Assembly: GCA_003599885.1 (NCBI GenBank)
Contig: QZKW01000082.1
Coordinates: 62,001 to 126,000 of the forward strand
DNA: 64,000 nt
Source: Desulfobacteraceae bacterium
GTDB taxonomy: Bacteria > Desulfobacterota > Desulfobacteria > Desulfobacterales > Desulfosalsimonadaceae
Reading direction: 5' to 3'
Numbering within the stretch: position 1 is the stretch's first letter; every line of letters starts with the position of its first letter. The translations under genes and the position numbers were made by a program. The notes below the pieces were generated by a model, which was not told the DNA's origin, did no database searches, and saw nothing but the letters and a program-made list of their open reading frames with translations. Below, in pieces: positions 1-64,000 of this stretch.

Positions 1-34
1 AATGATCATGGGCCTTTCCTTTTATATAAGAGGG

Positions 35-982
35 TTAATGAGGATTGCTGCCTGATGCCCCCAGGGCCGGACGGGTTCGGTGCCGGTAAATCCAGCGGCC
101 ATGGCGGTTCTGGTATTTCCAGACCAGCCGCAACTGCCAGGGCAGGTCAAAGGTCCAGAAGGCGTTCGGAATAGGTTCCGATGGGTCGTGTCGCAGGGTC
201 AAATCCAGATCCGCGGTGACAAATCCTTCGCCATCCGCATGACTCATTCGTGCCAGTTGATTGCCGGCTCCGTCCACAATCCGGGTTTCGCCCAGAAAAT
301 ACGAGCGGTAAGGAAATCCGGGCAAGAGAGGCAGGCCGCAGTCAATATCCCCGGCATGGGCGGCGTGAACCACTGGCACGCCGAGCATACGGGCGAATTT
401 GGGGATGGCCGCCTGCATGATGCTCAGATTGTCGTCCATAAGACTTTTCGGGAATCCCGGCAATCGCCGGTCCGGCAGGGTCCACCAGCAGGAGCCGCCG
501 ACTGCGAAATCGATCCGGTGGATCAGCCGACGCACGGTTTGGGTCCGGATAAACTCCCAGCACAGGGCCACGCCCACATTGCCGTATGGCGTTTCCAGCA
601 TCCCGTCATCCCCCCCGGGCCTGTAATAGCAGTTTTCCCACATGGTGGGCAGGTCTTTGTCATGAAAATAAACGCTTCCGTCGGGCAGGGCCAGTACAAA
701 GGTATTGTATAAGTCGTTGCCCTTCTTTGCGATGTATGATCCGCCGACAACGCCGATATATTTACTGGCAAGGGATTTGAGCATATCCATGGCCGGGCCG
801 TCGAGGGGCAGGGCGGCGTCCCGCATTTTCGGGGAAAACCCGACGGCGGATGTGAAAAATTCGGGGAGAACCACCCATTCGGCACCTGACCGGAACGCGT
901 CTTCCGCAAGTCCCTGCGCCTTGGCCAAGTTGGTTTTGACATCTCCCAGAACAGCCTTCATCTGAACTGCGGCGACTTTCAT
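35..982 (-). CDS. Carbon-nitrogen hydrolase (nitrilase superfamily)
   Basis: A 315-residue cytoplasmic amidase/nitrilase-fold enzyme that should hydrolyse a non-peptide C-N bond; the substrate is not predictable. The Glu-Lys-Cys triad is visible as the Glu of VVLPEFFTS, the Lys of FHDKDLPT and the Cys of VGVALCWEF. Length is normal for a single-domain member. The ATG at 980-982 follows a good AGGGGG Shine-Dalgarno and overlaps the stop of the upstream RAYT gene (ATGA), so that transposase has come to lie directly against this start. Only 34 bases of its downstream side are in the window. The family is clear; the physiological role is not. Confidence 0.85.
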   Translation of the reverse strand: MKVAAVQMKAVLGDVKTNLAKAQGLAEDAFRSGAEWVVLPEFFTSAVGFSPKMRDAALPLDGPAMDMLKSLASKYIGVVGGSYIAKKGNDLYNTFVLALPDGSVYFHDKDLPTMWENCYYRPGGDDGMLETPYGNVGVALCWEFIRTQTVRRLIHRIDFAVGGSCWWTLPDRRLPGFPKSLMDDNLSIMQAAIPKFARMLGVPVVHAAHAGDIDCGLPLLPGFPYRSYFLGETRIVDGAGNQLARMSHADGEGFVTADLDLTLRHDPSEPIPNAFWTFDLPWQLRLVWKYQNRHGRWIYRHRTRPALGASGSNPH

Positions 983-1770
983 GATCGGCCCCCTGAATTG
1001 GACAATGTTAAGGTGATTGGGCTGAAGATGTCTTCAGCGACAGAGGCGAAAATTTTTTCGCCCCTACGTTCGTCTTTATAATCAACCGCACAACCCGGAT
1101 TCAATTGATCCATCTCCCATTGAATCGGATTGTTGCAGATGTATTCCCGGATACGGTTTAATTCCATATCATTACGGACAACGTGTTCCCAATAATTGCG
1201 TTGCCATACATCAGGGGTCAAGGTGTGTTGCCGCATCCATTTGGTCACGCCGATTTTGAAACCCCGGACGATCGATCCGATGGTTTTGGATGTGCCGCAC
1301 GGGCGTTGTTGGGACGGAGGGGGCGATATTGATGGTTGGGCCTGTAGGGGCGAAAAATTTTTCGCCCCTACGGTCTGGGAATCAACGATTGATAAAATTC
1401 CATGGACATGATTCGGCATGATCACAAATGCATCCAATTCAACATGCGGGAAATGGGCCGGAATATCATCCCAGCATTGTTGAACAACACCGCCTGCATC
1501 GTTCGACAGCATTACCCCATCCAGAATTTCCCCGAACAGACATTCCCGGTTCCGGGTACAGATGGTGACAAAATAGGCCCCGGCCTTTGAATAATCATAT
1601 CCCTGCAACCGGACGGAACGGCGGTTGTGTTTGGGTGACGGCGGTGTGGATGATATGGGCGGTAGGGGTGGGTTGGCCTGCAAGGGCGGTAAGGGCGAAA
1701 AATTTTTCGCCCCTACGTTCGCCCCTACAATCGTCTCAACGATTCTATCGTTTGCGGTATTTCCGGTCAT
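979..1770 (-). CDS. REP-associated tyrosine transposase (RAYT), Y1/IS200-like
   Basis: A HUH-type single-strand transposase of the RAYT group. The HUH motif is seen as PNHVHG and the catalytic Tyr in REYICNNP; the core motif YFVTICTRNRECLFGE is typical. Such proteins mobilise REP palindromes and are usually single-copy domesticated genes. About 50 residues at the N-terminus are Pro-rich and low-complexity, and both this segment and an insertion near the middle are encoded by the transposase's own palindrome (VGAKNFSPL twice), with a third partial copy near the C-terminus (GEKIFAS). The start is uncertain because the N-terminal extension may be acquired DNA. The stop overlaps the next gene's ATG. 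Confidence 0.88.
   Translation of the reverse strand: MTGNTANDRIVETIVGANVGAKNFSPLPPLQANPPLPPISSTPPSPKHNRRSVRLQGYDYSKAGAYFVTICTRNRECLFGEILDGVMLSNDAGGVVQQCWDDIPAHFPHVELDAFVIMPNHVHGILSIVDSQTVGAKNFSPLQAQPSISPPPSQQRPCGTSKTIGSIVRGFKIGVTKWMRQHTLTPDVWQRNYWEHVVRNDMELNRIREYICNNPIQWEMDQLNPGCAVDYKDERRGEKIFASVAEDIFSPITLTLSNSGGRS
1021..1067. repeat. Palindromes in the 3' end of the first RAYT gene
   Basis: Positions 1021-1038 form a perfect 8+2+8 hairpin (GCTGAAGA / TCTTCAGC). Positions 1044-1067 form a near-perfect copy of the GGCGAAAA..TTTTCGCC palindrome followed by CCCTACG. Both lie inside the coding region of the transposase. Confidence 0.8.
1344..1371. repeat. Perfect 28-bp REP-like palindrome inside the RAYT gene
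   Basis: GTAGGGGCGAAAAA is followed at once by its exact reverse complement (14+14). It lies in frame in the middle of the transposase coding region, where it encodes VGAKNFSPL, and is the best copy of the family. Confidence 0.9.
1693..1727. repeat. REP-like palindrome near the 5' end of the RAYT gene
   Basis: GGGCGAAAAA/TTTTTCGCCC is a perfect 20-bp palindrome at 1693-1712, followed by a partial second arm (CGCCCCTAC). It encodes a second in-frame VGAKNFSPL in the transposase N-terminus. Confidence 0.85.
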
Positions 1771-1887
1771 CCTATCCTTTACCTTCGGGGCAGCTCCGTG
1801 CCCTGATTTATGATCTCAGTATACCCGGCGAGTGGGCAAGGTTTTGCGCTTTTTTACCTGTTATTGATACCGTATTTTATCCATGCT

Positions 1888-1940
1888 GTCGCAAGTTGTG
1901 TCGCAAACCTGTCGCAAAGATTGTCGCGAATGCGTCGCAA
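1888..1940. repeat. Five phased GTCGCAA repeats downstream of fic
   Basis: GTCGCAA (one copy GTCGCGA) starts at 1888, 1900, 1911, 1923 and 1934, so the spacing alternates 12, 11, 12, 11. The array begins four bases past the fic stop codon on the minus strand. The spacing is not a multiple of three, so coding does not explain it. Confidence 0.8.
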
Positions 1941-1943
1941 ATA

Positions 1944-2978
1944 TCATTGGAGCCGATAAATCTGATGATGTGTTGCGCCTTCGGCTGTCACCAACCCTTT
2001 TTTCAGGAGTCCTTTCAGATCCCGCTGAAGGCTGCGGCGATTGACCTCAGGGCAAAGGGCTTCAAAATTCTGAATGGTGAGTTTGCCATGCTGAAGGAGG
2101 TAGCCCAGGGCTTTTTTCTGACGCTCGTTCAGGCTGTTTTTTTGCGCCAGAACATCGCGACGGATGATCTGTTCGCTGCGTTCTTTGACTTCCACCATCT
2201 GGATTTCCAGGCCGGTGATGAAGTAATCGAGCCAACCGGTCATATCCATTCCGTATTCCCGAACACTCTGAATTGATTTGTAAAATTTTGGTCGATCCCG
2301 GTCATAATATTCACTTATCGTGAATAGGCGCTTGAAATCATATCCTGCTTTGTACAGGCATAATGTTGAAAGCAGGCGGGAGGCCCGGCCATTGCCATCC
2401 AAAAACGGGTGGATATGGACCAGTTGAAATTGGGCGATGCCGCTGACCAGTACCGGGTGAATGTCGAGGTCGGCATTCAGCCATTTTACCAGCCCAGACA
2501 TCATAATGGGGATTTCCACCGCTGAAGGCGGTGTATAAATCACTTGGCGGGTAACGGAATTGACCACGTAATTCTGGATACGGCGGTATTCTCCGGGCGC
2601 TGCCTTGCCGCCCCGCACGCCTTCCACCAGCCTTCGATGGATTTCCCGGATCATACCTTCGGTGATCGGGTCGCCGCTGTCCAGGCAGTCGGAAACAAAC
2701 CCAAAGGCGGAGCGGTAATTTAAAAGTTCCCGCGTATCCTCCGGATCAGCCTCCGGCACCGCTTCGCCGTTCCACAGCCGTTCCGCCTGATCCAGCGTCA
2801 GCCGGGTGCCTTCAATGTGGGTGGTGTAATGGGCTTCTTTGATTAACGCTTCATTGCCCATATCCCGCACCCAATCGTCTGAAAGCCGGGCTGCTTCCAG
2901 GAACCCTCGCGCCCGTTCGATTCGTGTAATGGCGGCAGTCATGCGGTGGGTGATGGTGAATTTGGGGGAGAATGCCAT
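1944..2978 (-). CDS. Fic-family AMPylase with C-terminal winged helix
   Basis: A 344-residue Fic protein that would transfer AMP (or another NMP) to a target protein. The active-site loop [12 protein letters not shown] is intact at about residues 191-202. An N-terminal T-x3-E-G match (TTHIEG, residues 52-57) fits the inhibitory helix of class II Fic proteins. A C-terminal winged helix (about 280-344, [17 protein letters not shown]) suggests DNA binding. It starts a few bases after the hsdM stop with GAGGAGGGC as ribosome site, so it is the last gene of the restriction operon. Fic genes are frequent passengers of type I systems; whether it modifies an Hsd subunit is unknown. Confidence 0.92.
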
Positions 2979-2983
2979 AACGT

Positions 2984-4897
2984 TTAGCCCTCCTCAGCCA
3001 GCAAAGTTTTCAGCTTACCCATAGCCGCTGCAACAACTTGTCCTTGCGTTTCGATGTTCTGGATGATCTCACCCAGCGTCCGCTGATCAACCTTGGTGAA
3101 CACATTGGGGTTGACCGCCTTCAAGTCAAATATGGCGGCATCGATGCCTGATGCCTTGGACTCTGCATCGCGAACGGCTTTTTCCTGTTCCCGGATATTC
3201 GCCTCCAGTAATTCAATTGTTTCTTGCCCGGCCTTGCTTTTCTTGAGCCGTTTGAGCTGTTCCTTCAGATCAACAACTATCGCCTTGATGCGGGCGGCTT
3301 CCTCCAGAAACGGCTGCATTTCCTCTCGGGCTCTGGCCCGGCGGGCTGCGAAATCGATAGTCCATGAGCATCGGCTTTCCGCTTCGGGCGTGCCGTGATG
3401 TTTGAGCAAACGCGCGTAACTGGGAAATGGCCTGATTTGATTGGCCGCGTCTTCGCCCCATTCGGCGGTAAGGCTGGCGGGCAACTGGCTGTCTTCCAGC
3501 ACGCCGCCGTTTTCATCAAAACCAAAGTGGGCCAGCGTAAGCGGCGTTTTTTTGCCGACCTTTATATTTGAGAGGTCGTAATACCAGATTTTTGACGTTT
3601 TCTTCCCTTTGGTGAAAAACAGCAGGTTGGTTTTGACGCCTGCGCCAGCGGTGGAAAACACGCCGCCCGGCAAACTGATAATGGCCCACAGGTCGCATTC
3701 GTCCACCAGCTTACGTTTGGTTTCCACAAAGGCGCTTTCATTGGTGCGAAACAACAGACCCTCGTCGAGTACGATGCCGCAGCGGCCGCCTTCGCCAAGC
3801 TCGGACAGAATATTCTGCACAAACAGCACCTGGGTTGAACCGGTTTCAAAGGCATAATTTTTTTGTGCATCCTTGCCCTCCTTGCCGCCAAAGGGCGGGT
3901 TGGTGAGGATGACATCAAAAGTATGTGGCGCTTGTTCGAACAGCGCGCCATAGGTGGCGCGTTTGGTCAATGTGTTGCCGTGCCAAAGATTGGGCTGATC
4001 AATGCCATGCAACACCAGATTGGCCAGGGCAATAGGGAGAACCAGGTTTTCTTTCTCCCGGCCGAAAAAGGTGTCGTGCTTGAGGGTGTCGATATCCGTC
4101 GCGGCCGGTCCGTTGCCCAGTTTTCTGGCGATATGCTCATATGCAATCGCCAGAAAACCACCTGTTCCGCAACAGGGGTCATACACCGTCTGGCCGAGGG
4201 AAGGATCAACGGTATGCACCATGGCGCGGATGACTTCCCGCGGGGTGAAAAACTGGCCGCCGTCGGAGTTTTTCTCACCCATTTTCAGCAGCAAGTCTTC
4301 ATACACCTGGGACAGCGTGAAAAAATGGGTGTCGTTCACATGGTCGGTCTTGATCTCGTGGACCTTGTCGAGAATGTCGCGCAAATTGGTCTCACTATCC
4401 ACCCGCACCCGCTCCACGGCGGTCATAATGCGGCCGATAATGCGCTGCTTTCGACTGGCTGTCGGGTTGGGGAGTCCGGTGCGTTTGTCGATATCCAGCC
4501 CGTGAAGATGGGGCAACAGGTCATTATTGATAAAATCAAACAGTTTGCCGTCACCTTGAGAGAACAGTTCCTGCCGCTTCCAGCCGCATGGTTTCCCCTC
4601 CGGCGTTTTGCGGTGATCGGGTTTATCTGAAAAAGGGGCGGCCCAGTCCTGCCATCGATAGGGGCTTTTCAAGGCAGGTGAAAAAGGCGCGCCCACGGCT
4701 TCGGCTTCCTCTCTCGCCTTGGTTTCTTGATCGTCCAGAATACGCAAAAACAGAATCCAGGTCAGCTCCGGCACATACTGCAGGGCGCTGGCGCAGTTGG
4801 AGCGGCGCATGATGTCGCAGATGGATTTGACAAAGGCCGAAAGAGATTGCGTGGAACCGATGGCCTTGGGTTGTTTGATTTTTCTAATTTTTTTCAT
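2984..4897 (-). CDS. hsdM: Type I restriction-modification system, methyltransferase subunit HsdM
   Basis: N6-adenine DNA methyltransferase of a type I system. The SAM motif DPCCGTGGF and catalytic [11 protein letters not shown] are both present; the N-terminal helical HsdM domain and a long C-terminal coiled coil (about 540-610, many E/K/L) complete the 637-residue protein. I place the start at 4897 ([11 protein letters not shown], preceded by GAAAGAAAG). A longer frame to 4945 exists, but those 16 residues are encoded by a REP palindrome. The gene lies downstream of hsdR and hsdS, interrupted by a RAYT gene, and upstream of fic. Confidence 0.95.
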
Positions 4898-4910
4898 CTT
4901 TCTTTCAATC

Positions 4911-4945
4911 GTAGGAGCGGGCCATGCCCGCGATTTTTTGGGCAT
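4911..4945. repeat. REP element between hsdM and RAYT
   Basis: GTAGGAGCGGGCCATGCCCG is followed by CGATTTT and a second GGGCATGCCC. The core hairpin GCGGGC-CAT-GCCCGC is at 4917-4931. It abuts the hsdM start and has probably replaced its original leader. Confidence 0.85.
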
Positions 4946-4960
4946 GCCCTTGAAATTTCA

Positions 4961-5500
4961 TTAAATCCAGATGGCATTCCAGAACGGATAATCTCCGACC
5001 CGCCGAACCAGTCCGGCCCGCAATGGATTGGAAATAATATACCGGGCCACGGTCCGCAAATCCTCTTCTGATCGCAAGGCATGGTCATGATACGCCGAAT
5101 CCCAGAGGGAACCCTGCCGCTTCAATCCTTGATTGACCAACCGGGCGCTTGCCGATTTGAGCCGGTTCATCACCAGACTCAGATCATCCTTTTCGCCAAG
5201 TTGCAAAAGCCAATGCGCATGATCCGGCATCAACACCCAGGCAAGCATACGGGCATCACCGAGAATGGCCCTGTCCTCAAAACAGCGGGCCGCGGCACAC
5301 CCTGCCTGAAAATCTTGAAAAAAGGGCTGCCGCTTCATCGTAGCCGAAGTCACCAGATAAACATGATGGGGAAGCGACACCCGGCCCTGCCGCAACGCCC
5401 GATGCCCCGGCCCTTTTTCTTGTCGTAGGAGCGGGCGGGGCCCGCGAAAATCGCCGCGCCCGCGATTTTGGTCATGCCCGTGATCGTTATTATCGGTCAT
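4961..5500 (-). CDS. REP-associated tyrosine transposase (RAYT), second copy
   Basis: HUH transposase of the RAYT group, up to 179 residues. HUH is seen in MPDHAHWLL and the catalytic Tyr in VARYIISNPLRAGLV; PHHVYLVT near the N-terminus matches the conserved first strand. It is only distantly similar to the RAYT at 979-1770. The gene sits inside the hsd operon between hsdS and hsdM and is bordered by REP palindromes on both sides. The first 30 residues or so are encoded by REP sequence and there is no Shine-Dalgarno at 5500, so the true start may be a later TTG or GTG near residue 37-43. Confidence 0.85.
   Translation of the reverse strand: MTDNNDHGHDQNRGRGDFRGPRPLLRQEKGPGHRALRQGRVSLPHHVYLVTSATMKRQPFFQDFQAGCAAARCFEDRAILGDARMLAWVLMPDHAHWLLQLGEKDDLSLVMNRLKSASARLVNQGLKRQGSLWDSAYHDHALRSEEDLRTVARYIISNPLRAGLVRRVGDYPFWNAIWI
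5424..5449. repeat. REP element overlapping the RAYT 5' region
   Basis: GTAGGAGCGGGCGGGGCCCG continues as CGAAAA, the same family as 4911 and 5511. It is read through by the start-proximal part of the RAYT frame. Confidence 0.8.
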
Positions 5501-5510
5501 ATGTTTCTAT

Positions 5511-5535
5511 TTTCGCGGGCATGGCCCGCTCCTAC
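5511..5535. repeat. REP element between RAYT and hsdS (inverted)
   Basis: Inverted copy ending GGCATGGCCCGCTCCTAC. With the copy at 4911 it brackets the RAYT gene in opposite orientation, as in bacterial interspersed mosaic elements. Confidence 0.85.
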
Positions 5536-5549
5536 CATTCCTGTCCTGT

Positions 5550-6128
5550 TTATTGCTCAAAGGCCTGGGCAAGGATTTTTTGAGGTAACAAATTGATTTC
5601 TTGCAACTGTATCTCTGCCGCATTGCGGGCCTTTTCAACTTCAGCCAGTTGGGCTTTCAGACGGGCGACGATTTGGCGCTGTTTGCCAATAGAGGGTACA
5701 GTGAGAGAGATTTTTGAAAGCGTGGTAGCATTAACATTTGGTTGAGCTGCGCCTTGTGCCGCATCTCTTAATTGTGTCCAGTAATTTGCACTTCCTAAAA
5801 ATAGGTCTAAATACTCAGGGAGTAAGATATCGTAATTAGGGCGCAAACGGATTAGGTATGAAGCATATACCGCCTCTGGAGGGGTTTTAATTAAAAAGCT
5901 TTTGCCAACGGTTCCGCCAGTTCGTGCGATTACGATGTCACCGTCAAACAGCCGTGCTTTATTCGTTTCTTTTTCTGTAATGCGACATCCTGGAACCTTT
6001 TCCCATTCAACACCATCAACTTTAATGTCGGTTATACGGAGTAATCGTGGACCTATATTTTTTTGAACCGCAGACGTGGTAACACCATAAGATATATCGG
6101 TACATATTTTCCCTAATGTTGTTTTCAT
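5550..6128 (-). CDS. hsdS: Type I restriction specificity subunit HsdS, single target-recognition domain
   Basis: Provides DNA sequence recognition for the type I enzyme. At 192 residues it is about half a normal HsdS: one recognition domain (about 1-140) and one conserved helical region ending in the family-typical LPQKILAQAF tail. The start at 6128 is supported by GAGGT ten bases upstream; the longer frame to 6158 starts next to a REP. A half-size subunit would have to dimerise to give a bipartite (likely palindromic) site. It may be a natural half-subunit or the remainder after RAYT/REP insertion removed the second half; the proper C-terminal ending favours a functional half-subunit. Confidence 0.9.
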   Translation of the reverse strand: MKTTLGKICTDISYGVTTSAVQKNIGPRLLRITDIKVDGVEWEKVPGCRITEKETNKARLFDGDIVIARTGGTVGKSFLIKTPPEAVYASYLIRLRPNYDILLPEYLDLFLGSANYWTQLRDAAQGAAQPNVNATTLSKISLTVPSIGKQRQIVARLKAQLAEVEKARNAAEIQLQEINLLPQKILAQAFEQ

Positions 6129-6159
6129 ACCCAAAAAACCTCGCATCTTGATAAACATT

Positions 6160-6224
6160 GTAGGAGCGCCCCATGGGCGCGATTCCCATGGGCGCGAAAA
6201 ATCGCGGGCATGGCCCGCTCCTAC
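6160..6224. repeat. Head-to-tail REP pair (BIME) between hsdS and hsdR
   Basis: A variant REP (GTAGGAGCGCCCCATGGGCG, from 6160) and an inverted standard REP (6201-6224, ending CCCGCTCCTAC) face each other. The TAG stop codon of hsdR is part of the inverted REP's GTAGGAG end. Confidence 0.85.
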
Positions 6225-8626
6225 GAAGCAAACAACCTTCCCTTGGCTTCATGCATCACGTCCACCGGCGACCCTAAACCTCGTAACGCATTCAAACCTC
6301 CCACCATTTTAATCTCCGGCACTTCCCACAGGGCCGGCGTTTCCAGCGCGTCGGTGCCGCCTTTGGCAAACTGCCGGCCCAGACCTTTGAGCACCGTCGC
6401 CGCTTTGTTGTCCATGCCGTCAAACCAGAGTTGGTTGCGGGTGATATAAACCTCGCCGCGTTCCGGACGCTTCAGGGCTCGGGCTTTGTAGCCGTGATGA
6501 CCGAAAAAATCGTAGAGATCAAAATCATTCATCTGATCAATTTCGCGGATCAGTTCCGGGCTGAAATTGTCGCCCAGCAGGTGGTCGATGAGCTGAAGGC
6601 GTTTTTCCCGCTCAATCCAGAGCTGACGGAATTCATTCAGGTTATGGGCCTCGCTCACCACCCGCTGGATCATCTCGCGACGGTATTCATCCACCGGAAT
6701 GGGCACGTCCCGACCGTCGCGCTGACTGAGTATAAACCGGCCCTGAGGCGTGACGGACACATATTGTCCTTTTATTTCAGCAACTACCGGGCCGTTATCG
6801 TCGCCTCCGCCATCGTCACGCCCAACCCCGCCGCCACCCGTGTCGTCACCGCCGGGCCGGGGCGGTTTGCTGATAAAGTCGGTGCCGAACAATTGCGTCA
6901 CATCGGTGTAGTCATACAGCCAAAATTTATATTTTTTGGTCTCCTCGTGAATGCGGGTGCCCCTCCCCACCATCTGGTAAAACTTGATGGGGGATTGCAG
7001 GTAACGGAAGAACACCACGGCGTTCAGGCGCTCGATATCCACACCGGCTTCCAGCAGGTCCACGGTGCAGGCGATAAAGGCGCGCTCGCCGGAGCCGCGC
7101 ATGGGTTCGATCATATCCGAACCATTGTTTTTGCCCCCCATACACTTGAAAGCATAATGATCCTTGGTCGTCTTGCCCTGTTCCTTACACCAGCGGGTGT
7201 AAAGGTTGTTCATGTGCATGGCTACCCGGTCGGCCTGGATTTCACGGGTACAGAAAATGATGACTTTCTGCTCCGGCCCGCCGTTTTGGCAAAGTTGTTT
7301 GAATAAATCCTGGCACATAGCGGGGGTGCGCAGTTCAATAAACAGCTCGTCGTCAAAATCCTTGCCGGTATATGTATCCTTTGTTAGATCAGCTTCCGTG
7401 ATGGGTTTTCCGGTTCGGACATCCACCGGTCTGGCGGCGAGGATTTCTTTTTTGGTGAATATCCGGCTGTCGATGGTGGCCTTGCGTTTGACGATTTCAC
7501 AGGCGGCCAGATAGCCGTCTTCCTGAGCCTGAATCAGGGTGTATTCATAAACCGGATCGCCGAAGTATTTTCGGTTATTGGCTGTGATTTCCTGATCTTC
7601 AGGGGTTGCTTTTTTGGATTCATACAACCGCCGGGGGGTGGCGGTAAGGCCGATATGAATGGCATTCGGATTGCGCCGCAGGACTTCGGACCATTTTCCC
7701 CAGGCGGAACGGTGACATTCGTCGATGATGATGACGCTGAAAGCATCCTCGCCGTAGTGTTCACTCAGAAAACTGGCGAAATCATCGTTTTCATCATCAA
7801 GACCCAGGGTTTGATATGTTGCAATATGGATGCGCGCATTTTTGGCAGTGTTGGCTCCCCGCTCGGTTTTGACGATGCGGGCGTTGTCTCCAAAGGCCGC
7901 CTTGAGTTTGGTATACGCCTGTTCGCGCAGTTCATCGCGGTCACACAAAAAAAGCGCGGGTTTGGGAAGCTGCCCGGCCTCATTCAACCGCCAGAGAAGG
8001 TTCGTGGCGATGACGGTTTTGCCTGCTCCCGTGGCAAGACTGAGTAAAACACGCGCAGGTTCCCTGTTTTTCAAGCATAAAAGGATTTTTTCGAAAGCGG
8101 CCCGAATGGCCGCATCCTGAAAGTAACGGGATTGGGACCAGGCCGGGCTGTCGGCCATAAACAACATTTTGGCTTCGGGGAGGGTGACATCAATGCCGGT
8201 ATCCTTCGCATAACGGGCGGTCAGATCAATATGGGGCGGAAAGTCGGGAAAAGGAAAAGGCCCATCCTGCAGATTGGTGAAAAAATCAAATTCGCCATAC
8301 CGGTGCCCATTGGTGGCGAACACATATTTGACATCAAACCGCTGGCAGTCGGCATACCCCTTTGCCTGCTGCATGCCCTTGAGGGGGTCATCGGTTTCTT
8401 TCTTGGCTTCCAGGACAGCCACCGGCAGTGGTTTCGGCATATCCCCCGCTTGCACGCACAAGAGATAATCCGTCCGGCCGGAGCCTTTTCGACGGCGGCC
8501 TTTCGGTCCGATGGGCTCCACCGGGGCGGGGGTTTCCAGTTTCAACCACTGATGGTCGTTATACCCCTTGTCGCGAAGAATGGGATCGATGAGGTAAAAA
8601 CGGGTTTCCTGCTCGTTGTAGCTCAT
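6221..8626 (-). CDS. hsdR: Type I restriction enzyme, motor/nuclease subunit HsdR (EcoEI-like)
   Basis: ATP-dependent translocase and endonuclease subunit, 801 residues. The N-terminal restriction domain carries RTDYLLCV...AVLEAK, followed by helicase motifs LATGAGKT (Walker A), DECHRSAW (DExx box), GLTATP and QMVGRGTR (motif VI). The C-terminal segment resembles the EcoEI_R_C region, with an acidic/Gly-rich linker (GGDDTGGGGVGRDDGGGDDNG). The start at 8626 is preceded by GGGAG at good spacing, better than the in-frame ATG at 8665. First gene of the hsd operon; its stop codon lies in a REP element. Confidence 0.95.
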   Translation of the reverse strand: MSYNEQETRFYLIDPILRDKGYNDHQWLKLETPAPVEPIGPKGRRRKGSGRTDYLLCVQAGDMPKPLPVAVLEAKKETDDPLKGMQQAKGYADCQRFDVKYVFATNGHRYGEFDFFTNLQDGPFPFPDFPPHIDLTARYAKDTGIDVTLPEAKMLFMADSPAWSQSRYFQDAAIRAAFEKILLCLKNREPARVLLSLATGAGKTVIATNLLWRLNEAGQLPKPALFLCDRDELREQAYTKLKAAFGDNARIVKTERGANTAKNARIHIATYQTLGLDDENDDFASFLSEHYGEDAFSVIIIDECHRSAWGKWSEVLRRNPNAIHIGLTATPRRLYESKKATPEDQEITANNRKYFGDPVYEYTLIQAQEDGYLAACEIVKRKATIDSRIFTKKEILAARPVDVRTGKPITEADLTKDTYTGKDFDDELFIELRTPAMCQDLFKQLCQNGGPEQKVIIFCTREIQADRVAMHMNNLYTRWCKEQGKTTKDHYAFKCMGGKNNGSDMIEPMRGSGERAFIACTVDLLEAGVDIERLNAVVFFRYLQSPIKFYQMVGRGTRIHEETKKYKFWLYDYTDVTQLFGTDFISKPPRPGGDDTGGGGVGRDDGGGDDNGPVVAEIKGQYVSVTPQGRFILSQRDGRDVPIPVDEYRREMIQRVVSEAHNLNEFRQLWIEREKRLQLIDHLLGDNFSPELIREIDQMNDFDLYDFFGHHGYKARALKRPERGEVYITRNQLWFDGMDNKAATVLKGLGRQFAKGGTDALETPALWEVPEIKMVGGLNALRGLGSPVDVMHEAKGRLFAS

Positions 8627-8986
8627 TGTTCTCCCGTTTGGGTCTTTGGGCATGATGATCGCCATGGGCTTTGGGGTTTATTTGGGAGTGGTCGTTGCCG
8701 GGTGCAGGGGTTGAACCGGTAAAATTGATTGAAAATATAACATTTGCTATGATTTGTGCAAGTTAAAAAACAAACGGGTTATCTGACATTTCCAGGCAAT
8801 TCTGTTTTCTGACTCCTGTTCTCGATCCCCTTGCCCGGTGCAGGGACAAATGCCTTTGTTTTTTTACCCGCCTTTGATACTGTCTCGTAATTCCCTTGAA
8901 TTTATGATTGTATAAGGGTTAGTAAGAGTCGGCGGACGGTTTTTTGTTTTTTACAAAATCTTCAAATTGATGACATTGAAAGAAAT
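8627..8986. other. Intergenic, divergent from hsdR and clcA
   Basis: A 360-base AT-rich spacer between two divergent genes. It should hold both promoters, but I see no convincing operator or RNA. Confidence 0.4.
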
Positions 8987-10828
8987 GTGCCGGACATGGC
9001 GTTATTTGAGCGATTGCGGAAAATCTTCGGAATTTATGCTGCGCAGATTCAGGCTTTTAATATTCTGAAGGCCGGGAAATGGAGTATTTTGTTCGTTCTG
9101 ATCGGGATCATTGCCGGTCTGGGATCAATCGTATTTCATTCCCTGTGTGAACTGGGCAGCCATTATTTTATGGATATGATGGCCGGGTACCGTCCGCCCC
9201 TGGCTACCGGAGAACAACATTTGCTTCATCCCACCAGCACCCTGTTTAACCGGTGGGTGCTTCTGTTTTTGCCGGCACTGGGCGGGTTGGTCAGCGGGTT
9301 TCTGGTATACCAGTTCGCGCCCGAGGCGGAAGGGCATGGGACGGATGCGGCCATTGACGCCTACCATAACAAGAAAGGGTTGATCCGGGGCCGTATTCCC
9401 ATTATCAAAACCATCGCATCCGCCATTACGCTGACAACCGGCGGTTCCGGCGGGCGGGAAGGCCCCATCGCCCAGATTGGTGCTGGATTCGGGTCTTTTC
9501 TGGCCACCCGGCTGAAGATGTCCGACCGGGAACGCCGGATCATGCTGGCGGCCGGTATCGGTGCGGGCATCGGCAGTATTTTCCGGGCGCCGCTGGCCGG
9601 TGCGTTGTTCGCTTCGGAAGTCCTGTACCGCGATCCGGATTTTGAGTCTGAAGTTATTATTCCCGCCGGCATATCATCGGTCATCGCCTATTGTATTTTT
9701 TGCATGGTGTTCGGGTGGGGATCGCTTTTTGAAACCCCGCCGGACATGGTGTTTGAGAACCCTCTGGAACTGGGGCCTTATATCGTGCTGGCATTTGTTC
9801 TGGCAGTCGCGGGTGTTCTGTATATCAAAACATTCTATGGCATAACCGGCGCCTTTCGGTCCCTGCGGCTGCCCAATCATATCAAGCCGGCGATTGGCGG
9901 ACTGTGTACCGGCCTCATCGGGTTTTTCCTCCCCTACACCCTTGCATTCGGATACGGATATGTGCAACTGGCCCTGTTCAACGCTCCGGAAATGACCATC
10001 ACCGCCTTATTTCTTCTGGCCATTGGGAAAATTCTCACCACATCCTTTTCCATCGGGTCCGGCGGCAGCGGCGGCGTTTTCGGCCCGTCCGTGGTCATCG
10101 GCGGCGCCATGGGTGGCGTTGTGGGAAAATTATTTCATCAGGTCATTCCGGGAATCGTCACCCATCCGGAATCGTTTATTGTGGTGGGGATGGCCGGGTT
10201 TTTCACGGCTGTGTCCAATACGCCGATTTCCACCATTATATTTGTCAGCGAAATGACCGATTCCTATCAGCTTCTGCTGCCCAGCCTGTTTGTCTGCTCC
10301 ATTGCCTATGTGTTGACCAGCCCCTGGAGCATATACCGGAAACAGGTCAAGAGCCGGGCGGCATCTCCTGCCCATGCCGGTGAATTCATGGTGGATATTC
10401 TGCAGATGATCAAGGTGCAGGACCTGAAACACCTGGTGAAAAAAGTGGAAGGGATTCCCCAGAACATGCCATTTGTGGATTTTAAATATTTTTTTTCCCG
10501 CACCAAGCAGCATTATTTTCCGGTGATGGATGAAAATAGCCGGATGGTCGGTATTTTTTCCAGCACGGATATCCGGGGGGTGTTGTTTGCCCCGGAGATC
10601 GAACACCTGGTGGTCATGAAGGATATTGCCAACAGCGATGTGGTCACCACCAATATGACGGAAGACTTAAATACCGTTCTGCAGAAATTTACGATTAAAA
10701 ATATCGACTCCCTGCCCGTGGTTCAGGCGGATGACCCGGGAATTCTGATGGGGATGCTGAGCCGCCGGGATGTGATTGCGTTCTATAACCGCCAGATTGA
10801 GCGGTTAAGGGGAAATCAGATGGTGTAA
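8987..10828 (+). CDS. ClC-family chloride channel/antiporter with CBS pair
   Basis: Inner-membrane ClC protein of 613 residues. The selectivity motifs GSGGREGP (about residue 150) and GSGGSGGVFGPS (about 360) are intact, flanked by many hydrophobic helices. The C-terminal 160 residues form two CBS domains (for example YFPVMDENSRMVGIFSS and DSLPVVQADDPGILMGMLSRRDV), expected to sense a nucleotide. The start may be GTG 8987 or ATG 8996; there is only a weak ribosome site. It stands alone on the plus strand. Confidence 0.93.
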   Translation: MPDMALFERLRKIFGIYAAQIQAFNILKAGKWSILFVLIGIIAGLGSIVFHSLCELGSHYFMDMMAGYRPPLATGEQHLLHPTSTLFNRWVLLFLPALGGLVSGFLVYQFAPEAEGHGTDAAIDAYHNKKGLIRGRIPIIKTIASAITLTTGGSGGREGPIAQIGAGFGSFLATRLKMSDRERRIMLAAGIGAGIGSIFRAPLAGALFASEVLYRDPDFESEVIIPAGISSVIAYCIFCMVFGWGSLFETPPDMVFENPLELGPYIVLAFVLAVAGVLYIKTFYGITGAFRSLRLPNHIKPAIGGLCTGLIGFFLPYTLAFGYGYVQLALFNAPEMTITALFLLAIGKILTTSFSIGSGGSGGVFGPSVVIGGAMGGVVGKLFHQVIPGIVTHPESFIVVGMAGFFTAVSNTPISTIIFVSEMTDSYQLLLPSLFVCSIAYVLTSPWSIYRKQVKSRAASPAHAGEFMVDILQMIKVQDLKHLVKKVEGIPQNMPFVDFKYFFSRTKQHYFPVMDENSRMVGIFSSTDIRGVLFAPEIEHLVVMKDIANSDVVTTNMTEDLNTVLQKFTIKNIDSLPVVQADDPGILMGMLSRRDVIAFYNRQIERLRGNQMV

Positions 10829-10877
10829 TCGGCATTGCTAACGAGTTACCCGGCAAAAAATAAAAGGAGAGCAATTC

Positions 10878-11648
10878 ATGAATATTCAAAATTGTGTGGC
10901 AGTTGTCTCAGGCGGCGCATCGGGTCTTGGAGAGGCCGTGGTGCGGGATATGGTGGCAAAAGGCGGCAAAGCGGCGATTTTCGATTTTGATGCCGGTAAT
11001 GGGGAGAAGCTGGCAGCGGAATTGGGCGATGCCGTGATCTTCTGCAAAACGGATGTGGCCGATGGAGACAGCGTGAAAACAGCCATTGACCAGACCATGG
11101 CCGCATTTGGGGCCATTCATTTTGCGGTTAATTGCGCCGGGGTTGCATCCCCTAAGAAAGTGATCGATAAACAAGGCAATCCCATTTCGATTGATTTCTT
11201 CAACAGGGTCTTGCAGATTAATCTGGTGGGCACCATGAATGTCATTCGCCTGGCAGCTGTGGAAATGTGCAAAAATATTCCCAACGATGACGGCGAGAAA
11301 GGGGTTGTCATCAATGTGGCATCGGTTGCCGCATTTGAAGGTCAGGTGGGGCAGGCGGCCTACAGCGCTTCCAAAGCCGGTATCGTGGGAATGGCGCTTC
11401 CTCTTGCCCGCGAGTTTGCGGATTATGGTATCCGGGTAAACACCATCGCGCCCGGTATATTTATGACCCCCATGATGGCCGGTCTTCCGGAAAATACCCA
11501 GCAGTCTCTGGCAAAGATGATGCCATTCCCCAAACGGTTGGGAAAACCGGAAGAATTTGCGCACCTCGTCCGCCATGTCATTGAAAATCCGATGATTAAC
11601 GCGGAAGTGATCCGTCTGGATGCAGCGCTCCGGATGGCCGCGAAATAG
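10878..11648 (+). CDS. Short-chain dehydrogenase, HSD10-like 3-hydroxyacyl-CoA dehydrogenase
   Basis: NAD-dependent SDR of 256 residues. GGASGLGEA is the nucleotide-binding motif, NCAGVA follows, and the catalytic Ser/Tyr/Lys are in NVASVAAFEGQ...YSASKAG. The spacing and the segment NCAGVASPKKVIDKQGNP resemble type II 3-hydroxyacyl-CoA dehydrogenases (HSD17B10 group), so a role in fatty acid or branched-chain acyl-CoA oxidation is likely. Good AAAGGAGAG ribosome site. No neighbouring beta-oxidation genes are present to confirm the substrate. Confidence 0.85.
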   Translation: MNIQNCVAVVSGGASGLGEAVVRDMVAKGGKAAIFDFDAGNGEKLAAELGDAVIFCKTDVADGDSVKTAIDQTMAAFGAIHFAVNCAGVASPKKVIDKQGNPISIDFFNRVLQINLVGTMNVIRLAAVEMCKNIPNDDGEKGVVINVASVAAFEGQVGQAAYSASKAGIVGMALPLAREFADYGIRVNTIAPGIFMTPMMAGLPENTQQSLAKMMPFPKRLGKPEEFAHLVRHVIENPMINAEVIRLDAALRMAAK

Positions 11649-11767
11649 AATCAAGGCCGGAAAAAGGTATGTCCCCGGTTCTCAATATGATCCATTGCAA
11701 ATAAATTAATTATGTGGAAAAGTCTTTTTCGTCTCAGTTTTGAAGTCCCTCCAATACAGGTAAAAAA

Positions 11768-13693
11768 TTGAAAAATAACGGACAATTATTCCAAAACGGC
11801 CGGGCAAAATCTTCTGAATACACCGCCGCATCTGTCGAGGTTCTGGAAGGTCTGGACCCGGTCAGGCGTCGGCCGGGCATGTACACGGATACCTCCCGGC
11901 CGAACCATCTGGCTCAGGAAGTCATTGATAACAGCACGGATGAGGCCATTTCCGGCTATGCCGACCGCATTGAGGTGGTGCTGTTTGAAGACGGTTCGAT
12001 CCAGGTCGCGGACAACGGGCGCGGAATGCCGGTGGATCTTCATCCCACGGAAAAAATTTCAGGGGTTGAGGTAATTATGACCCGGCTGCATGCCGGCGCC
12101 AAATTTTCCAACAAGGATTACCACTTTTCCGGCGGCCTGCACGGCGTGGGCGTATCGGTGGTGAACGCGCTTTCCAAACGCCTGGAGGTTGAGATTTACC
12201 GGGATGGAAAGCAATATGAAATCGCCTTTGAGGGCGGGAATAAGGTTCGGGATCTGGAAGAAACCGGAACTGTGGGCCAACGGCGCACCGGCACCAAACT
12301 GAGGTTCTGGCCGGACCCCCAGTATTTTGATTCAATCACCTATTCAATTCCCAAGCTGAAACACAACCTCCGGGCCAAGGCCGTCCTCTGTCCGGGCCTG
12401 ACGGTGAAATTTGAAGATAAAATTTCAAATGAAACCGAGACCTGGCTTTTCAAGACCGGGCTGGGCGAATACCTTGTCAACAGCCTGGACGGATATGAAA
12501 TCGTGCCGCAAACCCCTTTTGCCGGGGAAATTGAAGGTCAGGACGAATATGTCTCCTGGGCTGCGGTCTGGCTGTCAAACGGCGGGGAGGCGGTCTGCGA
12601 AAGTTATGTCAACCTGATTCCCACCACCCAGGGCGGCACCCATGTCAATGGGTTAAGACAGGGACTTTTGACCGCCCTGCGGGATTTTTGCGACCTGCGC
12701 AAGCTCCTGCCCAGGGGAATCAAATTGTCCCCGGATGATGTATGGGAAAAATGCGCGTACGTCCTGTCGGTGAAAATGACGGAACCCCGGTTTTCCGGCC
12801 AGACCAAGGAGCGGCTTTCATCCCGGGAAAGCGCGGCCTTTGTCGCGACGGCCGTCAAGGACGCCTTTACCTTCTGGCTGAACCACCATCCGGAAATCGG
12901 AGAGCAGATTGCCGAAATCGCCATTGACTCGGCCCGGCGGCGGATCAAGCTCGACAAAAAAGTGGTGCGCAAGAAGGCAACGAGCGGTCCCACGCTGCCG
13001 GGAAAACTGTCCGACTGCATCAGCCAGGAATTTGAGCAGTGCGAACTTTTTCTGGTGGAGGGTGATTCCGCCGGCGGATCGGCCAAACAGGCCCGAAACC
13101 GGAACACCCAGGCCATTCTGCCCCTGCGCGGGAAAATTTTAAACACCTGGGAGATCGATTCCGAATCGATTTTATCCTCCAAAGAAGTCCACGATATTGC
13201 CGTTGCCATCGGGGTCGATCCCGGCTCATCCAATATCAGCGGTCTCCGGTATGGAAAAAACATCATCATGACCGATGCGGACTCCGACGGTCTGCATATC
13301 GCCACCCTGTTGTGCGCACTTTTCCTGAAACACTTCAAGCCGCTGGTCACGGCCGGGCACGTTTATGTGGCCCTGCCGCCGCTTTATCGCATCGATATCG
13401 GCAAGCAGGTCTATTATGCCTTGGATGAAATCGAAAAAGACGGCATTCTGAAAAAAGCTGAAACAAAAAAGCAGAAACCCAATGTTCAGCGATTCAAGGG
13501 GCTGGGGGAAATGAATCCCTCCCAGTTGCGCGAAACCACAATGGATCCGGATACCCGCCGGCTGGTTCAGCTGACCATCGATGAAGAGAACACGGAGGCT
13601 CTGTATGCCGTGATGAATATGATGCTGGGTAAAAAGCATGCCGGCGCCCGTAAAGAGTGGCTGGAAGAAAAAGGGAATCTGGTGGACATATGA
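11768..13693 (+). CDS. parE: DNA topoisomerase IV subunit B
   Basis: ATPase subunit of topoisomerase IV (641 residues) acting in chromosome decatenation. GHKL ATPase motifs are VIDNSTDEA and [15 protein letters not shown]; the TOPRIM motif [15 protein letters not shown] and MTDADSDG are intact, and the C-terminal [11 protein letters not shown] is present. The start is a TTG preceded by ACAGG. The gene overlaps parC by ATGA, so the two are translationally coupled. The length, without the long GyrB insert, and the pairing with parC favour ParE over GyrB. Confidence 0.93.
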
Positions 13694-15987
13694 GCGATAT
13701 TTCACAAAACGGAACCGAAGTGCTCCTGATTCACGAATATTCTGAAAAAGCCTACCTCAATTATGCCATGTCCGTGATCATGAACCGGGCCCTGCCGTTT
13801 ATCGGCGACGGCCTGAAGCCCGTCCAGCGCCGGGTGCTGTATGCCATGTCCGAACTGGGCCTCAAGAGCACGGCCAAATATAAAAAATCGGCCCGCACCG
13901 TCGGCGACGTGCTGGGCAAATTTCACCCCCACGGGGATTCGGCCTGTTATGAGGCCATGGTGTTGATGGCCCAGCCGTTTTCCTACCGGTATCCGTTAAT
14001 TGACGGGCAGGGCAACTGGGGATGCGTCGATGATCCCAAATCATTCGCCGCCATGCGCTATACCGAAGCCAAACTGTCCGCCTTTGCCGATATATTCCTC
14101 TCCGAGGTGGGCATGGGCACGGTGGAATGGGTGCCCAATTTTGACGGCACGCTCCGGGAGCCGGGCACGCTTCCGGCGCGGCTGCCCAATATTCTCTTAA
14201 ACGGAACCATGGGAATTGCCGTGGGCATGGCCACCGACATCCCGCCGCATAATATCCAGGAAGTGGTGGACGCCTGTGTCCATCTGCTGGATCATCCAGA
14301 GGCAACGCTTGAAGAGGTGTGCCAATATATCCAGAGCCCGGATTATCCGGGGGGAGCGGAGATTATCTCTTCACGGCAAGAGATTGTTTCTATCTACCGG
14401 ACCGGTTATGGGACGATCCGGCTGCGCGCCTTGTGGAGTGCGGAAAATGGGGACATTGTGATATCGGAAATGCCCCACCAGATTTCTCCGGCAAAGATTA
14501 TTGAGCAGATTGCGGCCCAGATGGAAGCCAAAAAACTGCCCATGGTGACCGATATCCGGGATGAATCGGACCACGAGGAACCGGTCAGGATTGTCCTGAC
14601 GCTCTCTTCAAGCCGCGTGGACCGAGATGCCCTCATGCTGCACCTGTTTGCCACCACCGATCTTGAGAATACCTGCCGTGTGAACCTCAACATGATCGGC
14701 CTGGACCGCAAACCAAAAGTCAAGGGACTGGTTGACCTGCTTTCCGAATGGCTGCGCTTCCGCATTGAAACGGTCAGGCAGCGGCTTTCCCATCGCCTGG
14801 AACAGGTGATGGAGCGGCTGCACATATTAGACGGCCTGCTCATCGCCTATCTGAACTTGGACCGGGTGATTGCCATCATCCGTCAAAACGATGAGCCAAA
14901 GCCTATCCTGATGGCGGAATTTAACCTTACCGACATCCAGGCGGAAGCCATTCTTCAGTTGCGGTTGCGGCATCTGGCAAAGCTGGAAGAATTCAAAATC
15001 AGGACCGAGCATGACGCCCTGGAGGAAGAGCGGATTGCGATTGAGAAGATTTTAAATTCAGAAACTCGGCTTAAAACACTCGTCCGGAAAGAGCTGCAGG
15101 CGGATGCCAAAGCGTTCGGCAATCCGCGCCGGACAAAAATCGTCGAGCGTGAAGAGGCAAAAGTCATTGCCGCCATCGATTCGGGGCCGGTGGAGCCGGT
15201 CACCGTCATCCTGTCCCGTCAGGGCTGGGTCCGGATGGCCAAAGGCTTTGATGTCAAACCCGAGGAGCTCAACTATAAATCGGGTGACGGTTTCCTTGCC
15301 GCGGCAAAGGGCCGGAGCAACCAGTCGGCCATGTTCCTGGATACCACCGGCAGATCCTATGCAGTGCCGGTAAACGGCATGCCGTCTGCCCGCAGTTACG
15401 GCACGCCGCTCACCGGGTACTTCAGGAATCCCGCCCAGTCACAGTTTATCGCAGTGATTATGGGGGCCCCCACGCAAAAGCTTTTGGTCGCCAGTACCGC
15501 CGGTTACGGGTTCGTCACGGAAATAGAGAATCTATACACCCGGAACCAGAAGGGAAAGGCCCTCATCAGCCTGCCGGAAGGGGCGCAGCCGATGGTGCCA
15601 ATTCATATTGCGGGCAACATGGCCAGCCTGTATGTGGTATCCATCACCAATAACGGCCGCATGCTGGCGTTTCCGTTAAAGGAACTGCCGGAGCTGCCCA
15701 AAGGCAAGGGGAATAAAATCATCAATGTGCTGGCCAAGGATTTTAAGGCGGGTACTGATTTTATAAAGCACCTGTTTCTGCTCCCCGAAGAAGGCCTGCT
15801 GACACTATTCTCCGGTCGCCGCCATTTTAAGCTGACGCCCGGCAACTTCAGAGAATTTATCGGCAACCGGGCCCAGCGCGGAAAGAGGCTGCCCCGCGGT
15901 TTCCAGAATGTCGATTCCATAGGTGTTGAACTGCCCGTCCAGCAAATCCTTTTTTCGCCGGCCGACCCGCCTCCTGAGCATCCATGA
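13690..15987 (+). CDS. parC: DNA topoisomerase IV subunit A
   Basis: DNA cleavage subunit of topoisomerase IV (765 residues). [15 protein letters not shown] and [19 protein letters not shown] are at the N-terminus and the catalytic Tyr is in [11 protein letters not shown]. The coiled-coil tower is about 360-470 and the C-terminal beta-pinwheel about 510-750. The start ATG at 13690 overlaps the parE stop. The C-terminal domain has no canonical GyrA box (only a QRGKRLPRG stretch), in keeping with ParC. Confidence 0.92.
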
Positions 15988-16074
15988 TTTTTCATTGGAC
16001 TTGAATATCCTTGAAACGCCGGTATAAAAACATTGTAATAAATTTCATTGGAAAAAAAGCGAGACATCAAACAC

Positions 16075-16971
16075 ATGAAAATGACTGTTATGGAAACCAT
16101 TTCTTACCGGGTAATCAAAGCGATATTTGATACGTTTGCCTTGGTGCCCCCCACGGTGGGTGAAAAGATCGCTCTGTTCATCTCTAAAATCTGGTTTGTC
16201 GTGGACAAGAAGCACAGAAAAATGGCAATTGAAAATATCACCCTAGCGTTTGGTGACCAAATGACTGCCCAAGAGATCAACCGCATCGCAAGGAAAACCT
16301 TTTTTTACGTTACTAACATGCTTTTTGAAACCCCCAGAGCGTATGCATGGGAACCCCATGATCTTTCCAAGCATTACACCGTAACAGGGCTTGCCCATTT
16401 AATGAATGCGCAGATGCAGGGCAAGGGCGTTTTGATGATTTCCGGCCATATCGGCAACTGGGAGATATCTGTTCAGCTCAACAATCTTTCCGGCCAGCAA
16501 GTCTGCGGTGTTTACAGAAAGCTTGATTATGCTCCCGGTGAAAGGTATTTCCATGAAAAAAGGGAATCCAAGGGAAGCCGACTCTACCCTCTCAAAGGGG
16601 CGGTGCATTGGATTCTCCATGAGCTTGGTTTGGGGAACTGCATGGCGATGCTCATAGACCAGAATGTCAAACGGCATCAGGGTGTTTTTATTGATTTTTT
16701 TGGAAGAAAAGCTTGTGCCAACTCCGGGCCTGCCTACCTGGCCCTGATGACGGGTGTGCCTGTCATTCCATATTTTTTCGTTCGTGAAAACGGAAAATAC
16801 CGTTTGGAGATTTTACCCGAAGTTCCCGTTGTCAATACCGGTGATTTAGAAAAGGACCTTCTTGTAAACACCCAGAATTTTAACAGAATTATTGAAAATG
16901 TAATTCGGAGATATCCGGATCAGTGGTGCTGGCTTTATAATCGTTGGAAAACCCGGCCCCTGACGGATTAA
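16075..16971 (+). CDS. Lipid A biosynthesis acyltransferase (LpxL/HtrB family)
   Basis: Membrane-anchored late acyltransferase adding a secondary acyl chain to lipid A or a related glycolipid. The catalytic H-x4-E motif is HIGNWE, and the downstream DQNVKRHQGVFIDFFG block is typical. The usual family end YPDQWCWLYNRWKTRP is present. The frame is open from a TTG at 16048; I prefer the ATG at 16075. A second family member is at 33728-34645. Confidence 0.9.
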   Translation: MKMTVMETISYRVIKAIFDTFALVPPTVGEKIALFISKIWFVVDKKHRKMAIENITLAFGDQMTAQEINRIARKTFFYVTNMLFETPRAYAWEPHDLSKHYTVTGLAHLMNAQMQGKGVLMISGHIGNWEISVQLNNLSGQQVCGVYRKLDYAPGERYFHEKRESKGSRLYPLKGAVHWILHELGLGNCMAMLIDQNVKRHQGVFIDFFGRKACANSGPAYLALMTGVPVIPYFFVRENGKYRLEILPEVPVVNTGDLEKDLLVNTQNFNRIIENVIRRYPDQWCWLYNRWKTRPLTD

Positions 16972-17069
16972 GCTATTTTTATCAAAAGCCAGACAACCTC
17001 TGTCTATTAGAGACGAATGAGTGAACGTTTCGATTTTTTATAATTGAACAAAGCCTTCCCAAAATCTGC

Positions 17070-17759
17070 TCATTCAAAAATTCTCCAAAGCCTGACTTGC
17101 GATAAATACACAGCCGTCTCCGGTGCATTCTCCGGATGTTTTATTAACGTTGCGATCAGGTCTGTCAGATCTTCAGCAGTATCGATATCCCGCCATTCGG
17201 GAGTCCTGTGGACCGGAAGCCCGGCCGCAACGAACCGGTTCAAGGTGGCTGGCAGCACCTGGTCGCTGCTCCAGGGAATGCCGTCAAATACAGCGGGTGT
17301 AAAGGCTTCGGAGTTGAATCCAATGAGATAATATCCCCCGTCTTTACATGGGCCGATGACGGCAGGATGGTCGGTTAACGCCGCCAGGGCGTCCGTCAGA
17401 ATTTCAGCGGGCAGGTCGGGCAAATCACTGCCGACAAGAACGGCACGCTTGATTCCGGTGCTGAAAACCTCCTGAAACGCCTTTTTCATGCGCTCTCCCA
17501 GATCATCGTCTCCATTTTGCGGGGAACAGACGCGTTCTTCGCCCAGCCAGCGTCTGATCAAAGGTTCCGCATCCGGTGGATCATAAAAAATGTGCAGGGG
17601 AAACTCTGCGGCATCGATTTTCCGGACCAGATCATTCACAAAGCACCGGTAGAGTCCGGCGGCTGCCAAATCGCCCATATTGCTGGCAAGCCGGGTTTTG
17701 ACGTATCCCGCCACCGGCGTTTTGACAAACAGGATGACGCTGGAAGGATCAAGCTTCAT
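17070..17759 (-). CDS. DUF2064 / TIGR04282 glycosyltransferase (arsenosugar-associated type)
   Basis: A 229-residue GT-A fold nucleotidyl/glycosyltransferase of the DUF2064 family. It shows the N-terminal FVKTPVAGYVKTRLA, LVGSDLPDLP as the metal/nucleotide site and GPCKDGGYYLIGF. The start at 17759 overlaps the stop of the upstream fusion gene (TGATG), so it is translationally coupled. Members named TIGR04282 are annotated in arsenosugar biosynthesis; the adjacency to an ArsM-like methyltransferase here supports such a role, which remains inference. Confidence 0.88.
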   Translation of the reverse strand: MKLDPSSVILFVKTPVAGYVKTRLASNMGDLAAAGLYRCFVNDLVRKIDAAEFPLHIFYDPPDAEPLIRRWLGEERVCSPQNGDDDLGERMKKAFQEVFSTGIKRAVLVGSDLPDLPAEILTDALAALTDHPAVIGPCKDGGYYLIGFNSEAFTPAVFDGIPWSSDQVLPATLNRFVAAGLPVHRTPEWRDIDTAEDLTDLIATLIKHPENAPETAVYLSQVRLWRIFE

Positions 17760-20700
17760 CAGATATACGGGCATTTTTTGCCCATGCACTCCTTGTTTTT
17801 TGCCTGCTGGGCACACGCTGTTTTGCCTTTGGCAACCAGGGGAATGGGCAGAATCTGCCGGGACAGGGAGGCTGCGGTTTTGAGCGCGGTCCAGGTTTCC
17901 CGCTGGCAGCACCGGGCTGCGGTGGTGGCGTTGATGGCTCTGCTGACTGTTCCGGTCACTTCCTGAACCAGATTGCGTTCTCCGGGTTTTAAGGGGTTGC
18001 CTTTCAATATCACCGCAAAACCCACCCCAACGCCTAAAGCCGCGCCGCAGGCTCCCCAGAAAGCGCAAATGCCGCCGGGAATGGCGCGTCCCCGTTCGAT
18101 GGCGGTAACAATATCCGCGTCCGACACATCCCCTCCCAGATTCCGGTAAGTGGAAACAATCACTCCCGGCACCGCGAAATGGTGTTCCGGCCCGTGGAGG
18201 GGCATGGCCGGATGGCTGCGGATGGTGTTCAGAAGGTCGATCATGTCGGTCTGCCGGTTCGCCAGGCAGACATGCCGGACCATTTCAAGGGCGTCCTGGC
18301 TGTGGCAGGCGTCGCATACAAAATGGTCCTGTTTGCAGACCGCGTTGGCGGACTTGACTGCTCCACAATAGGCGCAGGATTTGAGGGCGTTGTTTTCCAA
18401 ATATTGCAGAGGCCTGCCGCACACCATGCATTGTGCTGAAAAGCGCGGGGCAGGGGACAGTGACAACCCGATGGTCAGGTTTTGCGGCGGCGATACCTGG
18501 ATTTGGGCCGGGGGCGTAAAACAGGCACAGGCATTTTGGGCCGCGATATTCGCCGCGTTGCCCTCGGCGTCCAGCACAAATACGCTGTCCCCGAAGCGGC
18601 TGGCCATGGCTGCATCCAGAGTTTCGGTATGCCCCCGGACCAGCAGTTTTCCGGAATCCGTGACCACCGCGGCGAAGGGTCCGGGGTAGACGACCGGAAC
18701 GTCCGTTGTCGCGTCCGGTTTGAATGCGGTATAGGTCAGGGAATAAAACCGGTGGCCCCTGACCTCGCGGTAAAAAAACCGTTTCAGGAACTGAATATCC
18801 AAAAATCCGGTGTTTTCCAGTATGGCGGAAAGATAGGGCTGGAGCATGGCGCCGGCAATGCATTCTCCCCGCAGTTGCTCATCATTTAATATCTCCGGCG
18901 GCGGCGGGGTGTCTGTCACCACGTCTGAAATCACGATCCGTCCGCCGGGTTTTAAAATGCGGAAAATCTCAGAAAACGTTTTGCGCTTGTCTTCCGAAAG
19001 GTTGATGACGCAGTTGGAAATCACCACATCCGCCGCATGATCCGAAAGGGGAAGGGTTTCGAGAAATCCTTTTTTAAATTCCACATTTGTGTAGCCAAGA
19101 TGGCGGCTGACATCGGTAAGAGATTTTTCGGCCCGCTCCAGCATGGGGTCCAGCATGTCAATGCCGACAACCCGGCCGTTTTTTCCCACCTGCCGCGATG
19201 CGATGAAGCATTCCATGCCAGCACCCGAGCCCAGATCCACAAGCGTTTCTCCGGGCCTGAGGCCGGCGTCCAGCACCGGGCTGCCGCATCCGTAGGACCG
19301 GATTCTGGCCGATGCCGGGATATGGCTGATGTCCGCTTCCGGATAGCAGACCGGGTTTTTGATGTCCGGATTGGGATCGAGAGCGGCATTGTTGTAAAAC
19401 TGCCCGACTTGTTGACGGTTTGATGACAGGGTAAGCACGCAGTTGGAATGGGTGAAGGCCACGCCGGTGCCGTTATGATCGCATTGCAGCACCCGGTCTC
19501 CCATTTTTATCCGTATCCGGGGAAAGGGGTCGGGCGTTTCACTGTTTGACATTTCAGGACCTGCTGCCCTTGCGATAAGCCACAGGGCCATCCGGTTATA
19601 TAACGGAACATAGGGATCGTGGCCTGCATATGCGCCGCCGGCATAAAAACTGTGGTCCATGTCGCCGCCGCCCACCAGATACCGGAGGGGATCTTTTGCG
19701 AAGTCCGGACTTTCGGCAACCGTCAATGTACGCAACTGGGATAATGCCGGGCTGGTTTGCCAGACGCTTTTAATGCTGTCCCGGATATGACCGCACCGGG
19801 CTTCCGGCTGGCCCACGAGGGCCGGGGTGGGGTATACGGACCCGTCCGGTCCGATGGCCAGGGATTCCCAGCCTGCGCCGCCCAAATCATATTTGGTGCC
19901 TGCGGTGGAAAATATCTGGGATTCGATCTGCCGGATATTGTCGATGGTCACACCGGTTTGTCGGGCCAGGGTTTCCGCATCCGTCAAATGCCTAAAAAGG
20001 GTTGAAGGCTCGGGCATCATGGCGGAAGTCGCGTTACCGGTAACAAACAGCCAGAGATAATGGACTTCAGGGATTCCATAGTCAGCGGCAATCTGAACTA
20101 TGTCGGTCATTTGAGCGGCGTTATCGGCAGTCACGGCCATGGCCAGGGTGACATGAACGCCGGAACCGGATATAAAACCAAGGGTGTCCATCAACCGGCT
20201 GAAAGCGCCTGTGCCGCGGCACCGGTCATGGGTTGCCTGCGTGCCGTCGATGCTGATCTGAAAATGCAGCCGGTCCAGGGGTATCTGGCTGAGCAGGTCT
20301 TTGTGCCGGGAAAGCAGCAGCCCGTTGGTCAGTACCACCAGATGCACGTCATCGGACGTGTTTAGAATCAGCCGGCAGATATCGTCAAACCGGGGGTGTA
20401 TGAGTGGCTCGCCGCCGGTGAGGTAAAACGTCCGCACGCCCAATTGAAAAGCTTCCGCAACACTTTGGGCGATATCCTCCAAGCTGAGCCTTTTTTGATT
20501 CCCGGCAGTGCCGGCGAACAGGCAGTGGCGGCACTGCATATTGCAGTCATCGGTAATATGGAGCCAGCATTCCTTCAGGCGGTCCAGGGACAACACCCGG
20601 CTCCTTCCCGGATAATTACCGGGCCGGGGTTCCGGAAACAGGGACAGAAACTGCCGCGCGCGGATCAGTCCGATATTTTTTCCGCCGTTTAAAGTGCTGA

Positions 20701-20866
20701 GAAAGGCCGATACTCCGTCAGATACGGAACGGGCTTTTTGGATCCCCGATAAAAGAACGTCTCCCGTCTGGTTGGGCGCTATCCAGTCCGGCCCATCCGG
20801 GTCAATGTATATGGCTTGCTGGTCAAAGGTCAGCCGTTCCCATTTTAAAAAATTCTCAATTTTCAT
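17759..20866 (-). CDS. Three-domain fusion: radical SAM, ArsM-like methyltransferase, DUF5714
   Basis: A 1035-residue fusion. The radical SAM domain has its cluster cysteines in CNMQCRHC (108, 112, 115), TGGEPL follows, and the domain runs to about 420 (SPASM-like end). From about 520 a SAM-dependent methyltransferase begins (YGCGSP, LVDLGSGAGMECF). It keeps the three cysteine positions typical of arsenite methyltransferases, in YGCG, ISNCVINLS and GECIAGAM. The last part (about 805-1035) is Cys-rich with zinc-ribbon-like pairs (CMVCGRP, CAYCG, CDACH) and then a DUF5714-like region. Made between an AhpF-like reductase and a DUF2064 glycosyltransferase, it could methylate arsenic and add an adenosyl-derived group by radical chemistry. 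Confidence 0.88.
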   Translation of the reverse strand: MKIENFLKWERLTFDQQAIYIDPDGPDWIAPNQTGDVLLSGIQKARSVSDGVSAFLSTLNGGKNIGLIRARQFLSLFPEPRPGNYPGRSRVLSLDRLKECWLHITDDCNMQCRHCLFAGTAGNQKRLSLEDIAQSVAEAFQLGVRTFYLTGGEPLIHPRFDDICRLILNTSDDVHLVVLTNGLLLSRHKDLLSQIPLDRLHFQISIDGTQATHDRCRGTGAFSRLMDTLGFISGSGVHVTLAMAVTADNAAQMTDIVQIAADYGIPEVHYLWLFVTGNATSAMMPEPSTLFRHLTDAETLARQTGVTIDNIRQIESQIFSTAGTKYDLGGAGWESLAIGPDGSVYPTPALVGQPEARCGHIRDSIKSVWQTSPALSQLRTLTVAESPDFAKDPLRYLVGGGDMDHSFYAGGAYAGHDPYVPLYNRMALWLIARAAGPEMSNSETPDPFPRIRIKMGDRVLQCDHNGTGVAFTHSNCVLTLSSNRQQVGQFYNNAALDPNPDIKNPVCYPEADISHIPASARIRSYGCGSPVLDAGLRPGETLVDLGSGAGMECFIASRQVGKNGRVVGIDMLDPMLERAEKSLTDVSRHLGYTNVEFKKGFLETLPLSDHAADVVISNCVINLSEDKRKTFSEIFRILKPGGRIVISDVVTDTPPPPEILNDEQLRGECIAGAMLQPYLSAILENTGFLDIQFLKRFFYREVRGHRFYSLTYTAFKPDATTDVPVVYPGPFAAVVTDSGKLLVRGHTETLDAAMASRFGDSVFVLDAEGNAANIAAQNACACFTPPAQIQVSPPQNLTIGLSLSPAPRFSAQCMVCGRPLQYLENNALKSCAYCGAVKSANAVCKQDHFVCDACHSQDALEMVRHVCLANRQTDMIDLLNTIRSHPAMPLHGPEHHFAVPGVIVSTYRNLGGDVSDADIVTAIERGRAIPGGICAFWGACGAALGVGVGFAVILKGNPLKPGERNLVQEVTGTVSRAINATTAARCCQRETWTALKTAASLSRQILPIPLVAKGKTACAQQAKNKECMGKKCPYI

Positions 20867-20872
20867 TGATCC

Positions 20873-22483
20873 TCATTTCAACTGTTTTGCCGCAAGGTGG
20901 TCATGAAAAATTTTTAAGGCCGCTTCCGCGCCGTGGCCCGAAGCCGTGACAATCTGGTTGTACCCGCCCACCACATCGCCTGCGGCGTAAACACCTTCCA
21001 CCGACGTCCGGTATTCTTTTTGTTTAATGAACCCGTCTTTGGTGACGGCCACGCCGATTTTTCGGGCCAGATCCGTTGCCGGCAGGTAACCAATAGCGAT
21101 AAAAACACCATCAACCGGAATTGTTTCGCTTTTGCCGGTCAGGTTGTTATGGAGCAACACCGCTTCCACCGATTTTTCGCCCAGGATTTCCTTGAGTTCG
21201 GTGTTGTATAGAACCGGAATATCATTGTTGATGAGCTGACGGGCCAGCACCTGCTGGGCGTCCAGTTTGTCCGTCCAGTGGACGAGAGTCACATGAACGC
21301 CAATGTTTTGGAGATGAAGGGCTTCGGTCACTGCACTGTCTCCGCCGCCCACCATAATGACTTTCAGCCCTGAAAATAAAGGCCCGTCGCAGGTGCTGCA
21401 ATAGCTGACCCCGCGCCCGGAAAGCCGGGATTCGCCGGGGATATCCAGATGCCGGTAAGTCGCGCCCGTGGCCAGCAGCAGGGACCGGGTGATAAACCGG
21501 CGCTTGTTTGTCACCACCGTCATGGGATTTCCCGTGGTCACTTCCATCACTTCTTCGCCCAGAAAAATCTGGACGTATTGGAGGGCATGGGTCGCCATGA
21601 TTTCCACCAGATTTTTTCCGCCGATCTGGTTCAGTCCCGGATAGTTCTCCACAACGGGCGTGGTGGCCACCTGGCCGCCGATGACGCTGCGCTCAATGAT
21701 CACGGATTTGAGTCCGCTGCGGGCCGTGTAAATCCCGGCGGACAGACCCGCCGGCCCGGCGCCCACGATCACCAGATCGGTTTCGATTTCCTCGGCATCT
21801 TCGTCCGGAATAAACAATGTCTGCTGTTCCAGTTTTTGCAGCGACAGCATAAACAGTTCTTCCTGTTGAGCCCCCAAAGCGATCAGGACATCATTGGCCC
21901 AGGTTTGGGGCACGGACTGGGCGTCGTACTCCCGGGCCAGCTCCGCGTTGGCCTGGGTGTCGATAATTTCAAGGGAAATCAAATCCGGCCGCTCGACCGC
22001 CGCCTTCAGGGCGTGGGTCGCCTGCTGGGGGCAGTAAGGACAGGAAAAACTCACAAACAGTTTGATGTTTCGTTTTTCTTTAATCTGGTCGAGTACTTTC
22101 AGGGACTGGCCGTCCAGTGTGCTTTTCCGGAAACCGGTCAGCAGCAGGGCTTCAACAAAAATGCGGCCTTCTTCGCCCAGAGGCGCGCCCAGCCATCGGA
22201 TATTGAAATGGTCGGGGTCGATCAGGATGGTCGGAGAGTGTTCGATTTTCCATTTTTTGGCCAGTTTGTGATCTAACAGATGGTCGTGGAAAATGATTTT
22301 ATCCGAGAGTTGACGGAACAATGCGATGGTCTTTCGGGCTGTATCGGAAAAAACATCGTTTTTCCCCGGCTGGGAAAACAGATAGATGGGAACGGGTTCT
22401 GGAATTTTTTCAAAAGCGCGGCGCAGCTCATTTTCCGCCGCCTGATGGTCATGATGCTCATGTGAGGGAGTCGGTTGTGCCAT
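20873..22483 (-). CDS. AhpF-like thioredoxin reductase with tandem thioredoxin-fold domain
   Basis: A 536-residue flavoprotein disulfide reductase. After a His-rich start (SHEHHDHQ) come two thioredoxin folds (about 25-225), the second with the redox motif CPYC (148-151). The FAD domain begins at VIVGAGPAGLSAG (about 236), and the NAD domain carries the active-site pair CSTC and GGGDSAVTEAL; the C-terminal AAGDVVGG is present. The architecture matches AhpF and archaeal PDO-reductase fusions. It is seven bases upstream of the radical SAM/ArsM fusion in one operon, so it may supply thiol electrons for arsenic reduction and methylation. Confidence 0.92.
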   Translation of the reverse strand: MAQPTPSHEHHDHQAAENELRRAFEKIPEPVPIYLFSQPGKNDVFSDTARKTIALFRQLSDKIIFHDHLLDHKLAKKWKIEHSPTILIDPDHFNIRWLGAPLGEEGRIFVEALLLTGFRKSTLDGQSLKVLDQIKEKRNIKLFVSFSCPYCPQQATHALKAAVERPDLISLEIIDTQANAELAREYDAQSVPQTWANDVLIALGAQQEELFMLSLQKLEQQTLFIPDEDAEEIETDLVIVGAGPAGLSAGIYTARSGLKSVIIERSVIGGQVATTPVVENYPGLNQIGGKNLVEIMATHALQYVQIFLGEEVMEVTTGNPMTVVTNKRRFITRSLLLATGATYRHLDIPGESRLSGRGVSYCSTCDGPLFSGLKVIMVGGGDSAVTEALHLQNIGVHVTLVHWTDKLDAQQVLARQLINNDIPVLYNTELKEILGEKSVEAVLLHNNLTGKSETIPVDGVFIAIGYLPATDLARKIGVAVTKDGFIKQKEYRTSVEGVYAAGDVVGGYNQIVTASGHGAEAALKIFHDHLAAKQLK

Positions 22484-22649
22484 AGGGGATTCTCCTTTGA
22501 TGGAAAATTAATTGCCTGTTGCATTTTATTCATTCTTGCCTGAAGATAGCAGCCATTTCAATAGCCAATCATAATCATTATAGTGTCGGAATCAAAATCA
22601 TAAAGATCGGAATATAGCTATTACTTAAAGAGCCTGAAGGGAAAATTCT
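22484..22649. other. Divergent intergenic region
   Basis: An AT-rich 166-base spacer between the arsenic-type operon (minus) and the His-rich gene (plus). It should hold both promoters; no clear ArsR operator palindrome is visible. Confidence 0.35.
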
Positions 22650-22949
22650 ATGAGCCACCACGATCACGACGACCATCATCACAATGACGGGCATGCCCAT
22701 GCCCACTCCCATAGCCATCATCACGATCATGCCCCGGCCGAAATGTCGTTTCCGGAAAAAATGATCAAATTGCTGGACCACTGGATTAAACACAATGATG
22801 AGCACGCAAAAACTTATAAGGGATGGGCGGACCAGGCCCGACAGAATCATTTGGGACGGGCAGCCCTCCTGATTGAAGAAGCAGCCGCCATGAACCTTGC
22901 GGTCAACGAAAAATTCGAGCAGGCAAGGGCCCTGGTTGACAAGAAGTGA
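22650..22949 (+). CDS. Small histidine-rich, probably metal-binding protein
   Basis: 99 residues. The first 35 contain more than a dozen His in HHDHDDHHHNDGHAHAHS-like runs, a classic Zn/Ni/Co-binding tract. The remainder is a soluble helical domain (about 36-99) I do not recognise by name. No signal peptide or membrane segment. It is divergent from the AhpF-like gene, whose own N-terminus is also His-rich. A metal buffer or chaperone role is inferred from composition only. Confidence 0.75.
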   Translation: MSHHDHDDHHHNDGHAHAHSHSHHHDHAPAEMSFPEKMIKLLDHWIKHNDEHAKTYKGWADQARQNHLGRAALLIEEAAAMNLAVNEKFEQARALVDKK

Positions 22950-22973
22950 ATCGACAGGAAATGATCATATAAT

Positions 22974-24257
22974 TTATAACCGCTGGATTAAATAGAAAAA
23001 AACCGGAAGCCTGCAGAGGGATTTCAGATCAAAGAACCGGGTTTTTACTTCCGGGATGGGCCCGATGTTTTCCAGGGGAGATAAGTAGATGGCCCCTTTG
23101 CTGTGAAAATGGGGAAGGCTGTTGCGGGTCAGTTCCAGAATCGACGGCAGATGGGTGTCCGGCAGGTCTGCGCCGTACAGAAAATTGGCGGTAACCTCCA
23201 CTTTCGGGAACCGGCGGTTGACATCCATCATTTTATTGAACGCCTGAAGGATCTTATCCCGGCTCAGGGGTTTTTCAATCTGTTTCAACGTTTCCGGGTC
23301 CGCCGATTCCAGTCCGATGTTGATGAATGACTCAAAAGGCAGGGCATTGATCCGCGCAAACAGCGTATCCTCGGCCCGGAGCAGGGCGTCGACGGAGCCG
23401 AACAGAAACAGTTTCGGGGCCTTCATGAACGAACGGTCAAATTCCAGGACTTCAAACGCCTGAATGGCCGCAAATTCGATCAGATCAGCCCCGGCAAACA
23501 GGGCGTCATGCTGGCCCAGAAACAGGGAATGGTAGTTTGACAGGTCTTTGTTGTAAAGGTCGCGCAGATCGTGAAGCTGCTGATTGATATCGCCTTTTTT
23601 CCGCAACTTAAATCCATGACCGGATTTGACCCGGCAGAATCCGCAGTTGTAGAGACACCCGTCGGCGATATTCAGGGGAATCACGTCATATTCCACATGC
23701 CGGGTGTCCGGAGGCAACACGGAAACCGGGCCGCCGATAATGTCATGCAGCATCTGTGCGCGAAGATCCAGCGCTTCATCGTCCATATCGACCACCCGCT
23801 GGACAAAATCGGCAACAGCGGCGGGGAGGCGGGATGTTTCCAAATCGTTTAACCGGAGCCGCAAATTATCCCACAACTCAAAGGCCCCCGTCACTTCAGG
23901 GCTGTCAAACCGGTTGTGCCCGAAAATGCCGTTGCTGTCATAGGGCAGGCAGGGAACATAATATTCACCGGTAAAGTCGAACGCGCCGGTGTATCCTCCG
24001 GCCGCAAAGTACACCCAGTCGTTTCCGGCGGTCCGTTTCAACCATTCGGCCGCATCCAGCCATCCGATCCCCCGGCCCTGAATGGATTTGATCTCGCCGT
24101 TTAAATTAAACTGAAATGTATAATTTCCGGATTTAATTTCAGAAAACCGGCCATAGCGGAACGGATAGCTGATTTTAACATAATGGTCCGCACCCTGTTT
24201 TTCCGGTATGACCTGAAGGTCATCTATTTGATAGGTTTTTGTCTGGCAAGTTTCCAT
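22974..24257 (-). CDS. Radical SAM protein of unknown function
   Basis: A 427-residue radical SAM enzyme with the cluster motif CLYNCGFC in the middle of the protein (about residue 205), after an unusual 200-residue N-terminal region. SAM-binding features follow (INIGLESADPETLKQIEKPLS). Its ATG at 24257 lies 38 bases inside the 3' end of the U32 gene, so translation is coupled and a shared pathway is likely. Substrate unknown. Confidence 0.85.
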   Translation of the reverse strand: METCQTKTYQIDDLQVIPEKQGADHYVKISYPFRYGRFSEIKSGNYTFQFNLNGEIKSIQGRGIGWLDAAEWLKRTAGNDWVYFAAGGYTGAFDFTGEYYVPCLPYDSNGIFGHNRFDSPEVTGAFELWDNLRLRLNDLETSRLPAAVADFVQRVVDMDDEALDLRAQMLHDIIGGPVSVLPPDTRHVEYDVIPLNIADGCLYNCGFCRVKSGHGFKLRKKGDINQQLHDLRDLYNKDLSNYHSLFLGQHDALFAGADLIEFAAIQAFEVLEFDRSFMKAPKLFLFGSVDALLRAEDTLFARINALPFESFINIGLESADPETLKQIEKPLSRDKILQAFNKMMDVNRRFPKVEVTANFLYGADLPDTHLPSILELTRNSLPHFHSKGAIYLSPLENIGPIPEVKTRFFDLKSLCRLPVFFYLIQRL

Positions 24258-25479
24258 ATTGCTGAATCATATCATTTAATTTGCAGTCGGATGGCCATTC
24301 GGTTTCAATGGTGACCGTGTCGTTGGGCTGGGCCACCGGCGTATCGGCACCGGCTTCCGTCAATATCCTGACAATCCGGTTGGATTCGATGGGGCCATTG
24401 CTGGTCAGTATATCAATGGCGTCACCATTGCGGATTTTATTTCTCACCCCAACGGTCAGATGGTTGGGGTCGGTTTTTTTTAAAATTTTTCCCACAAATT
24501 TCGGGGTGCCGTCCGGCGGGTTTTGCTGGTAATCGGGCAATTGCTGGTTCGGATCGTCAAAGTAAAATCCCGTGCAGTATCCCCTTTGCGTGATTCCGGA
24601 CAGCGCCTTTCGCCAGTCATCCGACACTTTATAGGTGTCCGGAGAGTCGTAATATCGGTCAATGGCCTGGCGGTAGGTGTGAACGGCTACTGCCAGGTAG
24701 TGCAGGCCTTTCATGCGGCCTTCAATTTTCAGTGAACGGATGCCAGCATCTATCATTTCAGGGATATGGTCGATCATACACAAATCCCTGGAGTTGAAAA
24801 GATAGGACCCCCGGTCATCTTCGGCAAGGGGCATGTAAAGACCGGGCCGCAGTTCTTCCACCACCGCGTACCGCCACCGGCAGGGCTGGGCGCACAGGCC
24901 CCGGTTGGCGTCCCGCTGCGCCATAAAGCTGCTCAACAGACACCGGCCGGAATAGGAAATGCACATGGCGCCATGCACAAACAGTTCGATTTCCATTGGA
25001 GCGTCTTCGGCCATTTCCTTAATTTCCGAGAGGCTCAATTCCCTTGCCGCATTGATCCGCGTGACGCCCTGGGCCGCCCAGAAGGAGAGGGCCGCCAGGC
25101 TGGTCGTATTGGCCTGGGTGCTGAGATGAATCGGAATATCCGGGATAATCTTTCGGGCCATCATCAGGATGCCGGGGTCGGCGATGATGACGGCGTCAGG
25201 CCGAATTTTACCGAGTGCGGTCAGAAAATCACTGATTGCGTCAGCTTCGCGGGTCCGGGGGTAAATATTGCAGGTCACATAAACCATCGCATGATTATTA
25301 TGCGCGTAGGATACGGCATCCGCCATTTCTTCAAGGGTGAAATTCCCGGAAAAATTACGCAGGCTGAAATCCTGGCCGCCCAGATATACGGCGTCCGCGC
25401 CATAATGAATGGCGGTTTTCAGCTTTTCAAAATTTCCCGCCGGCGCGAGCAGTTCGATTTTTTTTTGCGGACAGGTCAT
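24220..25479 (-). CDS. Peptidase U32 family protein (TrhP/YegQ-like)
   Basis: 419 residues. The family signature is recognisable: LLAPAGNFEKLKTAIHYGADAVYLGG at the N-terminus and ELFVHGAMCISYSGRCLLSS with the conserved Cys, followed by NRGLCAQPCRW. U32 proteins act with radical chemistry or prephenate in tRNA uridine hydroxylation, or as collagenase-like proteases. The start at 25479 has AGGGAA as ribosome site. The overlapping radical SAM gene downstream suggests a modification rather than a proteolytic role. Confidence 0.9.
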   Translation of the reverse strand: MTCPQKKIELLAPAGNFEKLKTAIHYGADAVYLGGQDFSLRNFSGNFTLEEMADAVSYAHNNHAMVYVTCNIYPRTREADAISDFLTALGKIRPDAVIIADPGILMMARKIIPDIPIHLSTQANTTSLAALSFWAAQGVTRINAARELSLSEIKEMAEDAPMEIELFVHGAMCISYSGRCLLSSFMAQRDANRGLCAQPCRWRYAVVEELRPGLYMPLAEDDRGSYLFNSRDLCMIDHIPEMIDAGIRSLKIEGRMKGLHYLAVAVHTYRQAIDRYYDSPDTYKVSDDWRKALSGITQRGYCTGFYFDDPNQQLPDYQQNPPDGTPKFVGKILKKTDPNHLTVGVRNKIRNGDAIDILTSNGPIESNRIVRILTEAGADTPVAQPNDTVTIETEWPSDCKLNDMIQQYGNLPDKNLSNR

Positions 25480-25500
25480 GGGTTCCCTGAAACGACAAAA

Positions 25501-25540
25501 CCGCCGGATGTCAGTGACTGTAATTGACGGCATCCGGCGG
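25501..25540 (-). terminator. Rho-independent terminator of the HTH gene
   Basis: Perfect 10-bp inverted repeat (CCGCCGGATG / CATCCGGCGG) with a 20-base loop, followed on the minus strand by TTTTGTC. It lies between the stop of the 25582 gene and the U32 start. Confidence 0.75.
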
Positions 25541-25581
25541 TTAAAATTCTGTAACTAAATAATATTTGACAATTTGCAGTT

Positions 25582-26124
25582 TTAATTGAGCCCCTTGAAC
25601 TGAACGGTAACGTTCACATTCACGTTCAAGCCGCCCTGGAATATAACTTCTTTCAGGAATCCGGCAAGGATTTCTCTCATTGCGGAATCCGACACTTCTA
25701 CTCCCTTTGATGCTAAAGGTTGGGCTTTGGCTGCGGGACGGCCCACGGCTTTCAACGTGGGTTCTGTTTTTGCGGATTTGAGATACTTTTTAAGTCCCGG
25801 CACTTTTTTAACCGCATCATTGATGGTAAAGCGGTCTTTTCCGGTTTTACGCGTCAGGTCGTAGATTTGTTCGGCTTCCAGGCCGGCTGCTTCTTTTACC
25901 AAATCGTATACATAGCCTCGCTCGGTTTTCTTTTTTGAAATAATATATCCCAGATCGCATTTCGCGCTGTTGCTCAATTTTGCAAGAATACTAGCAACAT
26001 CCTGAATTTTTACTTCTTTTCCACCCAGTTCAGATACCCTGGCGGTAATGTCGGGTGATCGCAAAGAATCACCGGATCGAAGTGTGTCGATGATTAATTC
26101 ACTGTTCGTTTTTTTTGTTTTCAT
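25582..26124 (-). CDS. Hypothetical HTH-like protein
   Basis: 180 residues. The first 80 look like a winged helix (SELIIDTLRSGDSLRSPDIT...DVASILAKLS...GYVYDLV). A basic linker with KAVGRPAAKAQP follows, and the C-terminus has an alternating GLNVNVNVTVQ strand that may mediate oligomerisation. The start at 26124 is supported by AGAGGA. Short palindromes upstream (26183-26192, 26240-26255) may be its operators. I do not recognise the family. Confidence 0.65.
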   Translation of the reverse strand: MKTKKTNSELIIDTLRSGDSLRSPDITARVSELGGKEVKIQDVASILAKLSNSAKCDLGYIISKKKTERGYVYDLVKEAAGLEAEQIYDLTRKTGKDRFTINDAVKKVPGLKKYLKSAKTEPTLKAVGRPAAKAQPLASKGVEVSDSAMREILAGFLKEVIFQGGLNVNVNVTVQFKGLN

Positions 26125-26544
26125 GGCGTCCTCTTTATGTCCTAAAGTTATTTTTATGGTGGTGATCATAGTTTGTTTAGCAAGTACGTACTATATATTC
26201 ATACATATTTCTTGTTTGTCAAGGACTTATTTGATCCGTGTAAGGATTTCCTTACAAAAAATATTAGCCATGGATTACAGGATTTGATGGAAAAAAATTA
26301 GAATAGCTAATTTTATTATGCGGATAGTTGATCTATGCGCTGCCAGAGGGGTCAGACGGTTACAAAAGAACTGATTTTTGCGTAAAAAAGCAGGGGTCGA
26401 AAATGCGAACAAATGTTCTTTTTCTTGACACTTCCGGTCTTGCGGGGTATCGATTTTAGACAACGAATGAAGGCTTTCATCAGGATGGGAAGGCCGCACA
26501 GGTTCGAATCGTCAGCTATTCATCTATAACCACAGGGGTAATTT
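26125..26544. promoter_or_regulatory. Divergent intergenic region with two palindromes
   Basis: AGTACGTACT at 26183-26192 and GTAAGGA-TT-TCCTTAC at 26240-26255 are perfect dyads upstream of the HTH gene, and could also affect the dehydratase operon starting at 26545. The rest (26300-26540) shows no gene I can support. Confidence 0.4.
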
Positions 26545-27669
26545 ATGGACGCATTAAAAATACTCAAAGCGGCGGCCGCCGACCCGTATGAATACGGCGC
26601 AACCATTAAAGCAAAGACCGGAAAAAAGGTGGTCGGTAATTTCTGCACGTACACGCCCGAAGAACTGATTTATGCGGCCGGGGCTGTTTCGTTCCGTTTG
26701 TTCGGCACAAAGGAGGATATTTCCCTTGCCGACAAGCACCTTCAGTCCTATTGCTGTTCTCTGGTCCGGGGCGGGCTGGAAGACGCGCTGAGGGGAAATT
26801 TAAGTTTTCTGGCCGGCACGGTGTTCCCCCATACCTGCGATTCCATCCAGCGCCTGTCCGACATCTGGCGTCTGAATGCCGGATTCCCGTTTCATATTGA
26901 TATCGTGCTTCCAGTTAAACTGGATACCCTCAGCGCCCGGACCTACATGGTCGACGTACTTGCCGGATGCAAAACGGATCTTGAAACCGCGCTTGGGGTT
27001 CAAATCACCCCGGAGCGTCTGCAACATGCAATCTCCATATATAATGATATTCGTCGAACCCTGGGCGATATTTACCGGATGCGAAGCGCTGACCCGTCCG
27101 TCATTTCCGCCGGTGACCTGTACCATGTCATCAAAGCCTCTATGATCATGGACCGGGATGAATTGCTGCCGCTTCTTAACGCCTTGTATGCTGAACTAAA
27201 AGCAGGGGCCAAAGCAGTGTCTTTAAATGCCAGCCCCCGGGTACTGCTTTCCGGCGGCGTCTGCAATCATCCGGATATCTACGACGCCCTTGAATCGTCC
27301 GGTGCACAAGTGGTATGGGACGACCTGTGTACCGGCACCCGGTATTTTGAAGGACAAATCGAAGAAAATATCGATCCTGTCGAGGCCATTGCGGATCGTT
27401 ACATCAGCCGCATGGTCTGCCCGGCCAAGCATCTGAACGTGACGGCCCGGGGAGAACATCTGGTCCATCTGGCAAAAGTTCAAAATGCAGCCGGTGTGAT
27501 CTTTCTGTTTCTGAAGTTCTGCGACCCCCATTCCTTTGATTATCCGTATTTGAAAAAATTCTTAGACGAGGCCGGTATCCCGAATATTCTGCTGGAAGTG
27601 GAAGCCCAGCTTCCTGCAGATGCGCAGCTCCGGACCCGGTTTGACACATTTGTGGATATGCTGAATTAA
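26545..27669 (+). CDS. 2-hydroxyacyl-CoA dehydratase, HgdB-like subunit
   Basis: 374 residues of the HGD-D family: an iron-sulfur subunit that, with its partner and an ATP-dependent activator, performs radical syn-dehydration of (R)-2-hydroxyacyl-CoA or reduction of aromatic CoA esters. Conserved features include the N-terminal NFCTYTPEELIYAAG, cysteines in LQSYCCSLVRG and FPHTCDSIQR, and GGVCNHPDIYDALE. First gene of a tightly packed six-gene operon. The substrate cannot be told from sequence. Confidence 0.87.
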   Translation: MDALKILKAAAADPYEYGATIKAKTGKKVVGNFCTYTPEELIYAAGAVSFRLFGTKEDISLADKHLQSYCCSLVRGGLEDALRGNLSFLAGTVFPHTCDSIQRLSDIWRLNAGFPFHIDIVLPVKLDTLSARTYMVDVLAGCKTDLETALGVQITPERLQHAISIYNDIRRTLGDIYRMRSADPSVISAGDLYHVIKASMIMDRDELLPLLNALYAELKAGAKAVSLNASPRVLLSGGVCNHPDIYDALESSGAQVVWDDLCTGTRYFEGQIEENIDPVEAIADRYISRMVCPAKHLNVTARGEHLVHLAKVQNAAGVIFLFLKFCDPHSFDYPYLKKFLDEAGIPNILLEVEAQLPADAQLRTRFDTFVDMLN

Positions 27670-27719
27670 AACAAGATCTTTGATGGTTTTAATTATATCA
27701 GTTACATTTTGGAGGACAT

Positions 27720-28958
27720 ATGGCCGACCAGGCGATTGCCAAAGATCCGGAAAAAGAGCGGCGGAAGATCAAATCCGTCAGTAAAATGAAAGAAATTATG
27801 ACCACCTACTACATCGAGGCCAAGACCGCCCGTGAAAACGGCAAAAAGGTGGCGTGGATCACCAGCGGCGGTCCGGTGGAGTTTTTGATCGCCATGGATG
27901 TGATCCCGGTCTACCCGGAAAATCACGGGGCCATGATAGGGGCCTCCAAAATGGGGGTTGATTTGTGCGAAAAAGCCGAGGAAATGGGATATTCCAGGGA
28001 CCTGTGTTCCTACGCCCGGACGGATATCGCCTGTTCCATCACAAACGGCGGGCCCATCGGCGGGCTGCCCGCCCCTGATTTTCTGGTATGCTGCAACAAT
28101 ATTTGCGGGACTGTGTTGAAATGGTATGAGGTGGCGGCAAGGTTTTATAATGTGCCGCTGTTTATTCTGGACACTCCGTTTATCCACAGCACCTTTTCCG
28201 AAGCCTCCAGAAAATATGTGGTTCAGCAGACCTATGAGTATATCGCGTTTCTTGAAAAACAGTGCGGCAAAAAAATGGATTTTGAGCGCATGACCGAGGT
28301 CTCGCGGCTGGCAGTTCAGGGTCTTCGGCTGTGGCAGGAAGTCCTGGATACGGCCGCACACAAACCCGCGCCCATGACCGCGTTTGATGCATTTTTCCAT
28401 CTGGCCCTCATCGTGACCCTTCGCGGCACACAGACGGTGGTGGATTACTATTCGCAATTGCTGGCGGAAATGCGGCAACGCATAGCAGACGGTATCGCTA
28501 TGGTCCCCAACGAGAAATACCGGCTGCTCTGGGACAATTTGCCGGTATGGTACCGCACCAAATGGCTGTCGGATAAATTCTCATCCCACAATGCCTGTCT
28601 GGTGGGCGACACCTACACGTCGGCATGGAGCGGCGTCATGGACCTGATTGACGAGAACAATTTTATCGAAACCGGGGCCGTCGCCTATTCAAGCGTTTAT
28701 ATTAATGTGTCGCTCGACATTATGTTCGAGACTTTAAAAAAGCTCATCAAAAAATATGATGTGGACGGTCTGGTCATGCACTCCAACCGGAGCTGCAAAC
28801 CCTATTCTTTAGGCCAGTATGATCTTCAGCAAATGGTGATGCGGGAGCTCAAAATTCCGACACTCATCATCGAAGCGGATATGGTGGACGAGCGGAGTTT
28901 CAGCGAAAGCCAGATCGAGACCCGGATTGACGCATTTATGGAAACCCTTAAGAAGTAA
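27720..28958 (+). CDS. 2-hydroxyacyl-CoA dehydratase, HgdA-like subunit
   Basis: 412 residues, second HGD-D family subunit. KKVAWITSGGPVEFLIAMDVIPVYPEN is the family start; Cys residues in MGYSRDLCSYAR and VCCNNICGT are candidate cluster ligands, and SNRSCKPYSLGQYDLQQ is the conserved C-terminal block. Strong GGAGG ribosome site. Heterodimer partner of the preceding gene. Subunit sizes and a single activator fit dehydratases better than four-subunit benzoyl-CoA reductases. Confidence 0.88.
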   Translation: MADQAIAKDPEKERRKIKSVSKMKEIMTTYYIEAKTARENGKKVAWITSGGPVEFLIAMDVIPVYPENHGAMIGASKMGVDLCEKAEEMGYSRDLCSYARTDIACSITNGGPIGGLPAPDFLVCCNNICGTVLKWYEVAARFYNVPLFILDTPFIHSTFSEASRKYVVQQTYEYIAFLEKQCGKKMDFERMTEVSRLAVQGLRLWQEVLDTAAHKPAPMTAFDAFFHLALIVTLRGTQTVVDYYSQLLAEMRQRIADGIAMVPNEKYRLLWDNLPVWYRTKWLSDKFSSHNACLVGDTYTSAWSGVMDLIDENNFIETGAVAYSSVYINVSLDIMFETLKKLIKKYDVDGLVMHSNRSCKPYSLGQYDLQQMVMRELKIPTLIIEADMVDERSFSESQIETRIDAFMETLKK

Positions 28959-28976
28959 TCCCCAAAGGACAATTTA

Positions 28977-29762
28977 ATGATTACTGCAGGCATCGATATC
29001 GGCTCCATTACCGCCAAAGCGGCCATTTTAGAAGATGGCCGAATTCTGGGCGCCAAAGTGTTGTTCACCGGATACAATTCCCGTCTGGCCGGTCAGGCGG
29101 TGCTGGACGATTTGATCGCGGAAATCGGCATCACAAGGGACCGGATCGAGGTGATTGTCGCCACAGGTTATGGAAGAAACAGTGTGGATTTTGCCGATAA
29201 GGCCATTACTGAAATCACCTGCCATGCGGCGGGCGCGCATTTTATCGATCCTTCGGTCCGGTTTATCATTGATATCGGAGGCCAGGACAGCAAAGTGATT
29301 CGCATTGACGAAAACGGCCGGGTGGTGGATTTTGCCATGAACGACAAATGCGCCGCCGGCACCGGCCGGTTTCTGGAAGTCATGGCCCGGGCCCTGGAAG
29401 TGGATCTGGACGGGTTTGGCGATATGTCACTGAAGGGTGAAACACCCGCGAAAATTAGCAGCATCTGCACAGTATTTGCCGAATCGGAAGTAATTTCCCT
29501 GATATCCAAAGGTGAAACACGGGAAAACATCATTGCCGGAATTCACGAATCCGTGGCGTCCAGGGTTTCGGCCCTGGCCAAGCGCGTCGGGGTGACGGAA
29601 CCGGTGATGATGACCGGCGGGGTGGCCAAAAATATCGGTGCGCTCCGGGCGCTGGAGATCAAGCTTGAAACCGTGATCCGGGTATCCCCCCACGCCCAGG
29701 TGAACGGCGCGTTGGGTGCGGCAGTGCTGGCCGGGGGAATTGCTCTAACCAAATACTCATAA
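28977..29762 (+). CDS. 2-hydroxyacyl-CoA dehydratase activator (ASKHA ATPase)
   Basis: 261 residues, HgdC/BadG-type. It has the ASKHA motifs GIDIGSITAKA, DIGGQDSKVI and MTGGVAKN. The two cluster-binding Cys are in NDKCAAGTGRF and SSICTVFAESE; they would bridge the homodimer with one [4Fe-4S]. It couples ATP hydrolysis to injection of a low-potential electron into the dehydratase. Ribosome site AAAGGA. The operon contains no dedicated ferredoxin, so the electron donor may be one of the downstream iron-sulfur proteins. Confidence 0.93.
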   Translation: MITAGIDIGSITAKAAILEDGRILGAKVLFTGYNSRLAGQAVLDDLIAEIGITRDRIEVIVATGYGRNSVDFADKAITEITCHAAGAHFIDPSVRFIIDIGGQDSKVIRIDENGRVVDFAMNDKCAAGTGRFLEVMARALEVDLDGFGDMSLKGETPAKISSICTVFAESEVISLISKGETRENIIAGIHESVASRVSALAKRVGVTEPVMMTGGVAKNIGALRALEIKLETVIRVSPHAQVNGALGAAVLAGGIALTKYS

Positions 29763-29780
29763 CTATACCGGAGGTTGTCC

Positions 29781-30803
29781 GTGAAACCCGTTGTCTTTGA
29801 TCCTGACTTATGCGCCGGTTGCGCCACCATCGATTGCCTCATGAAATGTCAGTACGTCGATTTTAAAGACATTGATGACGCCCGGACCGAAAAATTAAAC
29901 ATCAACGAGGGGCGCGACAGCCGGGTGCTCCATGAGTGCCTGACCTGTTATGCGTGCCAGGAATACTGCCCGGACCACAACAATCCGTTTTATCTGCTGG
30001 TGGAGCGTCAGGAGGAAAAGGGACTCTTGCCTGCCCCCCGGCCCATTCTGGAAGAACAGCTCCGCATGATGGCCCCCAGAGGCCGGATTGAGAGAAAAAT
30101 GGTGAGCGCGCCGGTGGTGGACATGTGCGCGTTTCCCATGCTGACCGGCTGCGTCCGGGGCAGTTTGTTTGAAAATGCGTCCACCATTGTGGGAACGGAT
30201 ATTTTCTGCAATATCATGTGGCTGCATTTTGCCAAAAATTCCGTGATTCGCGAAAGGGTGCCGAAAGCCATTGACAACATCATGGCCTTTTATCTCAAGG
30301 ATGCAAACACCAATGAACTCGTGTGTTTTCATGATGAATGTTACGGAACATACACCAGTGTCGCCAAAGCCTACGGCATTTCCGTGCCGTTTAAGCCCAT
30401 TCATTTGTTTGACTATATCAACCGCCGCCTGGACGTGCTTGCTGACCGCATCAAACCCCTGAATCAGAAAATCGCCTATCAACGTCCCTGTTCCAACCGT
30501 CTGTCGCCGGAAACCGACCAGACCCTGGATGAGATTTTTAAAAAAATCGGGGTTGAGCGGGTTCCCCGGAAATATGACCGGCAAAACGCCCTGTGCTGCG
30601 GCGGGGTGCCCCGGGCGCAACAGCGGGACGAGCTGGCAGACGAGCTGGTGGAAAAAAATCTCACGGATATGCTCTCTACCGGCGCGGCCTATTGCGTGTT
30701 TAACTGTCCGTTCTGCATGGCCACCCTGGGAATGGAAGTGGCGGAGCGGGGATTGATGCCGATTCTGGTGAGCGATCTGGTTCAACTGGCTTTGGGGGAA
30801 TAA
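29781..30803 (+). CDS. Hdr-like iron-sulfur protein (ferredoxin-type plus CCG domain)
   Basis: 340 residues from a GTG start with GGAGG six bases upstream. The N-terminus holds two cluster motifs (DLCAGCATIDCLMKC and CLTCYACQEYCP). The C-terminal half is a cysteine-rich HdrB/D-like domain, with CFHDEC, RPCSNR and ALCCGG...FNCPFCM. Such proteins carry electrons between flavoproteins and the quinone or thiol pool. Position between the activator and a GlcD-like oxidase suggests that it links 2-hydroxyacid oxidation to dehydratase activation. No membrane segment. Confidence 0.85.
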   Translation: MKPVVFDPDLCAGCATIDCLMKCQYVDFKDIDDARTEKLNINEGRDSRVLHECLTCYACQEYCPDHNNPFYLLVERQEEKGLLPAPRPILEEQLRMMAPRGRIERKMVSAPVVDMCAFPMLTGCVRGSLFENASTIVGTDIFCNIMWLHFAKNSVIRERVPKAIDNIMAFYLKDANTNELVCFHDECYGTYTSVAKAYGISVPFKPIHLFDYINRRLDVLADRIKPLNQKIAYQRPCSNRLSPETDQTLDEIFKKIGVERVPRKYDRQNALCCGGVPRAQQRDELADELVEKNLTDMLSTGAAYCVFNCPFCMATLGMEVAERGLMPILVSDLVQLALGE

Positions 30804-30804
30804 T

Positions 30805-32184
30805 ATGACGGCGGAACTCATTCAAAGACTCTCAAAAATTGTCGGCCCCCGGTTTGTCTCAAACGCTGCCGAGGAATTATACCTCTATTCCATGGACCCC
30901 GGCACCATGCCGCAGGCTTATCCCGATGCCGTGGCCCTGCCCAAAACAGCCGAAGAAGTGCAGCAAATCGTCCGGCTGGCGGGCGAGTTGAAAGTTCCGG
31001 TGGTGCCCATGGGAGCCGGGCTGGTACTCTCCGGCCTGACAAGGGCTTTGAAAGGCGGCATTATCCTGGACATGAAGCGCATGAACCGGATCATAAAGGT
31101 CAACCCGCTCAGCCGGTATGCGGTGGTGGAAGGCGGCGTGGCCCAAGGGATGCTTCAGGCGTATTTGAAAAAATACCATCCCACCCTCAAGCATTCCATG
31201 CCCGATGCGCCCCCCATCGCCACCATGGCCGGGAATATGTGCATTCACGGGTCCGGCCACCTGTCTGTTCTGGGCGGGTCCCATTCGGACATGCTCACGG
31301 GAATGGAAGTGGTGCTGCCCACGTGTGAAATCATCCGGACCGGTTCATGCAGCGTATCCCCGGATTGGTTCGGCCGGTCGCCACTGCCGGACCTGTCCGG
31401 TCTGTTTCTGGGCTGGGCCGGCACCACGGGCATTGTAACCAAGCTGGGGATCAAGTTGTTTCCTAACTATGCGTTTAATGACATGCTGATATTTGTGTGT
31501 GAGGACGCGGACACCATGCCGGACGTAATTTTCCGGCTAACCGGCGTTCAGGTGGCCGAGGACATGACCCCGTGGATGACCCCGAAACCCGACTGGGCCA
31601 AAGGGTTTCTGCACATCAACATCGCTTTTGGTGCCCACTCGAAAAAGGAACTGACGTTCAAACGCAACCTGCTCCAGGCATCCGTGCGTCATTATATTGA
31701 CCGGAAAACCGCCGGATTCCTGCCCCTGCCGCCCACACAGAAAAACCGGTTTTTAAAAGTCCCGTCCCCGGATCTGGCCCGGTTCGCCGATCTCCGGAAG
31801 GGCGGCGGATTTGAATACGTGGGCGCGATGATGGCCATTGAACATTTCCCGGAAGCTTACCGGGCGGGGCTTGAAATCGCCGAAAAGTTTCAGGTGAGTT
31901 ATTCACTGGGCGCGCGGATCATCGGCGCTGGGCATGCCATGATGTTTTTCTTCGCCTATGCCTTTAACCGGGCCGATGATGAAGACGTTCGCCGGGCGTC
32001 AGAAGCGCTGGACGCCACTAACCGGGCCGTGCTGGATATGGGCGGCATTCCCTGGAAAGCTGAAAGGCCTGCCCAAGTGCAGATCATGGAAAAAATGGAC
32101 CCCGACACCTTTGCCCTGATGACGCGTATCCGGGCAACCCTCGATCCCAATCACATCATGAATCCGGGCAACTGGGAGAAATAA
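30805..32184 (+). CDS. FAD-linked 2-hydroxyacid oxidase (GlcD/D-lactate dehydrogenase-like)
   Basis: 459 residues with the PCMH FAD-binding fold: VALPKTAEEVQQIVRLAGELKVPVVPMGAG..LSG at 40-80, the central GTTGIVTKLGIKLFP, and the C-terminal DPNHIMNPGNW. Expected to oxidise a (D)-2-hydroxyacid or reduce a 2-oxoacid, exchanging electrons with the adjacent GlcF-like protein. Its start directly follows the previous stop, and it carries a GGGGGAAT ribosome site. Substrate inferred to be the acid corresponding to the dehydratase. Confidence 0.88.
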   Translation: MTAELIQRLSKIVGPRFVSNAAEELYLYSMDPGTMPQAYPDAVALPKTAEEVQQIVRLAGELKVPVVPMGAGLVLSGLTRALKGGIILDMKRMNRIIKVNPLSRYAVVEGGVAQGMLQAYLKKYHPTLKHSMPDAPPIATMAGNMCIHGSGHLSVLGGSHSDMLTGMEVVLPTCEIIRTGSCSVSPDWFGRSPLPDLSGLFLGWAGTTGIVTKLGIKLFPNYAFNDMLIFVCEDADTMPDVIFRLTGVQVAEDMTPWMTPKPDWAKGFLHINIAFGAHSKKELTFKRNLLQASVRHYIDRKTAGFLPLPPTQKNRFLKVPSPDLARFADLRKGGGFEYVGAMMAIEHFPEAYRAGLEIAEKFQVSYSLGARIIGAGHAMMFFFAYAFNRADDEDVRRASEALDATNRAVLDMGGIPWKAERPAQVQIMEKMDPDTFALMTRIRATLDPNHIMNPGNWEK

Positions 32185-32185
32185 C

Positions 32186-33346
32186 ATGGAGCATGAAGAG
32201 ATTCTTCACCGGTGTTTCCGGTGCGGGTACTGCAAACTGCCGGGCAATTATGTGGATGTCAACTGCCCGTCTTATCTCGCTTTTCGGTTTGAAACCTATG
32301 CGCCAGGCGGCCGCATGTGGCTGCTGCGGGCCTGGCTGGACGGGAAAGTGAGCGCAAGCGCCCGCTTCGCCGACATCCTGTTTTCCTGCGCCACTTGCGG
32401 CAATTGCGTCGCCCATTGCGCGTTTCCGGAATTCAAGGACCGGCTCCTGCTGGTCTTTACCGCCGGAAAAGAGGCGTTTCTCGATGAAGGCATCGCGCCG
32501 CCCCCGGTTCGGGATCTGCTGACAAAAAACCAGATTCACGGCAATGCGTATGGAAAACCGGCCAGACAGCGGACAAGCTGGTCGGAAGGAACCGATATTC
32601 CGCTGTTTTCAGATCAGGAATACGCGCTTTTTGCCGATGATGTGACAGCTTATGATCCGCGCGGTCAGGAAATCGCCCGGTCCGTGGCCCGGCTTCTGCA
32701 ACAGGCCGGGGTGGATTTCGGCGTGCTTGCCGGTGATTTCCGCTCAGACGGCAATGACGTCCGGGCCTTGGGAGAAACCGCCTTGTTTGAGGATCTGGCA
32801 GCCCATAATATAAAGGAGATGAACCGCCTGGGGGTTCAAAAAATCCTTACCCTGTCCCCCCACAGCCTGAACGCCATGAAAAACGACTATCCAGGGCAGG
32901 GCGGGAAACAGCAGGTGTTTCATTATACCCAGGCCCTGGCGTTTGCCATGAAAAATCTCAAATTTAAAACAGGTCTGCCGGAGATCCGGGTGACATTTCA
33001 CGACCCCTGCTATCTGGGCCGTCACAATGCGGATTATGAATCGGGCCGCATGATATTAAGGGCCGTTCCCGGCGTGAAACTTGTGGAAATGGACCGGAAC
33101 CGGAAAAACGCCCTGTGCTGCGGGGGCGGGGGCGGCAATTTTTTTACGGACCTGCTCTCCGGCGGGGACGATACCCCGGCCCGGGTCCGGGTGCGGGAGG
33201 CGGCGGCAACCGGTGCAAGTTTGCTGGCTGTGGCCTGCCCCATGTGCGCGGTTATGCTGGAAGACGCGGTGAAAACCGAAAATTTGGAAAACCTGCTGGC
33301 TGTCCGGGAGGTGTCGGAACTGGTGATGGACGCATCGTGTTTGTAG
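32186..33346 (+). CDS. GlcF/HdrD-like iron-sulfur protein
   Basis: 386 residues. Two cluster motifs at the N-terminus (CFRCGYCKLPG...NCPS and CATCGNCVAHC) and two CCG domains (HDPCYLGRHN and NALCCGGGGG, then VACPMCAVML). It is the normal partner of GlcD-type flavoproteins, passing electrons to quinone or Hdr systems. Last gene of the operon that starts at 26545. Confidence 0.88.
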   Translation: MEHEEILHRCFRCGYCKLPGNYVDVNCPSYLAFRFETYAPGGRMWLLRAWLDGKVSASARFADILFSCATCGNCVAHCAFPEFKDRLLLVFTAGKEAFLDEGIAPPPVRDLLTKNQIHGNAYGKPARQRTSWSEGTDIPLFSDQEYALFADDVTAYDPRGQEIARSVARLLQQAGVDFGVLAGDFRSDGNDVRALGETALFEDLAAHNIKEMNRLGVQKILTLSPHSLNAMKNDYPGQGGKQQVFHYTQALAFAMKNLKFKTGLPEIRVTFHDPCYLGRHNADYESGRMILRAVPGVKLVEMDRNRKNALCCGGGGGNFFTDLLSGGDDTPARVRVREAAATGASLLAVACPMCAVMLEDAVKTENLENLLAVREVSELVMDASCL

Positions 33347-33727
33347 GCTTGCCTATTGATGTGGACACCTTCAGCGGAACCCGATGCGGGGGGCATGCCT
33401 GGTAGCCGCAGTTCGATCGAATGAATGATATAATTATTGATTCACAGATTCGCCTCAGATACGATGACTCAACTCCCGCCGGTATGTTCGGCGGTCCCTT
33501 CATGGAAATGCAATCAAACGCTTTTTTATGTAAAACCGGGTTCCTTTTTACGTATAACAGTGACTACCGGGAAGGATGGGTGGGCGTTCAGGCGTCTTCA
33601 CAATAACCAGTTTGAATAATTTATAAAATAAGCGACATGAATTGAGGCTGTTGCTGTTTTAAGATGTAGACAGGCATTTTTATTTTAAAAATGGAACCGT
33701 TGTCTGGAGGAAAGATCAGGGAATTTG
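33347..33727. other. Intergenic, no gene supported
   Basis: About 380 bases between the dehydratase operon and an acyltransferase. Open frames here (for example 33421-33606) lack a ribosome site and recognisable content. A promoter for the downstream envelope genes probably lies near 33640-33710. Confidence 0.4.
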
Positions 33728-34645
33728 ATGCGCAAAAATAGATTATTTAAAGATGCCGTCGAATATTATATCGCACGCTTCATTATAAATGGCATTCGTA
33801 AGATGCCAAGACTCACCGCCATCGCATGGGTGAGAGGTTTGGCCACTGTTTTGTTTGTTCTGCTACGGAAACTCAGAAACATTACCATCCGGAACCTGAC
33901 GATGGCCTATGGGCACGAGAAGTCGGCCAAGGAAATCCGCCGCCTCGGTCGTGCCGTATTTCAGCATTTTTTTACCGCAGCCGCAGACGCCGCCAGAATC
34001 CAGCTTTATCTCGAAGAAGGGATGGACGGTTACGTCCGGGCGGACAACATGCATCACCTGGAACAGGCAATGCGTGAGGGAAACGGAATGATCCTGCTGA
34101 CCGCCCATTTCGGGAATTGGGAAATGCTGGGCGCATGGCTGACATGGAAAGGCTTCCCGTTGCGGGTGGTGGGAAAACCCCTGACCAATCCCCGTCTGGA
34201 CGATCTGATAACCGAAACGCGAAACCAGGCCGGTTACATCAATATTGCCAGGGGAACAGAGACCCGTGAAATCATCAAGACCCTGAAACAGGGGTGTCCG
34301 CTGGGCATACTCATGGACCAGGATACCCGGGTCAAGGGGGTGTTTGTGGATTTTTTCGGCAAAAAAGCCAATACCCCGGTGGGGCCGGTTTTGCTGGCCC
34401 GGCGCTTCAAAATTCCCATTATTCCGGCGTTTATGCATTTGGAACCGGATATGACCTATCATGTGGAATGTCTGCCGCCCATCATCCCTTCGGAAACAGG
34501 TGACCCGGAACACGACATTCTGGCAGACGTCCAGCGCTGTACGGCTGTGTACGAAGCAATCATTCGGGAGTATCCCGAACAGTGGGTCTGGTTCCATCAG
34601 CGCTGGCGCCGGCGACCGGGTGATGTCAATGGACTTTCGAGATGA
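33728..34645 (+). CDS. Lipid A biosynthesis acyltransferase (LpxL/HtrB family), second copy
   Basis: 305 residues from the ATG at 33728, with CAGGGAA upstream. Catalytic H-x4-E is HFGNWE; MDQDTRVKGVFVDFFGKKA and the terminal PEQWVWFHQRWRRRP are family-typical. It is clearly divergent from the copy at 16075. It is followed by an LTA-synthase-like gene and then by a remnant of another acyltransferase, pointing to duplication in this locus. Confidence 0.9.
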   Translation: MRKNRLFKDAVEYYIARFIINGIRKMPRLTAIAWVRGLATVLFVLLRKLRNITIRNLTMAYGHEKSAKEIRRLGRAVFQHFFTAAADAARIQLYLEEGMDGYVRADNMHHLEQAMREGNGMILLTAHFGNWEMLGAWLTWKGFPLRVVGKPLTNPRLDDLITETRNQAGYINIARGTETREIIKTLKQGCPLGILMDQDTRVKGVFVDFFGKKANTPVGPVLLARRFKIPIIPAFMHLEPDMTYHVECLPPIIPSETGDPEHDILADVQRCTAVYEAIIREYPEQWVWFHQRWRRRPGDVNGLSR

Positions 34646-34738
34646 ATCTCAATTTGTCCGTTCATAGGTTTGCAAACAGATCCAATAAAACCAAAAAGTT
34701 AATCAGATTTTAGTTTTATATAAAGATTGAATATAATT

Positions 34739-36688
34739 ATGAATGTTCATGTTAAAAACATGGCAGGACCGCTTTACCCTTTTCTTGTTTATGTTCTGAT
34801 ATCCATCAGTTTTCTGGCGGTCAGCCGTATGGGCCTCAGCCTGTGGCAGTTTGACCGGGTATCAGCCGCGGACGGCTGGGTTCCGGTCATGCTTCAGGGG
34901 CTCCGGGTGGATATGGCCACCATTATTATGATGGTGGGCGTCATCGCGTTTTTATCAGTATTTCTTTCAGGCCCCGGCGCTGTCGGCCGCGTATGGAATA
35001 AAGCGGTCCGGGCATGGCTGACGCTGGCCCTCATGCTGCTCGTATTTATGGAGCTGGCCACTCCTCAGTTTATCATTGAATACGGGTTCCGGCCCAATCG
35101 TCTGTTTGTGGAATTTTTAAGCTATCCCAAAGAAGTCTTTTCCATGCTCGCAAAAGGGCACCTTCCGGAGATGATCATTTGTCTGGCCGGCCTTGGCGTG
35201 TCCTTTTGGGGCGGCTGGCGTCTGTTCGGCAATGCTTTCCGGGGAATTGTGCATCAGGGCCTGGGCCGTCGAATAGTGATGGCGCTGCTGATTCTGCCCC
35301 TGGGGCTTCTGGGCGCAAGGTCTTCCCTGGGGCATCGCCCATTGAATTCCGCAATGGTGGCTTTCGCAGATGATGCCCTGGTGAATTCCCTGCCTTTGAA
35401 TTCTTTTTATTCCATGGCGGATGGCATTAAGCAAATGGTCAAAGAGTCAGATGGTTCGAAAATTTATGGCCGCATGGAGAAAGAAATCATTATCCGTATT
35501 ATTCGCAAGGAAACCGGGCTTCCGGAATCCGCGTTTACTCATCCGGATTTTCCCACACTGCACCATCAATCCGCAACTTACCGGGGCAAACCAAAGAATC
35601 TGGTGATTATTCTGGAAGAAAGTCTGGGGGCCCGATATGTCGGTACGCTGGGCGGGTTGCCGCTGACCCCGAATCTGGATGCCCTGGCCAAAAAAAGCTG
35701 GCTGTTTGAGCAACTTTACGCCACCGGTACCCGGTCGGTCCGGGGCATCGAAGCCGTTATCAGCGGGTTTACGCCCACCCCGTCCCTGTCCGTGGTCAAG
35801 CTTGGCAAGTCCCAGCATGATTTTTTCACCCTGGCGGATTTGCTGCGCCGCAAGGGATATTTCTGTGAGTTTATCTATGGCGGTCAGAGTCATTTTGACA
35901 ATATGAGAAGTTTTTTTCTGGGCAATGGGTTTCACCAGGTCATTGAGCAGAAAGATTTTGAAAATCCGGAGTTTGTCGCTTCATGGGGCGTGTCGGACGA
36001 AGACCTGTTAAACCGGGCGCACCAGGAATTGTTAAAGCATCACGCCCAGGGCCAGCCGTTTTTTACCCTGGTGTTTTCCTCCACCAACCATGACCCCTTT
36101 GATTTTCCGGAAGGCCGCATTGAACTCTATGAGCAGCCCATGCAGACCCGCAACAATGCGGCCAAATACGCCGATTACGCCATTGGCCGGTTTTTCAAGC
36201 TGGCGGAATCATCCCCATACTGGAAAGACACGGTGTTTCTGGTGGTGGCGGACCATGACTCACGGGTCACCGGGGCGGATTTGGTGCCCGTCAGCCATTT
36301 CCGGATTCCGGGGGTGATTGCGGGGGAAGGCATTTCGCAAAAACGGGATTCGCGGCTGTTAAGCCAGATTGATCTGCCGCCGACGCTCTTGTCCCTGATG
36401 GGGGTGGATAATGACAACCCCATGCTGGGGCGGGACATGACCCGCCAGTCTGATGATTATACCGGGCGGGCCATGATGCAGTACGCCAATACCTTTGCCT
36501 ATATGGAAGGGGACCTGCTGACTATCCTGCAACCCCATAAAAAACCTCAGGGATTTGTTTTTATCCGGGAAACCCAGACCCTGTCCCGTCATGATCTCGA
36601 TGCGGATCTGGCCCAAAAGGCGCTTGCCCATGTGCTTTGGGGAAGCCTGGCATATCAGGAACAGTTATTCCAATTGCCACCCCAATAA
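34739..36688 (+). CDS. LTA-synthase/OpgB-like sulfatase-fold transferase
   Basis: 649 residues. Four to five N-terminal membrane helices (about 1-200) are followed by a periplasmic alkaline-phosphatase/sulfatase-fold domain. The nucleophile Thr lies in YATGTRSVRGIEAV, metal ligands are in ILEESLGARYVGTLGG and VADHDSRVTG, and FSSTNHDPFDFP is typical. It should transfer a phosphoglycerol, phosphoethanolamine or related group to an envelope glycan or lipid. Start at 34739 (ATG) or 34727 (TTG); both ribosome sites are weak. Acyltransferase genes surround it. Confidence 0.88.
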   Translation: MNVHVKNMAGPLYPFLVYVLISISFLAVSRMGLSLWQFDRVSAADGWVPVMLQGLRVDMATIIMMVGVIAFLSVFLSGPGAVGRVWNKAVRAWLTLALMLLVFMELATPQFIIEYGFRPNRLFVEFLSYPKEVFSMLAKGHLPEMIICLAGLGVSFWGGWRLFGNAFRGIVHQGLGRRIVMALLILPLGLLGARSSLGHRPLNSAMVAFADDALVNSLPLNSFYSMADGIKQMVKESDGSKIYGRMEKEIIIRIIRKETGLPESAFTHPDFPTLHHQSATYRGKPKNLVIILEESLGARYVGTLGGLPLTPNLDALAKKSWLFEQLYATGTRSVRGIEAVISGFTPTPSLSVVKLGKSQHDFFTLADLLRRKGYFCEFIYGGQSHFDNMRSFFLGNGFHQVIEQKDFENPEFVASWGVSDEDLLNRAHQELLKHHAQGQPFFTLVFSSTNHDPFDFPEGRIELYEQPMQTRNNAAKYADYAIGRFFKLAESSPYWKDTVFLVVADHDSRVTGADLVPVSHFRIPGVIAGEGISQKRDSRLLSQIDLPPTLLSLMGVDNDNPMLGRDMTRQSDDYTGRAMMQYANTFAYMEGDLLTILQPHKKPQGFVFIRETQTLSRHDLDADLAQKALAHVLWGSLAYQEQLFQLPPQ

Positions 36689-36738
36689 ACGTCACCGGGC
36701 TATACTTTTGTATAGGGGATGCGGGGCATGCGTTAGCC

Positions 36739-36849
36739 GATGTGCATCAGCGTTCGGATGTCTATGAGCGCATTATCCCCGAGCATCCCGAGCAGTGGGT
36801 CTGGTTTCACCGCCGGTGGCGGCGGCCAAAGCCGGATTCGGTTCGGTAG
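36739..36849 (+). pseudogene. C-terminal remnant of an LpxL-type acyltransferase
   Basis: Codons 36739-36849 encode DVHQRSDVYERIIPEHPEQW and then VWFHRRWRRPKPDSVR, which lines up with the last 35 residues of the intact acyltransferase at 33728-34645 (DVQRCTAVYEAIIREYPEQW, VWFHQRWRRRPGD). The catalytic part is absent. It is the tail of a deleted duplicate directly after the LTA-synthase-like gene. Confidence 0.75.
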
Positions 36850-37013
36850 TCAAATTGATGAGAATGTCCTTTACAGGAAAGGGCTTATGGGGTATTTTAG
36901 CCCAGAAATTGAATTTGATGATGTTATTCCTGTCGCATGATGCGGCTCTGTGTGGGCCGATTTATTATAATTTTTCAATTTTATCACTTAACAACTTTAA
37001 AAAATTGGAGAAC

Positions 37014-37784
37014 ATGATCATGCTAAAAAATGTAATTGTAAAATTCGTGATTTTTCTTTTCTGCTGTTTTTATCTTACCGGTTGTGAGACCCCCGGAACA
37101 AAGGCGACAGTGACTTCCGGGCAAGACAGTCCGGACATGGCTTACTCTCAGCAGCAGGCATACAATGGGCCCCAGGCCCGTATTGCAGTTGCGCGCTTCA
37201 AGGATAAAACCGGGGGGGGGTGGTGGACAGGTTCTATCGGCGACGGCATGGCGGACCAGTTGACCACCGCCCTGTATAACACCAATCGGTATATCGTTCT
37301 TGAGCGTGAGGCCTTGGATGATGTTTTGTCGGAACAGGATCTCGGCGCGTCCGGCAGGGTCCGGGCAGATACAGCGGCCAAAGTCGGACAAATCGAAGGG
37401 GCTGAATTATTGGTTGTTGCCGCGGTTACCGAATTTGACGGTGCTGCATCCGGAGCGGAAGGCGGTTTGACAGGCATGGCCACAGGGGTTTTGGGCGGTT
37501 CTTACGGAACGATGCTGGGTGGCGCCCTGGGCGGTTATAAGAAAGCTCATATGGCTATTGACATGCGCATTGTGGATGCAAAAACATCGCGGGTGCTTGC
37601 CGCAACCAGTGTTGAAGGTGAGGCCACTGATGTGAATTTGGGCGGGTTTGCAGCCTCCGGCGCTCTGGCGGGCGGCCTTGGCGGCTGGAAAAACACCCCC
37701 ACGGAAAAGGCGCTGCGGGTCTGCATTCAGAAAGCGGTTGAGTTTATCGTTTCTAAAACGCCTCCAAAATATTATCACGATTAA
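37014..37784 (+). CDS. CsgG-like lipoprotein
   Basis: 256 residues, outer-membrane lipoprotein with signal peptide and lipobox LTGC at about residues 20-23. The core resembles CsgG/curli-assembly proteins (RIAVARFKDKTG, DGMADQLTTALYNTNRYIVLERE..LDDVLSEQDLG), with a Gly-rich stretch in the middle (GMATGVLGGSYGTMLGGALGG) and VDAKTSRVLAATSVEG. The start is 37014 or 37020 after GGAG. No curli subunit genes are near, so a general pore/secretion or regulatory lipoprotein is as likely. Confidence 0.82.
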   Translation: MIMLKNVIVKFVIFLFCCFYLTGCETPGTKATVTSGQDSPDMAYSQQQAYNGPQARIAVARFKDKTGGGWWTGSIGDGMADQLTTALYNTNRYIVLEREALDDVLSEQDLGASGRVRADTAAKVGQIEGAELLVVAAVTEFDGAASGAEGGLTGMATGVLGGSYGTMLGGALGGYKKAHMAIDMRIVDAKTSRVLAATSVEGEATDVNLGGFAASGALAGGLGGWKNTPTEKALRVCIQKAVEFIVSKTPPKYYHD

Positions 37785-37829
37785 TGTTTCGTTTCATTTG
37801 ACAATAATATTGACGGATCTGTAAAATAT

Positions 37830-37862
37830 CCCGTAAAAAACCGGTTTCCGGTTTTTTACGGG
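37830..37862 (+). terminator. Rho-independent terminator after the CsgG-like gene
   Basis: 15-bp perfect stem CCCGTAAAAAACCGG/CCGGTTTTTTACGGG with a TTT loop, followed by ATCATCATTTTTATT. Separates two envelope genes. Confidence 0.85.
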
Positions 37863-37902
37863 ATCATCATTTTTATTATTACGGCACTATAAAGGAAGAA
37901 TC

Positions 37903-38574
37903 ATGAACATTCCATCCAACTCTAAAAAGTTTTTTCACGTTATCATAACAGTTGCCTGTTTGATGGCCACCTTTTCCTGCGCGAGCTGGGAGCAGTCTTC
38001 GAAACAAACCAAGGGCACGGTTATCGGTACGACTGCTGGTGCGGCGGTGGGAGCCGGGCTGGGAGCGGCTCTCGGCGGCAGCACCAAGGCCACCCTTGCG
38101 GGCGCGGGCATCGGGGCGGTTGTTGGCGGCATCGCCGGCAACCAGATGGGTGCATACATGGACCGGCAGGAGCAGGCCCTTCGGGACGTGGCGGCCCAGT
38201 CCGAGGCCATGAGCGTTCAAAGAACTCAGGATGTCCTTACCGCTACATTCAAGTCGGATGTGATGTTTGATTACAATTCCGCCACTTTAAAATCCGGCGC
38301 GTTTGCGGAAATCGACCGGGTGGCGAATATCCTTCAGCAGTACCCGGACACCAATATCCGTGTGGCGGGCCACACCGACCAGTCCGGGTCAGAGACTTAC
38401 AACCAGCAGCTTTCCGAACGCCGGGCCATGTCGGTGAAAAACGCGCTGATTCAGCGAGGTGTGGCGGATTTCCGAATCCAGACCATCGGCTACGGGGAGT
38501 CCATGCCCATATCCTCGGATGCGGCGGTGAATCGGCGGGTGGAAATCCGGATTACGCCGATGGAACAGAGATAA
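37903..38574 (+). CDS. OmpA-family lipoprotein with glycine zipper
   Basis: 223 residues. Signal peptide with lipobox-like FSCAS, then a glycine zipper (about 40-85, GTTAGAAVGAGLGAALGG) and a C-terminal OmpA peptidoglycan-binding domain (IRVAGHTDQSGSETYNQQLS with the conserved Asp/Arg, RRVEIRI). It anchors the outer membrane to peptidoglycan. Its ATG has AAAGGAAG upstream. Confidence 0.92.
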   Translation: MNIPSNSKKFFHVIITVACLMATFSCASWEQSSKQTKGTVIGTTAGAAVGAGLGAALGGSTKATLAGAGIGAVVGGIAGNQMGAYMDRQEQALRDVAAQSEAMSVQRTQDVLTATFKSDVMFDYNSATLKSGAFAEIDRVANILQQYPDTNIRVAGHTDQSGSETYNQQLSERRAMSVKNALIQRGVADFRIQTIGYGESMPISSDAAVNRRVEIRITPMEQR

Positions 38575-38596
38575 TAGGCAGGGTCATGAGGTGACG

Positions 38597-39271
38597 ATGA
38601 AAATCATCAGCATTCTTGGAAGTCCCCGAGGGAAAAAAAGCAATACCGGGCGCCTTCTGGAAGAAGTCCAGAAAGGCGCCCGCCATTGGGGCGCGACCTG
38701 CGAAACCATTCAGCTGAAAGGCGCATCGGTGCTGCCATGCCTGGGGTGCGACAAATGCCATGTGACCGGCTGGTGCGTGCAAAAAGACGAGTTTGAAAGC
38801 ATCAAAGGGAAAATCCTGGCCGCCGACGGCCTCATCCTTGCCAGCCCCAACTATATTTTTAGTGTCAGCGCCCAGCTCAAGGCATTCATGGACCGCTGCT
38901 GCGGGGTGCTTCACTGCATGTCGTTTGAAGGAAAATACGGCGCATCCATCGTCACTTCCGGCGGCGGGGATGAAAAACCCATCACCGACTACATGAACCA
39001 TTTCCTGATCACCACCGGCATTTCGCCCGTGGGCGCGTTGGGCGTGACCATGGGGAATCTGGCGGATGAACAGTTTACCGATGAAATCCGCGGTCAGGCG
39101 TTTGCTTTAGGCGAAGAACTGGTGCTGTCATGGAAAGGCAAAAAACGCAGCAAACGTGTGGATAAGAAAATGGCAGCATTTAAGACCCGCATGGAATGGC
39201 TGATTTCCTACCGCAAGCGGGAATGGCCCTATGAGTATGATTTCTGGCGGACCCGCCGAGGGATGAAGTAA
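38597..39271 (+). CDS. Iron-sulfur flavoprotein / NADPH-dependent FMN reductase
   Basis: 224 residues, flavodoxin fold. GSPRGKKSNTG is the FMN phosphate loop, followed by a Cys motif LPCLGCDKCHVTGWC (compact cluster motif of iron-sulfur flavoproteins) and SPNYIFSVSAQLKAFMDR. Start ATG 38597 with GAGGTG. Common in anaerobes for peroxide/disulfide or xenobiotic reduction; exact electron partner unknown. Confidence 0.87.
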   Translation: MKIISILGSPRGKKSNTGRLLEEVQKGARHWGATCETIQLKGASVLPCLGCDKCHVTGWCVQKDEFESIKGKILAADGLILASPNYIFSVSAQLKAFMDRCCGVLHCMSFEGKYGASIVTSGGGDEKPITDYMNHFLITTGISPVGALGVTMGNLADEQFTDEIRGQAFALGEELVLSWKGKKRSKRVDKKMAAFKTRMEWLISYRKREWPYEYDFWRTRRGMK

Positions 39272-39287
39272 AGGCTCTAATAAACCG

Positions 39288-40112
39288 TCATTCGTCCGCG
39301 CACAGCAAATCCCGCAGCCGTTCGCTTAAAAACATGATAGACTCGATGTCCAGGTGATCTGTGACGGTTTCGTCAAAGGACAGTTTCACCTGGGCCTCAA
39401 AATCCTCCCCATCGTCCCCGTCCCAGAACATCAGCATCACCGGCACCCGCGGAAGGGGCTGAAACCGCATGACCACATTGCTTTCGGGGAAATCCGAACG
39501 CAGGTCTTTGCCGCCGATTTTCAAGGCTGCGGCGGCAAGCGCGTCAGCCCGGCCCCTGAACCGTTCGATCAGCGGTTTTTCAACGTGGTCAATCATGGAT
39601 TTCATCTTGGACACCGTGTTGGGAAATTCCACGAAATTGCGCCATTTGCCGGTGGGCAGCGCCCTGCCTCCCTGGGCCAGATGGTTGTAGATAAATACCT
39701 GTTCCCACCGGGTCAGTTCAGCGCCGGCCGCGTTTGTCACCCGGTCCGCAAAAATAACGATATGCCCTTTAAAATAGGGCAGTTCCAGGCCTGTCCGGCC
39801 GTCTTTTTCAACCAGCCTGCCCCCGATCCGTTCCGGCAGGTCTTCCATTTTCATGGATGCGGATTTTTCCTTTGCCCATTGCAGGGCGTCCCGTGCCATG
39901 TCGCGTTTCAGCCATTTGCCGGTTTTATATTGCGCGTCAAGTTCCTTTTCGCATGCCGCCACCAATTCAGGTGTCAGGTGTGGACAGTTCTTAATGGGAT
40001 GCATTTCCGACACCACCATGCTGGCGAACGCCATGCACGTGGGAAAACCGCAGTCTTTGCAATTGGTTTTGGGAAGAATGTCCCGGTATAGGTCGATGAC
40101 GGAAAGCGCCAT
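39288..40112 (-). CDS. DUF3786 protein with N-terminal 4Fe-4S domain
   Basis: 274 residues. The N-terminal cluster motif NCKDCGFPTCMAFA...KNCP is the Fes domain found in the corrinoid/iron-sulfur protein of acetyl-CoA synthase. The remainder is a DUF3786 domain (about 95-270) rich in acidic residues. It is soluble. Family members are frequent in acetogens, methanogens and sulfate reducers and are suspected of tetrapyrrole/corrinoid or putative cofactor work. Convergent with the flavoprotein at 38597; the promoter lies in 40113-40227, divergent to the cyclase gene. Confidence 0.85.
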   Translation of the reverse strand: MALSVIDLYRDILPKTNCKDCGFPTCMAFASMVVSEMHPIKNCPHLTPELVAACEKELDAQYKTGKWLKRDMARDALQWAKEKSASMKMEDLPERIGGRLVEKDGRTGLELPYFKGHIVIFADRVTNAAGAELTRWEQVFIYNHLAQGGRALPTGKWRNFVEFPNTVSKMKSMIDHVEKPLIERFRGRADALAAAALKIGGKDLRSDFPESNVVMRFQPLPRVPVMLMFWDGDDGEDFEAQVKLSFDETVTDHLDIESIMFLSERLRDLLCADE

Positions 40113-40227
40113 AATCCTCTTCCTTTCATTTTATCGAGCCGGTTTTTGTGAATTTATGTTAAATTAATGACGATTCCCCGGTTTGTCCAAATAAAAAAAC
40201 AGATTATCGTATGCACGAGGAGGTTCC

Positions 40228-40998
40228 ATGGCCCGTCGGATCATTGATTTGTCAAAACCCATCCAGTACTCAACCCAGGACCCGTGGTTCATGCGGGTGA
40301 AAATCAGGCACAAATCTCACCAATTCGGGCATTGGCTGATTCGGGCGTTTGGCCTGCCTGCCCGCCTGTTTCCGGAAAACTTCATCGGCTGGGCGGACGA
40401 CACAATCACCCGGATGGGCGTTCATTCCACTACCCACCTGGACGCGCCCTGGCATTACGGCCCAATGTCCGGCGGGATGCCCGCCAAAACCATTGATGAA
40501 ATTCCCCTGGAATGGTGTTTTTCCGATGGCGTGGTGGTAGACATGACCCACAAGCCCGATCATGATTCCATTACGGTGGCGGAGATCAAGGCAGATCTTG
40601 AAAAAACCGGCGCAAAAATACAGCCTGGAACCATCGTGCTGATTCGTACCGGCAGGGACCGGTATATGGGAACAAAAGATTACTGGCTGAAAGGCACGGG
40701 CATGAGTCCGGAGGCCACGGAATGGCTGATAGACCAGGGCGTTAAGGTGATGGGGATCGACCAGTGGGGATGGGACACGCCCCTCAAGAATCAGATCGCA
40801 CGATCGAAAAAAGAGAATGATTCCGAAGTGTTTTGGGCCGCCCACCGGGTGGGACTTAAGAAAGAATACTGCCATATCGAGCAGCTCGTCAATATGGGGA
40901 GCCTGCCGCCATCGGGCTTTATGGTGTCGGTGCTGCCCCTTAAAATTGTGGGCGGGTCCGCAGCTCCGGCAAGGGTGGTGGCGATTCTGGAGGAATAG
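40228..40998 (+). CDS. Cyclase family protein (kynurenine-formamidase-like metal hydrolase)
   Basis: 256 residues. The metal site motif appears as GVHSTTHLDAPWHY, with DQWGWDTP and the C-terminal SVLPLKIVGGSAAPARVVAI. Start at ATG 40228 with GGAGG. Substrate may be a formamide, lactone or related cyclic compound. Confidence 0.88.
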   Translation: MARRIIDLSKPIQYSTQDPWFMRVKIRHKSHQFGHWLIRAFGLPARLFPENFIGWADDTITRMGVHSTTHLDAPWHYGPMSGGMPAKTIDEIPLEWCFSDGVVVDMTHKPDHDSITVAEIKADLEKTGAKIQPGTIVLIRTGRDRYMGTKDYWLKGTGMSPEATEWLIDQGVKVMGIDQWGWDTPLKNQIARSKKENDSEVFWAAHRVGLKKEYCHIEQLVNMGSLPPSGFMVSVLPLKIVGGSAAPARVVAILEE

Positions 40999-41046
40999 GG
41001 GCAGATTTTTTGTTGATTTTTATAGTTAACGACATGTAATTATTTA

Positions 41047-41649
41047 CTTTTCTTTGGTGGCAAAGAAAAGTAACAAAAGAAAGCCAGCCCGTGCGATGCG
41101 GACAGCTCCCTTCACCCTCGGTTTCCGTGGCGCGGTCAAAAACTCGCTGAATGTTGAGGGGTGCCGGGGCTGGTTGCTCCGGGAATGCCCATCTCAACCG
41201 GCAGATTCATCGGTTTCGGGCCGCTCAGACAGTTTGCCCGCGTTCTCCACAGAAACCATCAGGCTCAGGGCCGCATCGCAATGGGCGAAAAATCCCCATT
41301 GGCGGAAATCCGGATTAGAAACCCCATTTGTTCCAGCGTGTTTGACTCTTTTTTCCGGACGTTGTGAATCTATATCTGACAGTTTTAGCCAGGAAGCAGA
41401 AGCTGCTGAGAATTGGTTGCCCATCGTGCCGCGTCCCTGTCGGGCGGTTTTTTCGTGGAAGAAGGGGGAAACTGTCTGAGCGGCGGTAAAGCATCTCATA
41501 TGATACTTTAACAATTTGAATTTATACATTTTTATACATATATCGATTAGCAAGCGAGTTTTTCCCCCGCCACGAAAAAGCGTCCGGCAGGGAAACAAGC
41601 GGCGCGCGGGCAGGGTTCTTTTGCTACTTTTCTTGACCTTCAAGAAAAG
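41047..41649. repeat. 600-bp element with nested inverted repeats
   Basis: The ends are inverted relative to each other: left CTTTTCTTTGgtggCAAAGA (41047-) continuing AAAGTAACAAAAGAA, right (41601-41649, reversed) CTTTTCTTGaaggtCAAGAA continuing AAGTAGCAAAAGAA, with one mismatch in the shared AAGAAAAGTARCAAAAGAA core. Each end is itself a hairpin. Inside is a second pair of inverted repeats, 41433-41472 against 41558-41592, with CCCTGYCGGRCG and TTTTTCGTGG in common. No transposase inside. It resembles a non-autonomous element or an intergenic repeat family. Confidence 0.7.
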
Positions 41650-41974
41650 CAGGGCGGAAAATGGCCGATGGGGAGTGTTTGGAATCCGGAAAAGGTCGAT
41701 TTTTTTGGAAGTACCGATACGGGATACTGCATAAAGCCCTATTTATCTTAAACCCATTGAAATAAATATGGTTTTTGAATTAAAAGCATGCTACAAGGCG
41801 CATACGTCAATTTTTCTTTTCCGAAAAGGAATCCCGGAATAGGGCAGATATTGGGTGCATGCACTGCTTTTGATTTTTCTGCCGTACTGAAGTCTCGTTC
41901 AACCATGTCCTCAACCGGGGAGGCAGAGGCGTAAAGAGTCCCGTGGATGATTTATGATTCAACAGCCAGGTATG

Positions 41975-42114
41975 TTATCGAGAAACCATATAAATCCCCG
42001 TTCGCGTCGGGATATGCAATTATATATAATAATTTAAGTATATTATGTTATTAAAGGATAAGGGTTTATACCACTATTGATAGTGGCTCGGATATTATCG
42101 AGAAATCACATAAA
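41975..42114. repeat. Paired 20-base direct repeats upstream of an orphan gene
   Basis: TTATCGAGAAACCATATAAA (41975-41994) and TTATCGAGAAATCACATAAA (42095-42114) match at 18 of 20 bases, 120 bases apart. Between them lies the palindrome CCACTAT-TG-ATAGTGG (42071-42086). The second copy is 40 bases before the start of the 42155 gene. Confidence 0.7.
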
Positions 42115-42154
42115 CATAAGTGGGGCTAGAATATAAGAAATACAAAGGAGAACC

Positions 42155-43378
42155 ATGAAGACTTTTGGTGTTGGGTGCTTTCACTTCGGCATTACTGATA
42201 AAATGCCGTCGCCATTCTCAGCAAACGATTACGTGGCGGCAATCCGCGCCACTTTAGGTCAGATCGCGAATATATCTGCGATCGATGTGGACTTTGATTA
42301 TGACGGGGATCCTGATAAGCTCTTTGAGCGTAATAAAGACATCCCCCCCTTTGACGGCACCAACGATTGGTTTCCTTACATATCCTACCTCGACATCTCC
42401 TTTGATGTATATCTGCCATACCGAGTACAAGCCGAATTGATAGAGATGACTGAGGAAAGAGTCTTCACTCAGACAGAGCGATTCCGTGTGCTTATGAGAA
42501 ATAGTTACCACTCACCAGTCGTCTATATTCAATTACTTGATGCAAAAGACACCGATTGTACACCTTCCGATGCTGTTGTATTGCTAAGACGACATTTGAA
42601 GCATGAAATTGAAAGACAGGATGGTAGCTTAAAATTGGAATTCACTGGACCAAGTCCATTTCATGCAGACTTCTTTTTTGAATTGAATAAGGAACTCACA
42701 ACTCCATCCTTCAATCTCTCGTTGGAACGGAAACGAGGCTACGATAAACTGTTGTTCTCAGCCAAAGGAGACGAATATGCCGGAGAGGAACAGGCTCTCG
42801 CCGCTCTGTTTGACGAATTGGATGACGAACTTGCCTTATTCTATTCCCTTATTCGGTCACGAAATGCCTATTACCGTGAATGGATACAAGTCGAGTCGTA
42901 TATGTTCGATGTTACATCATCTGAAACAAAAAAAAACATAACGGCACGCTTCCATAAGGTTTGCACGCACGGAAAGAGACTAGGTGTATTGATTGATGCC
43001 CTGTGTAACTTCCGAGCTTTTGTCCTTTCCGACCGTCAGATTTGTGCGGAAGCTTACCGCACGACCTACACGTCTGAGGGTTTCTTGAAGCCGTATATTG
43101 ATGAAGAATTCAATAATCCTCCAACATTTCCGGTCCAAGAAGTGACAGAACTCGTACGGTTCCGCGAGCAACGTCACAGCAAGTTCTGGGAGTTAACCGC
43201 TGTTCTCGTGTCAGCAGTTCTCGGCGGCCTTGTTGGAAGTATATTGACATTCCTCCTCACACAGACAATAGTTTCAACAAAAGAACACGTTGTCAATCAA
43301 GTCAAAGCACCAATTGAGAGCAAAGCCCAACCAGCTTCTGCTGGCGACATCGCTAACCGCGCCGCGCCAGAGAAGTGA
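42155..43378 (+). CDS. Hypothetical protein with one C-terminal membrane helix
   Basis: 407 residues after a strong AAAGGAG ribosome site. No recognised family. The N-terminal 340 residues look soluble, with FDYDGDPDKLFERNKDIPPF and a long, acidic helical section; one membrane helix lies near 345-370 (LTAVLVSAVLGGLVGSILTF) with a short polar tail. Base composition is clearly AT-richer than neighbours, suggesting transfer. The next frame overlaps its end. Possible roles include a membrane sensor or defence gene, unproven. Confidence 0.7.
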   Translation: MKTFGVGCFHFGITDKMPSPFSANDYVAAIRATLGQIANISAIDVDFDYDGDPDKLFERNKDIPPFDGTNDWFPYISYLDISFDVYLPYRVQAELIEMTEERVFTQTERFRVLMRNSYHSPVVYIQLLDAKDTDCTPSDAVVLLRRHLKHEIERQDGSLKLEFTGPSPFHADFFFELNKELTTPSFNLSLERKRGYDKLLFSAKGDEYAGEEQALAALFDELDDELALFYSLIRSRNAYYREWIQVESYMFDVTSSETKKNITARFHKVCTHGKRLGVLIDALCNFRAFVLSDRQICAEAYRTTYTSEGFLKPYIDEEFNNPPTFPVQEVTELVRFREQRHSKFWELTAVLVSAVLGGLVGSILTFLLTQTIVSTKEHVVNQVKAPIESKAQPASAGDIANRAAPEK

Positions 43379-43781
43379 CGTTATCTCGAAAATATATGAA
43401 CAGAAAATTGAACTATCGATAGGATCAAAATTGGTAATTTTCATATTGAGCTTCCTGTTTATCTATGCGGTCGATATTTTCTTGGTTGGCATTTCTTTCC
43501 AGGTGATCGCCAATAAATACCAATGGAAAATTTCGCCAAAAAAATCGTTAATAATATTATTCTTTGTTTTTGCAATTTATGACAGTTACTTATGGCCATT
43601 GGTACATGCGGCGGATATGACAATTACCATTAGAAATAAGGCAATTGCTTCATTACTTGAAATAACTCCAGGCTACCCAATCATCAACTTTTTCGAGTTG
43701 GGACTATTTGAATTTTTTACTTGGGCTATTCAGGCTGCACTTGCTGGGTTAATCGGACAGAAAATATTGGAAAACAAATAA
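43290..43781 (+). CDS. Hypothetical membrane protein overlapping the preceding gene
   Basis: The frame is open for 163 residues from a TTG at 43290; a good start is lacking before the first membrane helix. Three hydrophobic segments: LVIFILSFLFIYAVDIFLVG, LIILFFVFAIYDSYLW and FFTWAIQAALAGLIGQKI. The frame is +1 relative to the gene at 42155 and overlaps its last 89 bases, so either translational coupling or a frameshifted single gene is possible. AT-rich. No family recognised. Confidence 0.5.
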   Translation: MSIKSKHQLRAKPNQLLLATSLTAPRQRSDVISKIYEQKIELSIGSKLVIFILSFLFIYAVDIFLVGISFQVIANKYQWKISPKKSLIILFFVFAIYDSYLWPLVHAADMTITIRNKAIASLLEITPGYPIINFFELGLFEFFTWAIQAALAGLIGQKILENK

Positions 43782-43789
43782 AAACGAAT

Positions 43790-43877
43790 AGATACAATCG
43801 GGTCAACCTGACCGCGAGGATCTCAGCGGCGCTACGCGGGCAGGGAATTGGCGCGGTCAGGCTACCCGAAGCGTTAG
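43790..43877. other. attC-like long hairpin downstream of the orphan genes
   Basis: CGGGT-caa-CCTGACCGCG (43799-43816) pairs with CGCGGTCAGG-ct-ACCCG (43852-43868) over 15 bp, and is followed by AAGCGTTAGC. The layout (GTCAACC.. arm, GC-rich stem, terminal GCGTTAG) resembles an integron attC site, but the left core box is degenerate (ATACAAT), and no integrase gene is visible. Confidence 0.4.
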
Positions 43878-44002
43878 CATGCCATTCTCACTGCAACTCA
43901 CCACCCTCATGATTCATCTAAATCACAGCAGCAGAACGACAGCGGATTGGCGGGAAGGCCATCAGCGATTCAATAGGCTATTCATCAGAAAGATTGTGGT
44001 AA

Positions 44003-44713
44003 GTGGTAAAAATAAGCGAATTTTTTTCTAAACTATCGCGGTTGATAATCCGGTTCGCGTTCACCTTGTTTTTAATTTCAGTGTCCTCGGTGTTCCTTCT
44101 GAGATTCATTCCACCGGTTACCAGCGCGTTTATGGTTGGCAAATACTGCGGCGGGCTATTCTCTTCAGATGACAGGGCATCCATCAGATACCATTGGGTG
44201 GACTGGAAAAATATTTCCCAGCACATGGCGCTGGCGGCTGTTGCGGCTGAAGATCAGAAATTTCCGGAACATTTTGGATTTGATTTTAAGTCCATGGTTG
44301 AAGCCCTGAAAGAAAGGGAGGATGGCGGAAGCCTGAGGGGCGCCAGCACGATCACCCAGCAGGTGGCCAAGAATCTGTTCCTTTGGAAAGGAAGGAATTT
44401 TATCCGGAAGGGGCTTGAAGCGTACTTTACCGTGTTGATAGAGGTCCTGTGGCCGAAGCGCCGGATTCTGGAAGTCTATCTGAACGTTGCGGAATTCGGT
44501 GATGGCATATACGGCGTGGAAGCAGCTTCAAAAAAGTTCTTTCATAAGCCTCCGTCAAGACTCACAAGAAGAGAATCAGCCCTTTTAGCAGCAGTTCTCC
44601 CTAATCCGATACGGCTCAAGGCGGCGGTGCCATCCGCCTATGTAATACAAAGGGCGCAAAGAATAGAAAGGCAGATGAGAAATCTCGGGTCATCCTATTT
44701 AAAAGGAATTTGA
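44003..44713 (+). CDS. mtgA: Monofunctional peptidoglycan glycosyltransferase
   Basis: 236 residues, GT51 family, polymerising lipid II in the periplasm. One N-terminal membrane anchor (about 12-35), then catalytic motif 1 EDQKFPEHFGFD with the essential Glu, GASTITQQVAKNLFL, RRILEVYLNVAEFG and LLAAVLPNP. Normal length for MtgA, without transpeptidase domain. Starts at a GTG with weak ribosome site. Confidence 0.92.
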   Translation: MVKISEFFSKLSRLIIRFAFTLFLISVSSVFLLRFIPPVTSAFMVGKYCGGLFSSDDRASIRYHWVDWKNISQHMALAAVAAEDQKFPEHFGFDFKSMVEALKEREDGGSLRGASTITQQVAKNLFLWKGRNFIRKGLEAYFTVLIEVLWPKRRILEVYLNVAEFGDGIYGVEAASKKFFHKPPSRLTRRESALLAAVLPNPIRLKAAVPSAYVIQRAQRIERQMRNLGSSYLKGI

Positions 44714-44814
44714 AGCGTGTCAGTTTAATCCCTGGTCGAGCTAAAAAAGCGCGGGCATGAAAAAAATCCGGGAAAAAAATCCAGATGGATGGGGTCGGTC
44801 AGGCTTGCCGTTTG

Positions 44815-44858
44815 CTGAAATGGAATGCGGCAGGCTTGCCCTCCGCATTCCATTTCAG
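44815..44858 (-). terminator. Long hairpin ending the hydrogenase operon
   Basis: Perfect 16-bp stem CTGAAATGGAATGCGG / CCGCATTCCATTTCAG with a 12-base loop, seven bases past the TAA of mvhA. No T-run, so it may be a transcript-stabilising or convergent terminator (mtgA is on the other side). Confidence 0.75.
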
Positions 44859-44864
44859 ATTCAG

Positions 44865-46316
44865 TTAGTTTTTCAGGGTCTGAATAATATTTTCTTTTGA
44901 ATCCATGATGGTTACTTCGATGGCGACACCGCCGTCCAGGCGGTGTGTGGCGCAGGAAATTCATGGGTCGTAGGCGCGCACCGCCATTTCCACCTTATTC
45001 AGTATCCCTTCGTCCGCCACGCCGTTTTTGATTAGGGCCCGTGCCGCCTGATCCACGCTCATGTTGATGGGCCCCAGGTTGTGGGTGGTGCCCACGATCA
45101 TGTTGGCCCGGGTGATGAGGCCGTTTTCGTCTGTTGAGTAATCATGGATAAGGGTGCCGCGCGGGGCTTCCACACATCCGACCCCTCTTCCGGCGCGGGG
45201 CTCCACTTTGGCCCGGACATCGGGATTCGTGATTTCCGGGTCTTCCAGGAGTTCAATGGCATGTTCGCAGGCATAGACTTCCTCGATGAGCCGCGCATAG
45301 TGATAGAGAAGGGTGGCCTGGGCGGGCCGTCCGAACAGGGAGCGGAATTCCTCCAGTTCCGACTGGGCCCGGGGGGTTGCCATTTTGTCGGCCACATTGA
45401 TGCGGGCCAGGGTATTGGACCGGTAGATGCCTTTGGGCTGGTCCAGGTTCAGCGAAAATCCTTCCCCCCAGCTCTTGGCGTAGGGAAATTTGCCGTAAGA
45501 CCAGGGTTCGACGTGCTCTCCGAGATAATCGGTATAGTCCTGGACGTCAAAATCCGTATAGGTTCCGTCGGGTTTCATGAGCCGGATATCACCGTCATAG
45601 AGGTTCAGCGCCCCCTGTTTGTCCACGGTGCCGATAAACCCGGTTTTAATGACCCCCAGTATTTTAATGGTATCGAGATATTTGGGAAACACCTGGGTTT
45701 TGGCAAACTCAATGGTGAACAGGGCGAAATCCAGAATTTCCCGCATGTCTGCGAGCATCCATTTTCTTTCTTCCTCGGTCATGGGTTTGGAAAACCCGCC
45801 GACCACGCCGGCCACCGGATGAATGGCTTTGCCGGCGAATTTTTCAATAATCATCTTGGCCTTCTGGCGCATGGTGACGACTTTTTTGGCTAAGGCAGGA
45901 TTGGCCTTGGCCACGCCGATGACATTGCGCACCGCATAATCCGCATCCGGGCCGATGACAAAGTCGGCTGCTGCCAGAAAAAAGAAATGCAGGAGTTTGT
46001 CCTCAGCCTGGGCGATGGTCTGGACCAGTTCGCGGAGTTTGTGGCCGGTTGGCGGAGGCGTCACGCCAAAACACCGGTCTACGGCCTTGTTGGACGCCAG
46101 GTGATGATGCCAGGGACAGATGCCGCAGATCCGGGTGACGATTCTCGGCAGTTCTTCAGCGGGTTTGCCTTCCACAAATTTTTCAAACCCTCGGATCGAC
46201 TGGAAATGGACCTTGGTGTCCGATACGTTGCCGTCATCATCCAGTTGGATGGCGATGGACGCATGGCCTTCGATCCGGGTGATGGGGGATATGTTGATGA
46301 TTCGCGCTTGGGTCAT
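44865..46316 (-). CDS. mvhA: [NiFeSe] hydrogenase large subunit MvhA, selenoprotein
   Basis: H2-activating subunit of an Mvh-type soluble hydrogenase. N-terminal nickel ligands are C64 and C67 (RICGICPWHHH). After AYDP an in-frame UGA (44961-44963) stands where the first Cys of the second CxxC is expected, and translation continues ISCATHRLDGGVAIEVTIMD to TAA at 44865: a perfect C-terminus with U452, C455, and His458 as the maturation cleavage site. Full length 483 residues. A hairpin at 44926-44946 serves as SECIS. AAGGAG ribosome site. Last gene of the operon. Confidence 0.95.
44926..44946 (-). promoter_or_regulatory. SECIS element of mvhA
   Basis: Starts 14 bases after the UGA: 8-bp stem ACACCGCC/GGCGGTGT with loop TGGAC (minus strand). 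It is inside the coding region, as bacterial SECIS elements are, with a G in the second loop position. Confidence 0.88.
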
Positions 46317-46375
46317 TGGGGATATCTCCTTATTATGTCCGTATTAAATCCGTGCCGATTTGCTTTTGTGCTGGT

Positions 46376-47302
46376 TTATTTCCGTGCGGGACGCAGCAGA
46401 TGATGGGCCCCGGAAAATCTGAGCATGGACTTGGTTTCCGGAAAGCTTCCGATGTCGATGCCGTTGGACGCCAGGGCGTTCAGCATATCGAGCCGCTGAT
46501 TCCCGTCCGGCAGCACCGGGCCGGAACAGCCCCGGCAGGGCACCCGGGCCGAGATACACCGGGGCGTCACCCCGTCCCCTCCGCAACCGGCCCGGGTCAC
46601 GGGCCCCATGCACAACATGCCCTGTTCCAGAATGCACCGCATTTTGTCAAGCGGATCTCCAGGGCTGTTGATATGGGGCGCCTGAAGAAAGCGTCGCAGT
46701 TGTTTCAGATCGCCCTTGCCCTCCCGAATGGTGGGGCAGGTGTCGCAAACGCTTTTATCCCGGAGGTTGGGGGCGCGGCCTTCAAGGAATGCCACCAGAG
46801 CCTCGAATACCTGGTCCGGATGGGGCGGACATCCGGGCAGATGGATATCCACTTTGATTTTTTCATCCAGGGCGTAACACCGGTCAAGCAGGGCAGGCAG
46901 GCCATCCGATGGGCGCTCGGTTGTTTTGTCGGTGGTTTCAGTGGAATAATATCGGTCCAGAATTTCATCATTCGTGTAGGAGTTGGCCAGGGCCGGGATG
47001 CCGCCGTGGGTGGCGCAGGTGCCTAATGCAATAATGGCCTTGCATTTTTTTCGCATTTCCAGGGCCACTTCCAGGTGCTCCGCATTGCGGATGCCGCCGG
47101 AGAGAATGCCCACAGCCGCTACCGGAATAGCAATATGCTTGCCGTCTCCCTTCTGGCCGAGATACTTGTGGTCCATGAGAACCGGAATGTGAACGAATTC
47201 GACCAGTTCCAGAACGGTCAGCAGCCTTTCCCCCATATCCACGATGGCAATTTCACATCCTGAACATGAATTTAACCAATCACTTGCAACTTTTGCCGGC
47301 AT
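46376..47302 (-). CDS. mvhG: Hydrogenase small subunit MvhG
   Basis: 308 residues, iron-sulfur electron relay subunit of the Mvh hydrogenase. Cys ligands for three clusters are in SCSGCEIAI, LGTCATHGG, LPGCPPHPD, and the C-terminal CMGPVTRAGCG...PCRGCSGP. No Tat signal, so the enzyme is cytoplasmic. The start has GAGAGGAAAG upstream. It lies between the FrhB-like gene and mvhA. Confidence 0.95.
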   Translation of the reverse strand: MPAKVASDWLNSCSGCEIAIVDMGERLLTVLELVEFVHIPVLMDHKYLGQKGDGKHIAIPVAAVGILSGGIRNAEHLEVALEMRKKCKAIIALGTCATHGGIPALANSYTNDEILDRYYSTETTDKTTERPSDGLPALLDRCYALDEKIKVDIHLPGCPPHPDQVFEALVAFLEGRAPNLRDKSVCDTCPTIREGKGDLKQLRRFLQAPHINSPGDPLDKMRCILEQGMLCMGPVTRAGCGGDGVTPRCISARVPCRGCSGPVLPDGNQRLDMLNALASNGIDIGSFPETKSMLRFSGAHHLLRPARK

Positions 47303-47340
47303 AAGTCTTTCCTCTCCATATGTTGACAGCCGACAGTCGG

Positions 47341-48456
47341 CTATCTTTTAACGTTGACAGACACTTTTCCCAGCCCCAGACGATTCCTGTCGGCGGTTTC
47401 TCTTTTTTTGACAGACCACTCCCTGACTGTGGAAAGGGCGTCCGTGGCAAAATTCGGGTGTTGATCCGGCGGGTATTCTTCGAGGGACGTATCCATGGCA
47501 TCCGCATAGATCGCCCGCCCCAGAGGGGTTCGCGTGACCAGCGTGGTCCAGCCTTCTTCCGCGCCGATGCCGCCAAAGGAAATATCTGCAAATTCCGCCG
47601 AATAGTCGGAACAGTAATTGCAGGCATACCGCTTCATAAAATCCAGATCCGCAATGGGAATGGTCCGCATGTCGCCATTTTTCAAATGGACCATGAAGGT
47701 TTCCTTGATATTGAGTTTTTTCACGTCCTCCCAGTTAAACTGATGATCAAGGGCCAGTTTTTGTTTCTGCTCATCTCCAAAGACAAAATTGCCGGCGCAA
47801 AACAGACCAAGGCAATATTTAATGGCGTCGGACGGAACAATGCCTAAAACTTCCATCCGGCGGTACGCCTTGATCTGGCAGGGGGTTCCCACCAGCGCAA
47901 CCCGGCGGAGCCCTTTTTTCATCATGGGCGCGAATTCCTCGATGGAGGAATAGGTGACGTATTTTTCGCTCATGTTTTTCATGCCGTGAGAGGTGTCAAA
48001 ATAGAATCCGGCGGCCTCGCTGATTTCAGAGCGGGTCACCGCAAGGCAGGGCCGGCGCTGAAAAGGCCCCGTCGGTTTCGTGACAATGGCCCCGTCAATG
48101 CGGCCGGTGTCAAACAGATGAAGAAGCAGGGCGGTGACCACCCCGCCGTCGGTGGCTTTGCTGCGGATTTCCGGATTTTTGGCCCGGGCTACGCTGGCTT
48201 CAATGACCCGTCCGCAGGGAGCGCTCCACGCGGCTTTTCGCTTGGTTTCCTCTTCCAGTTCGTCAATCTCAGGGCAAATGGAATAACACAACCCGCATTC
48301 AATGCATTTTTCCATGTCTTTATAATGGGGTTTCCCGTCGTCGTCCAGCTCCAGAGCCCCGTAATTGACAGCGGTGCAGAACGTGACGCAGCCGCCGCAC
48401 CGATGGCACAGGCCCGGTTTCTGGACTTCCTGAACCAGGTTGAAAAAAGTTTCCAT
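47341..48456 (-). CDS. F420 hydrogenase/dehydrogenase beta-subunit family protein (FrhB-like)
   Basis: 371 residues, FAD and iron-sulfur protein. Two N-terminal ferredoxin motifs (CHRCGGCVTFC...CIECGLCYSICP), then the FrhB-type domain (KATDGGVVTALL, RVALVGTPCQIKAYRR, CLGLFCAGNF, CNYCSDYSAEFADIS). AGGAGG ribosome site; start at 48456. It lies between mvhD and mvhG. It could link the Mvh-Hdr complex to F420, NAD(P)H or another acceptor; the family name does not prove F420 use here. Confidence 0.9.
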   Translation of the reverse strand: METFFNLVQEVQKPGLCHRCGGCVTFCTAVNYGALELDDDGKPHYKDMEKCIECGLCYSICPEIDELEEETKRKAAWSAPCGRVIEASVARAKNPEIRSKATDGGVVTALLLHLFDTGRIDGAIVTKPTGPFQRRPCLAVTRSEISEAAGFYFDTSHGMKNMSEKYVTYSSIEEFAPMMKKGLRRVALVGTPCQIKAYRRMEVLGIVPSDAIKYCLGLFCAGNFVFGDEQKQKLALDHQFNWEDVKKLNIKETFMVHLKNGDMRTIPIADLDFMKRYACNYCSDYSAEFADISFGGIGAEEGWTTLVTRTPLGRAIYADAMDTSLEEYPPDQHPNFATDALSTVREWSVKKRETADRNRLGLGKVSVNVKR

Positions 48457-48533
48457 AGTTCCTCCTGTGGTCGAAGACCATTGATTTTGAAGGCAGGTTA
48501 AGCTTCTGTCAATCCACCCGCTTCCCCTTGCTT

Positions 48534-48965
48534 TTATGCCGCTGCGGCACGTTCGGACACGATTGTATTGGGGCCCAGGGCCTTGATTGTTTCGGTAAAC
48601 CGGGTGATGAGTTCGGCAAACCGGGGCGCTTCGGCTGATGAAACCCATTCAATGGCAAACCGTCGGGTGTCGATGCCGGATTCCTCCAGAACAATATGGA
48701 TGGCTGCAGATCTCGCCAGTGCTTTTTCATTACCTTCCAGGTAATGGCATTCGCCGATGTGTCACCCCATGACCATCACGCCGTCAGCGCCTTTGGTCAG
48801 GGCTTCCACCACCAGTTCCGGATGGACCATCCCCGAGCACATCACACGGATGGCGCGCATATTCGGCGGATACTGGATTCGGGAGATGCCGGCCAGATCG
48901 CCGCCGGCATAGGCGCACCAGTTGCACAGAAAACCAATAATCTTGGGTTCAAACGGTTCGGACAT
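48534..48965 (-). CDS. mvhD: Hydrogenase/Hdr linker subunit MvhD, selenoprotein
   Basis: 143 residues with Sec at position 68. The frame from 48965 reaches an in-frame UGA (48762-48764) in GADGVMVMG-U-HIGECHYLEGN, where MvhD/VhuD has Cys or Sec, and continues for 75 more family-typical residues (RRFAIEWVSSAEAPRFAELI) to TAA at 48534. MvhD carries a [2Fe-2S] cluster and passes electrons from the hydrogenase to HdrA. AAGGAG ribosome site. SECIS hairpin at 48728-48746. Confidence 0.94.
48728..48746 (-). promoter_or_regulatory. SECIS element of mvhD
   Basis: Starts 15 bases after the UGA: 7-bp stem CATTACC/GGTAATG with loop TGGAA (minus strand). Nearly the same loop and spacing as in mvhA. Confidence 0.87.
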
Positions 48966-49070
48966 GGTTTGTTCTCCTTATTATACAGGCTGTAGGCTGA
49001 AGTCTCTTATTTTAAAAATCAATTGCATCATTCTTCTGACTTCTGGATTCTGTCTTCTGAATCCTGCCCC

Positions 49071-52000
49071 TTATCCAATCAAATCCAGGGCCGCATAGAC
49101 CTGGGCCCGCAACTGTTCGGTTGTGAATCCATGGACCATCACCCCGCGTTTCGGGCAGGTGGCGGCGCATAAGCCGCATCCTTTGCACAGGGCCTTGTCG
49201 GTGCTGATTTTTTTGGCGGTATGGCCGTTGTCCGAATGTTGTGTCAGTGTAATGGCCCGGTAGGGACAGACATCCAGGCAAAGGGCGCAGCCATCGCAAT
49301 GGTCGGTGACAAAGGACTTGATGGCGTCAAGCTGCATCACGTTTTGTGAAAGAATGACATTGGCGCGGGCAACCGCTGCCTTGGCCTGGGAAATGGATTC
49401 ATCAATGGGTTTGGGATAGGTGCAGAGACCGGCGATAAACAGGCCGTCCACCGCCATGTCCACGGGCCGCAGTTTGGGATGGGCCTCATTCAGGAAACCG
49501 TCCGCATTCACCGCGCATTTGTATAATTCAACGAGTTCCCTGGTTTCATTGGGAACGATGGCGGCGGCCAGTATCAGATAGTCCGTGGTGAGTTCCAGCG
49601 GCATGCCGAGGATCGGATCCGTCACCTTGACCGTCAGGGCTCCGTCTGTTTTGGCCACCAATGGCGGATTTTCCAGATCATACCGGATGAAAACGACACC
49701 CCGGCGTCTGGCTTCGGTGTATAGATCTTCCCGTGTGCCGTAGGTGCGCATATCCCTGTAAAGAACATACACATTCATGGACGGATTTAACGTTTTGAGG
49801 GTAATGGCGTTTTGTACCGAATGGGTGCAGCAGACCCGGCTGCAATAGGGCCGCCGGGTATTTCGCGATCCCACGCACTGGATGAATACGGCGCTTCCGG
49901 CGGATTGAACGCGGTCCTTTCGTTCTGCCAGTTCCTTTTCAAATTCGAGGTGGGTCATGATGCGAGCATCTTCGCCGTACATGAATTCCGTAGGCTCGGA
50001 TTCCCGTGCGCCGGTGGCAAGAACCGCGGCGCCGTATTGTATTTCACGGGATTCGTTTCCGATTTGAATGGAACTGGTAAAATTGCCCACCGTGCCGGTG
50101 GATGACGTCAGACGGGCGTTTTTAAGGATTTCGATCCGTTCATGGCTTTCCACCTTCTGGATCAACTGTTCAAGCATGGGCCGGATTTTTTCATTTTTGG
50201 CGGTTGTGGAAAGGTGCCAGGCATTGCCGCCAAGGGCGTCGGTTTTTTCCAACAGCATGGTTTCATATCCCTGGTCCGCCAGTCCCAGAGCCGCATTCAT
50301 GCCTGCAACGCCGCCGCCGATCACCAGCGCCTTTTGGACAACATTCACCTGGAGTTCCTGAATCGGAAAAGCCAGGCCCACCTTGGCGGCCGCCATCCGG
50401 ACCTGGTCCATGGCCTTGGCTGTCGCCTTTTCCGGCTGTTTTTGATGGACCCAGGAATTGTGGTTCCGGATATTGGCCATTTCCACCAGATAACCATTGA
50501 GCCCCGCTTCTTTCAAGGTATCCTGAAACAGGGGTTCATGGGTCCGGGGGGTGCATGCGGCAATGACGATACGGTTAAGATTCTGCTCCCCGATGACTTT
50601 TGCCAGCAGTTCCTGGGTGTCTGTGGAGCAGGCGAACATATTGTTTTCGGCGTGAACAACATAAGGCAGTGTTTTGGCGTAATCCACCACTGCCGCCACA
50701 TCCACCACACCCGCGATATTCGATCCGCAGGAACAGACAAACACGCCGATTCTTGGGGGCTGGCCGGAAAGGTCTTTTTCAGCCGGGTATTTTTTTTCTC
50801 TGGTCAGTGTGCCTTTGGCGGAAATCAGGGCTTTGGACGCTTCGGCGCTTGCGGCGGACGCAACCGCAACAGAGCTGGGAATATTCATCGGGCCCTTGAA
50901 ACAGCCGCTGACAAAGATTCCGTCTCTTGAACTGGATACCGGGGTAAAGCTGCCGGTTTTTGCAAAATTGTATGCGGTGAGTTCAATGCCTGTTTTTTGA
51001 GACAGGTCCAGGGCGTCCGCAGATGCTTCCATGCCCACGGAAAGAACCGCCATGTCGAAATCTTCTTTTAGCTGACGCCCGTCTTCGGTGACGTATCTCA
51101 TGGTTACCCCGGTGTTGCCAGGGCCGGGCTCGATGGTATGGGGTCGTGCGCGGACAAACCTGATATCGTGTTCTTTCGCGTAATTGTAATACAGCTCAAA
51201 TTCTTTTCCGTGGCTGCGGATGTCCATATAAAACAGGGTCTGCCGCCCGCCATCCGGAAGATGCGCGGCGGTGATCAGGGCCTGCTTCATGGCATACATG
51301 CAGCAGACGCTGGAGCAGTATCCGTTTTCGCAGCGGTTGGTGCTTCTGGAGCCGACGCACTGAATCCAGGCGATGTTTTTGGGTTCTTTGTGATCAGAAG
51401 GCTTTTCCAGGTGCCCGTGAAACGGGCCGCCGGGGGACAGCATCCGCTCATATTCAAGGCCGGTCACCACATCCGGTATTTTCCCATATCCGTAGAAATC
51501 AATCCCTGCCGGGTCAAAGGGTTTGTAGCCGGGAGAGAGGATCAGAGACCCAACGGAAAAGGTCTGGATTTCCTCTTTATCATCAAAGTTGATGGCGCCG
51601 GTGGGACAGAATTTTTCGCAGGCCCGGCATTTCCCCTTGGTGGTAAAAAGGCAGGTTTTCGGATCAATGGCATATTTCAGCGGAACCGTCTGGCCATACT
51701 GGATATAGGCGGCCTTTCGTTTGGAGATGCCCATGTTGAATTCATCATCCACTTTTTTTGGGCATTTTTGTGAACAGATACCGCAGGCAATGCATTTGTC
51801 CATGTCTATAAAACGCGGGTTCTTTTTGACCGTGACGGAAAATGCGCCCGCCTGCCCCGTAACCGCAACCACTTCTGATAATGTCAGTATTTCAATGTTT
51901 AAGTGCCGACCGCACTCCACCAGTTTTGGCGAGATAATTCACATGGCGCAGTCGTTGGTGGGGAAGGTTTTGTCCAGTCTTGCCATTCCGCCGCCAATGC

Positions 52001-52385
52001 CGGGGCCTTTTTCAAGCAGATAAACATAGTATCCTGAATCTGCAAGATCCAGTGACGCCTGAATACCGGCGATTCCGCCGCCGACAACCATAACCGATCC
52101 AACAGGTTTGTCTAACATGCGCACCTCTTTTTGAATTATGGGGGTTTCGGGTTTTGCTGTTTTGCCCGGGCCGGGAGTTTTGGCGGCATCCGCCATCAGT
52201 TCAAGAATCATATTCTTTGCAACGCCCTTGGATTCAAGGAAACGGGTAAACGATTCCCGCCCGATCCCATATCTTTTGCCGACCATTGGCGTTGCGTCAA
52301 GTTCGCCATTTTTGATCCAGTTCCGAACCGTATTCCGGTGAATGCCCAGCATCTTGGCGAGTTTTCCCACCCGGATTTCAATCAT
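49071..52385 (-). CDS. hdrA: HTH-HdrA fusion, selenoprotein, double-flavin electron-bifurcating subunit
   Basis: 1104 residues read through an in-frame UGA at 51939-51941 (U149). Residues 1-65 form an excisionase/MerR-like helix-turn-helix ([19 protein letters not shown]). HdrA proper starts at about 90: FAD motif [19 protein letters not shown], then [18 protein letters not shown], where methanococcal HdrA has Sec. Ferredoxin motifs [12 protein letters not shown] and CRACEKFCP lie at 198-261; a second Rossmann FAD motif lies at about 683 ([20 protein letters not shown]) and ferredoxin motifs at about 1026-1070. A strong AAGGAG precedes 52385; an internal ATG at 52118 with GAGGTG could give HdrA without HTH. 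Confidence 0.93.
51902..51916 (-). promoter_or_regulatory. SECIS element of hdrA (candidate)
   Basis: Starts 22 bases after the UGA: stem AGTGC/GCACT with loop GGTCG (minus strand), resembling the GGUCU loop of the E. coli fdhF SECIS. Less stable than the other two. Confidence 0.7.
52118..52130 (-). promoter_or_regulatory. Internal ribosome site and alternative hdrA start
   Basis: On the minus strand, AGAGGTGCGCATG gives a good internal start at 52118 before [12 protein letters not shown]. It would yield a conventional HdrA of 1015 residues with Sec at 60 alongside the HTH fusion. Confidence 0.5.
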
Positions 52386-52879
52386 GCTGTCTCCTTATTT
52401 ATAATTCTCATCACGCGTTGGCACATATTCGGCACAGCCGCCATCACCGGCCCGGAAAGTCCGGGATTGATTTCCTCTGGGATGTGGGCGATCTGGACCA
52501 CCAGCACGCGAACGTCTACATTTGTCAGGTCCTTCAGTTCCTTCAGCATGTTGGTGGTGGGGAACTGGTGCAGGGAGAAATCGCTGGTTTTTTTTGGGTC
52601 GATATTGTCTACATCAATTTCAAAAATATCGCCGGGAAGCTTCCCGTCATGTTCTGCGGCATCAATAATAATGATCTGCCGGGGCTTTTCTTCAGACAGC
52701 AGAATGTCAAACAGCGCATCCCGGATACCGGTTCCGGCATCCAGACACAAAACATGTTCCGGGATCTCATGGTGTTCTTGGAGATGTTCAATTACTTCGG
52801 GGCCGAATCCGTCATCGCCGAACAGTGGATTGCCGCACCCGAAAACAAGGCAGGGTGTTGAATGGCTGCTTTGGGTCAT
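52382..52879 (-). CDS. Hydrogenase maturation endopeptidase
   Basis: 165 residues, HyaD/HycI/FrcD-type protease removing the C-terminal tail of the hydrogenase large subunit after His in the CATH motif. The nickel-sensing acidic residues are in [16 protein letters not shown] and CLDAGTG; the C-terminal part contains [12 protein letters not shown]. The first gene of the Mvh-Hdr operon, with the stop overlapping the start of HTH-HdrA. Its presence agrees with the recovered MvhA tail. AAAGGAAAG ribosome site. Confidence 0.9.
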
Positions 52880-52898
52880 TGTCTTTCCTTTGGTGGGA

Positions 52899-52955
52899 TG
52901 TTCATGTGCGGTTTGTGCGGTTTGTGCTTATTGTGCAGTTTGTGCAATATGAACA
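52899..52955. repeat. Five tandem 9-base repeats in the hydrogenase operon leader
   Basis: TGTGC starts at 52905, 52914, 52923, 52932 and 52941, exactly every nine bases (consensus TTTGTGCNN). The array is bracketed by TGTTCAT (52899-52905) and its inverse ATGAACA (52949-52955). It lies 20-75 bases before the protease start. On the minus strand it can be read as a short His/Lys-rich leader peptide (HKLHNKHKPHKPH) ending in a stop that overlaps the protease ATG. Confidence 0.75.
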
Positions 52956-53175
52956 CTGTTTTTTTAAATAAACACAGTCCATAGATTGTGTCAATAAGAA
53001 ATCGGGTATCGTTTGAAAATGGCGATGACAATGGTGGCGGCATCCTGAAAAACCAAACTTCTGGGGCAAGGCGCTTCGCCCTGAACGTTAAAGCTTGAAG
53101 TTCAGGTTTCAGGTTGATATGAAGCTGTAGTTTGTGACTTGATAAGAATTATCAAAATGGAATTATGTTTACCCG

Positions 53176-54510
53176 ATGATTATTAAAACCATTTTCAGGG
53201 AATTGCCATCAGCGGCGTCTTTTGGGTGGAACAGCATGAAAAGAGTCCGGCAGACCGCCGTCATTCTGGGCGGAATCGGGCTCGGCTGGGCGCTGGGCGA
53301 CCGGATTCCAACGCCGGTATTGATGCGAAGGGCTTTTGAACGCCTGGGCGCAACCTATATTAAAATCGGTCAATTGATCGCCAGTTCGCCCTCCCTGTTC
53401 CCCGAAGAATATGTGATAGAGTTTCAAAGGTGCCTGGATCAGACCGAGCCGGTGGCGTTCAAAAACATGGAAAAAATTCTGGAAGAAGAGCTGGGGAAAA
53501 ATTACATTCCTGAGATTTTCAGCCATGTCAATCAAACCCCCCTGGCTTCCGCCTCCATTGCCCAGGTGTATGCCGCCCGCCTGGCCAGCGGAGAAGATGT
53601 CGTGATTAAAATTCAGCGGCCCGGCGTGGAAACCATTCTGACAACAGACCTGAATTCCCTTTATTTTGCCGCCGTGACCCTTGAAAAGCTGATTCCCCGT
53701 TTGCAGCACGCCTCCCTGGCCGGCGTCCTGTCTGAAATCCGCCGAACGGTTTTAGAAGAATGCGATTTCAACAAAGAAGCGGAAAATATTGAAATTTTTT
53801 CCCGGTTTTTAGAGCTTAACGGAAACAAAGAGGTGGTGACGCCCAAGGTGTATCCTCATGCTTCATCAAGGCGCGTGCTGACCATGGAACGCTTCTATGG
53901 CGTTGCAGTTCGTAAACAATTGTTAAATTCCACCGAGAATCTTTACCGGATTCTGGGCGCAGCGTTCCAAACCTGGATGGAAAGCATTACCGGATGTGAA
54001 TTGTTCCATGCAGACCTTCATGCCGGCAATCTGATGATTTTAGATGACGGCCGTGTCGGTTTTATTGACTTCGGCATTGTGGGGCGGATATCGGAAAAAA
54101 CACAGGAAGGGGTCCAGTCGTTGATCAAGGCCATGATGATGATGGACTATAAAACCATGGCCGAGTCCATGCTCGTCATCGGCATGACCCGGAAAAAAGT
54201 GAATACGGCCCGGCTGGCGAAAGACCTGGAGGATTTCTATCTCTCCGTTGAATCCTCAATACCTGATGAAGGCTTGCCTGTAGGCATCACCGAAATGTCC
54301 GAACCGGACCACACCCTTCTGGAAATCGTTCGTATCGCCGAAACGCATGGCATCCGGTTTCCGCGTGAATTCACCCTGCTGCTGAAGCAGTTCCTGTATT
54401 TTGACAGTTACCGGGATATTCTGTTTGATATGGCGGGAGCCAATATGGAGGGGCTGATGGAAGACGTCATCCTGAAACTGGAAGGATTCGATCCATCGCT
54501 GCTGCAATAA
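53176..54510 (+). CDS. ABC1/UbiB-family atypical kinase
   Basis: 444 residues. The UbiB/ABC1 kinase-like motifs are present: LGATYIKIGQLIASSPSLFP (KxGQ), PLASASIAQVYAARLASGED, VVIKIQRPG, FHADLHAGNLMILDDGRVGFIDFG. It lacks the long C-terminal membrane helices of E. coli UbiB. In anaerobes such proteins assist isoprenoid-quinone or lipid metabolism. Isolated gene, divergent from the hydrogenase operon. Confidence 0.9.
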   Translation: MIIKTIFRELPSAASFGWNSMKRVRQTAVILGGIGLGWALGDRIPTPVLMRRAFERLGATYIKIGQLIASSPSLFPEEYVIEFQRCLDQTEPVAFKNMEKILEEELGKNYIPEIFSHVNQTPLASASIAQVYAARLASGEDVVIKIQRPGVETILTTDLNSLYFAAVTLEKLIPRLQHASLAGVLSEIRRTVLEECDFNKEAENIEIFSRFLELNGNKEVVTPKVYPHASSRRVLTMERFYGVAVRKQLLNSTENLYRILGAAFQTWMESITGCELFHADLHAGNLMILDDGRVGFIDFGIVGRISEKTQEGVQSLIKAMMMMDYKTMAESMLVIGMTRKKVNTARLAKDLEDFYLSVESSIPDEGLPVGITEMSEPDHTLLEIVRIAETHGIRFPREFTLLLKQFLYFDSYRDILFDMAGANMEGLMEDVILKLEGFDPSLLQ

Positions 54511-54606
54511 CCGTCGAGCAGCAACCGCTAAAGCAATGACAAATGACTCAGGATTGCAAACAAGCCCTGAAATCATTTGTCATTATTATCGACTCCGCCT
54601 TGCGGC

Positions 54607-54837
54607 TTATTCAACGATTTCCAATACGGTTCGTTTTTTTATTTTGGCGGATGCGGCGCTTAAGATCAATCGCATGGCATGGGCCGTATTGCCTTTTTTC
54701 CCGATCACTTTGCCCATGTCCTCCTTGGCGACCTTTAATTCGATAACAGACGTGTGGGCGCCTTCTATCTCATCCACCGTGACTTGTTCCGGATTATCAA
54801 CCAAAGACTGGGCAATCAGCTTAATCAGCTCTTTCAT
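54607..54837 (-). CDS. khpA: KH-domain RNA-binding protein
   Basis: 76 residues, one KH domain with the GKVIGKKGNTAHAMR (GxxG) loop; matches the KhpA/YlqC family that binds RNA with KhpB. The start at 54837 has a GGAGAT-type ribosome site. Confidence 0.9.
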   Translation of the reverse strand: MKELIKLIAQSLVDNPEQVTVDEIEGAHTSVIELKVAKEDMGKVIGKKGNTAHAMRLILSAASAKIKKRTVLEIVE

Positions 54838-54983
54838 CGCGCTATCTCCAAATTAGAAGGTGAGAATGTAGACGGGTATTTCTGCCGATATGATTATTGA
54901 TCCATTAACATGATAACGTGTGAAAAACAATAATCATTTTTTCAAATTTTATTCTAATAGCCATCCCGAAAGAGCAGATGTCG

Positions 54984-56072
54984 TCAACCCGAACCCAGGC
55001 TTTCAAGGGTTATATCATAAGCTGGGATCATATTTTCCCATAAAAACGATGCCATCCTTTCCGAAAGCCGGGTTTGAATGCCTGAAAATCCTTGAACGTC
55101 CGTAATGATGCGGGAAAGTTTTTCAAGCAGATCGTTTCTGTTTTTGTACAGGCAATGTGCATGAAATTCTGCGGGGAGGATTTCCGGATAGGACAAGCGG
55201 TTCGGCAACAGGGGAAAACAGCCCATGATCACAGCCTCGATGACCGACATGCCGAAGTTTTCCTGAATAGCTGTGCTGACAACCACGGTTCCCTTCTTCA
55301 GCCACCGGATGTAGTCTTCTCTTGACGCCACATACCCGAAGGCCACAATCCGGTCTTTGAGGATTTCCCGGGCGCGGACAAATTCTTCGGGAATTTTGCT
55401 GAAGTTTTCCCCCATGAGCGCCACTTGAAAATCCAGCCCCTGCGCGTTCAATTCTTCCAGTACGCTGAAAAATAACCGGTGATTTTTGTCAAACCCCCAC
55501 CGGTGATTCCAGATAATAAGCGGCGGGGAATTTTGCGTCCGGGCAACAACCTTCTCCTGTCGGGGGAGGGTGATGCCCGGATACAGAACAAAAGATTTGC
55601 TGCGGATCTTATCCGTAATGCCTTCAGGCCTGAAGTCTTTTCCCCGGTTCAAAAATTCGGGCACAGCGCTTAAAAAAGCCTCCCGGTGGGTGTTTGAATT
55701 AAATACCACCTGGTCGGCGACCAGGGCGGTGGTGATGTTGATCATGCCAAGCATGAACGCGCTCCGGTCGCCTTTGGGCTGAGGGTAGGTCAACTGGTTT
55801 TCATGGAAATACACCATGACCGGCGGACATGACGGCCCGATCAGGGCCTTGAAATCCGCCAGATTGAAGAGGCTGGTGACGATCACGCCGTCATACTGGT
55901 CAAGGGATGGAATGTGGCCCGCCATGTAAAGCGCGGCCCCGAGCATGCGCCAGCGAAAGTTTTCGCCGGGCATTTCAAGAACATCGATGGTGTGGGAAGA
56001 ATGGCTGGCCAGGCCTTTGACAAACAGGGCGTGCGATCCGATACAGTATGTTTCGATAAAAAGAAAATTCAG
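54984..56072 (-). CDS. tRNA-queuosine alpha-mannosyltransferase (DUF3524), apparent CTG start
   Basis: 362 residues, GT4-type glycosyltransferase that matches the DUF3524/QTMAN family adding mannose to queuosine-tRNA. Typical N-terminus LNFLFIETYCIGSHALFVKG and C-terminal donor site VVSTAIQENFGMSVIEAVIMGCFPLLPNR. The first ATG in frame (55973) would cut off 33 conserved residues; the family start aligns with a CTG at 56072, with AGGGA nine bases before. Downstream of the DEAD-box gene. Confidence 0.85.
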   Translation of the reverse strand: MNFLFIETYCIGSHALFVKGLASHSSHTIDVLEMPGENFRWRMLGAALYMAGHIPSLDQYDGVIVTSLFNLADFKALIGPSCPPVMVYFHENQLTYPQPKGDRSAFMLGMINITTALVADQVVFNSNTHREAFLSAVPEFLNRGKDFRPEGITDKIRSKSFVLYPGITLPRQEKVVARTQNSPPLIIWNHRWGFDKNHRLFFSVLEELNAQGLDFQVALMGENFSKIPEEFVRAREILKDRIVAFGYVASREDYIRWLKKGTVVVSTAIQENFGMSVIEAVIMGCFPLLPNRLSYPEILPAEFHAHCLYKNRNDLLEKLSRIITDVQGFSGIQTRLSERMASFLWENMIPAYDITLESLGSG

Positions 56073-56112
56073 AGTGTTTGTTCCCTGGAGCTGGAAAAAC
56101 CAAAAACAGTCA

Positions 56113-57354
56113 TCAACTTTTTTTCGGTTTTTTCCGCCGTCTGTTTTTTTTCTGCAATTCGTTTGCTTCGATCAACGCCTCAGCACTGTCGAAACGGTCG
56201 AGGGGTTCGATGGTCTGGGCGTAATCCTGTTTTGAGAGGTTGAGCACTTCAATGTCTTTATGGATGAATTGCTGGATGTCCTGAAGACGCTCTTTTTCTT
56301 CCGTACTGCAAAAGGAGACCGCAATGCCTTTCTGAACGCCCCGGCCCGTGCGTCCCACCCGATGAACATAATTTTCCGCCTTGTCCGGCATGTCGTAGTT
56401 GACGACATAGTTGACGTTTGGGATATCAATCCCCCGCGCGCTGACGTCTGTGGCGATCAGAAGCTGGCAGGTTCCGTCCTTGAACTGCTGCATCACATCC
56501 GTCCGAAGGCTCTGCTCTTTTTCGCCATGAATGGTAAATGACGCTATCCCTACCCGGTCCATGGCTTTGGCCACCCGTTCGGCCCGTACCCGGGTCCGGA
56601 CAAACACGATGATCTTGCTGTCCGGATGCTCTTTGATGAACCGTTCCAGAAAAAACCGTTTGTCGTCCATCTCCACAAACATCACACAATGAGAGACATT
56701 TTTGGATACCGGGTCTTCCGGCGACACCTGAATCCGGATGGCGGAACTTTTGACCTGGGAGAACGCCAGTTTTTTGATTTCCGGGTTGATGGTCGCAGAA
56801 AAAAACAGGGTCTGGTGCCGCCGGGTCAGCATTTTTTTAACGTAACGAATGTCCTTGATAAAGCCCAGATCCAGCATGTGGTCCGCTTCATCCAGCACCA
56901 GGGTGTCGACATTGTCAAGCTGGATAATGCCCTGATGGATCAGATCAAACATGCGGCCCGGGGTCGCTACCAGCACGTCGATGCCATCCTGAAGTTTTTT
57001 AATCTGGGCGTCCTGTTCAACACCGCCGAATACGGTGAAGGTGCTGACTTTGGTGTGCCGGGCAAGGGTGGTGAACACTTCGCCGATCTGCATGGCCAGT
57101 TCCCGGGTGGGTTCCATGACGATGCATTTGATGCCATAGGAACGCTTGCTGGTTTTGATGGTGTGGATTTTATTGATGATGGGAATGGCGAATGCTGCGG
57201 TTTTGCCGGTACCGGTCTGGGCGATGGCCAGCACGTCCTCGCCCTTCATGATGGACGGGATGGATTTGAACTGAATGTCTGTGGGCCGCTTGAAGCCAAG
57301 TCCGGCCAGATTTTTTTTGATTTCTTCGGATATATAATATTGATCGAATTTCAT
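56113..57354 (-). CDS. DEAD-box RNA helicase (RhlE-like)
   Basis: 413 residues. Q motif region GFKRPTDIQFKSIP, AQTGTGKT (Walker A), PTRELA, DEAD (in LVLDEADHMLDLGF), SAT, the C-terminal domain with ARGIDIPNVNYVVNYD, and HRVGRTGR. Short basic tail KKNRRRKKPKKS. Role in RNA unwinding/ribosome assembly at low temperature. Confidence 0.94.
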   Translation of the reverse strand: MKFDQYYISEEIKKNLAGLGFKRPTDIQFKSIPSIMKGEDVLAIAQTGTGKTAAFAIPIINKIHTIKTSKRSYGIKCIVMEPTRELAMQIGEVFTTLARHTKVSTFTVFGGVEQDAQIKKLQDGIDVLVATPGRMFDLIHQGIIQLDNVDTLVLDEADHMLDLGFIKDIRYVKKMLTRRHQTLFFSATINPEIKKLAFSQVKSSAIRIQVSPEDPVSKNVSHCVMFVEMDDKRFFLERFIKEHPDSKIIVFVRTRVRAERVAKAMDRVGIASFTIHGEKEQSLRTDVMQQFKDGTCQLLIATDVSARGIDIPNVNYVVNYDMPDKAENYVHRVGRTGRGVQKGIAVSFCSTEEKERLQDIQQFIHKDIEVLNLSKQDYAQTIEPLDRFDSAEALIEANELQKKNRRRKKPKKS

Positions 57355-57515
57355 TGGGTGCCTTATTTTAAATGAGTGTATGGTATTTCAATACATTTGA
57401 AACAATGATAACACAACACTGAAAATTTTCTGTTGTCCGTGAAGAGTGTCGGTGTTATAGGCAAGTGCTTACAACCCGATGATGATACTGATTTTATTTA
57501 ATTTGGAGGCTAACC

Positions 57516-58400
57516 ATGAAGGTAGCAGAGTTATACAAGAACAACGCAGGTAAACCGGTTGTATCGTTTGAGTTTTTTCGCGCAAAAACCCCCAAGGCGG
57601 CAGAAAACCTTGAAAAAGTGCTGGATCTGCTGGCAGGCACCCGGCATGATTATATGTCCGTGACATTTGGGGCCGGCGGGTCCACCCGGGAAGGGTCGTA
57701 TCAGCTGATTGACAAACTCAAAAGTGAACGAAATATCAAGACGGTGGCCTATATCGCAGGGGTCGGCCTGGGCCCGGACGACCTGACGGCCGTGCTGGAC
57801 ACCTTCAAACGTCAGGGCATTGAAACCGTTTTTGTCATTCAGGGAGATGAGCCCCAGGAAGATGCCGCGTTTACGCCCCATCCCGATGCCCTGGCCCATG
57901 CCTCGGATCTGCTGTCATTTATTAAAGCCCGTTATGACTTCTGTCTGGGGGCCGCCGGTTATCCGGAAGGGCATATTCATGCCGTGAGTCTGGAAAAGGA
58001 CATTGAATTTGCCAAATTAAAACAGGACTGCGGCGCTGAATATCTGGTGGCCCAGTATTTTTTCGACAACCGGTTCTTCTATGATTACGTGGACCGGTGC
58101 CGTGCCATTGGCGTCACCATCCCCATTGTTCCGGGCATTATGCCCATTTACACGGTCTCTTTGCTTGAGATGCTGACCAGCGTGTGCGGGTCATCGATTC
58201 CGGATTCAGTGCGAAAAGGTCTGTCCGATATACCGGCGGACGACAAGGAAGGCGTGGTCAAGTTCGGCATTGATCTGGCGACCGATCAGTGCAGGGATCT
58301 TTTGAAGCAGGGGGTTCCGGGGCTTCATTTCTATACCATGAACCGGGGCCAATCCGTTCATGAAATTGTCACGGCTCTTGAAAAAGAGGGATTGTTATAG
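57516..58400 (+). CDS. metF: 5,10-methylenetetrahydrofolate reductase
   Basis: 294 residues, FAD-dependent TIM barrel of MetF. VSFEFFRAKTPKA is the N-terminal strand, followed by VTFGAGGSTREGS, FVIQGDEP, YPEGHIHA and LVAQYFFDNRFFYDYVDRCR. Feeds the methyl branch of one-carbon metabolism, and in Wood-Ljungdahl organisms the acetyl-CoA pathway. ATG with GGAGG. Standalone. Confidence 0.95.
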   Translation: MKVAELYKNNAGKPVVSFEFFRAKTPKAAENLEKVLDLLAGTRHDYMSVTFGAGGSTREGSYQLIDKLKSERNIKTVAYIAGVGLGPDDLTAVLDTFKRQGIETVFVIQGDEPQEDAAFTPHPDALAHASDLLSFIKARYDFCLGAAGYPEGHIHAVSLEKDIEFAKLKQDCGAEYLVAQYFFDNRFFYDYVDRCRAIGVTIPIVPGIMPIYTVSLLEMLTSVCGSSIPDSVRKGLSDIPADDKEGVVKFGIDLATDQCRDLLKQGVPGLHFYTMNRGQSVHEIVTALEKEGLL

Positions 58401-58431
58401 GGGCAAACAGGTCTTCCTCAACCGGAAAGGT

Positions 58432-58857
58432 TTAAACCGTCCACCAGTCCATAATCGCCCGGTCAAATTTGATGCCGATGCCTTTCGGGTCGGTTCTGGC
58501 GATTTCACCGGTGATCTTGAGATGTTCTTTTTTTTCCGGATGATCAAAGGATAAAATCACCTGATCTTTGGGTGAAAGCATGGGCCGCGCGCTTTTTGGC
58601 GATTCGATAAACACGCCGTCAGCGCTCAGGTTAATGGCAAACCCGTTAAACAGGCGTTCGTTGACGGTATAATCCACCTGAATAAAATGGTCTTTTCGGG
58701 CATGTTTTCGCCGGATAGGGTTTTTCTGGCCATCCTGGTGACGTTCCACCTCAGTTAACAGTCTGCGGCGGTCTTCCAGGGGCATCTTCAGAATGATGCC
58801 GATGAGTCTGGCCGTGATGACGGAAATATTGTCTTCGGATGCGGCTGGAGGGGACAT
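58432..58857 (-). CDS. PilZ-domain protein
   Basis: 141 residues from the ATG at 58857 (AAAGGAG). The C-terminal half is a PilZ domain: RKHARKDHFIQVDYTV (RxxxR-like) and the conserved NLSADGVFIES (D/NxSxxG). A cyclic di-GMP effector; its partner is not obvious. Convergent with metF. Confidence 0.88.
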   Translation of the reverse strand: MSPPAASEDNISVITARLIGIILKMPLEDRRRLLTEVERHQDGQKNPIRRKHARKDHFIQVDYTVNERLFNGFAINLSADGVFIESPKSARPMLSPKDQVILSFDHPEKKEHLKITGEIARTDPKGIGIKFDRAIMDWWTV

Positions 58858-59014
58858 GTGATTGAGCTCCTTTAATGGGTTTAAAGTGCTGTTTATCTCA
58901 ACCAATTCAATTTATAATAGGATAAACATATTTCCAAAGTCAATTTTTTATTTTTTGGGGCTATACTGGAGTTGTTGACAAAGACCGGTTTCAATGTTTA
59001 AAAAGTGAAACAAA

Positions 59015-59106
59015 ACCGTTAGGGGTGTTGCACGGCAACTGAGAATCCGAATTCATCGGATAACCCTTGGAACCTGATCAGGGTCATGCCTGCGAAGGGA
59101 AACGAC
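59015..59106 (+). promoter_or_regulatory. TPP riboswitch (THI element)
   Basis: Conserved core elements are AGGGGTGTTGC, CTGAGA, ACCCTTGGAACCTGATCAGG and TGCGAAGGGAAAC. Upstream of thi4-thiC. A downstream terminator (59142-59175) can act as the expression platform. Confidence 0.93.
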
Positions 59107-59141
59107 AGGTTGAGCATGCACTATCGGGTGCCGTATGTTGA

Positions 59142-59175
59142 CCGTTTCTCTTTTGTGGGGAGCGGTTTTTTATTT
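59142..59175 (+). terminator. Terminator of the TPP riboswitch platform
   Basis: CCGTTTCTC (59142-59150) pairs imperfectly with GGGGAGCGG (59157-59165) and is followed by TTTTTTATTTT. It lies between the aptamer and the thi4 start. Confidence 0.6.
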
Positions 59176-59207
59176 TTGAAATCAAACAATAAAAAAGGAG
59201 ACAACGT

Positions 59208-59987
59208 ATGGCGCTTGATGAAATCATCATCACCCGGGCGATTATCGACCGGTATTATGAAAAACTGATCGACAACCTTGAAACGGACGTGGCCATTGTG
59301 GGCGGTGGGCCCTCCGGTCTGGTGGCAGGATACTCTCTTGCCAAAGCCGGAAAAAAAGTGGTATTGTTCGAGCGAAAATTAAGCATTGGCGGCGGCATGT
59401 GGGGCGGCGGCATGATGTTCAATGAAATTGTCGTTCAAAAAGACGCTCTTCACATTTTAGATGAATTCGGTATCCGGTATAAAGAATATCAGGAAAATCA
59501 CTATACCGCCGACGCCATTGAGGCCATCACATTATTGACCGCCAAATCCATTCAGGCGGGTATGACCATTTTTAACTGTGTGACTGTTGAAGATGTGATG
59601 ATGCGCCCGGATCAGGGGATTACCGGGCTTGTCATTAACTGGTCGCCCGTGGAAATGGCCGGGCTGCACATTGACCCATTGACCGTACGATCAAAATTTG
59701 TTGTGGACGCCACCGGCCATGCCACCGAGGTGGTGAAGGTGGTGGTTCGCAAAGTGCCTGGCGAACTGATGACGCCCAGTGGTAAAATCGAAGGGGAAAA
59801 GTCCATGTGGGCCGATCAGGCGGAACAGCTGACCATCGGGAATACCCGGGAAGTATTCCCCGGTCTTTATGTGGCAGGTATGGCGGCCAACGCCACGTTC
59901 GGCGGGCCCCGCATGGGACCGATTTTCGGCGGTATGCTCCTGTCAGGAGAAAAAGTGGCCGGGGAACTGGCGCGACGGCTGGGATAA
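59208..59987 (+). CDS. thi4: Sulfide-dependent thiazole synthase (Thi4 family)
   Basis: 259 residues making the ADP-thiazole precursor of thiamine from NAD, glycine and a sulfur source. [21 protein letters not shown] is the dinucleotide motif; [17 protein letters not shown], and [21 protein letters not shown] are conserved. The suicidal Cys of the yeast enzyme is not conserved (the aligned position near [16 protein letters not shown] is not Cys; the only Cys is in IFNCVTVED), so it should use free sulfide. Ribosome site AAAGGAG. TPP riboswitch upstream, thiC downstream. Confidence 0.92.
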
Positions 59988-60104
59988 GGCTGTATAAAAT
60001 CAAGGAGTCAGAAGTCAGAAAAAAAAAGACCGAATGCCAAATCATTCTGACTCCTGGCTCCTGACTTCTCAGAATTTGAAAGAATCTCAAACAAGGCAAT
60101 ACTT
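59988..60104. repeat. Intergenic inverted repeat between thi4 and thiC
   Basis: GGAGTCAGAAGTCAGA near 60003 is matched in inverse by TCTGACTCC and GACTTCT near 60050. Similar TTCTGACTTCTG strings are found near 49030 between hdrA and mvhD. Confidence 0.5.
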
Positions 60105-61403
60105 ATGACACAACTTGAAGACGCGAGAAACGGCAAAATCACGGACGCCATGCAGCAGGTGGCGGAATCTGAGAATATTTCTCCGGAAGTCATCCGGCAG
60201 CATGTGGCCGAAGGTTCTGTCGTTATTCCGAAAAACATCCACCATGCGTTTATCGCCAGAGGGGTGGGCAAAGGACTCAAAACCAAAATTAACGCCAATA
60301 TCGGCACCTCGCCCAGCCATTTTAACCTGGAGGAGGAACTGGGCAAGCTGGATGTGGCAGTGGCCGCAGGCGCGGATGCGGTCATGGATTTGTCTACCGG
60401 CGGGGATCTGGGACTGATTTTAAAATCCATTATTTCCCATTCTCCGGTCATGATCGGCACTGTTCCGATTTACAAGACCATCAGCCGGGTATTTGCCGAA
60501 AACCGGGCCTGCGAGGATGTCACGGAAGATGAGATTTTTGAGGAAATTGAGCATCAGGCTGAGGCTGGGGTGGATTTTATCACCGTGCATTGCGGCATCA
60601 CCCGGCAGTCGTTAACAGCCCTGCGGAACAGCCACCGGCTGATGGGCATTGTGTCCAGAGGCGGCAGCCTCATGGCGGAATGGATCATCAAAAATGATGC
60701 GGAAAATCCCTTGTACGCCCGCTATGACCGGCTCTTGGAAATATGCAGGGCCCATGACGTCACCCTGTCCCTTGGGGACGGGCTGCGGCCGGGAACCATA
60801 TTTGACGCCGAAGACGGCGCCCAGATCACCGAAATGATCATTCTGGGCCAGCTGGCCGGACAGGCAAGGGCCGCCGGTGTCCAGGTTATGATTGAAGGCC
60901 CCGGCCACGTGCCGCTTTCCCGGATCGCCGGTGATATGAAAATGCAGAAACGGCTATGCAATGGTGCGCCTTATTATGTGCTGGGGCCTTTGCCCACGGA
61001 TATTGCGGCGGGGTACGACCATATCACCGCAGCCATCGGCGGGGCCATTGCCGCGGCAAACGGCGCAGATTTTCTGTGTTATGTCACGCCGGCGGAACAT
61101 CTGGCCCTGCCCACCATCGACGATGTGCGGGAAGGGGTGATTGCGTCCAAAATTGCCGCCCATATCGGGGACCTGGAAAAAGGCATCCAGTCCGCATGGG
61201 ACCGGGACCGGAAAATGTCCGAAGCAAGGGGCCGGTTTGACTGGAAAACCATGTTCGAGGTGTGCATTGATCCGGTCAAGGCCAGAAAGGTCCGCCATTG
61301 CTCTGAGGACCGGGATCGGGACGTGTGCACCATGTGCGGGGACCTGTGCGCTTTAAAGACCCATGCCCGTGCGTTTGGGGAAGAAAAGAAAAATGATGAA
61401 TGA
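60105..61403 (+). CDS. thiC: Phosphomethylpyrimidine synthase ThiC
   Basis: 432 residues, non-canonical radical SAM enzyme converting AIR to HMP-P. Key regions: NANIGTSPSHF, DLSTGGDL, GTVPIYKT, HCGITRQS, SLGDGLRPG, EGPGHVP and YVTPAEHLALP. The C-terminal cluster motif is CTMCGDLCALK (C-x2-C-x3-C rather than x4). The TPP riboswitch and thi4 upstream support thiamine synthesis; the shorter spacing also leaves the paralog BzaF as a possibility. Confidence 0.88.
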   Translation: MTQLEDARNGKITDAMQQVAESENISPEVIRQHVAEGSVVIPKNIHHAFIARGVGKGLKTKINANIGTSPSHFNLEEELGKLDVAVAAGADAVMDLSTGGDLGLILKSIISHSPVMIGTVPIYKTISRVFAENRACEDVTEDEIFEEIEHQAEAGVDFITVHCGITRQSLTALRNSHRLMGIVSRGGSLMAEWIIKNDAENPLYARYDRLLEICRAHDVTLSLGDGLRPGTIFDAEDGAQITEMIILGQLAGQARAAGVQVMIEGPGHVPLSRIAGDMKMQKRLCNGAPYYVLGPLPTDIAAGYDHITAAIGGAIAAANGADFLCYVTPAEHLALPTIDDVREGVIASKIAAHIGDLEKGIQSAWDRDRKMSEARGRFDWKTMFEVCIDPVKARKVRHCSEDRDRDVCTMCGDLCALKTHARAFGEEKKNDE

Positions 61404-61433
61404 TGAGTGACGAATGATGAAAGGACGATGACG

Positions 61434-63044
61434 ATGGTTGAGTTCCAGCATCAGGCCATGTTGCCGCTGGGTGAAGACACAACGGCTTATGATTGCCTGA
61501 CATCCGGCCATGTGCGCCTGGATACGTTTGACGGCCATGATATGGTTCGGGTGGCGCCGGAAGGCCTCACTCTTTTGGCGGAAGCCGCATTTATCCGCAG
61601 TGCCCATTTATACCGGACGCGTCATCTGGAACAGTTGGCCCGGATTCTGGATGATCCGGAAAGCTCGGAAAACGACCGGTACGTGGCTCTGGAAATGCTC
61701 AAAAACGCGGTGATTGCCGCTGATTTGGTGTATCCCATGTGTCAGGATACGGGCACGGCTATCATTATGGGTAAAAAAGGCCGGCAGATCTGGACCACTG
61801 GTTCGGATGAAGCGGCCCTTTCCCTCGGGGTGTTTAATGCCTATGCCAAAGCCAACCTGCGGTATTCCCAACTGGCGCCGTTAACCATGTACCAGGAAAA
61901 AAATACAGCCTGCAATCTGCCGGCCCAGATCGAGCTTTACGCCACGGAGGGCGACGCCTATCATTTTTTGTTTATCGCCAAAGGCGGCGGGTCGGCCAAT
62001 AAAACCTTTTTGTATCAGGAGACCAAGGCGGTCTTAAACCCGGCGGCCCTGACAGCGTTTTTAACCGCAAAAATGAAGACCCTGGGCACGGCTGCCTGTC
62101 CGCCCTATCACCTGGCCGTGGTGGTGGGCGGCACTTCTGCGGAAGCCAACCTCAAAACCGTCAAGCTTGCATCTGCGGGGTATCTGGATACGCTTCCTGT
62201 TGCGGGTAATGAAAGCGGCCACGGGTTCCGGGACCTGGAGCTGGAAGCGGAGTTACTGTCTATTTCCCGGACATTGGGTATTGGGGCCCAGTTCGGCGGC
62301 AAATATTTTTGTCATGATGTGCGGGCGGTCCGTCTGCCCCGGCATGGCGCTTCCTGTCCCATCGGTATCGGCGTGAGCTGCTCTGCTGACCGGAATATTA
62401 AAGGAAAGATCAATCGGGACGGTGTTTTTCTTGAACACCTGGACGACAACCCGGCCCGGTTCCTGCCAGCGCCTGAAACCGGGGAGGCGGCTGGGGTGCG
62501 CATTGATCTGGACCGGCCCATGAAGGAGATTTGTTCAGAATTAAGCAAATACCCGGTGGCCACCCGACTGCTCTTAAGCGGAAAGATTGTGGTGGCCCGG
62601 GACATCGCCCATGCGCGCATAAATGACCAGTTACAGAAAGAGGGAGTTCTCCCTCAATACCTGAAAGACCATATCGTGTATTATGCCGGTCCTGCCAAAA
62701 CTCCGGAAGGGTGTGCTTCCGGATCCTTCGGGCCCACCACTGCGGGCCGGATGGACCCTTATGTGCCCGAATTCCAAAAGCATGGCGCATCCCTTGTCAT
62801 GCTGGCCAAAGGCAACCGCACCCGGCAAGTTACGGATTCATGCAAAATAAATGGCGGGTTCTATTTAGGGTCCATCGGCGGCCCGGCAGCGCGGCTGGGA
62901 AAAGAGTGCATCACCCGTGTGGATGTGATAGCCTTCCCGGAACTTGGAATGGAAGCTGTCTTTATGATCACAGTTAAGGATTTTCCGGCATTCATTATTG
63001 TGGATGACAAGGGCCATGATTTTTTTGACGGTCTTCTGGCCTGA
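61434..63044 (+). CDS. Class I fumarate hydratase
   Basis: 536 residues, [4Fe-4S] fumarase with alpha and beta domains fused. Cluster cysteines are in [21 protein letters not shown] and [16 protein letters not shown] (the last in the beta domain). Start at ATG 61434, with AAGGA nine bases before; frames from 61407 and 61428 are also open. Downstream of thiC by 30 bases, likely cotranscribed. Confidence 0.93.
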
Positions 63045-63135
63045 TCCGGTTTTTTCAGACAGGCTGTGGTTTCTGAATCTGAATGCTTTATTTTAATTGG
63101 GATAATCGTCAGCCGGCGGCGATGGGGAGGTGAAC

Positions 63136-64000
63136 ATGGGCGGTGTTACCGCATACCTGGGCAGGCTTTCCGATTTTTTAAGCAAAGAAATATGGCATGA
63201 CCCCAAAGATGGCGGCCGGTTGTATTTTTTTTATTATCAGACGGTCCGCGTCATCCTTCTGACAGCCCACGGCCTGAAAAACCGGATGATCCTGCTTCGG
63301 GCATCCGCCCTTTCCTACAGCACCCTCCTCGCCATAGTCCCCCTCCTGGCCATCGTCGTTTCCATGCTGAAGGGCCTGGGGTTTCACGCCCGGCTGGAAC
63401 AGGTATTGATTGATTCCCTGAACGCCGAGCATGAAGACCTGATCAGCCGGGTTATCGGTTATATTTCCAATACCGACTTCAAGGCCCTGGGGGCTTTCGG
63501 GACTGCGGTTTTGATTTATGCGTCGGTGATGATGATCAGCAATGTGGAACGGGCTTTTAATGAGTTATGGGGTGTTCCCCGACATCGGACCGTTTCCCGG
63601 AAAATTTCCAATTATATCAGCTTCCTGTTTCTGGGACCGTTTCTCATGGTCCTGTCAACCGCCATTATTGCTTCCCTGTCCGCGAATACGGTTATTTCCG
63701 CGTTGACGGAGTATACGCTTTTTGAACAGTTTTCAGCCCTGTTTTCCATGATGGCCACTTATGCTGTTCTCTGGATTGTGTTCACCGCTACCTATATTCT
63801 GTTGCCCAATACCCGTGTGAAATTTCTTCCCGCCCTGATTGCGGGGGTTATCTGCGGCAGCCTGTGGAAAATCGTGTTTGTCATGTATACGAATTTCAAT
63901 ATCAATCTGGCCCATTACAATACCATTTACGGGACGTTCGCCGCTCTGCCGGTTTTTATCATGTGGTTGTATGCCAATTGGATGATTGTGCTGATGGGCG
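63136..64000 (+). CDS. YihY/virulence factor BrkB family membrane protein (partial)
   Basis: An open frame from the ATG at 63136 (GGGAGG five bases upstream) reaches the window end, 288 residues without a stop. It starts MGGVTAYLGRLSDFLSKEIW; about five membrane helices, for example LLAIVPLLAIVVSML, FLFLGPFLMVLSTAIIASL and IMWLYANWMIVLMG. ALSYSTLLAIVPL and the Gly/Asn-rich helix ends fit the family. Function unknown; once misnamed RNase BN. Confidence 0.85.
   Translation, partial: MGGVTAYLGRLSDFLSKEIWHDPKDGGRLYFFYYQTVRVILLTAHGLKNRMILLRASALSYSTLLAIVPLLAIVVSMLKGLGFHARLEQVLIDSLNAEHEDLISRVIGYISNTDFKALGAFGTAVLIYASVMMISNVERAFNELWGVPRHRTVSRKISNYISFLFLGPFLMVLSTAIIASLSANTVISALTEYTLFEQFSALFSMMATYAVLWIVFTATYILLPNTRVKFLPALIAGVICGSLWKIVFVMYTNFNINLAHYNTIYGTFAALPVFIMWLYANWMIVLMG

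Follow-up and report, generated by a model that had tools for sequence, protein, structure and literature searches.

The operon and its in-frame UGA codons

The window analysed here, a 64,000-nucleotide stretch of DNA from a Desulfobacterales bacterium, carries on its minus strand an operon of six genes in the order hycI-hdrA-mvhD-frhB-mvhG-mvhA (Table 1). An earlier sequence-only reading had described the locus as an Mvh-Hdr operon, and hycI and the FrhB-like gene are members beyond that description. The stop codon of hycI (TGA) overlaps the start of hdrA, whose product has HdrA2 as its best NCBIfam match (919 bits, under that model's cut-off of 1100). No GlpC match was found in the window's operon; six relatives (L019, L020, L023, L185, L190 and L192) have, between mvhD and frhB, a glpC-like gene containing a single in-frame TGA.

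The same reading had placed in-frame UGA codons at the family Cys/Sec positions of MvhA, MvhD and HdrA, and TGA was confirmed at all three. Beyond each UGA the frame continues as claimed to give a full-length protein (lengths in Table 1) with exactly one odd codon, and gene calls do break at these sites: under translation table 11, mvhA is truncated to 451 aa, hdrA becomes two ORFs of 148 and 949 aa, and mvhD is broken, its ORF being under the 80-aa listing limit. Read through its UGA, MvhA contains both the N-terminal CxxC (RICGIC) and the C-terminal UxxC (DPUISCATH) metal ligands of a [NiFeSe] large subunit.

Table 1. Genes and sequence features of the operon, in window coordinates.
Feature	Position	Strand	Basis or remark
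Possible promoter TTGACA-17-TTATTT, upstream of array (weak, inferred)	52966..52994	-	TTGACA 47 nt before array start
Operator-like array, five GCACA cores (GCACA-N4) exactly 9 bp apart	52905..52945	-	Ends 25 nt upstream of hycI start codon
hycI/frhD-type hydrogenase maturation protease	52382..52879	-	Pfam HycI 9e-22; NCBIfam hydrog_prot above cut-off
hdrA, 1104 aa, doubled HdrA-like flavoprotein, Sec at residue 149	49071..52385	-	Pfam flavin and Fe-S domains
N-terminal winged HTH (excisionase/BldC-like) of HdrA	52206..52385	-	Pfam HTH_17 8.5e-9; NCBIfam excise 1.7e-9, above cut-off
UGA (Sec) codon of hdrA, NDCAM-U-IISPK	51939..51941	-	Read-through frame; U in all 11 operons of this Sec type with a readable site
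SECIS-like hairpin of hdrA, GAGUGC-GGUCG-GCACUU	51901..51917	-	Core in 10/11 U vs 0/47 C homologues
mvhD, 143 aa, Sec at residue 68	48534..48965	-	Pfam FlpD 2e-51
UGA (Sec) codon of mvhD, MVMG-U-HIGEC	48762..48764	-	Read-through frame; relatives
SECIS-like hairpin of mvhD, AUUACC-NGGAN-GGUAAU	48729..48745	-	Core in 23/25 U vs 0/45 C homologues
FrhB-like flavin/Fe-S subunit, 371 aa, without Sec	47341..48456	-	Pfam FrhB_FdhB_C 1e-35; NCBIfam frhB-related, below cut-off
mvhG, hydrogenase small subunit	46376..47302	-	Pfam Oxidored_q6; VhuG-related, below cut-off
mvhA, hydrogenase large subunit, 483 aa, Sec at residue 452	44865..46316	-	Pfam NiFeSe_Hases 3e-37; VhuA/VhuU-related, below cut-off
UGA (Sec) codon of mvhA, DP-U-ISCATH	44961..44963	-	Read-through frame; relatives
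SECIS-like hairpin of mvhA, CCGCC-UGGAC-GGCGG	44929..44943	-	Equal folding in 0.7% of synonymous recodings

Decoding of the UGA codons

When aligned with homologues that carry Cys, among them a paralogue from the window's own genome (L098), the sequences gave the one-to-one U/C columns expected by the sequence-only reading. All three sites were U in 8 of 8 distinct, fully readable operons (the window's own, L018, L019, L023, L186, L188, L192 and L193), a count that leaves out L184 and L187 as copies of L019 and L018, respectively. A search of 79 genomes returned 21 MvhA matches; one TGA was present in each of the 11 with at least 78% identity (the window's own among them), and none in the 10 with 44% or less. 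This U/C split follows identity, and we counted it in favour of Sec. Downstream of the UGA, MvhD is under purifying selection (pN/pS 0.15–0.33 against nine relatives), and the tail of MvhA gave 0.18–0.95, a weak selection test given its 26 codons.

A SECIS-like hairpin was found shortly 3′ of each of the three UGAs, as in bacterial SECIS elements, and the mean hairpin energy was lower in U than in C homologues in all three families. The MvhA hairpins of L018 and L023 were no better than synonymous recodings (36% and 29%), and the same was true of the MvhD hairpins of L019, L020 and L023 (10–24%). The sequence-only reading had named a lack of Sec machinery as one thing that would undo it, but selA, selB, selD and a G73 tRNA-Sec were all found in the window's genome with scores over cut-off (SelA 609, SelB 369, SelD 365 and tRNA-Sec 74.7 bits). 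Among the candidates scored there was no tRNA-Sec match in G006, G053 and G073, despite their UGA genes of this operon, possibly due to assembly gaps or the limited set of candidates; the best candidate in G073 was a tRNA-Trp. Taken together, the machinery, the consistent U at the three sites of all eight readable operons, the MvhA split, the hairpin cores and energies and the selection on MvhD leave us highly confident in the prediction that the three UGAs are decoded as selenocysteine.

The same genome also encodes, elsewhere, a selC*-type tRNA-Cys(UCA) next to a second selB, whose product has 635 aa; this pair could instead read the UGAs as Cys. This second tRNA-Sec-like gene has a UCA anticodon, U73, a bulged A in the T-stem and an adjacent selB, all shared with the selC*/SelB* pair of Mukai 2017 as summarized in a review (PMC7609411), where the selB copy is likewise directly downstream and the pair is described for Desulfobacterales. 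The window's genome differs in having G1:C72, compared to the A1:U72 given for Desulfobacterales in that review; the tRNA L117, from the genome of L018, has A1:U72. No CysRS was recognised by eye among the ORFs inspected. However, operons with these UGA sites are also present in genomes that gave a single tRNA-Sec match over cut-off, namely G086, which is 97% complete and has all three UGAs (L193), and G002 (L019), where one SelB reached E ≤ 1e-40, though as a 2.5-Mb MAG its absences are no proof. SelA, SelD and a canonical SelB are also present in the window's genome, and MvhA, MvhD and HdrA are among the Sec families listed in PMC13188914. We therefore regard decoding as Cys as very unlikely, and the selC*/selB* pair is probably not the reader of UGA here.

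General reassignment of UGA was ruled out, as hycI ends in UGA and tRNA-Sec and SelB are present. The same three UGA sites in relatives exclude chance, as well as the frame-preserving sequencing error at three sites that had been raised as a second threat to the Sec claim. It is extremely improbable that the UGAs are sequencing errors or signs of decaying genes, for while all three genes are broken by ordinary gene calls, the same UGAs recur in independent genomes along with conserved hairpins.

A helix-turn-helix on HdrA and a 9-bp repeat array

Two features of the locus were absent from the sequence-only description, namely an HTH domain at the N-terminus of HdrA and a repeat array upstream of hycI. 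The domain is in frame with HdrA, with AAGGAG immediately 5′ of the ATG. Its assignment as a MerR-like winged HTH comes from NCBIfam excise, Pfam HTH_17 and an AF2 model (pLDDT 90), with Foldseek providing leads at E > 0.04 for every top match (Xis, RacA, GlnR and BldC); PDB sequence matches to BldC were weak (E 0.28–0.46). The domain gave a pN/pS of 0.24–0.38 against four relatives, and the motif HRNT-x-x-NWI in the recognition-helix region was invariant across 9 aligned rows and present in 36 of 36 further loci. The same HTH is also carried by a GlpC-like protein in seven loci (Desulfobulbus-type operons), and in L192, the only locus with a free form, it is a separate small ORF ahead of hdrA that resembles free BldC. 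In the titles and abstract openings of open-licence papers found by literature search, an HTH on HdrA was undescribed.

The repeat was first spotted by eye in six loci in the output for 11 promoter regions, and was then tested in other operons. No exact 10-mer was shared by at least 4 of these 11 regions, and inverted repeats were rejected as candidates because they differ between loci. A consensus promoter scan returned zero minus-strand promoters and left TTGACA-17-TTATTT unreported. Searching the window for three-unit arrays gave three overlapping exact matches and one with a single mismatch, compared to 0.02 expected from shuffles, and the exact three-unit site is unique in the 4.5-Mb genome.

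A matrix was built from the six loci, with a pass defined as a score above the best shuffled score and one single-base shuffle per locus as the control. It was passed by 26 of 27 further HTH+Sec operons, the 27th having its promoter missing, by 2 of 9 HTH+Cys operons and by 3 of 24 without the HTH (this group being 24 of the 47 no-HTH matches). A strict two-unit match was found in 19/27, 0/9 and 1/24, respectively, and seven of the eight HTH+Sec loci failing it passed the matrix. Unit spacing peaked at 9 bp only. When operons were matched for an upstream hycI, the strict pair occurred in 19/27 with HTH+Sec and 1/13 distinct operons without the HTH (p = 4e-4), or 1/10 when three no-HTH loci known at discovery were removed (p = 0.002), though these p-values overstate independence because the operons are related. 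The strict 9-bp pair also lies upstream in 7/7 loci with the HTH on the GlpC-like protein.

These observations suggest that the HTH of HdrA binds the 9-bp array, which we predict with good confidence from sequence. It is possible instead that the HTH is a leftover or purely structural and that some other hydrogenase-operon regulator binds the array. The array is mostly missing before HTH+Cys HdrA genes, the two matrix passes aside (de novo screening for a different repeat at 8–12 bp spacing found one shared by at most 3/9), L279 has a strong site although its own HdrA is without the HTH, and binding of the array by the HTH is itself a prediction. Against this, within hycI-first Sec operons the array tracks the HTH rather than the operon type, the recognition-helix motif is conserved throughout the further loci, and the GlpC-like loci have the strict pair without exception. 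As for L279, an HTH-HdrA (L263) is encoded elsewhere in the same genome (G132) and might bind the L279 site in trans. Weighing both sides, we think it unlikely that the array serves a different regulator.

Proposed function and comparison with known systems

The operon would encode a cytoplasmic [NiFeSe] hydrogenase-HdrA complex with Sec in MvhA, MvhD and HdrA, each inserted by the ordinary SelA/SelB/SelD/tRNA-Sec route and guided by the hairpin after the UGA. Going by what is known of these families, electrons from H2 most likely pass from MvhA through MvhG and MvhD to the HdrA flavins, which would pass some to ferredoxin and the rest to a second acceptor, perhaps via the FrhB-like subunit. 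The array upstream of hycI is most likely the operator of the HdrA HTH, and with an HTH on HdrA and matching repeats before its own genes the enzyme is probably self-regulating, serving as both an electron-transfer subunit and a regulator of its own operon, most likely a repressor. We consider this explanation as a whole, with triple Sec, hairpin-guided insertion and autoregulation by HTH-HdrA, to be likely. The odds are about even that repression is tied to redox or H2 state. We lean slightly towards a broader model in which HdrA itself is a transcription regulator in many Desulfobacterales Sec-hydrogenase operons, its BldC-like domain multimerising on the array at the transcription start so that occupancy or redox state of the complex sets expression. 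In that model, the enzyme probably gained its DNA-binding head by capturing the BldC-like regulator of its operon, as suggested by the same module on a GlpC-like subunit and once as a free protein. If true, the state of the hydrogenase-Hdr complex would be linked directly to its own transcription without a separate sensor.

In PutA-type trigger enzymes, a DNA-binding domain within the enzyme lets it control its own operon, and if the array is the HdrA operator then HdrA would be a PutA-like enzyme of this sort, although its fold and chemistry are different and its regulatory role is predicted from the operator position. BldC of Streptomyces is likewise a small MerR-like winged HTH, was among the top Foldseek matches, and its protomers are described as binding direct repeats of 9 bp in a head-to-tail arrangement (PMC5859096). 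As characterized there, BldC is free and has 68 residues, whereas the window's domain forms the N-terminus of a flavin/Fe-S electron-transfer protein, and the site core differs from that of BldC, being GCAYA in the HdrA arrays. By its description, HdrR of Methanosarcina barkeri (PMC11218639) also regulates an hdr operon (hdrBCA), but it is a separate protein and belongs to an archaeon.

The triple-Sec arrangement is of a published kind (PMC1794560, PMC2702500, PMC13188914). Sec-containing Mvh/Frh-HdrA operons were described in 2006 (PMC1794560), and therefore this part is not new; the window's operon is one more member, and ordinary gene calling again breaks such operons. Shared with the 2006 description are Sec in HdrA, FrhD/MvhD and FrhA/MvhA, the order hdrA-mvhD-mvhG-mvhA with its three UGAs, and the doubled HdrA. 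The window's operon departs from it in having an frhB-like gene between mvhD and mvhG, hycI first, an HTH-HdrA, and no glpC, the Sec-containing GlpC being the fifth gene in the bacterial version outlined there. In the same broad group, the MvhA2DG-HdrA1 locus reported for Desulfobacterium autotrophicum HRM2 (PMC2702500) has a Sec Mvh hydrogenase clustered with a Sec-HdrA, and 'helix-turn-helix' and 'excisionase' have 0 occurrences in the main text of that paper. What is new relative to these systems is a DNA-binding head on the core electron-transfer subunit, together with a matching putative operator that recurs across 12 family-level groups.

UGA codons and their decoding

Features of the Mvh-Hdr operon, its surroundings and the UGA-decoding genes of the same genome (G000)
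Feature	Location	Strand	Basis
Six-gene operon hycI, hdrA, mvhD, frhB-like, mvhG, mvhA	52879 to 44865	minus	ORF and family searches
Five GCACA cores repeated exactly every 9 bp, directly before hycI	52905-52945	minus	
Transglycosylase-like ORF, operon neighbour	44003-44713	plus	name from reading sequence
ABC1-kinase-like ORF, operon neighbour	53176-54510	plus	name from reading sequence
selD with one in-frame TGA	L014 (G000:C2:71353-72273)		gene search
selC*-type tRNA-Cys(UCA) and second SelB	L002 / L098:9518-11555 (G000 contig C28)		

All six operon genes have a Shine-Dalgarno-like purine stretch ahead of their ATG, and both flanking ORFs are oriented opposite to the operon. The sequence-only reading had claimed MvhA, MvhD and HdrA as three selenoproteins, and a single in-frame TGA was indeed found in each of these genes, at the established Cys/Sec position (residues 452, 68 and 149, respectively). 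UGA is present at all three sites in 8/8 distinct operons where all three can be read, the window counted, and the HdrA site is UGA in the 11 operons of the window's Sec type with a readable site. The Desulfobulbus-type operons L030, L034, L071 and L081 have UGA in MvhA only, with Cys in MvhD and HdrA. A search for MvhA over 79 genomes gave 21 matches, 11 at ≥78% identity with one TGA and 10 at ≤44% with none; the operon is patchy, with a match at the ≥78% threshold in one of ten other genomes of the genus, several of them incomplete. The window's own genome has 11 MvhD-type genes, four of which (window gene included) carry one TGA, and its Cys paralogues of HdrA and MvhD (locus L098) supply one-to-one Cys columns at the UGA sites.

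SelA, SelB, SelD and tRNA-Sec of this genome all score above their respective cut-offs, the main tRNA-Sec has G73 as its discriminator, and SelD is probably a selenoprotein too. Downstream of every UGA lies a hairpin whose loop is ~25-35 nt past the codon. The 18-nt hairpin core of MvhD is fixed, though its codons are free to vary, in 23/25 UGA genes vs 0/45 Cys genes, and that of HdrA is found in 10/11 vs 0/47, counting only genes that match the search pattern and excluding copies and duplicates (L184, L187, L152-L183). Mean best 19-nt hairpin energies for UGA vs Cys genes are -9.9 vs -5.4 kcal/mol in MvhA, -6.5 vs -3.8 kcal/mol in MvhD and -9.7 vs -4.6 kcal/mol in HdrA. Synonymous recodings of the window genes fold equally well in 0.7% (MvhA), 0.7% (MvhD) and 3.3% (HdrA) of cases; hairpins are weak in single relatives, with equally good recodings at 36% and 29% for MvhA of L018 and L023, and 10-24% for MvhD of L019, L020 and L023. 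The machinery and the hairpins both support the selenoprotein claim.

A second tRNA-Sec-like gene lies on contig C28 of the same genome, immediately ahead of a second SelB; the tRNA has a UCA anticodon, U73 and an A bulge in the T-stem. Together they match what PMC7609411 recounts of the selC* tRNA-Cys/SelB* pair from Mukai 2017. The pair is flanked by two genes that appear rhodanese-like by eye and lies 5.6 kb past the Cys-type HdrA-MvhD pair. A similar selC*-like tRNA is found in the genome of L018 (L117), and second UCA tRNAs score 59.1 and 53.4 bits in genomes G024 and G036. Separately, a Desulfobulbus MAG (L115, G009:C21) has a second tRNA-Sec-like gene (65.6 bits, UCA anticodon) with an unusual 3′ end. 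Genome G086 and that of L019 each carry a window-type UGA operon and gave a single tRNA-Sec match above cut-off, so the ordinary Sec route is sufficient there. The UGA-carrying genomes G006 (L023), G053 (L192) and G073 (L190) gave no tRNA-Sec match, the match in G073 being a tRNA-Trp; SelB is present in G006, and an assembly gap, the candidate limit or a divergent tRNA are possible explanations.

The HTH head of HdrA and the array before hycI

Residues 7-53 of HdrA match HTH_17 (8.5e-9), and the excisionase model is also above cut-off. Because AAGGAG directly precedes the HdrA ATG and pN/pS of the head is 0.24-0.38 against four relatives, this head is very probably translated. Its AlphaFold model has a pLDDT of 90; the top Foldseek matches are Pukovnik Xis, RacA, GlnR and BldC, every one at E > 0.04, and the best PDB sequence match is Xis (4e-4), with BldC at 0.28-0.46. 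The same head occurs in seven further loci, six titled Desulfobulbus or Desulfocapsaceae (L030, L034, L042, L067, L071, L081) and one Proteobacteria (L036), and a strict pair of GCAYA units, 9 bp apart, stands before it in 7/7. Full reading of L067 and L030 places the head on a GlpC-like Fe-S protein ahead of hdrA, and L034, L071 and L081 share this order. Locus L192 has it as a separate small ORF (4233-4430) whose TGA stop lies just before the hdrA start, resembling a free BldC protein at the same operon place. The head is absent from the Sec operons L021, L022 and L023.

Besides the GCACA-N4 array, a candidate operator, the 4.5-Mb genome has no exact three-unit site; it has six one-mismatch sites, one of them inside the window hdrA. 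In 203 records totalling 1.82 Mb, with some overlap, such exact sites stand solely upstream of hycI in HTH-HdrA operons (window, L018, L019, L020, L186, L188, plus L184 and L187, which are copies), a count that serves as discovery and not as test, since the pattern was derived from those same loci.

Association of head and array in further loci

HdrA residues 1-200 were searched in 389 genomes of the order, with no more than eight candidates scored for any one genome, giving at least 91 matches in 82 genomes; among the matches listed, 44 have the HTH (35 with TGA, including the split case G053/L192, and nine without) and 47 lack it. Upstream DNA was taken for 36 of the 44 HTH loci, 27 of them Sec and nine Cys (the remaining eight had already been seen), and for 24 of the 47 no-HTH loci. 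On the coding strand, a strict two-unit site is present in 19/27 HTH+Sec, 0/9 HTH+Cys and 1/24 no-HTH loci; on the opposite strand, in 8/36 HTH and 0/24 no-HTH loci. Pair spacing in the 27 HTH+Sec loci peaks at 9 bp (19 loci), followed by 18 bp (five), all other spacings from 5 to 31 occurring at most once, and permuted units gave 0 or 1. When only Sec operons with an upstream hycI are compared, the strict site is found in 19/27 with the HTH vs 1/13 distinct operons without it (p = 4e-4; L277 was dropped because it is the L023 contig), and in 19/27 vs 1/10 (p = 0.002) once L021-L023, seen at discovery, are left out.

A matrix built from the six discovery loci only beats the best shuffled-set score in 26/27 HTH+Sec loci, spanning 12 family-level groups, and in 2/9 HTH+Cys (L270, L276) and 3/24 no-HTH loci (L279 strongly, L291 and L297 marginally); the 27th HTH+Sec locus, L245, has just 340 nt upstream. 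Among loci seen at discovery but outside the matrix, L192 scores 18.5 and L193 24.9, and L021-L023 at most 4.2. In the nine HTH+Cys loci (L266-L270, L273-L276) hycI is missing from seven; L276 has GCAAA units repeated every 9 bp, which may be a diverged site. The L279 site (G132:C202:105015) is perfect and precedes a hycI-hdrA operon whose HdrA has no HTH, and since the same genome, G132, also holds the HTH-HdrA locus L263, control in trans by that protein is possible. A 17-nt form of the site was searched in 13 of the genomes with such HTH+Sec loci. Its three exact matches all precede Hdr operons, and of 23 matches with one mismatch ten precede these operons; three of the 13 genomes had no match, and the backward control gave five.

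Promoter context and comparison with known operons

BldC protomers each bind 9 bp of direct repeat and align head to tail, according to PMC5859096. In the window, L186, L018, L188, L263 and L265, TTGACA lies 38-57 nt ahead of the array, which would place the array at or just past the transcription start. In place of TTGACA, nine loci (L243, L247, L248, L249, L251, L256, L259, L260, L262) have TGGCAC/TGGCAT-N5-TTG upstream of their arrays, elements that resemble sigma-54 promoters, and in L244, L250, L253, L254, L255 and L257 array units lie on both sides of TTGACA. Judged from these positions, the array fits a role in repression. The signal may be either H2 or the complex's redox state. Electrons from H2 pass along MvhA-MvhG-MvhD-HdrA with electron splitting in this family. 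The window operon contains no hdrB, hdrC or glpC. A GlpC/HdrD-like fourth gene with one in-frame TGA lies between mvhD and frhB in L019, L020, L023, L185, L190 and L192, and was not found in the operons of the window, L018, L186, L188, L191 and L193.

A 2006 paper (PMC1794560) describes Sec-containing hdrA-frhD-frhG-frhA operons from Deltaproteobacteria, a 2009 paper (PMC2702500) reports Sec-MvhA2DG alongside Sec-HdrA1 for D. autotrophicum, and Sec operons of this kind were reviewed in 2026 (PMC13188914). Since the operon kind is published, and neither the HTH head nor the array came up in the open-licence literature searched (mostly titles and abstract openings), what this system adds to a known kind of Sec operon is a regulatory claim open to testing.
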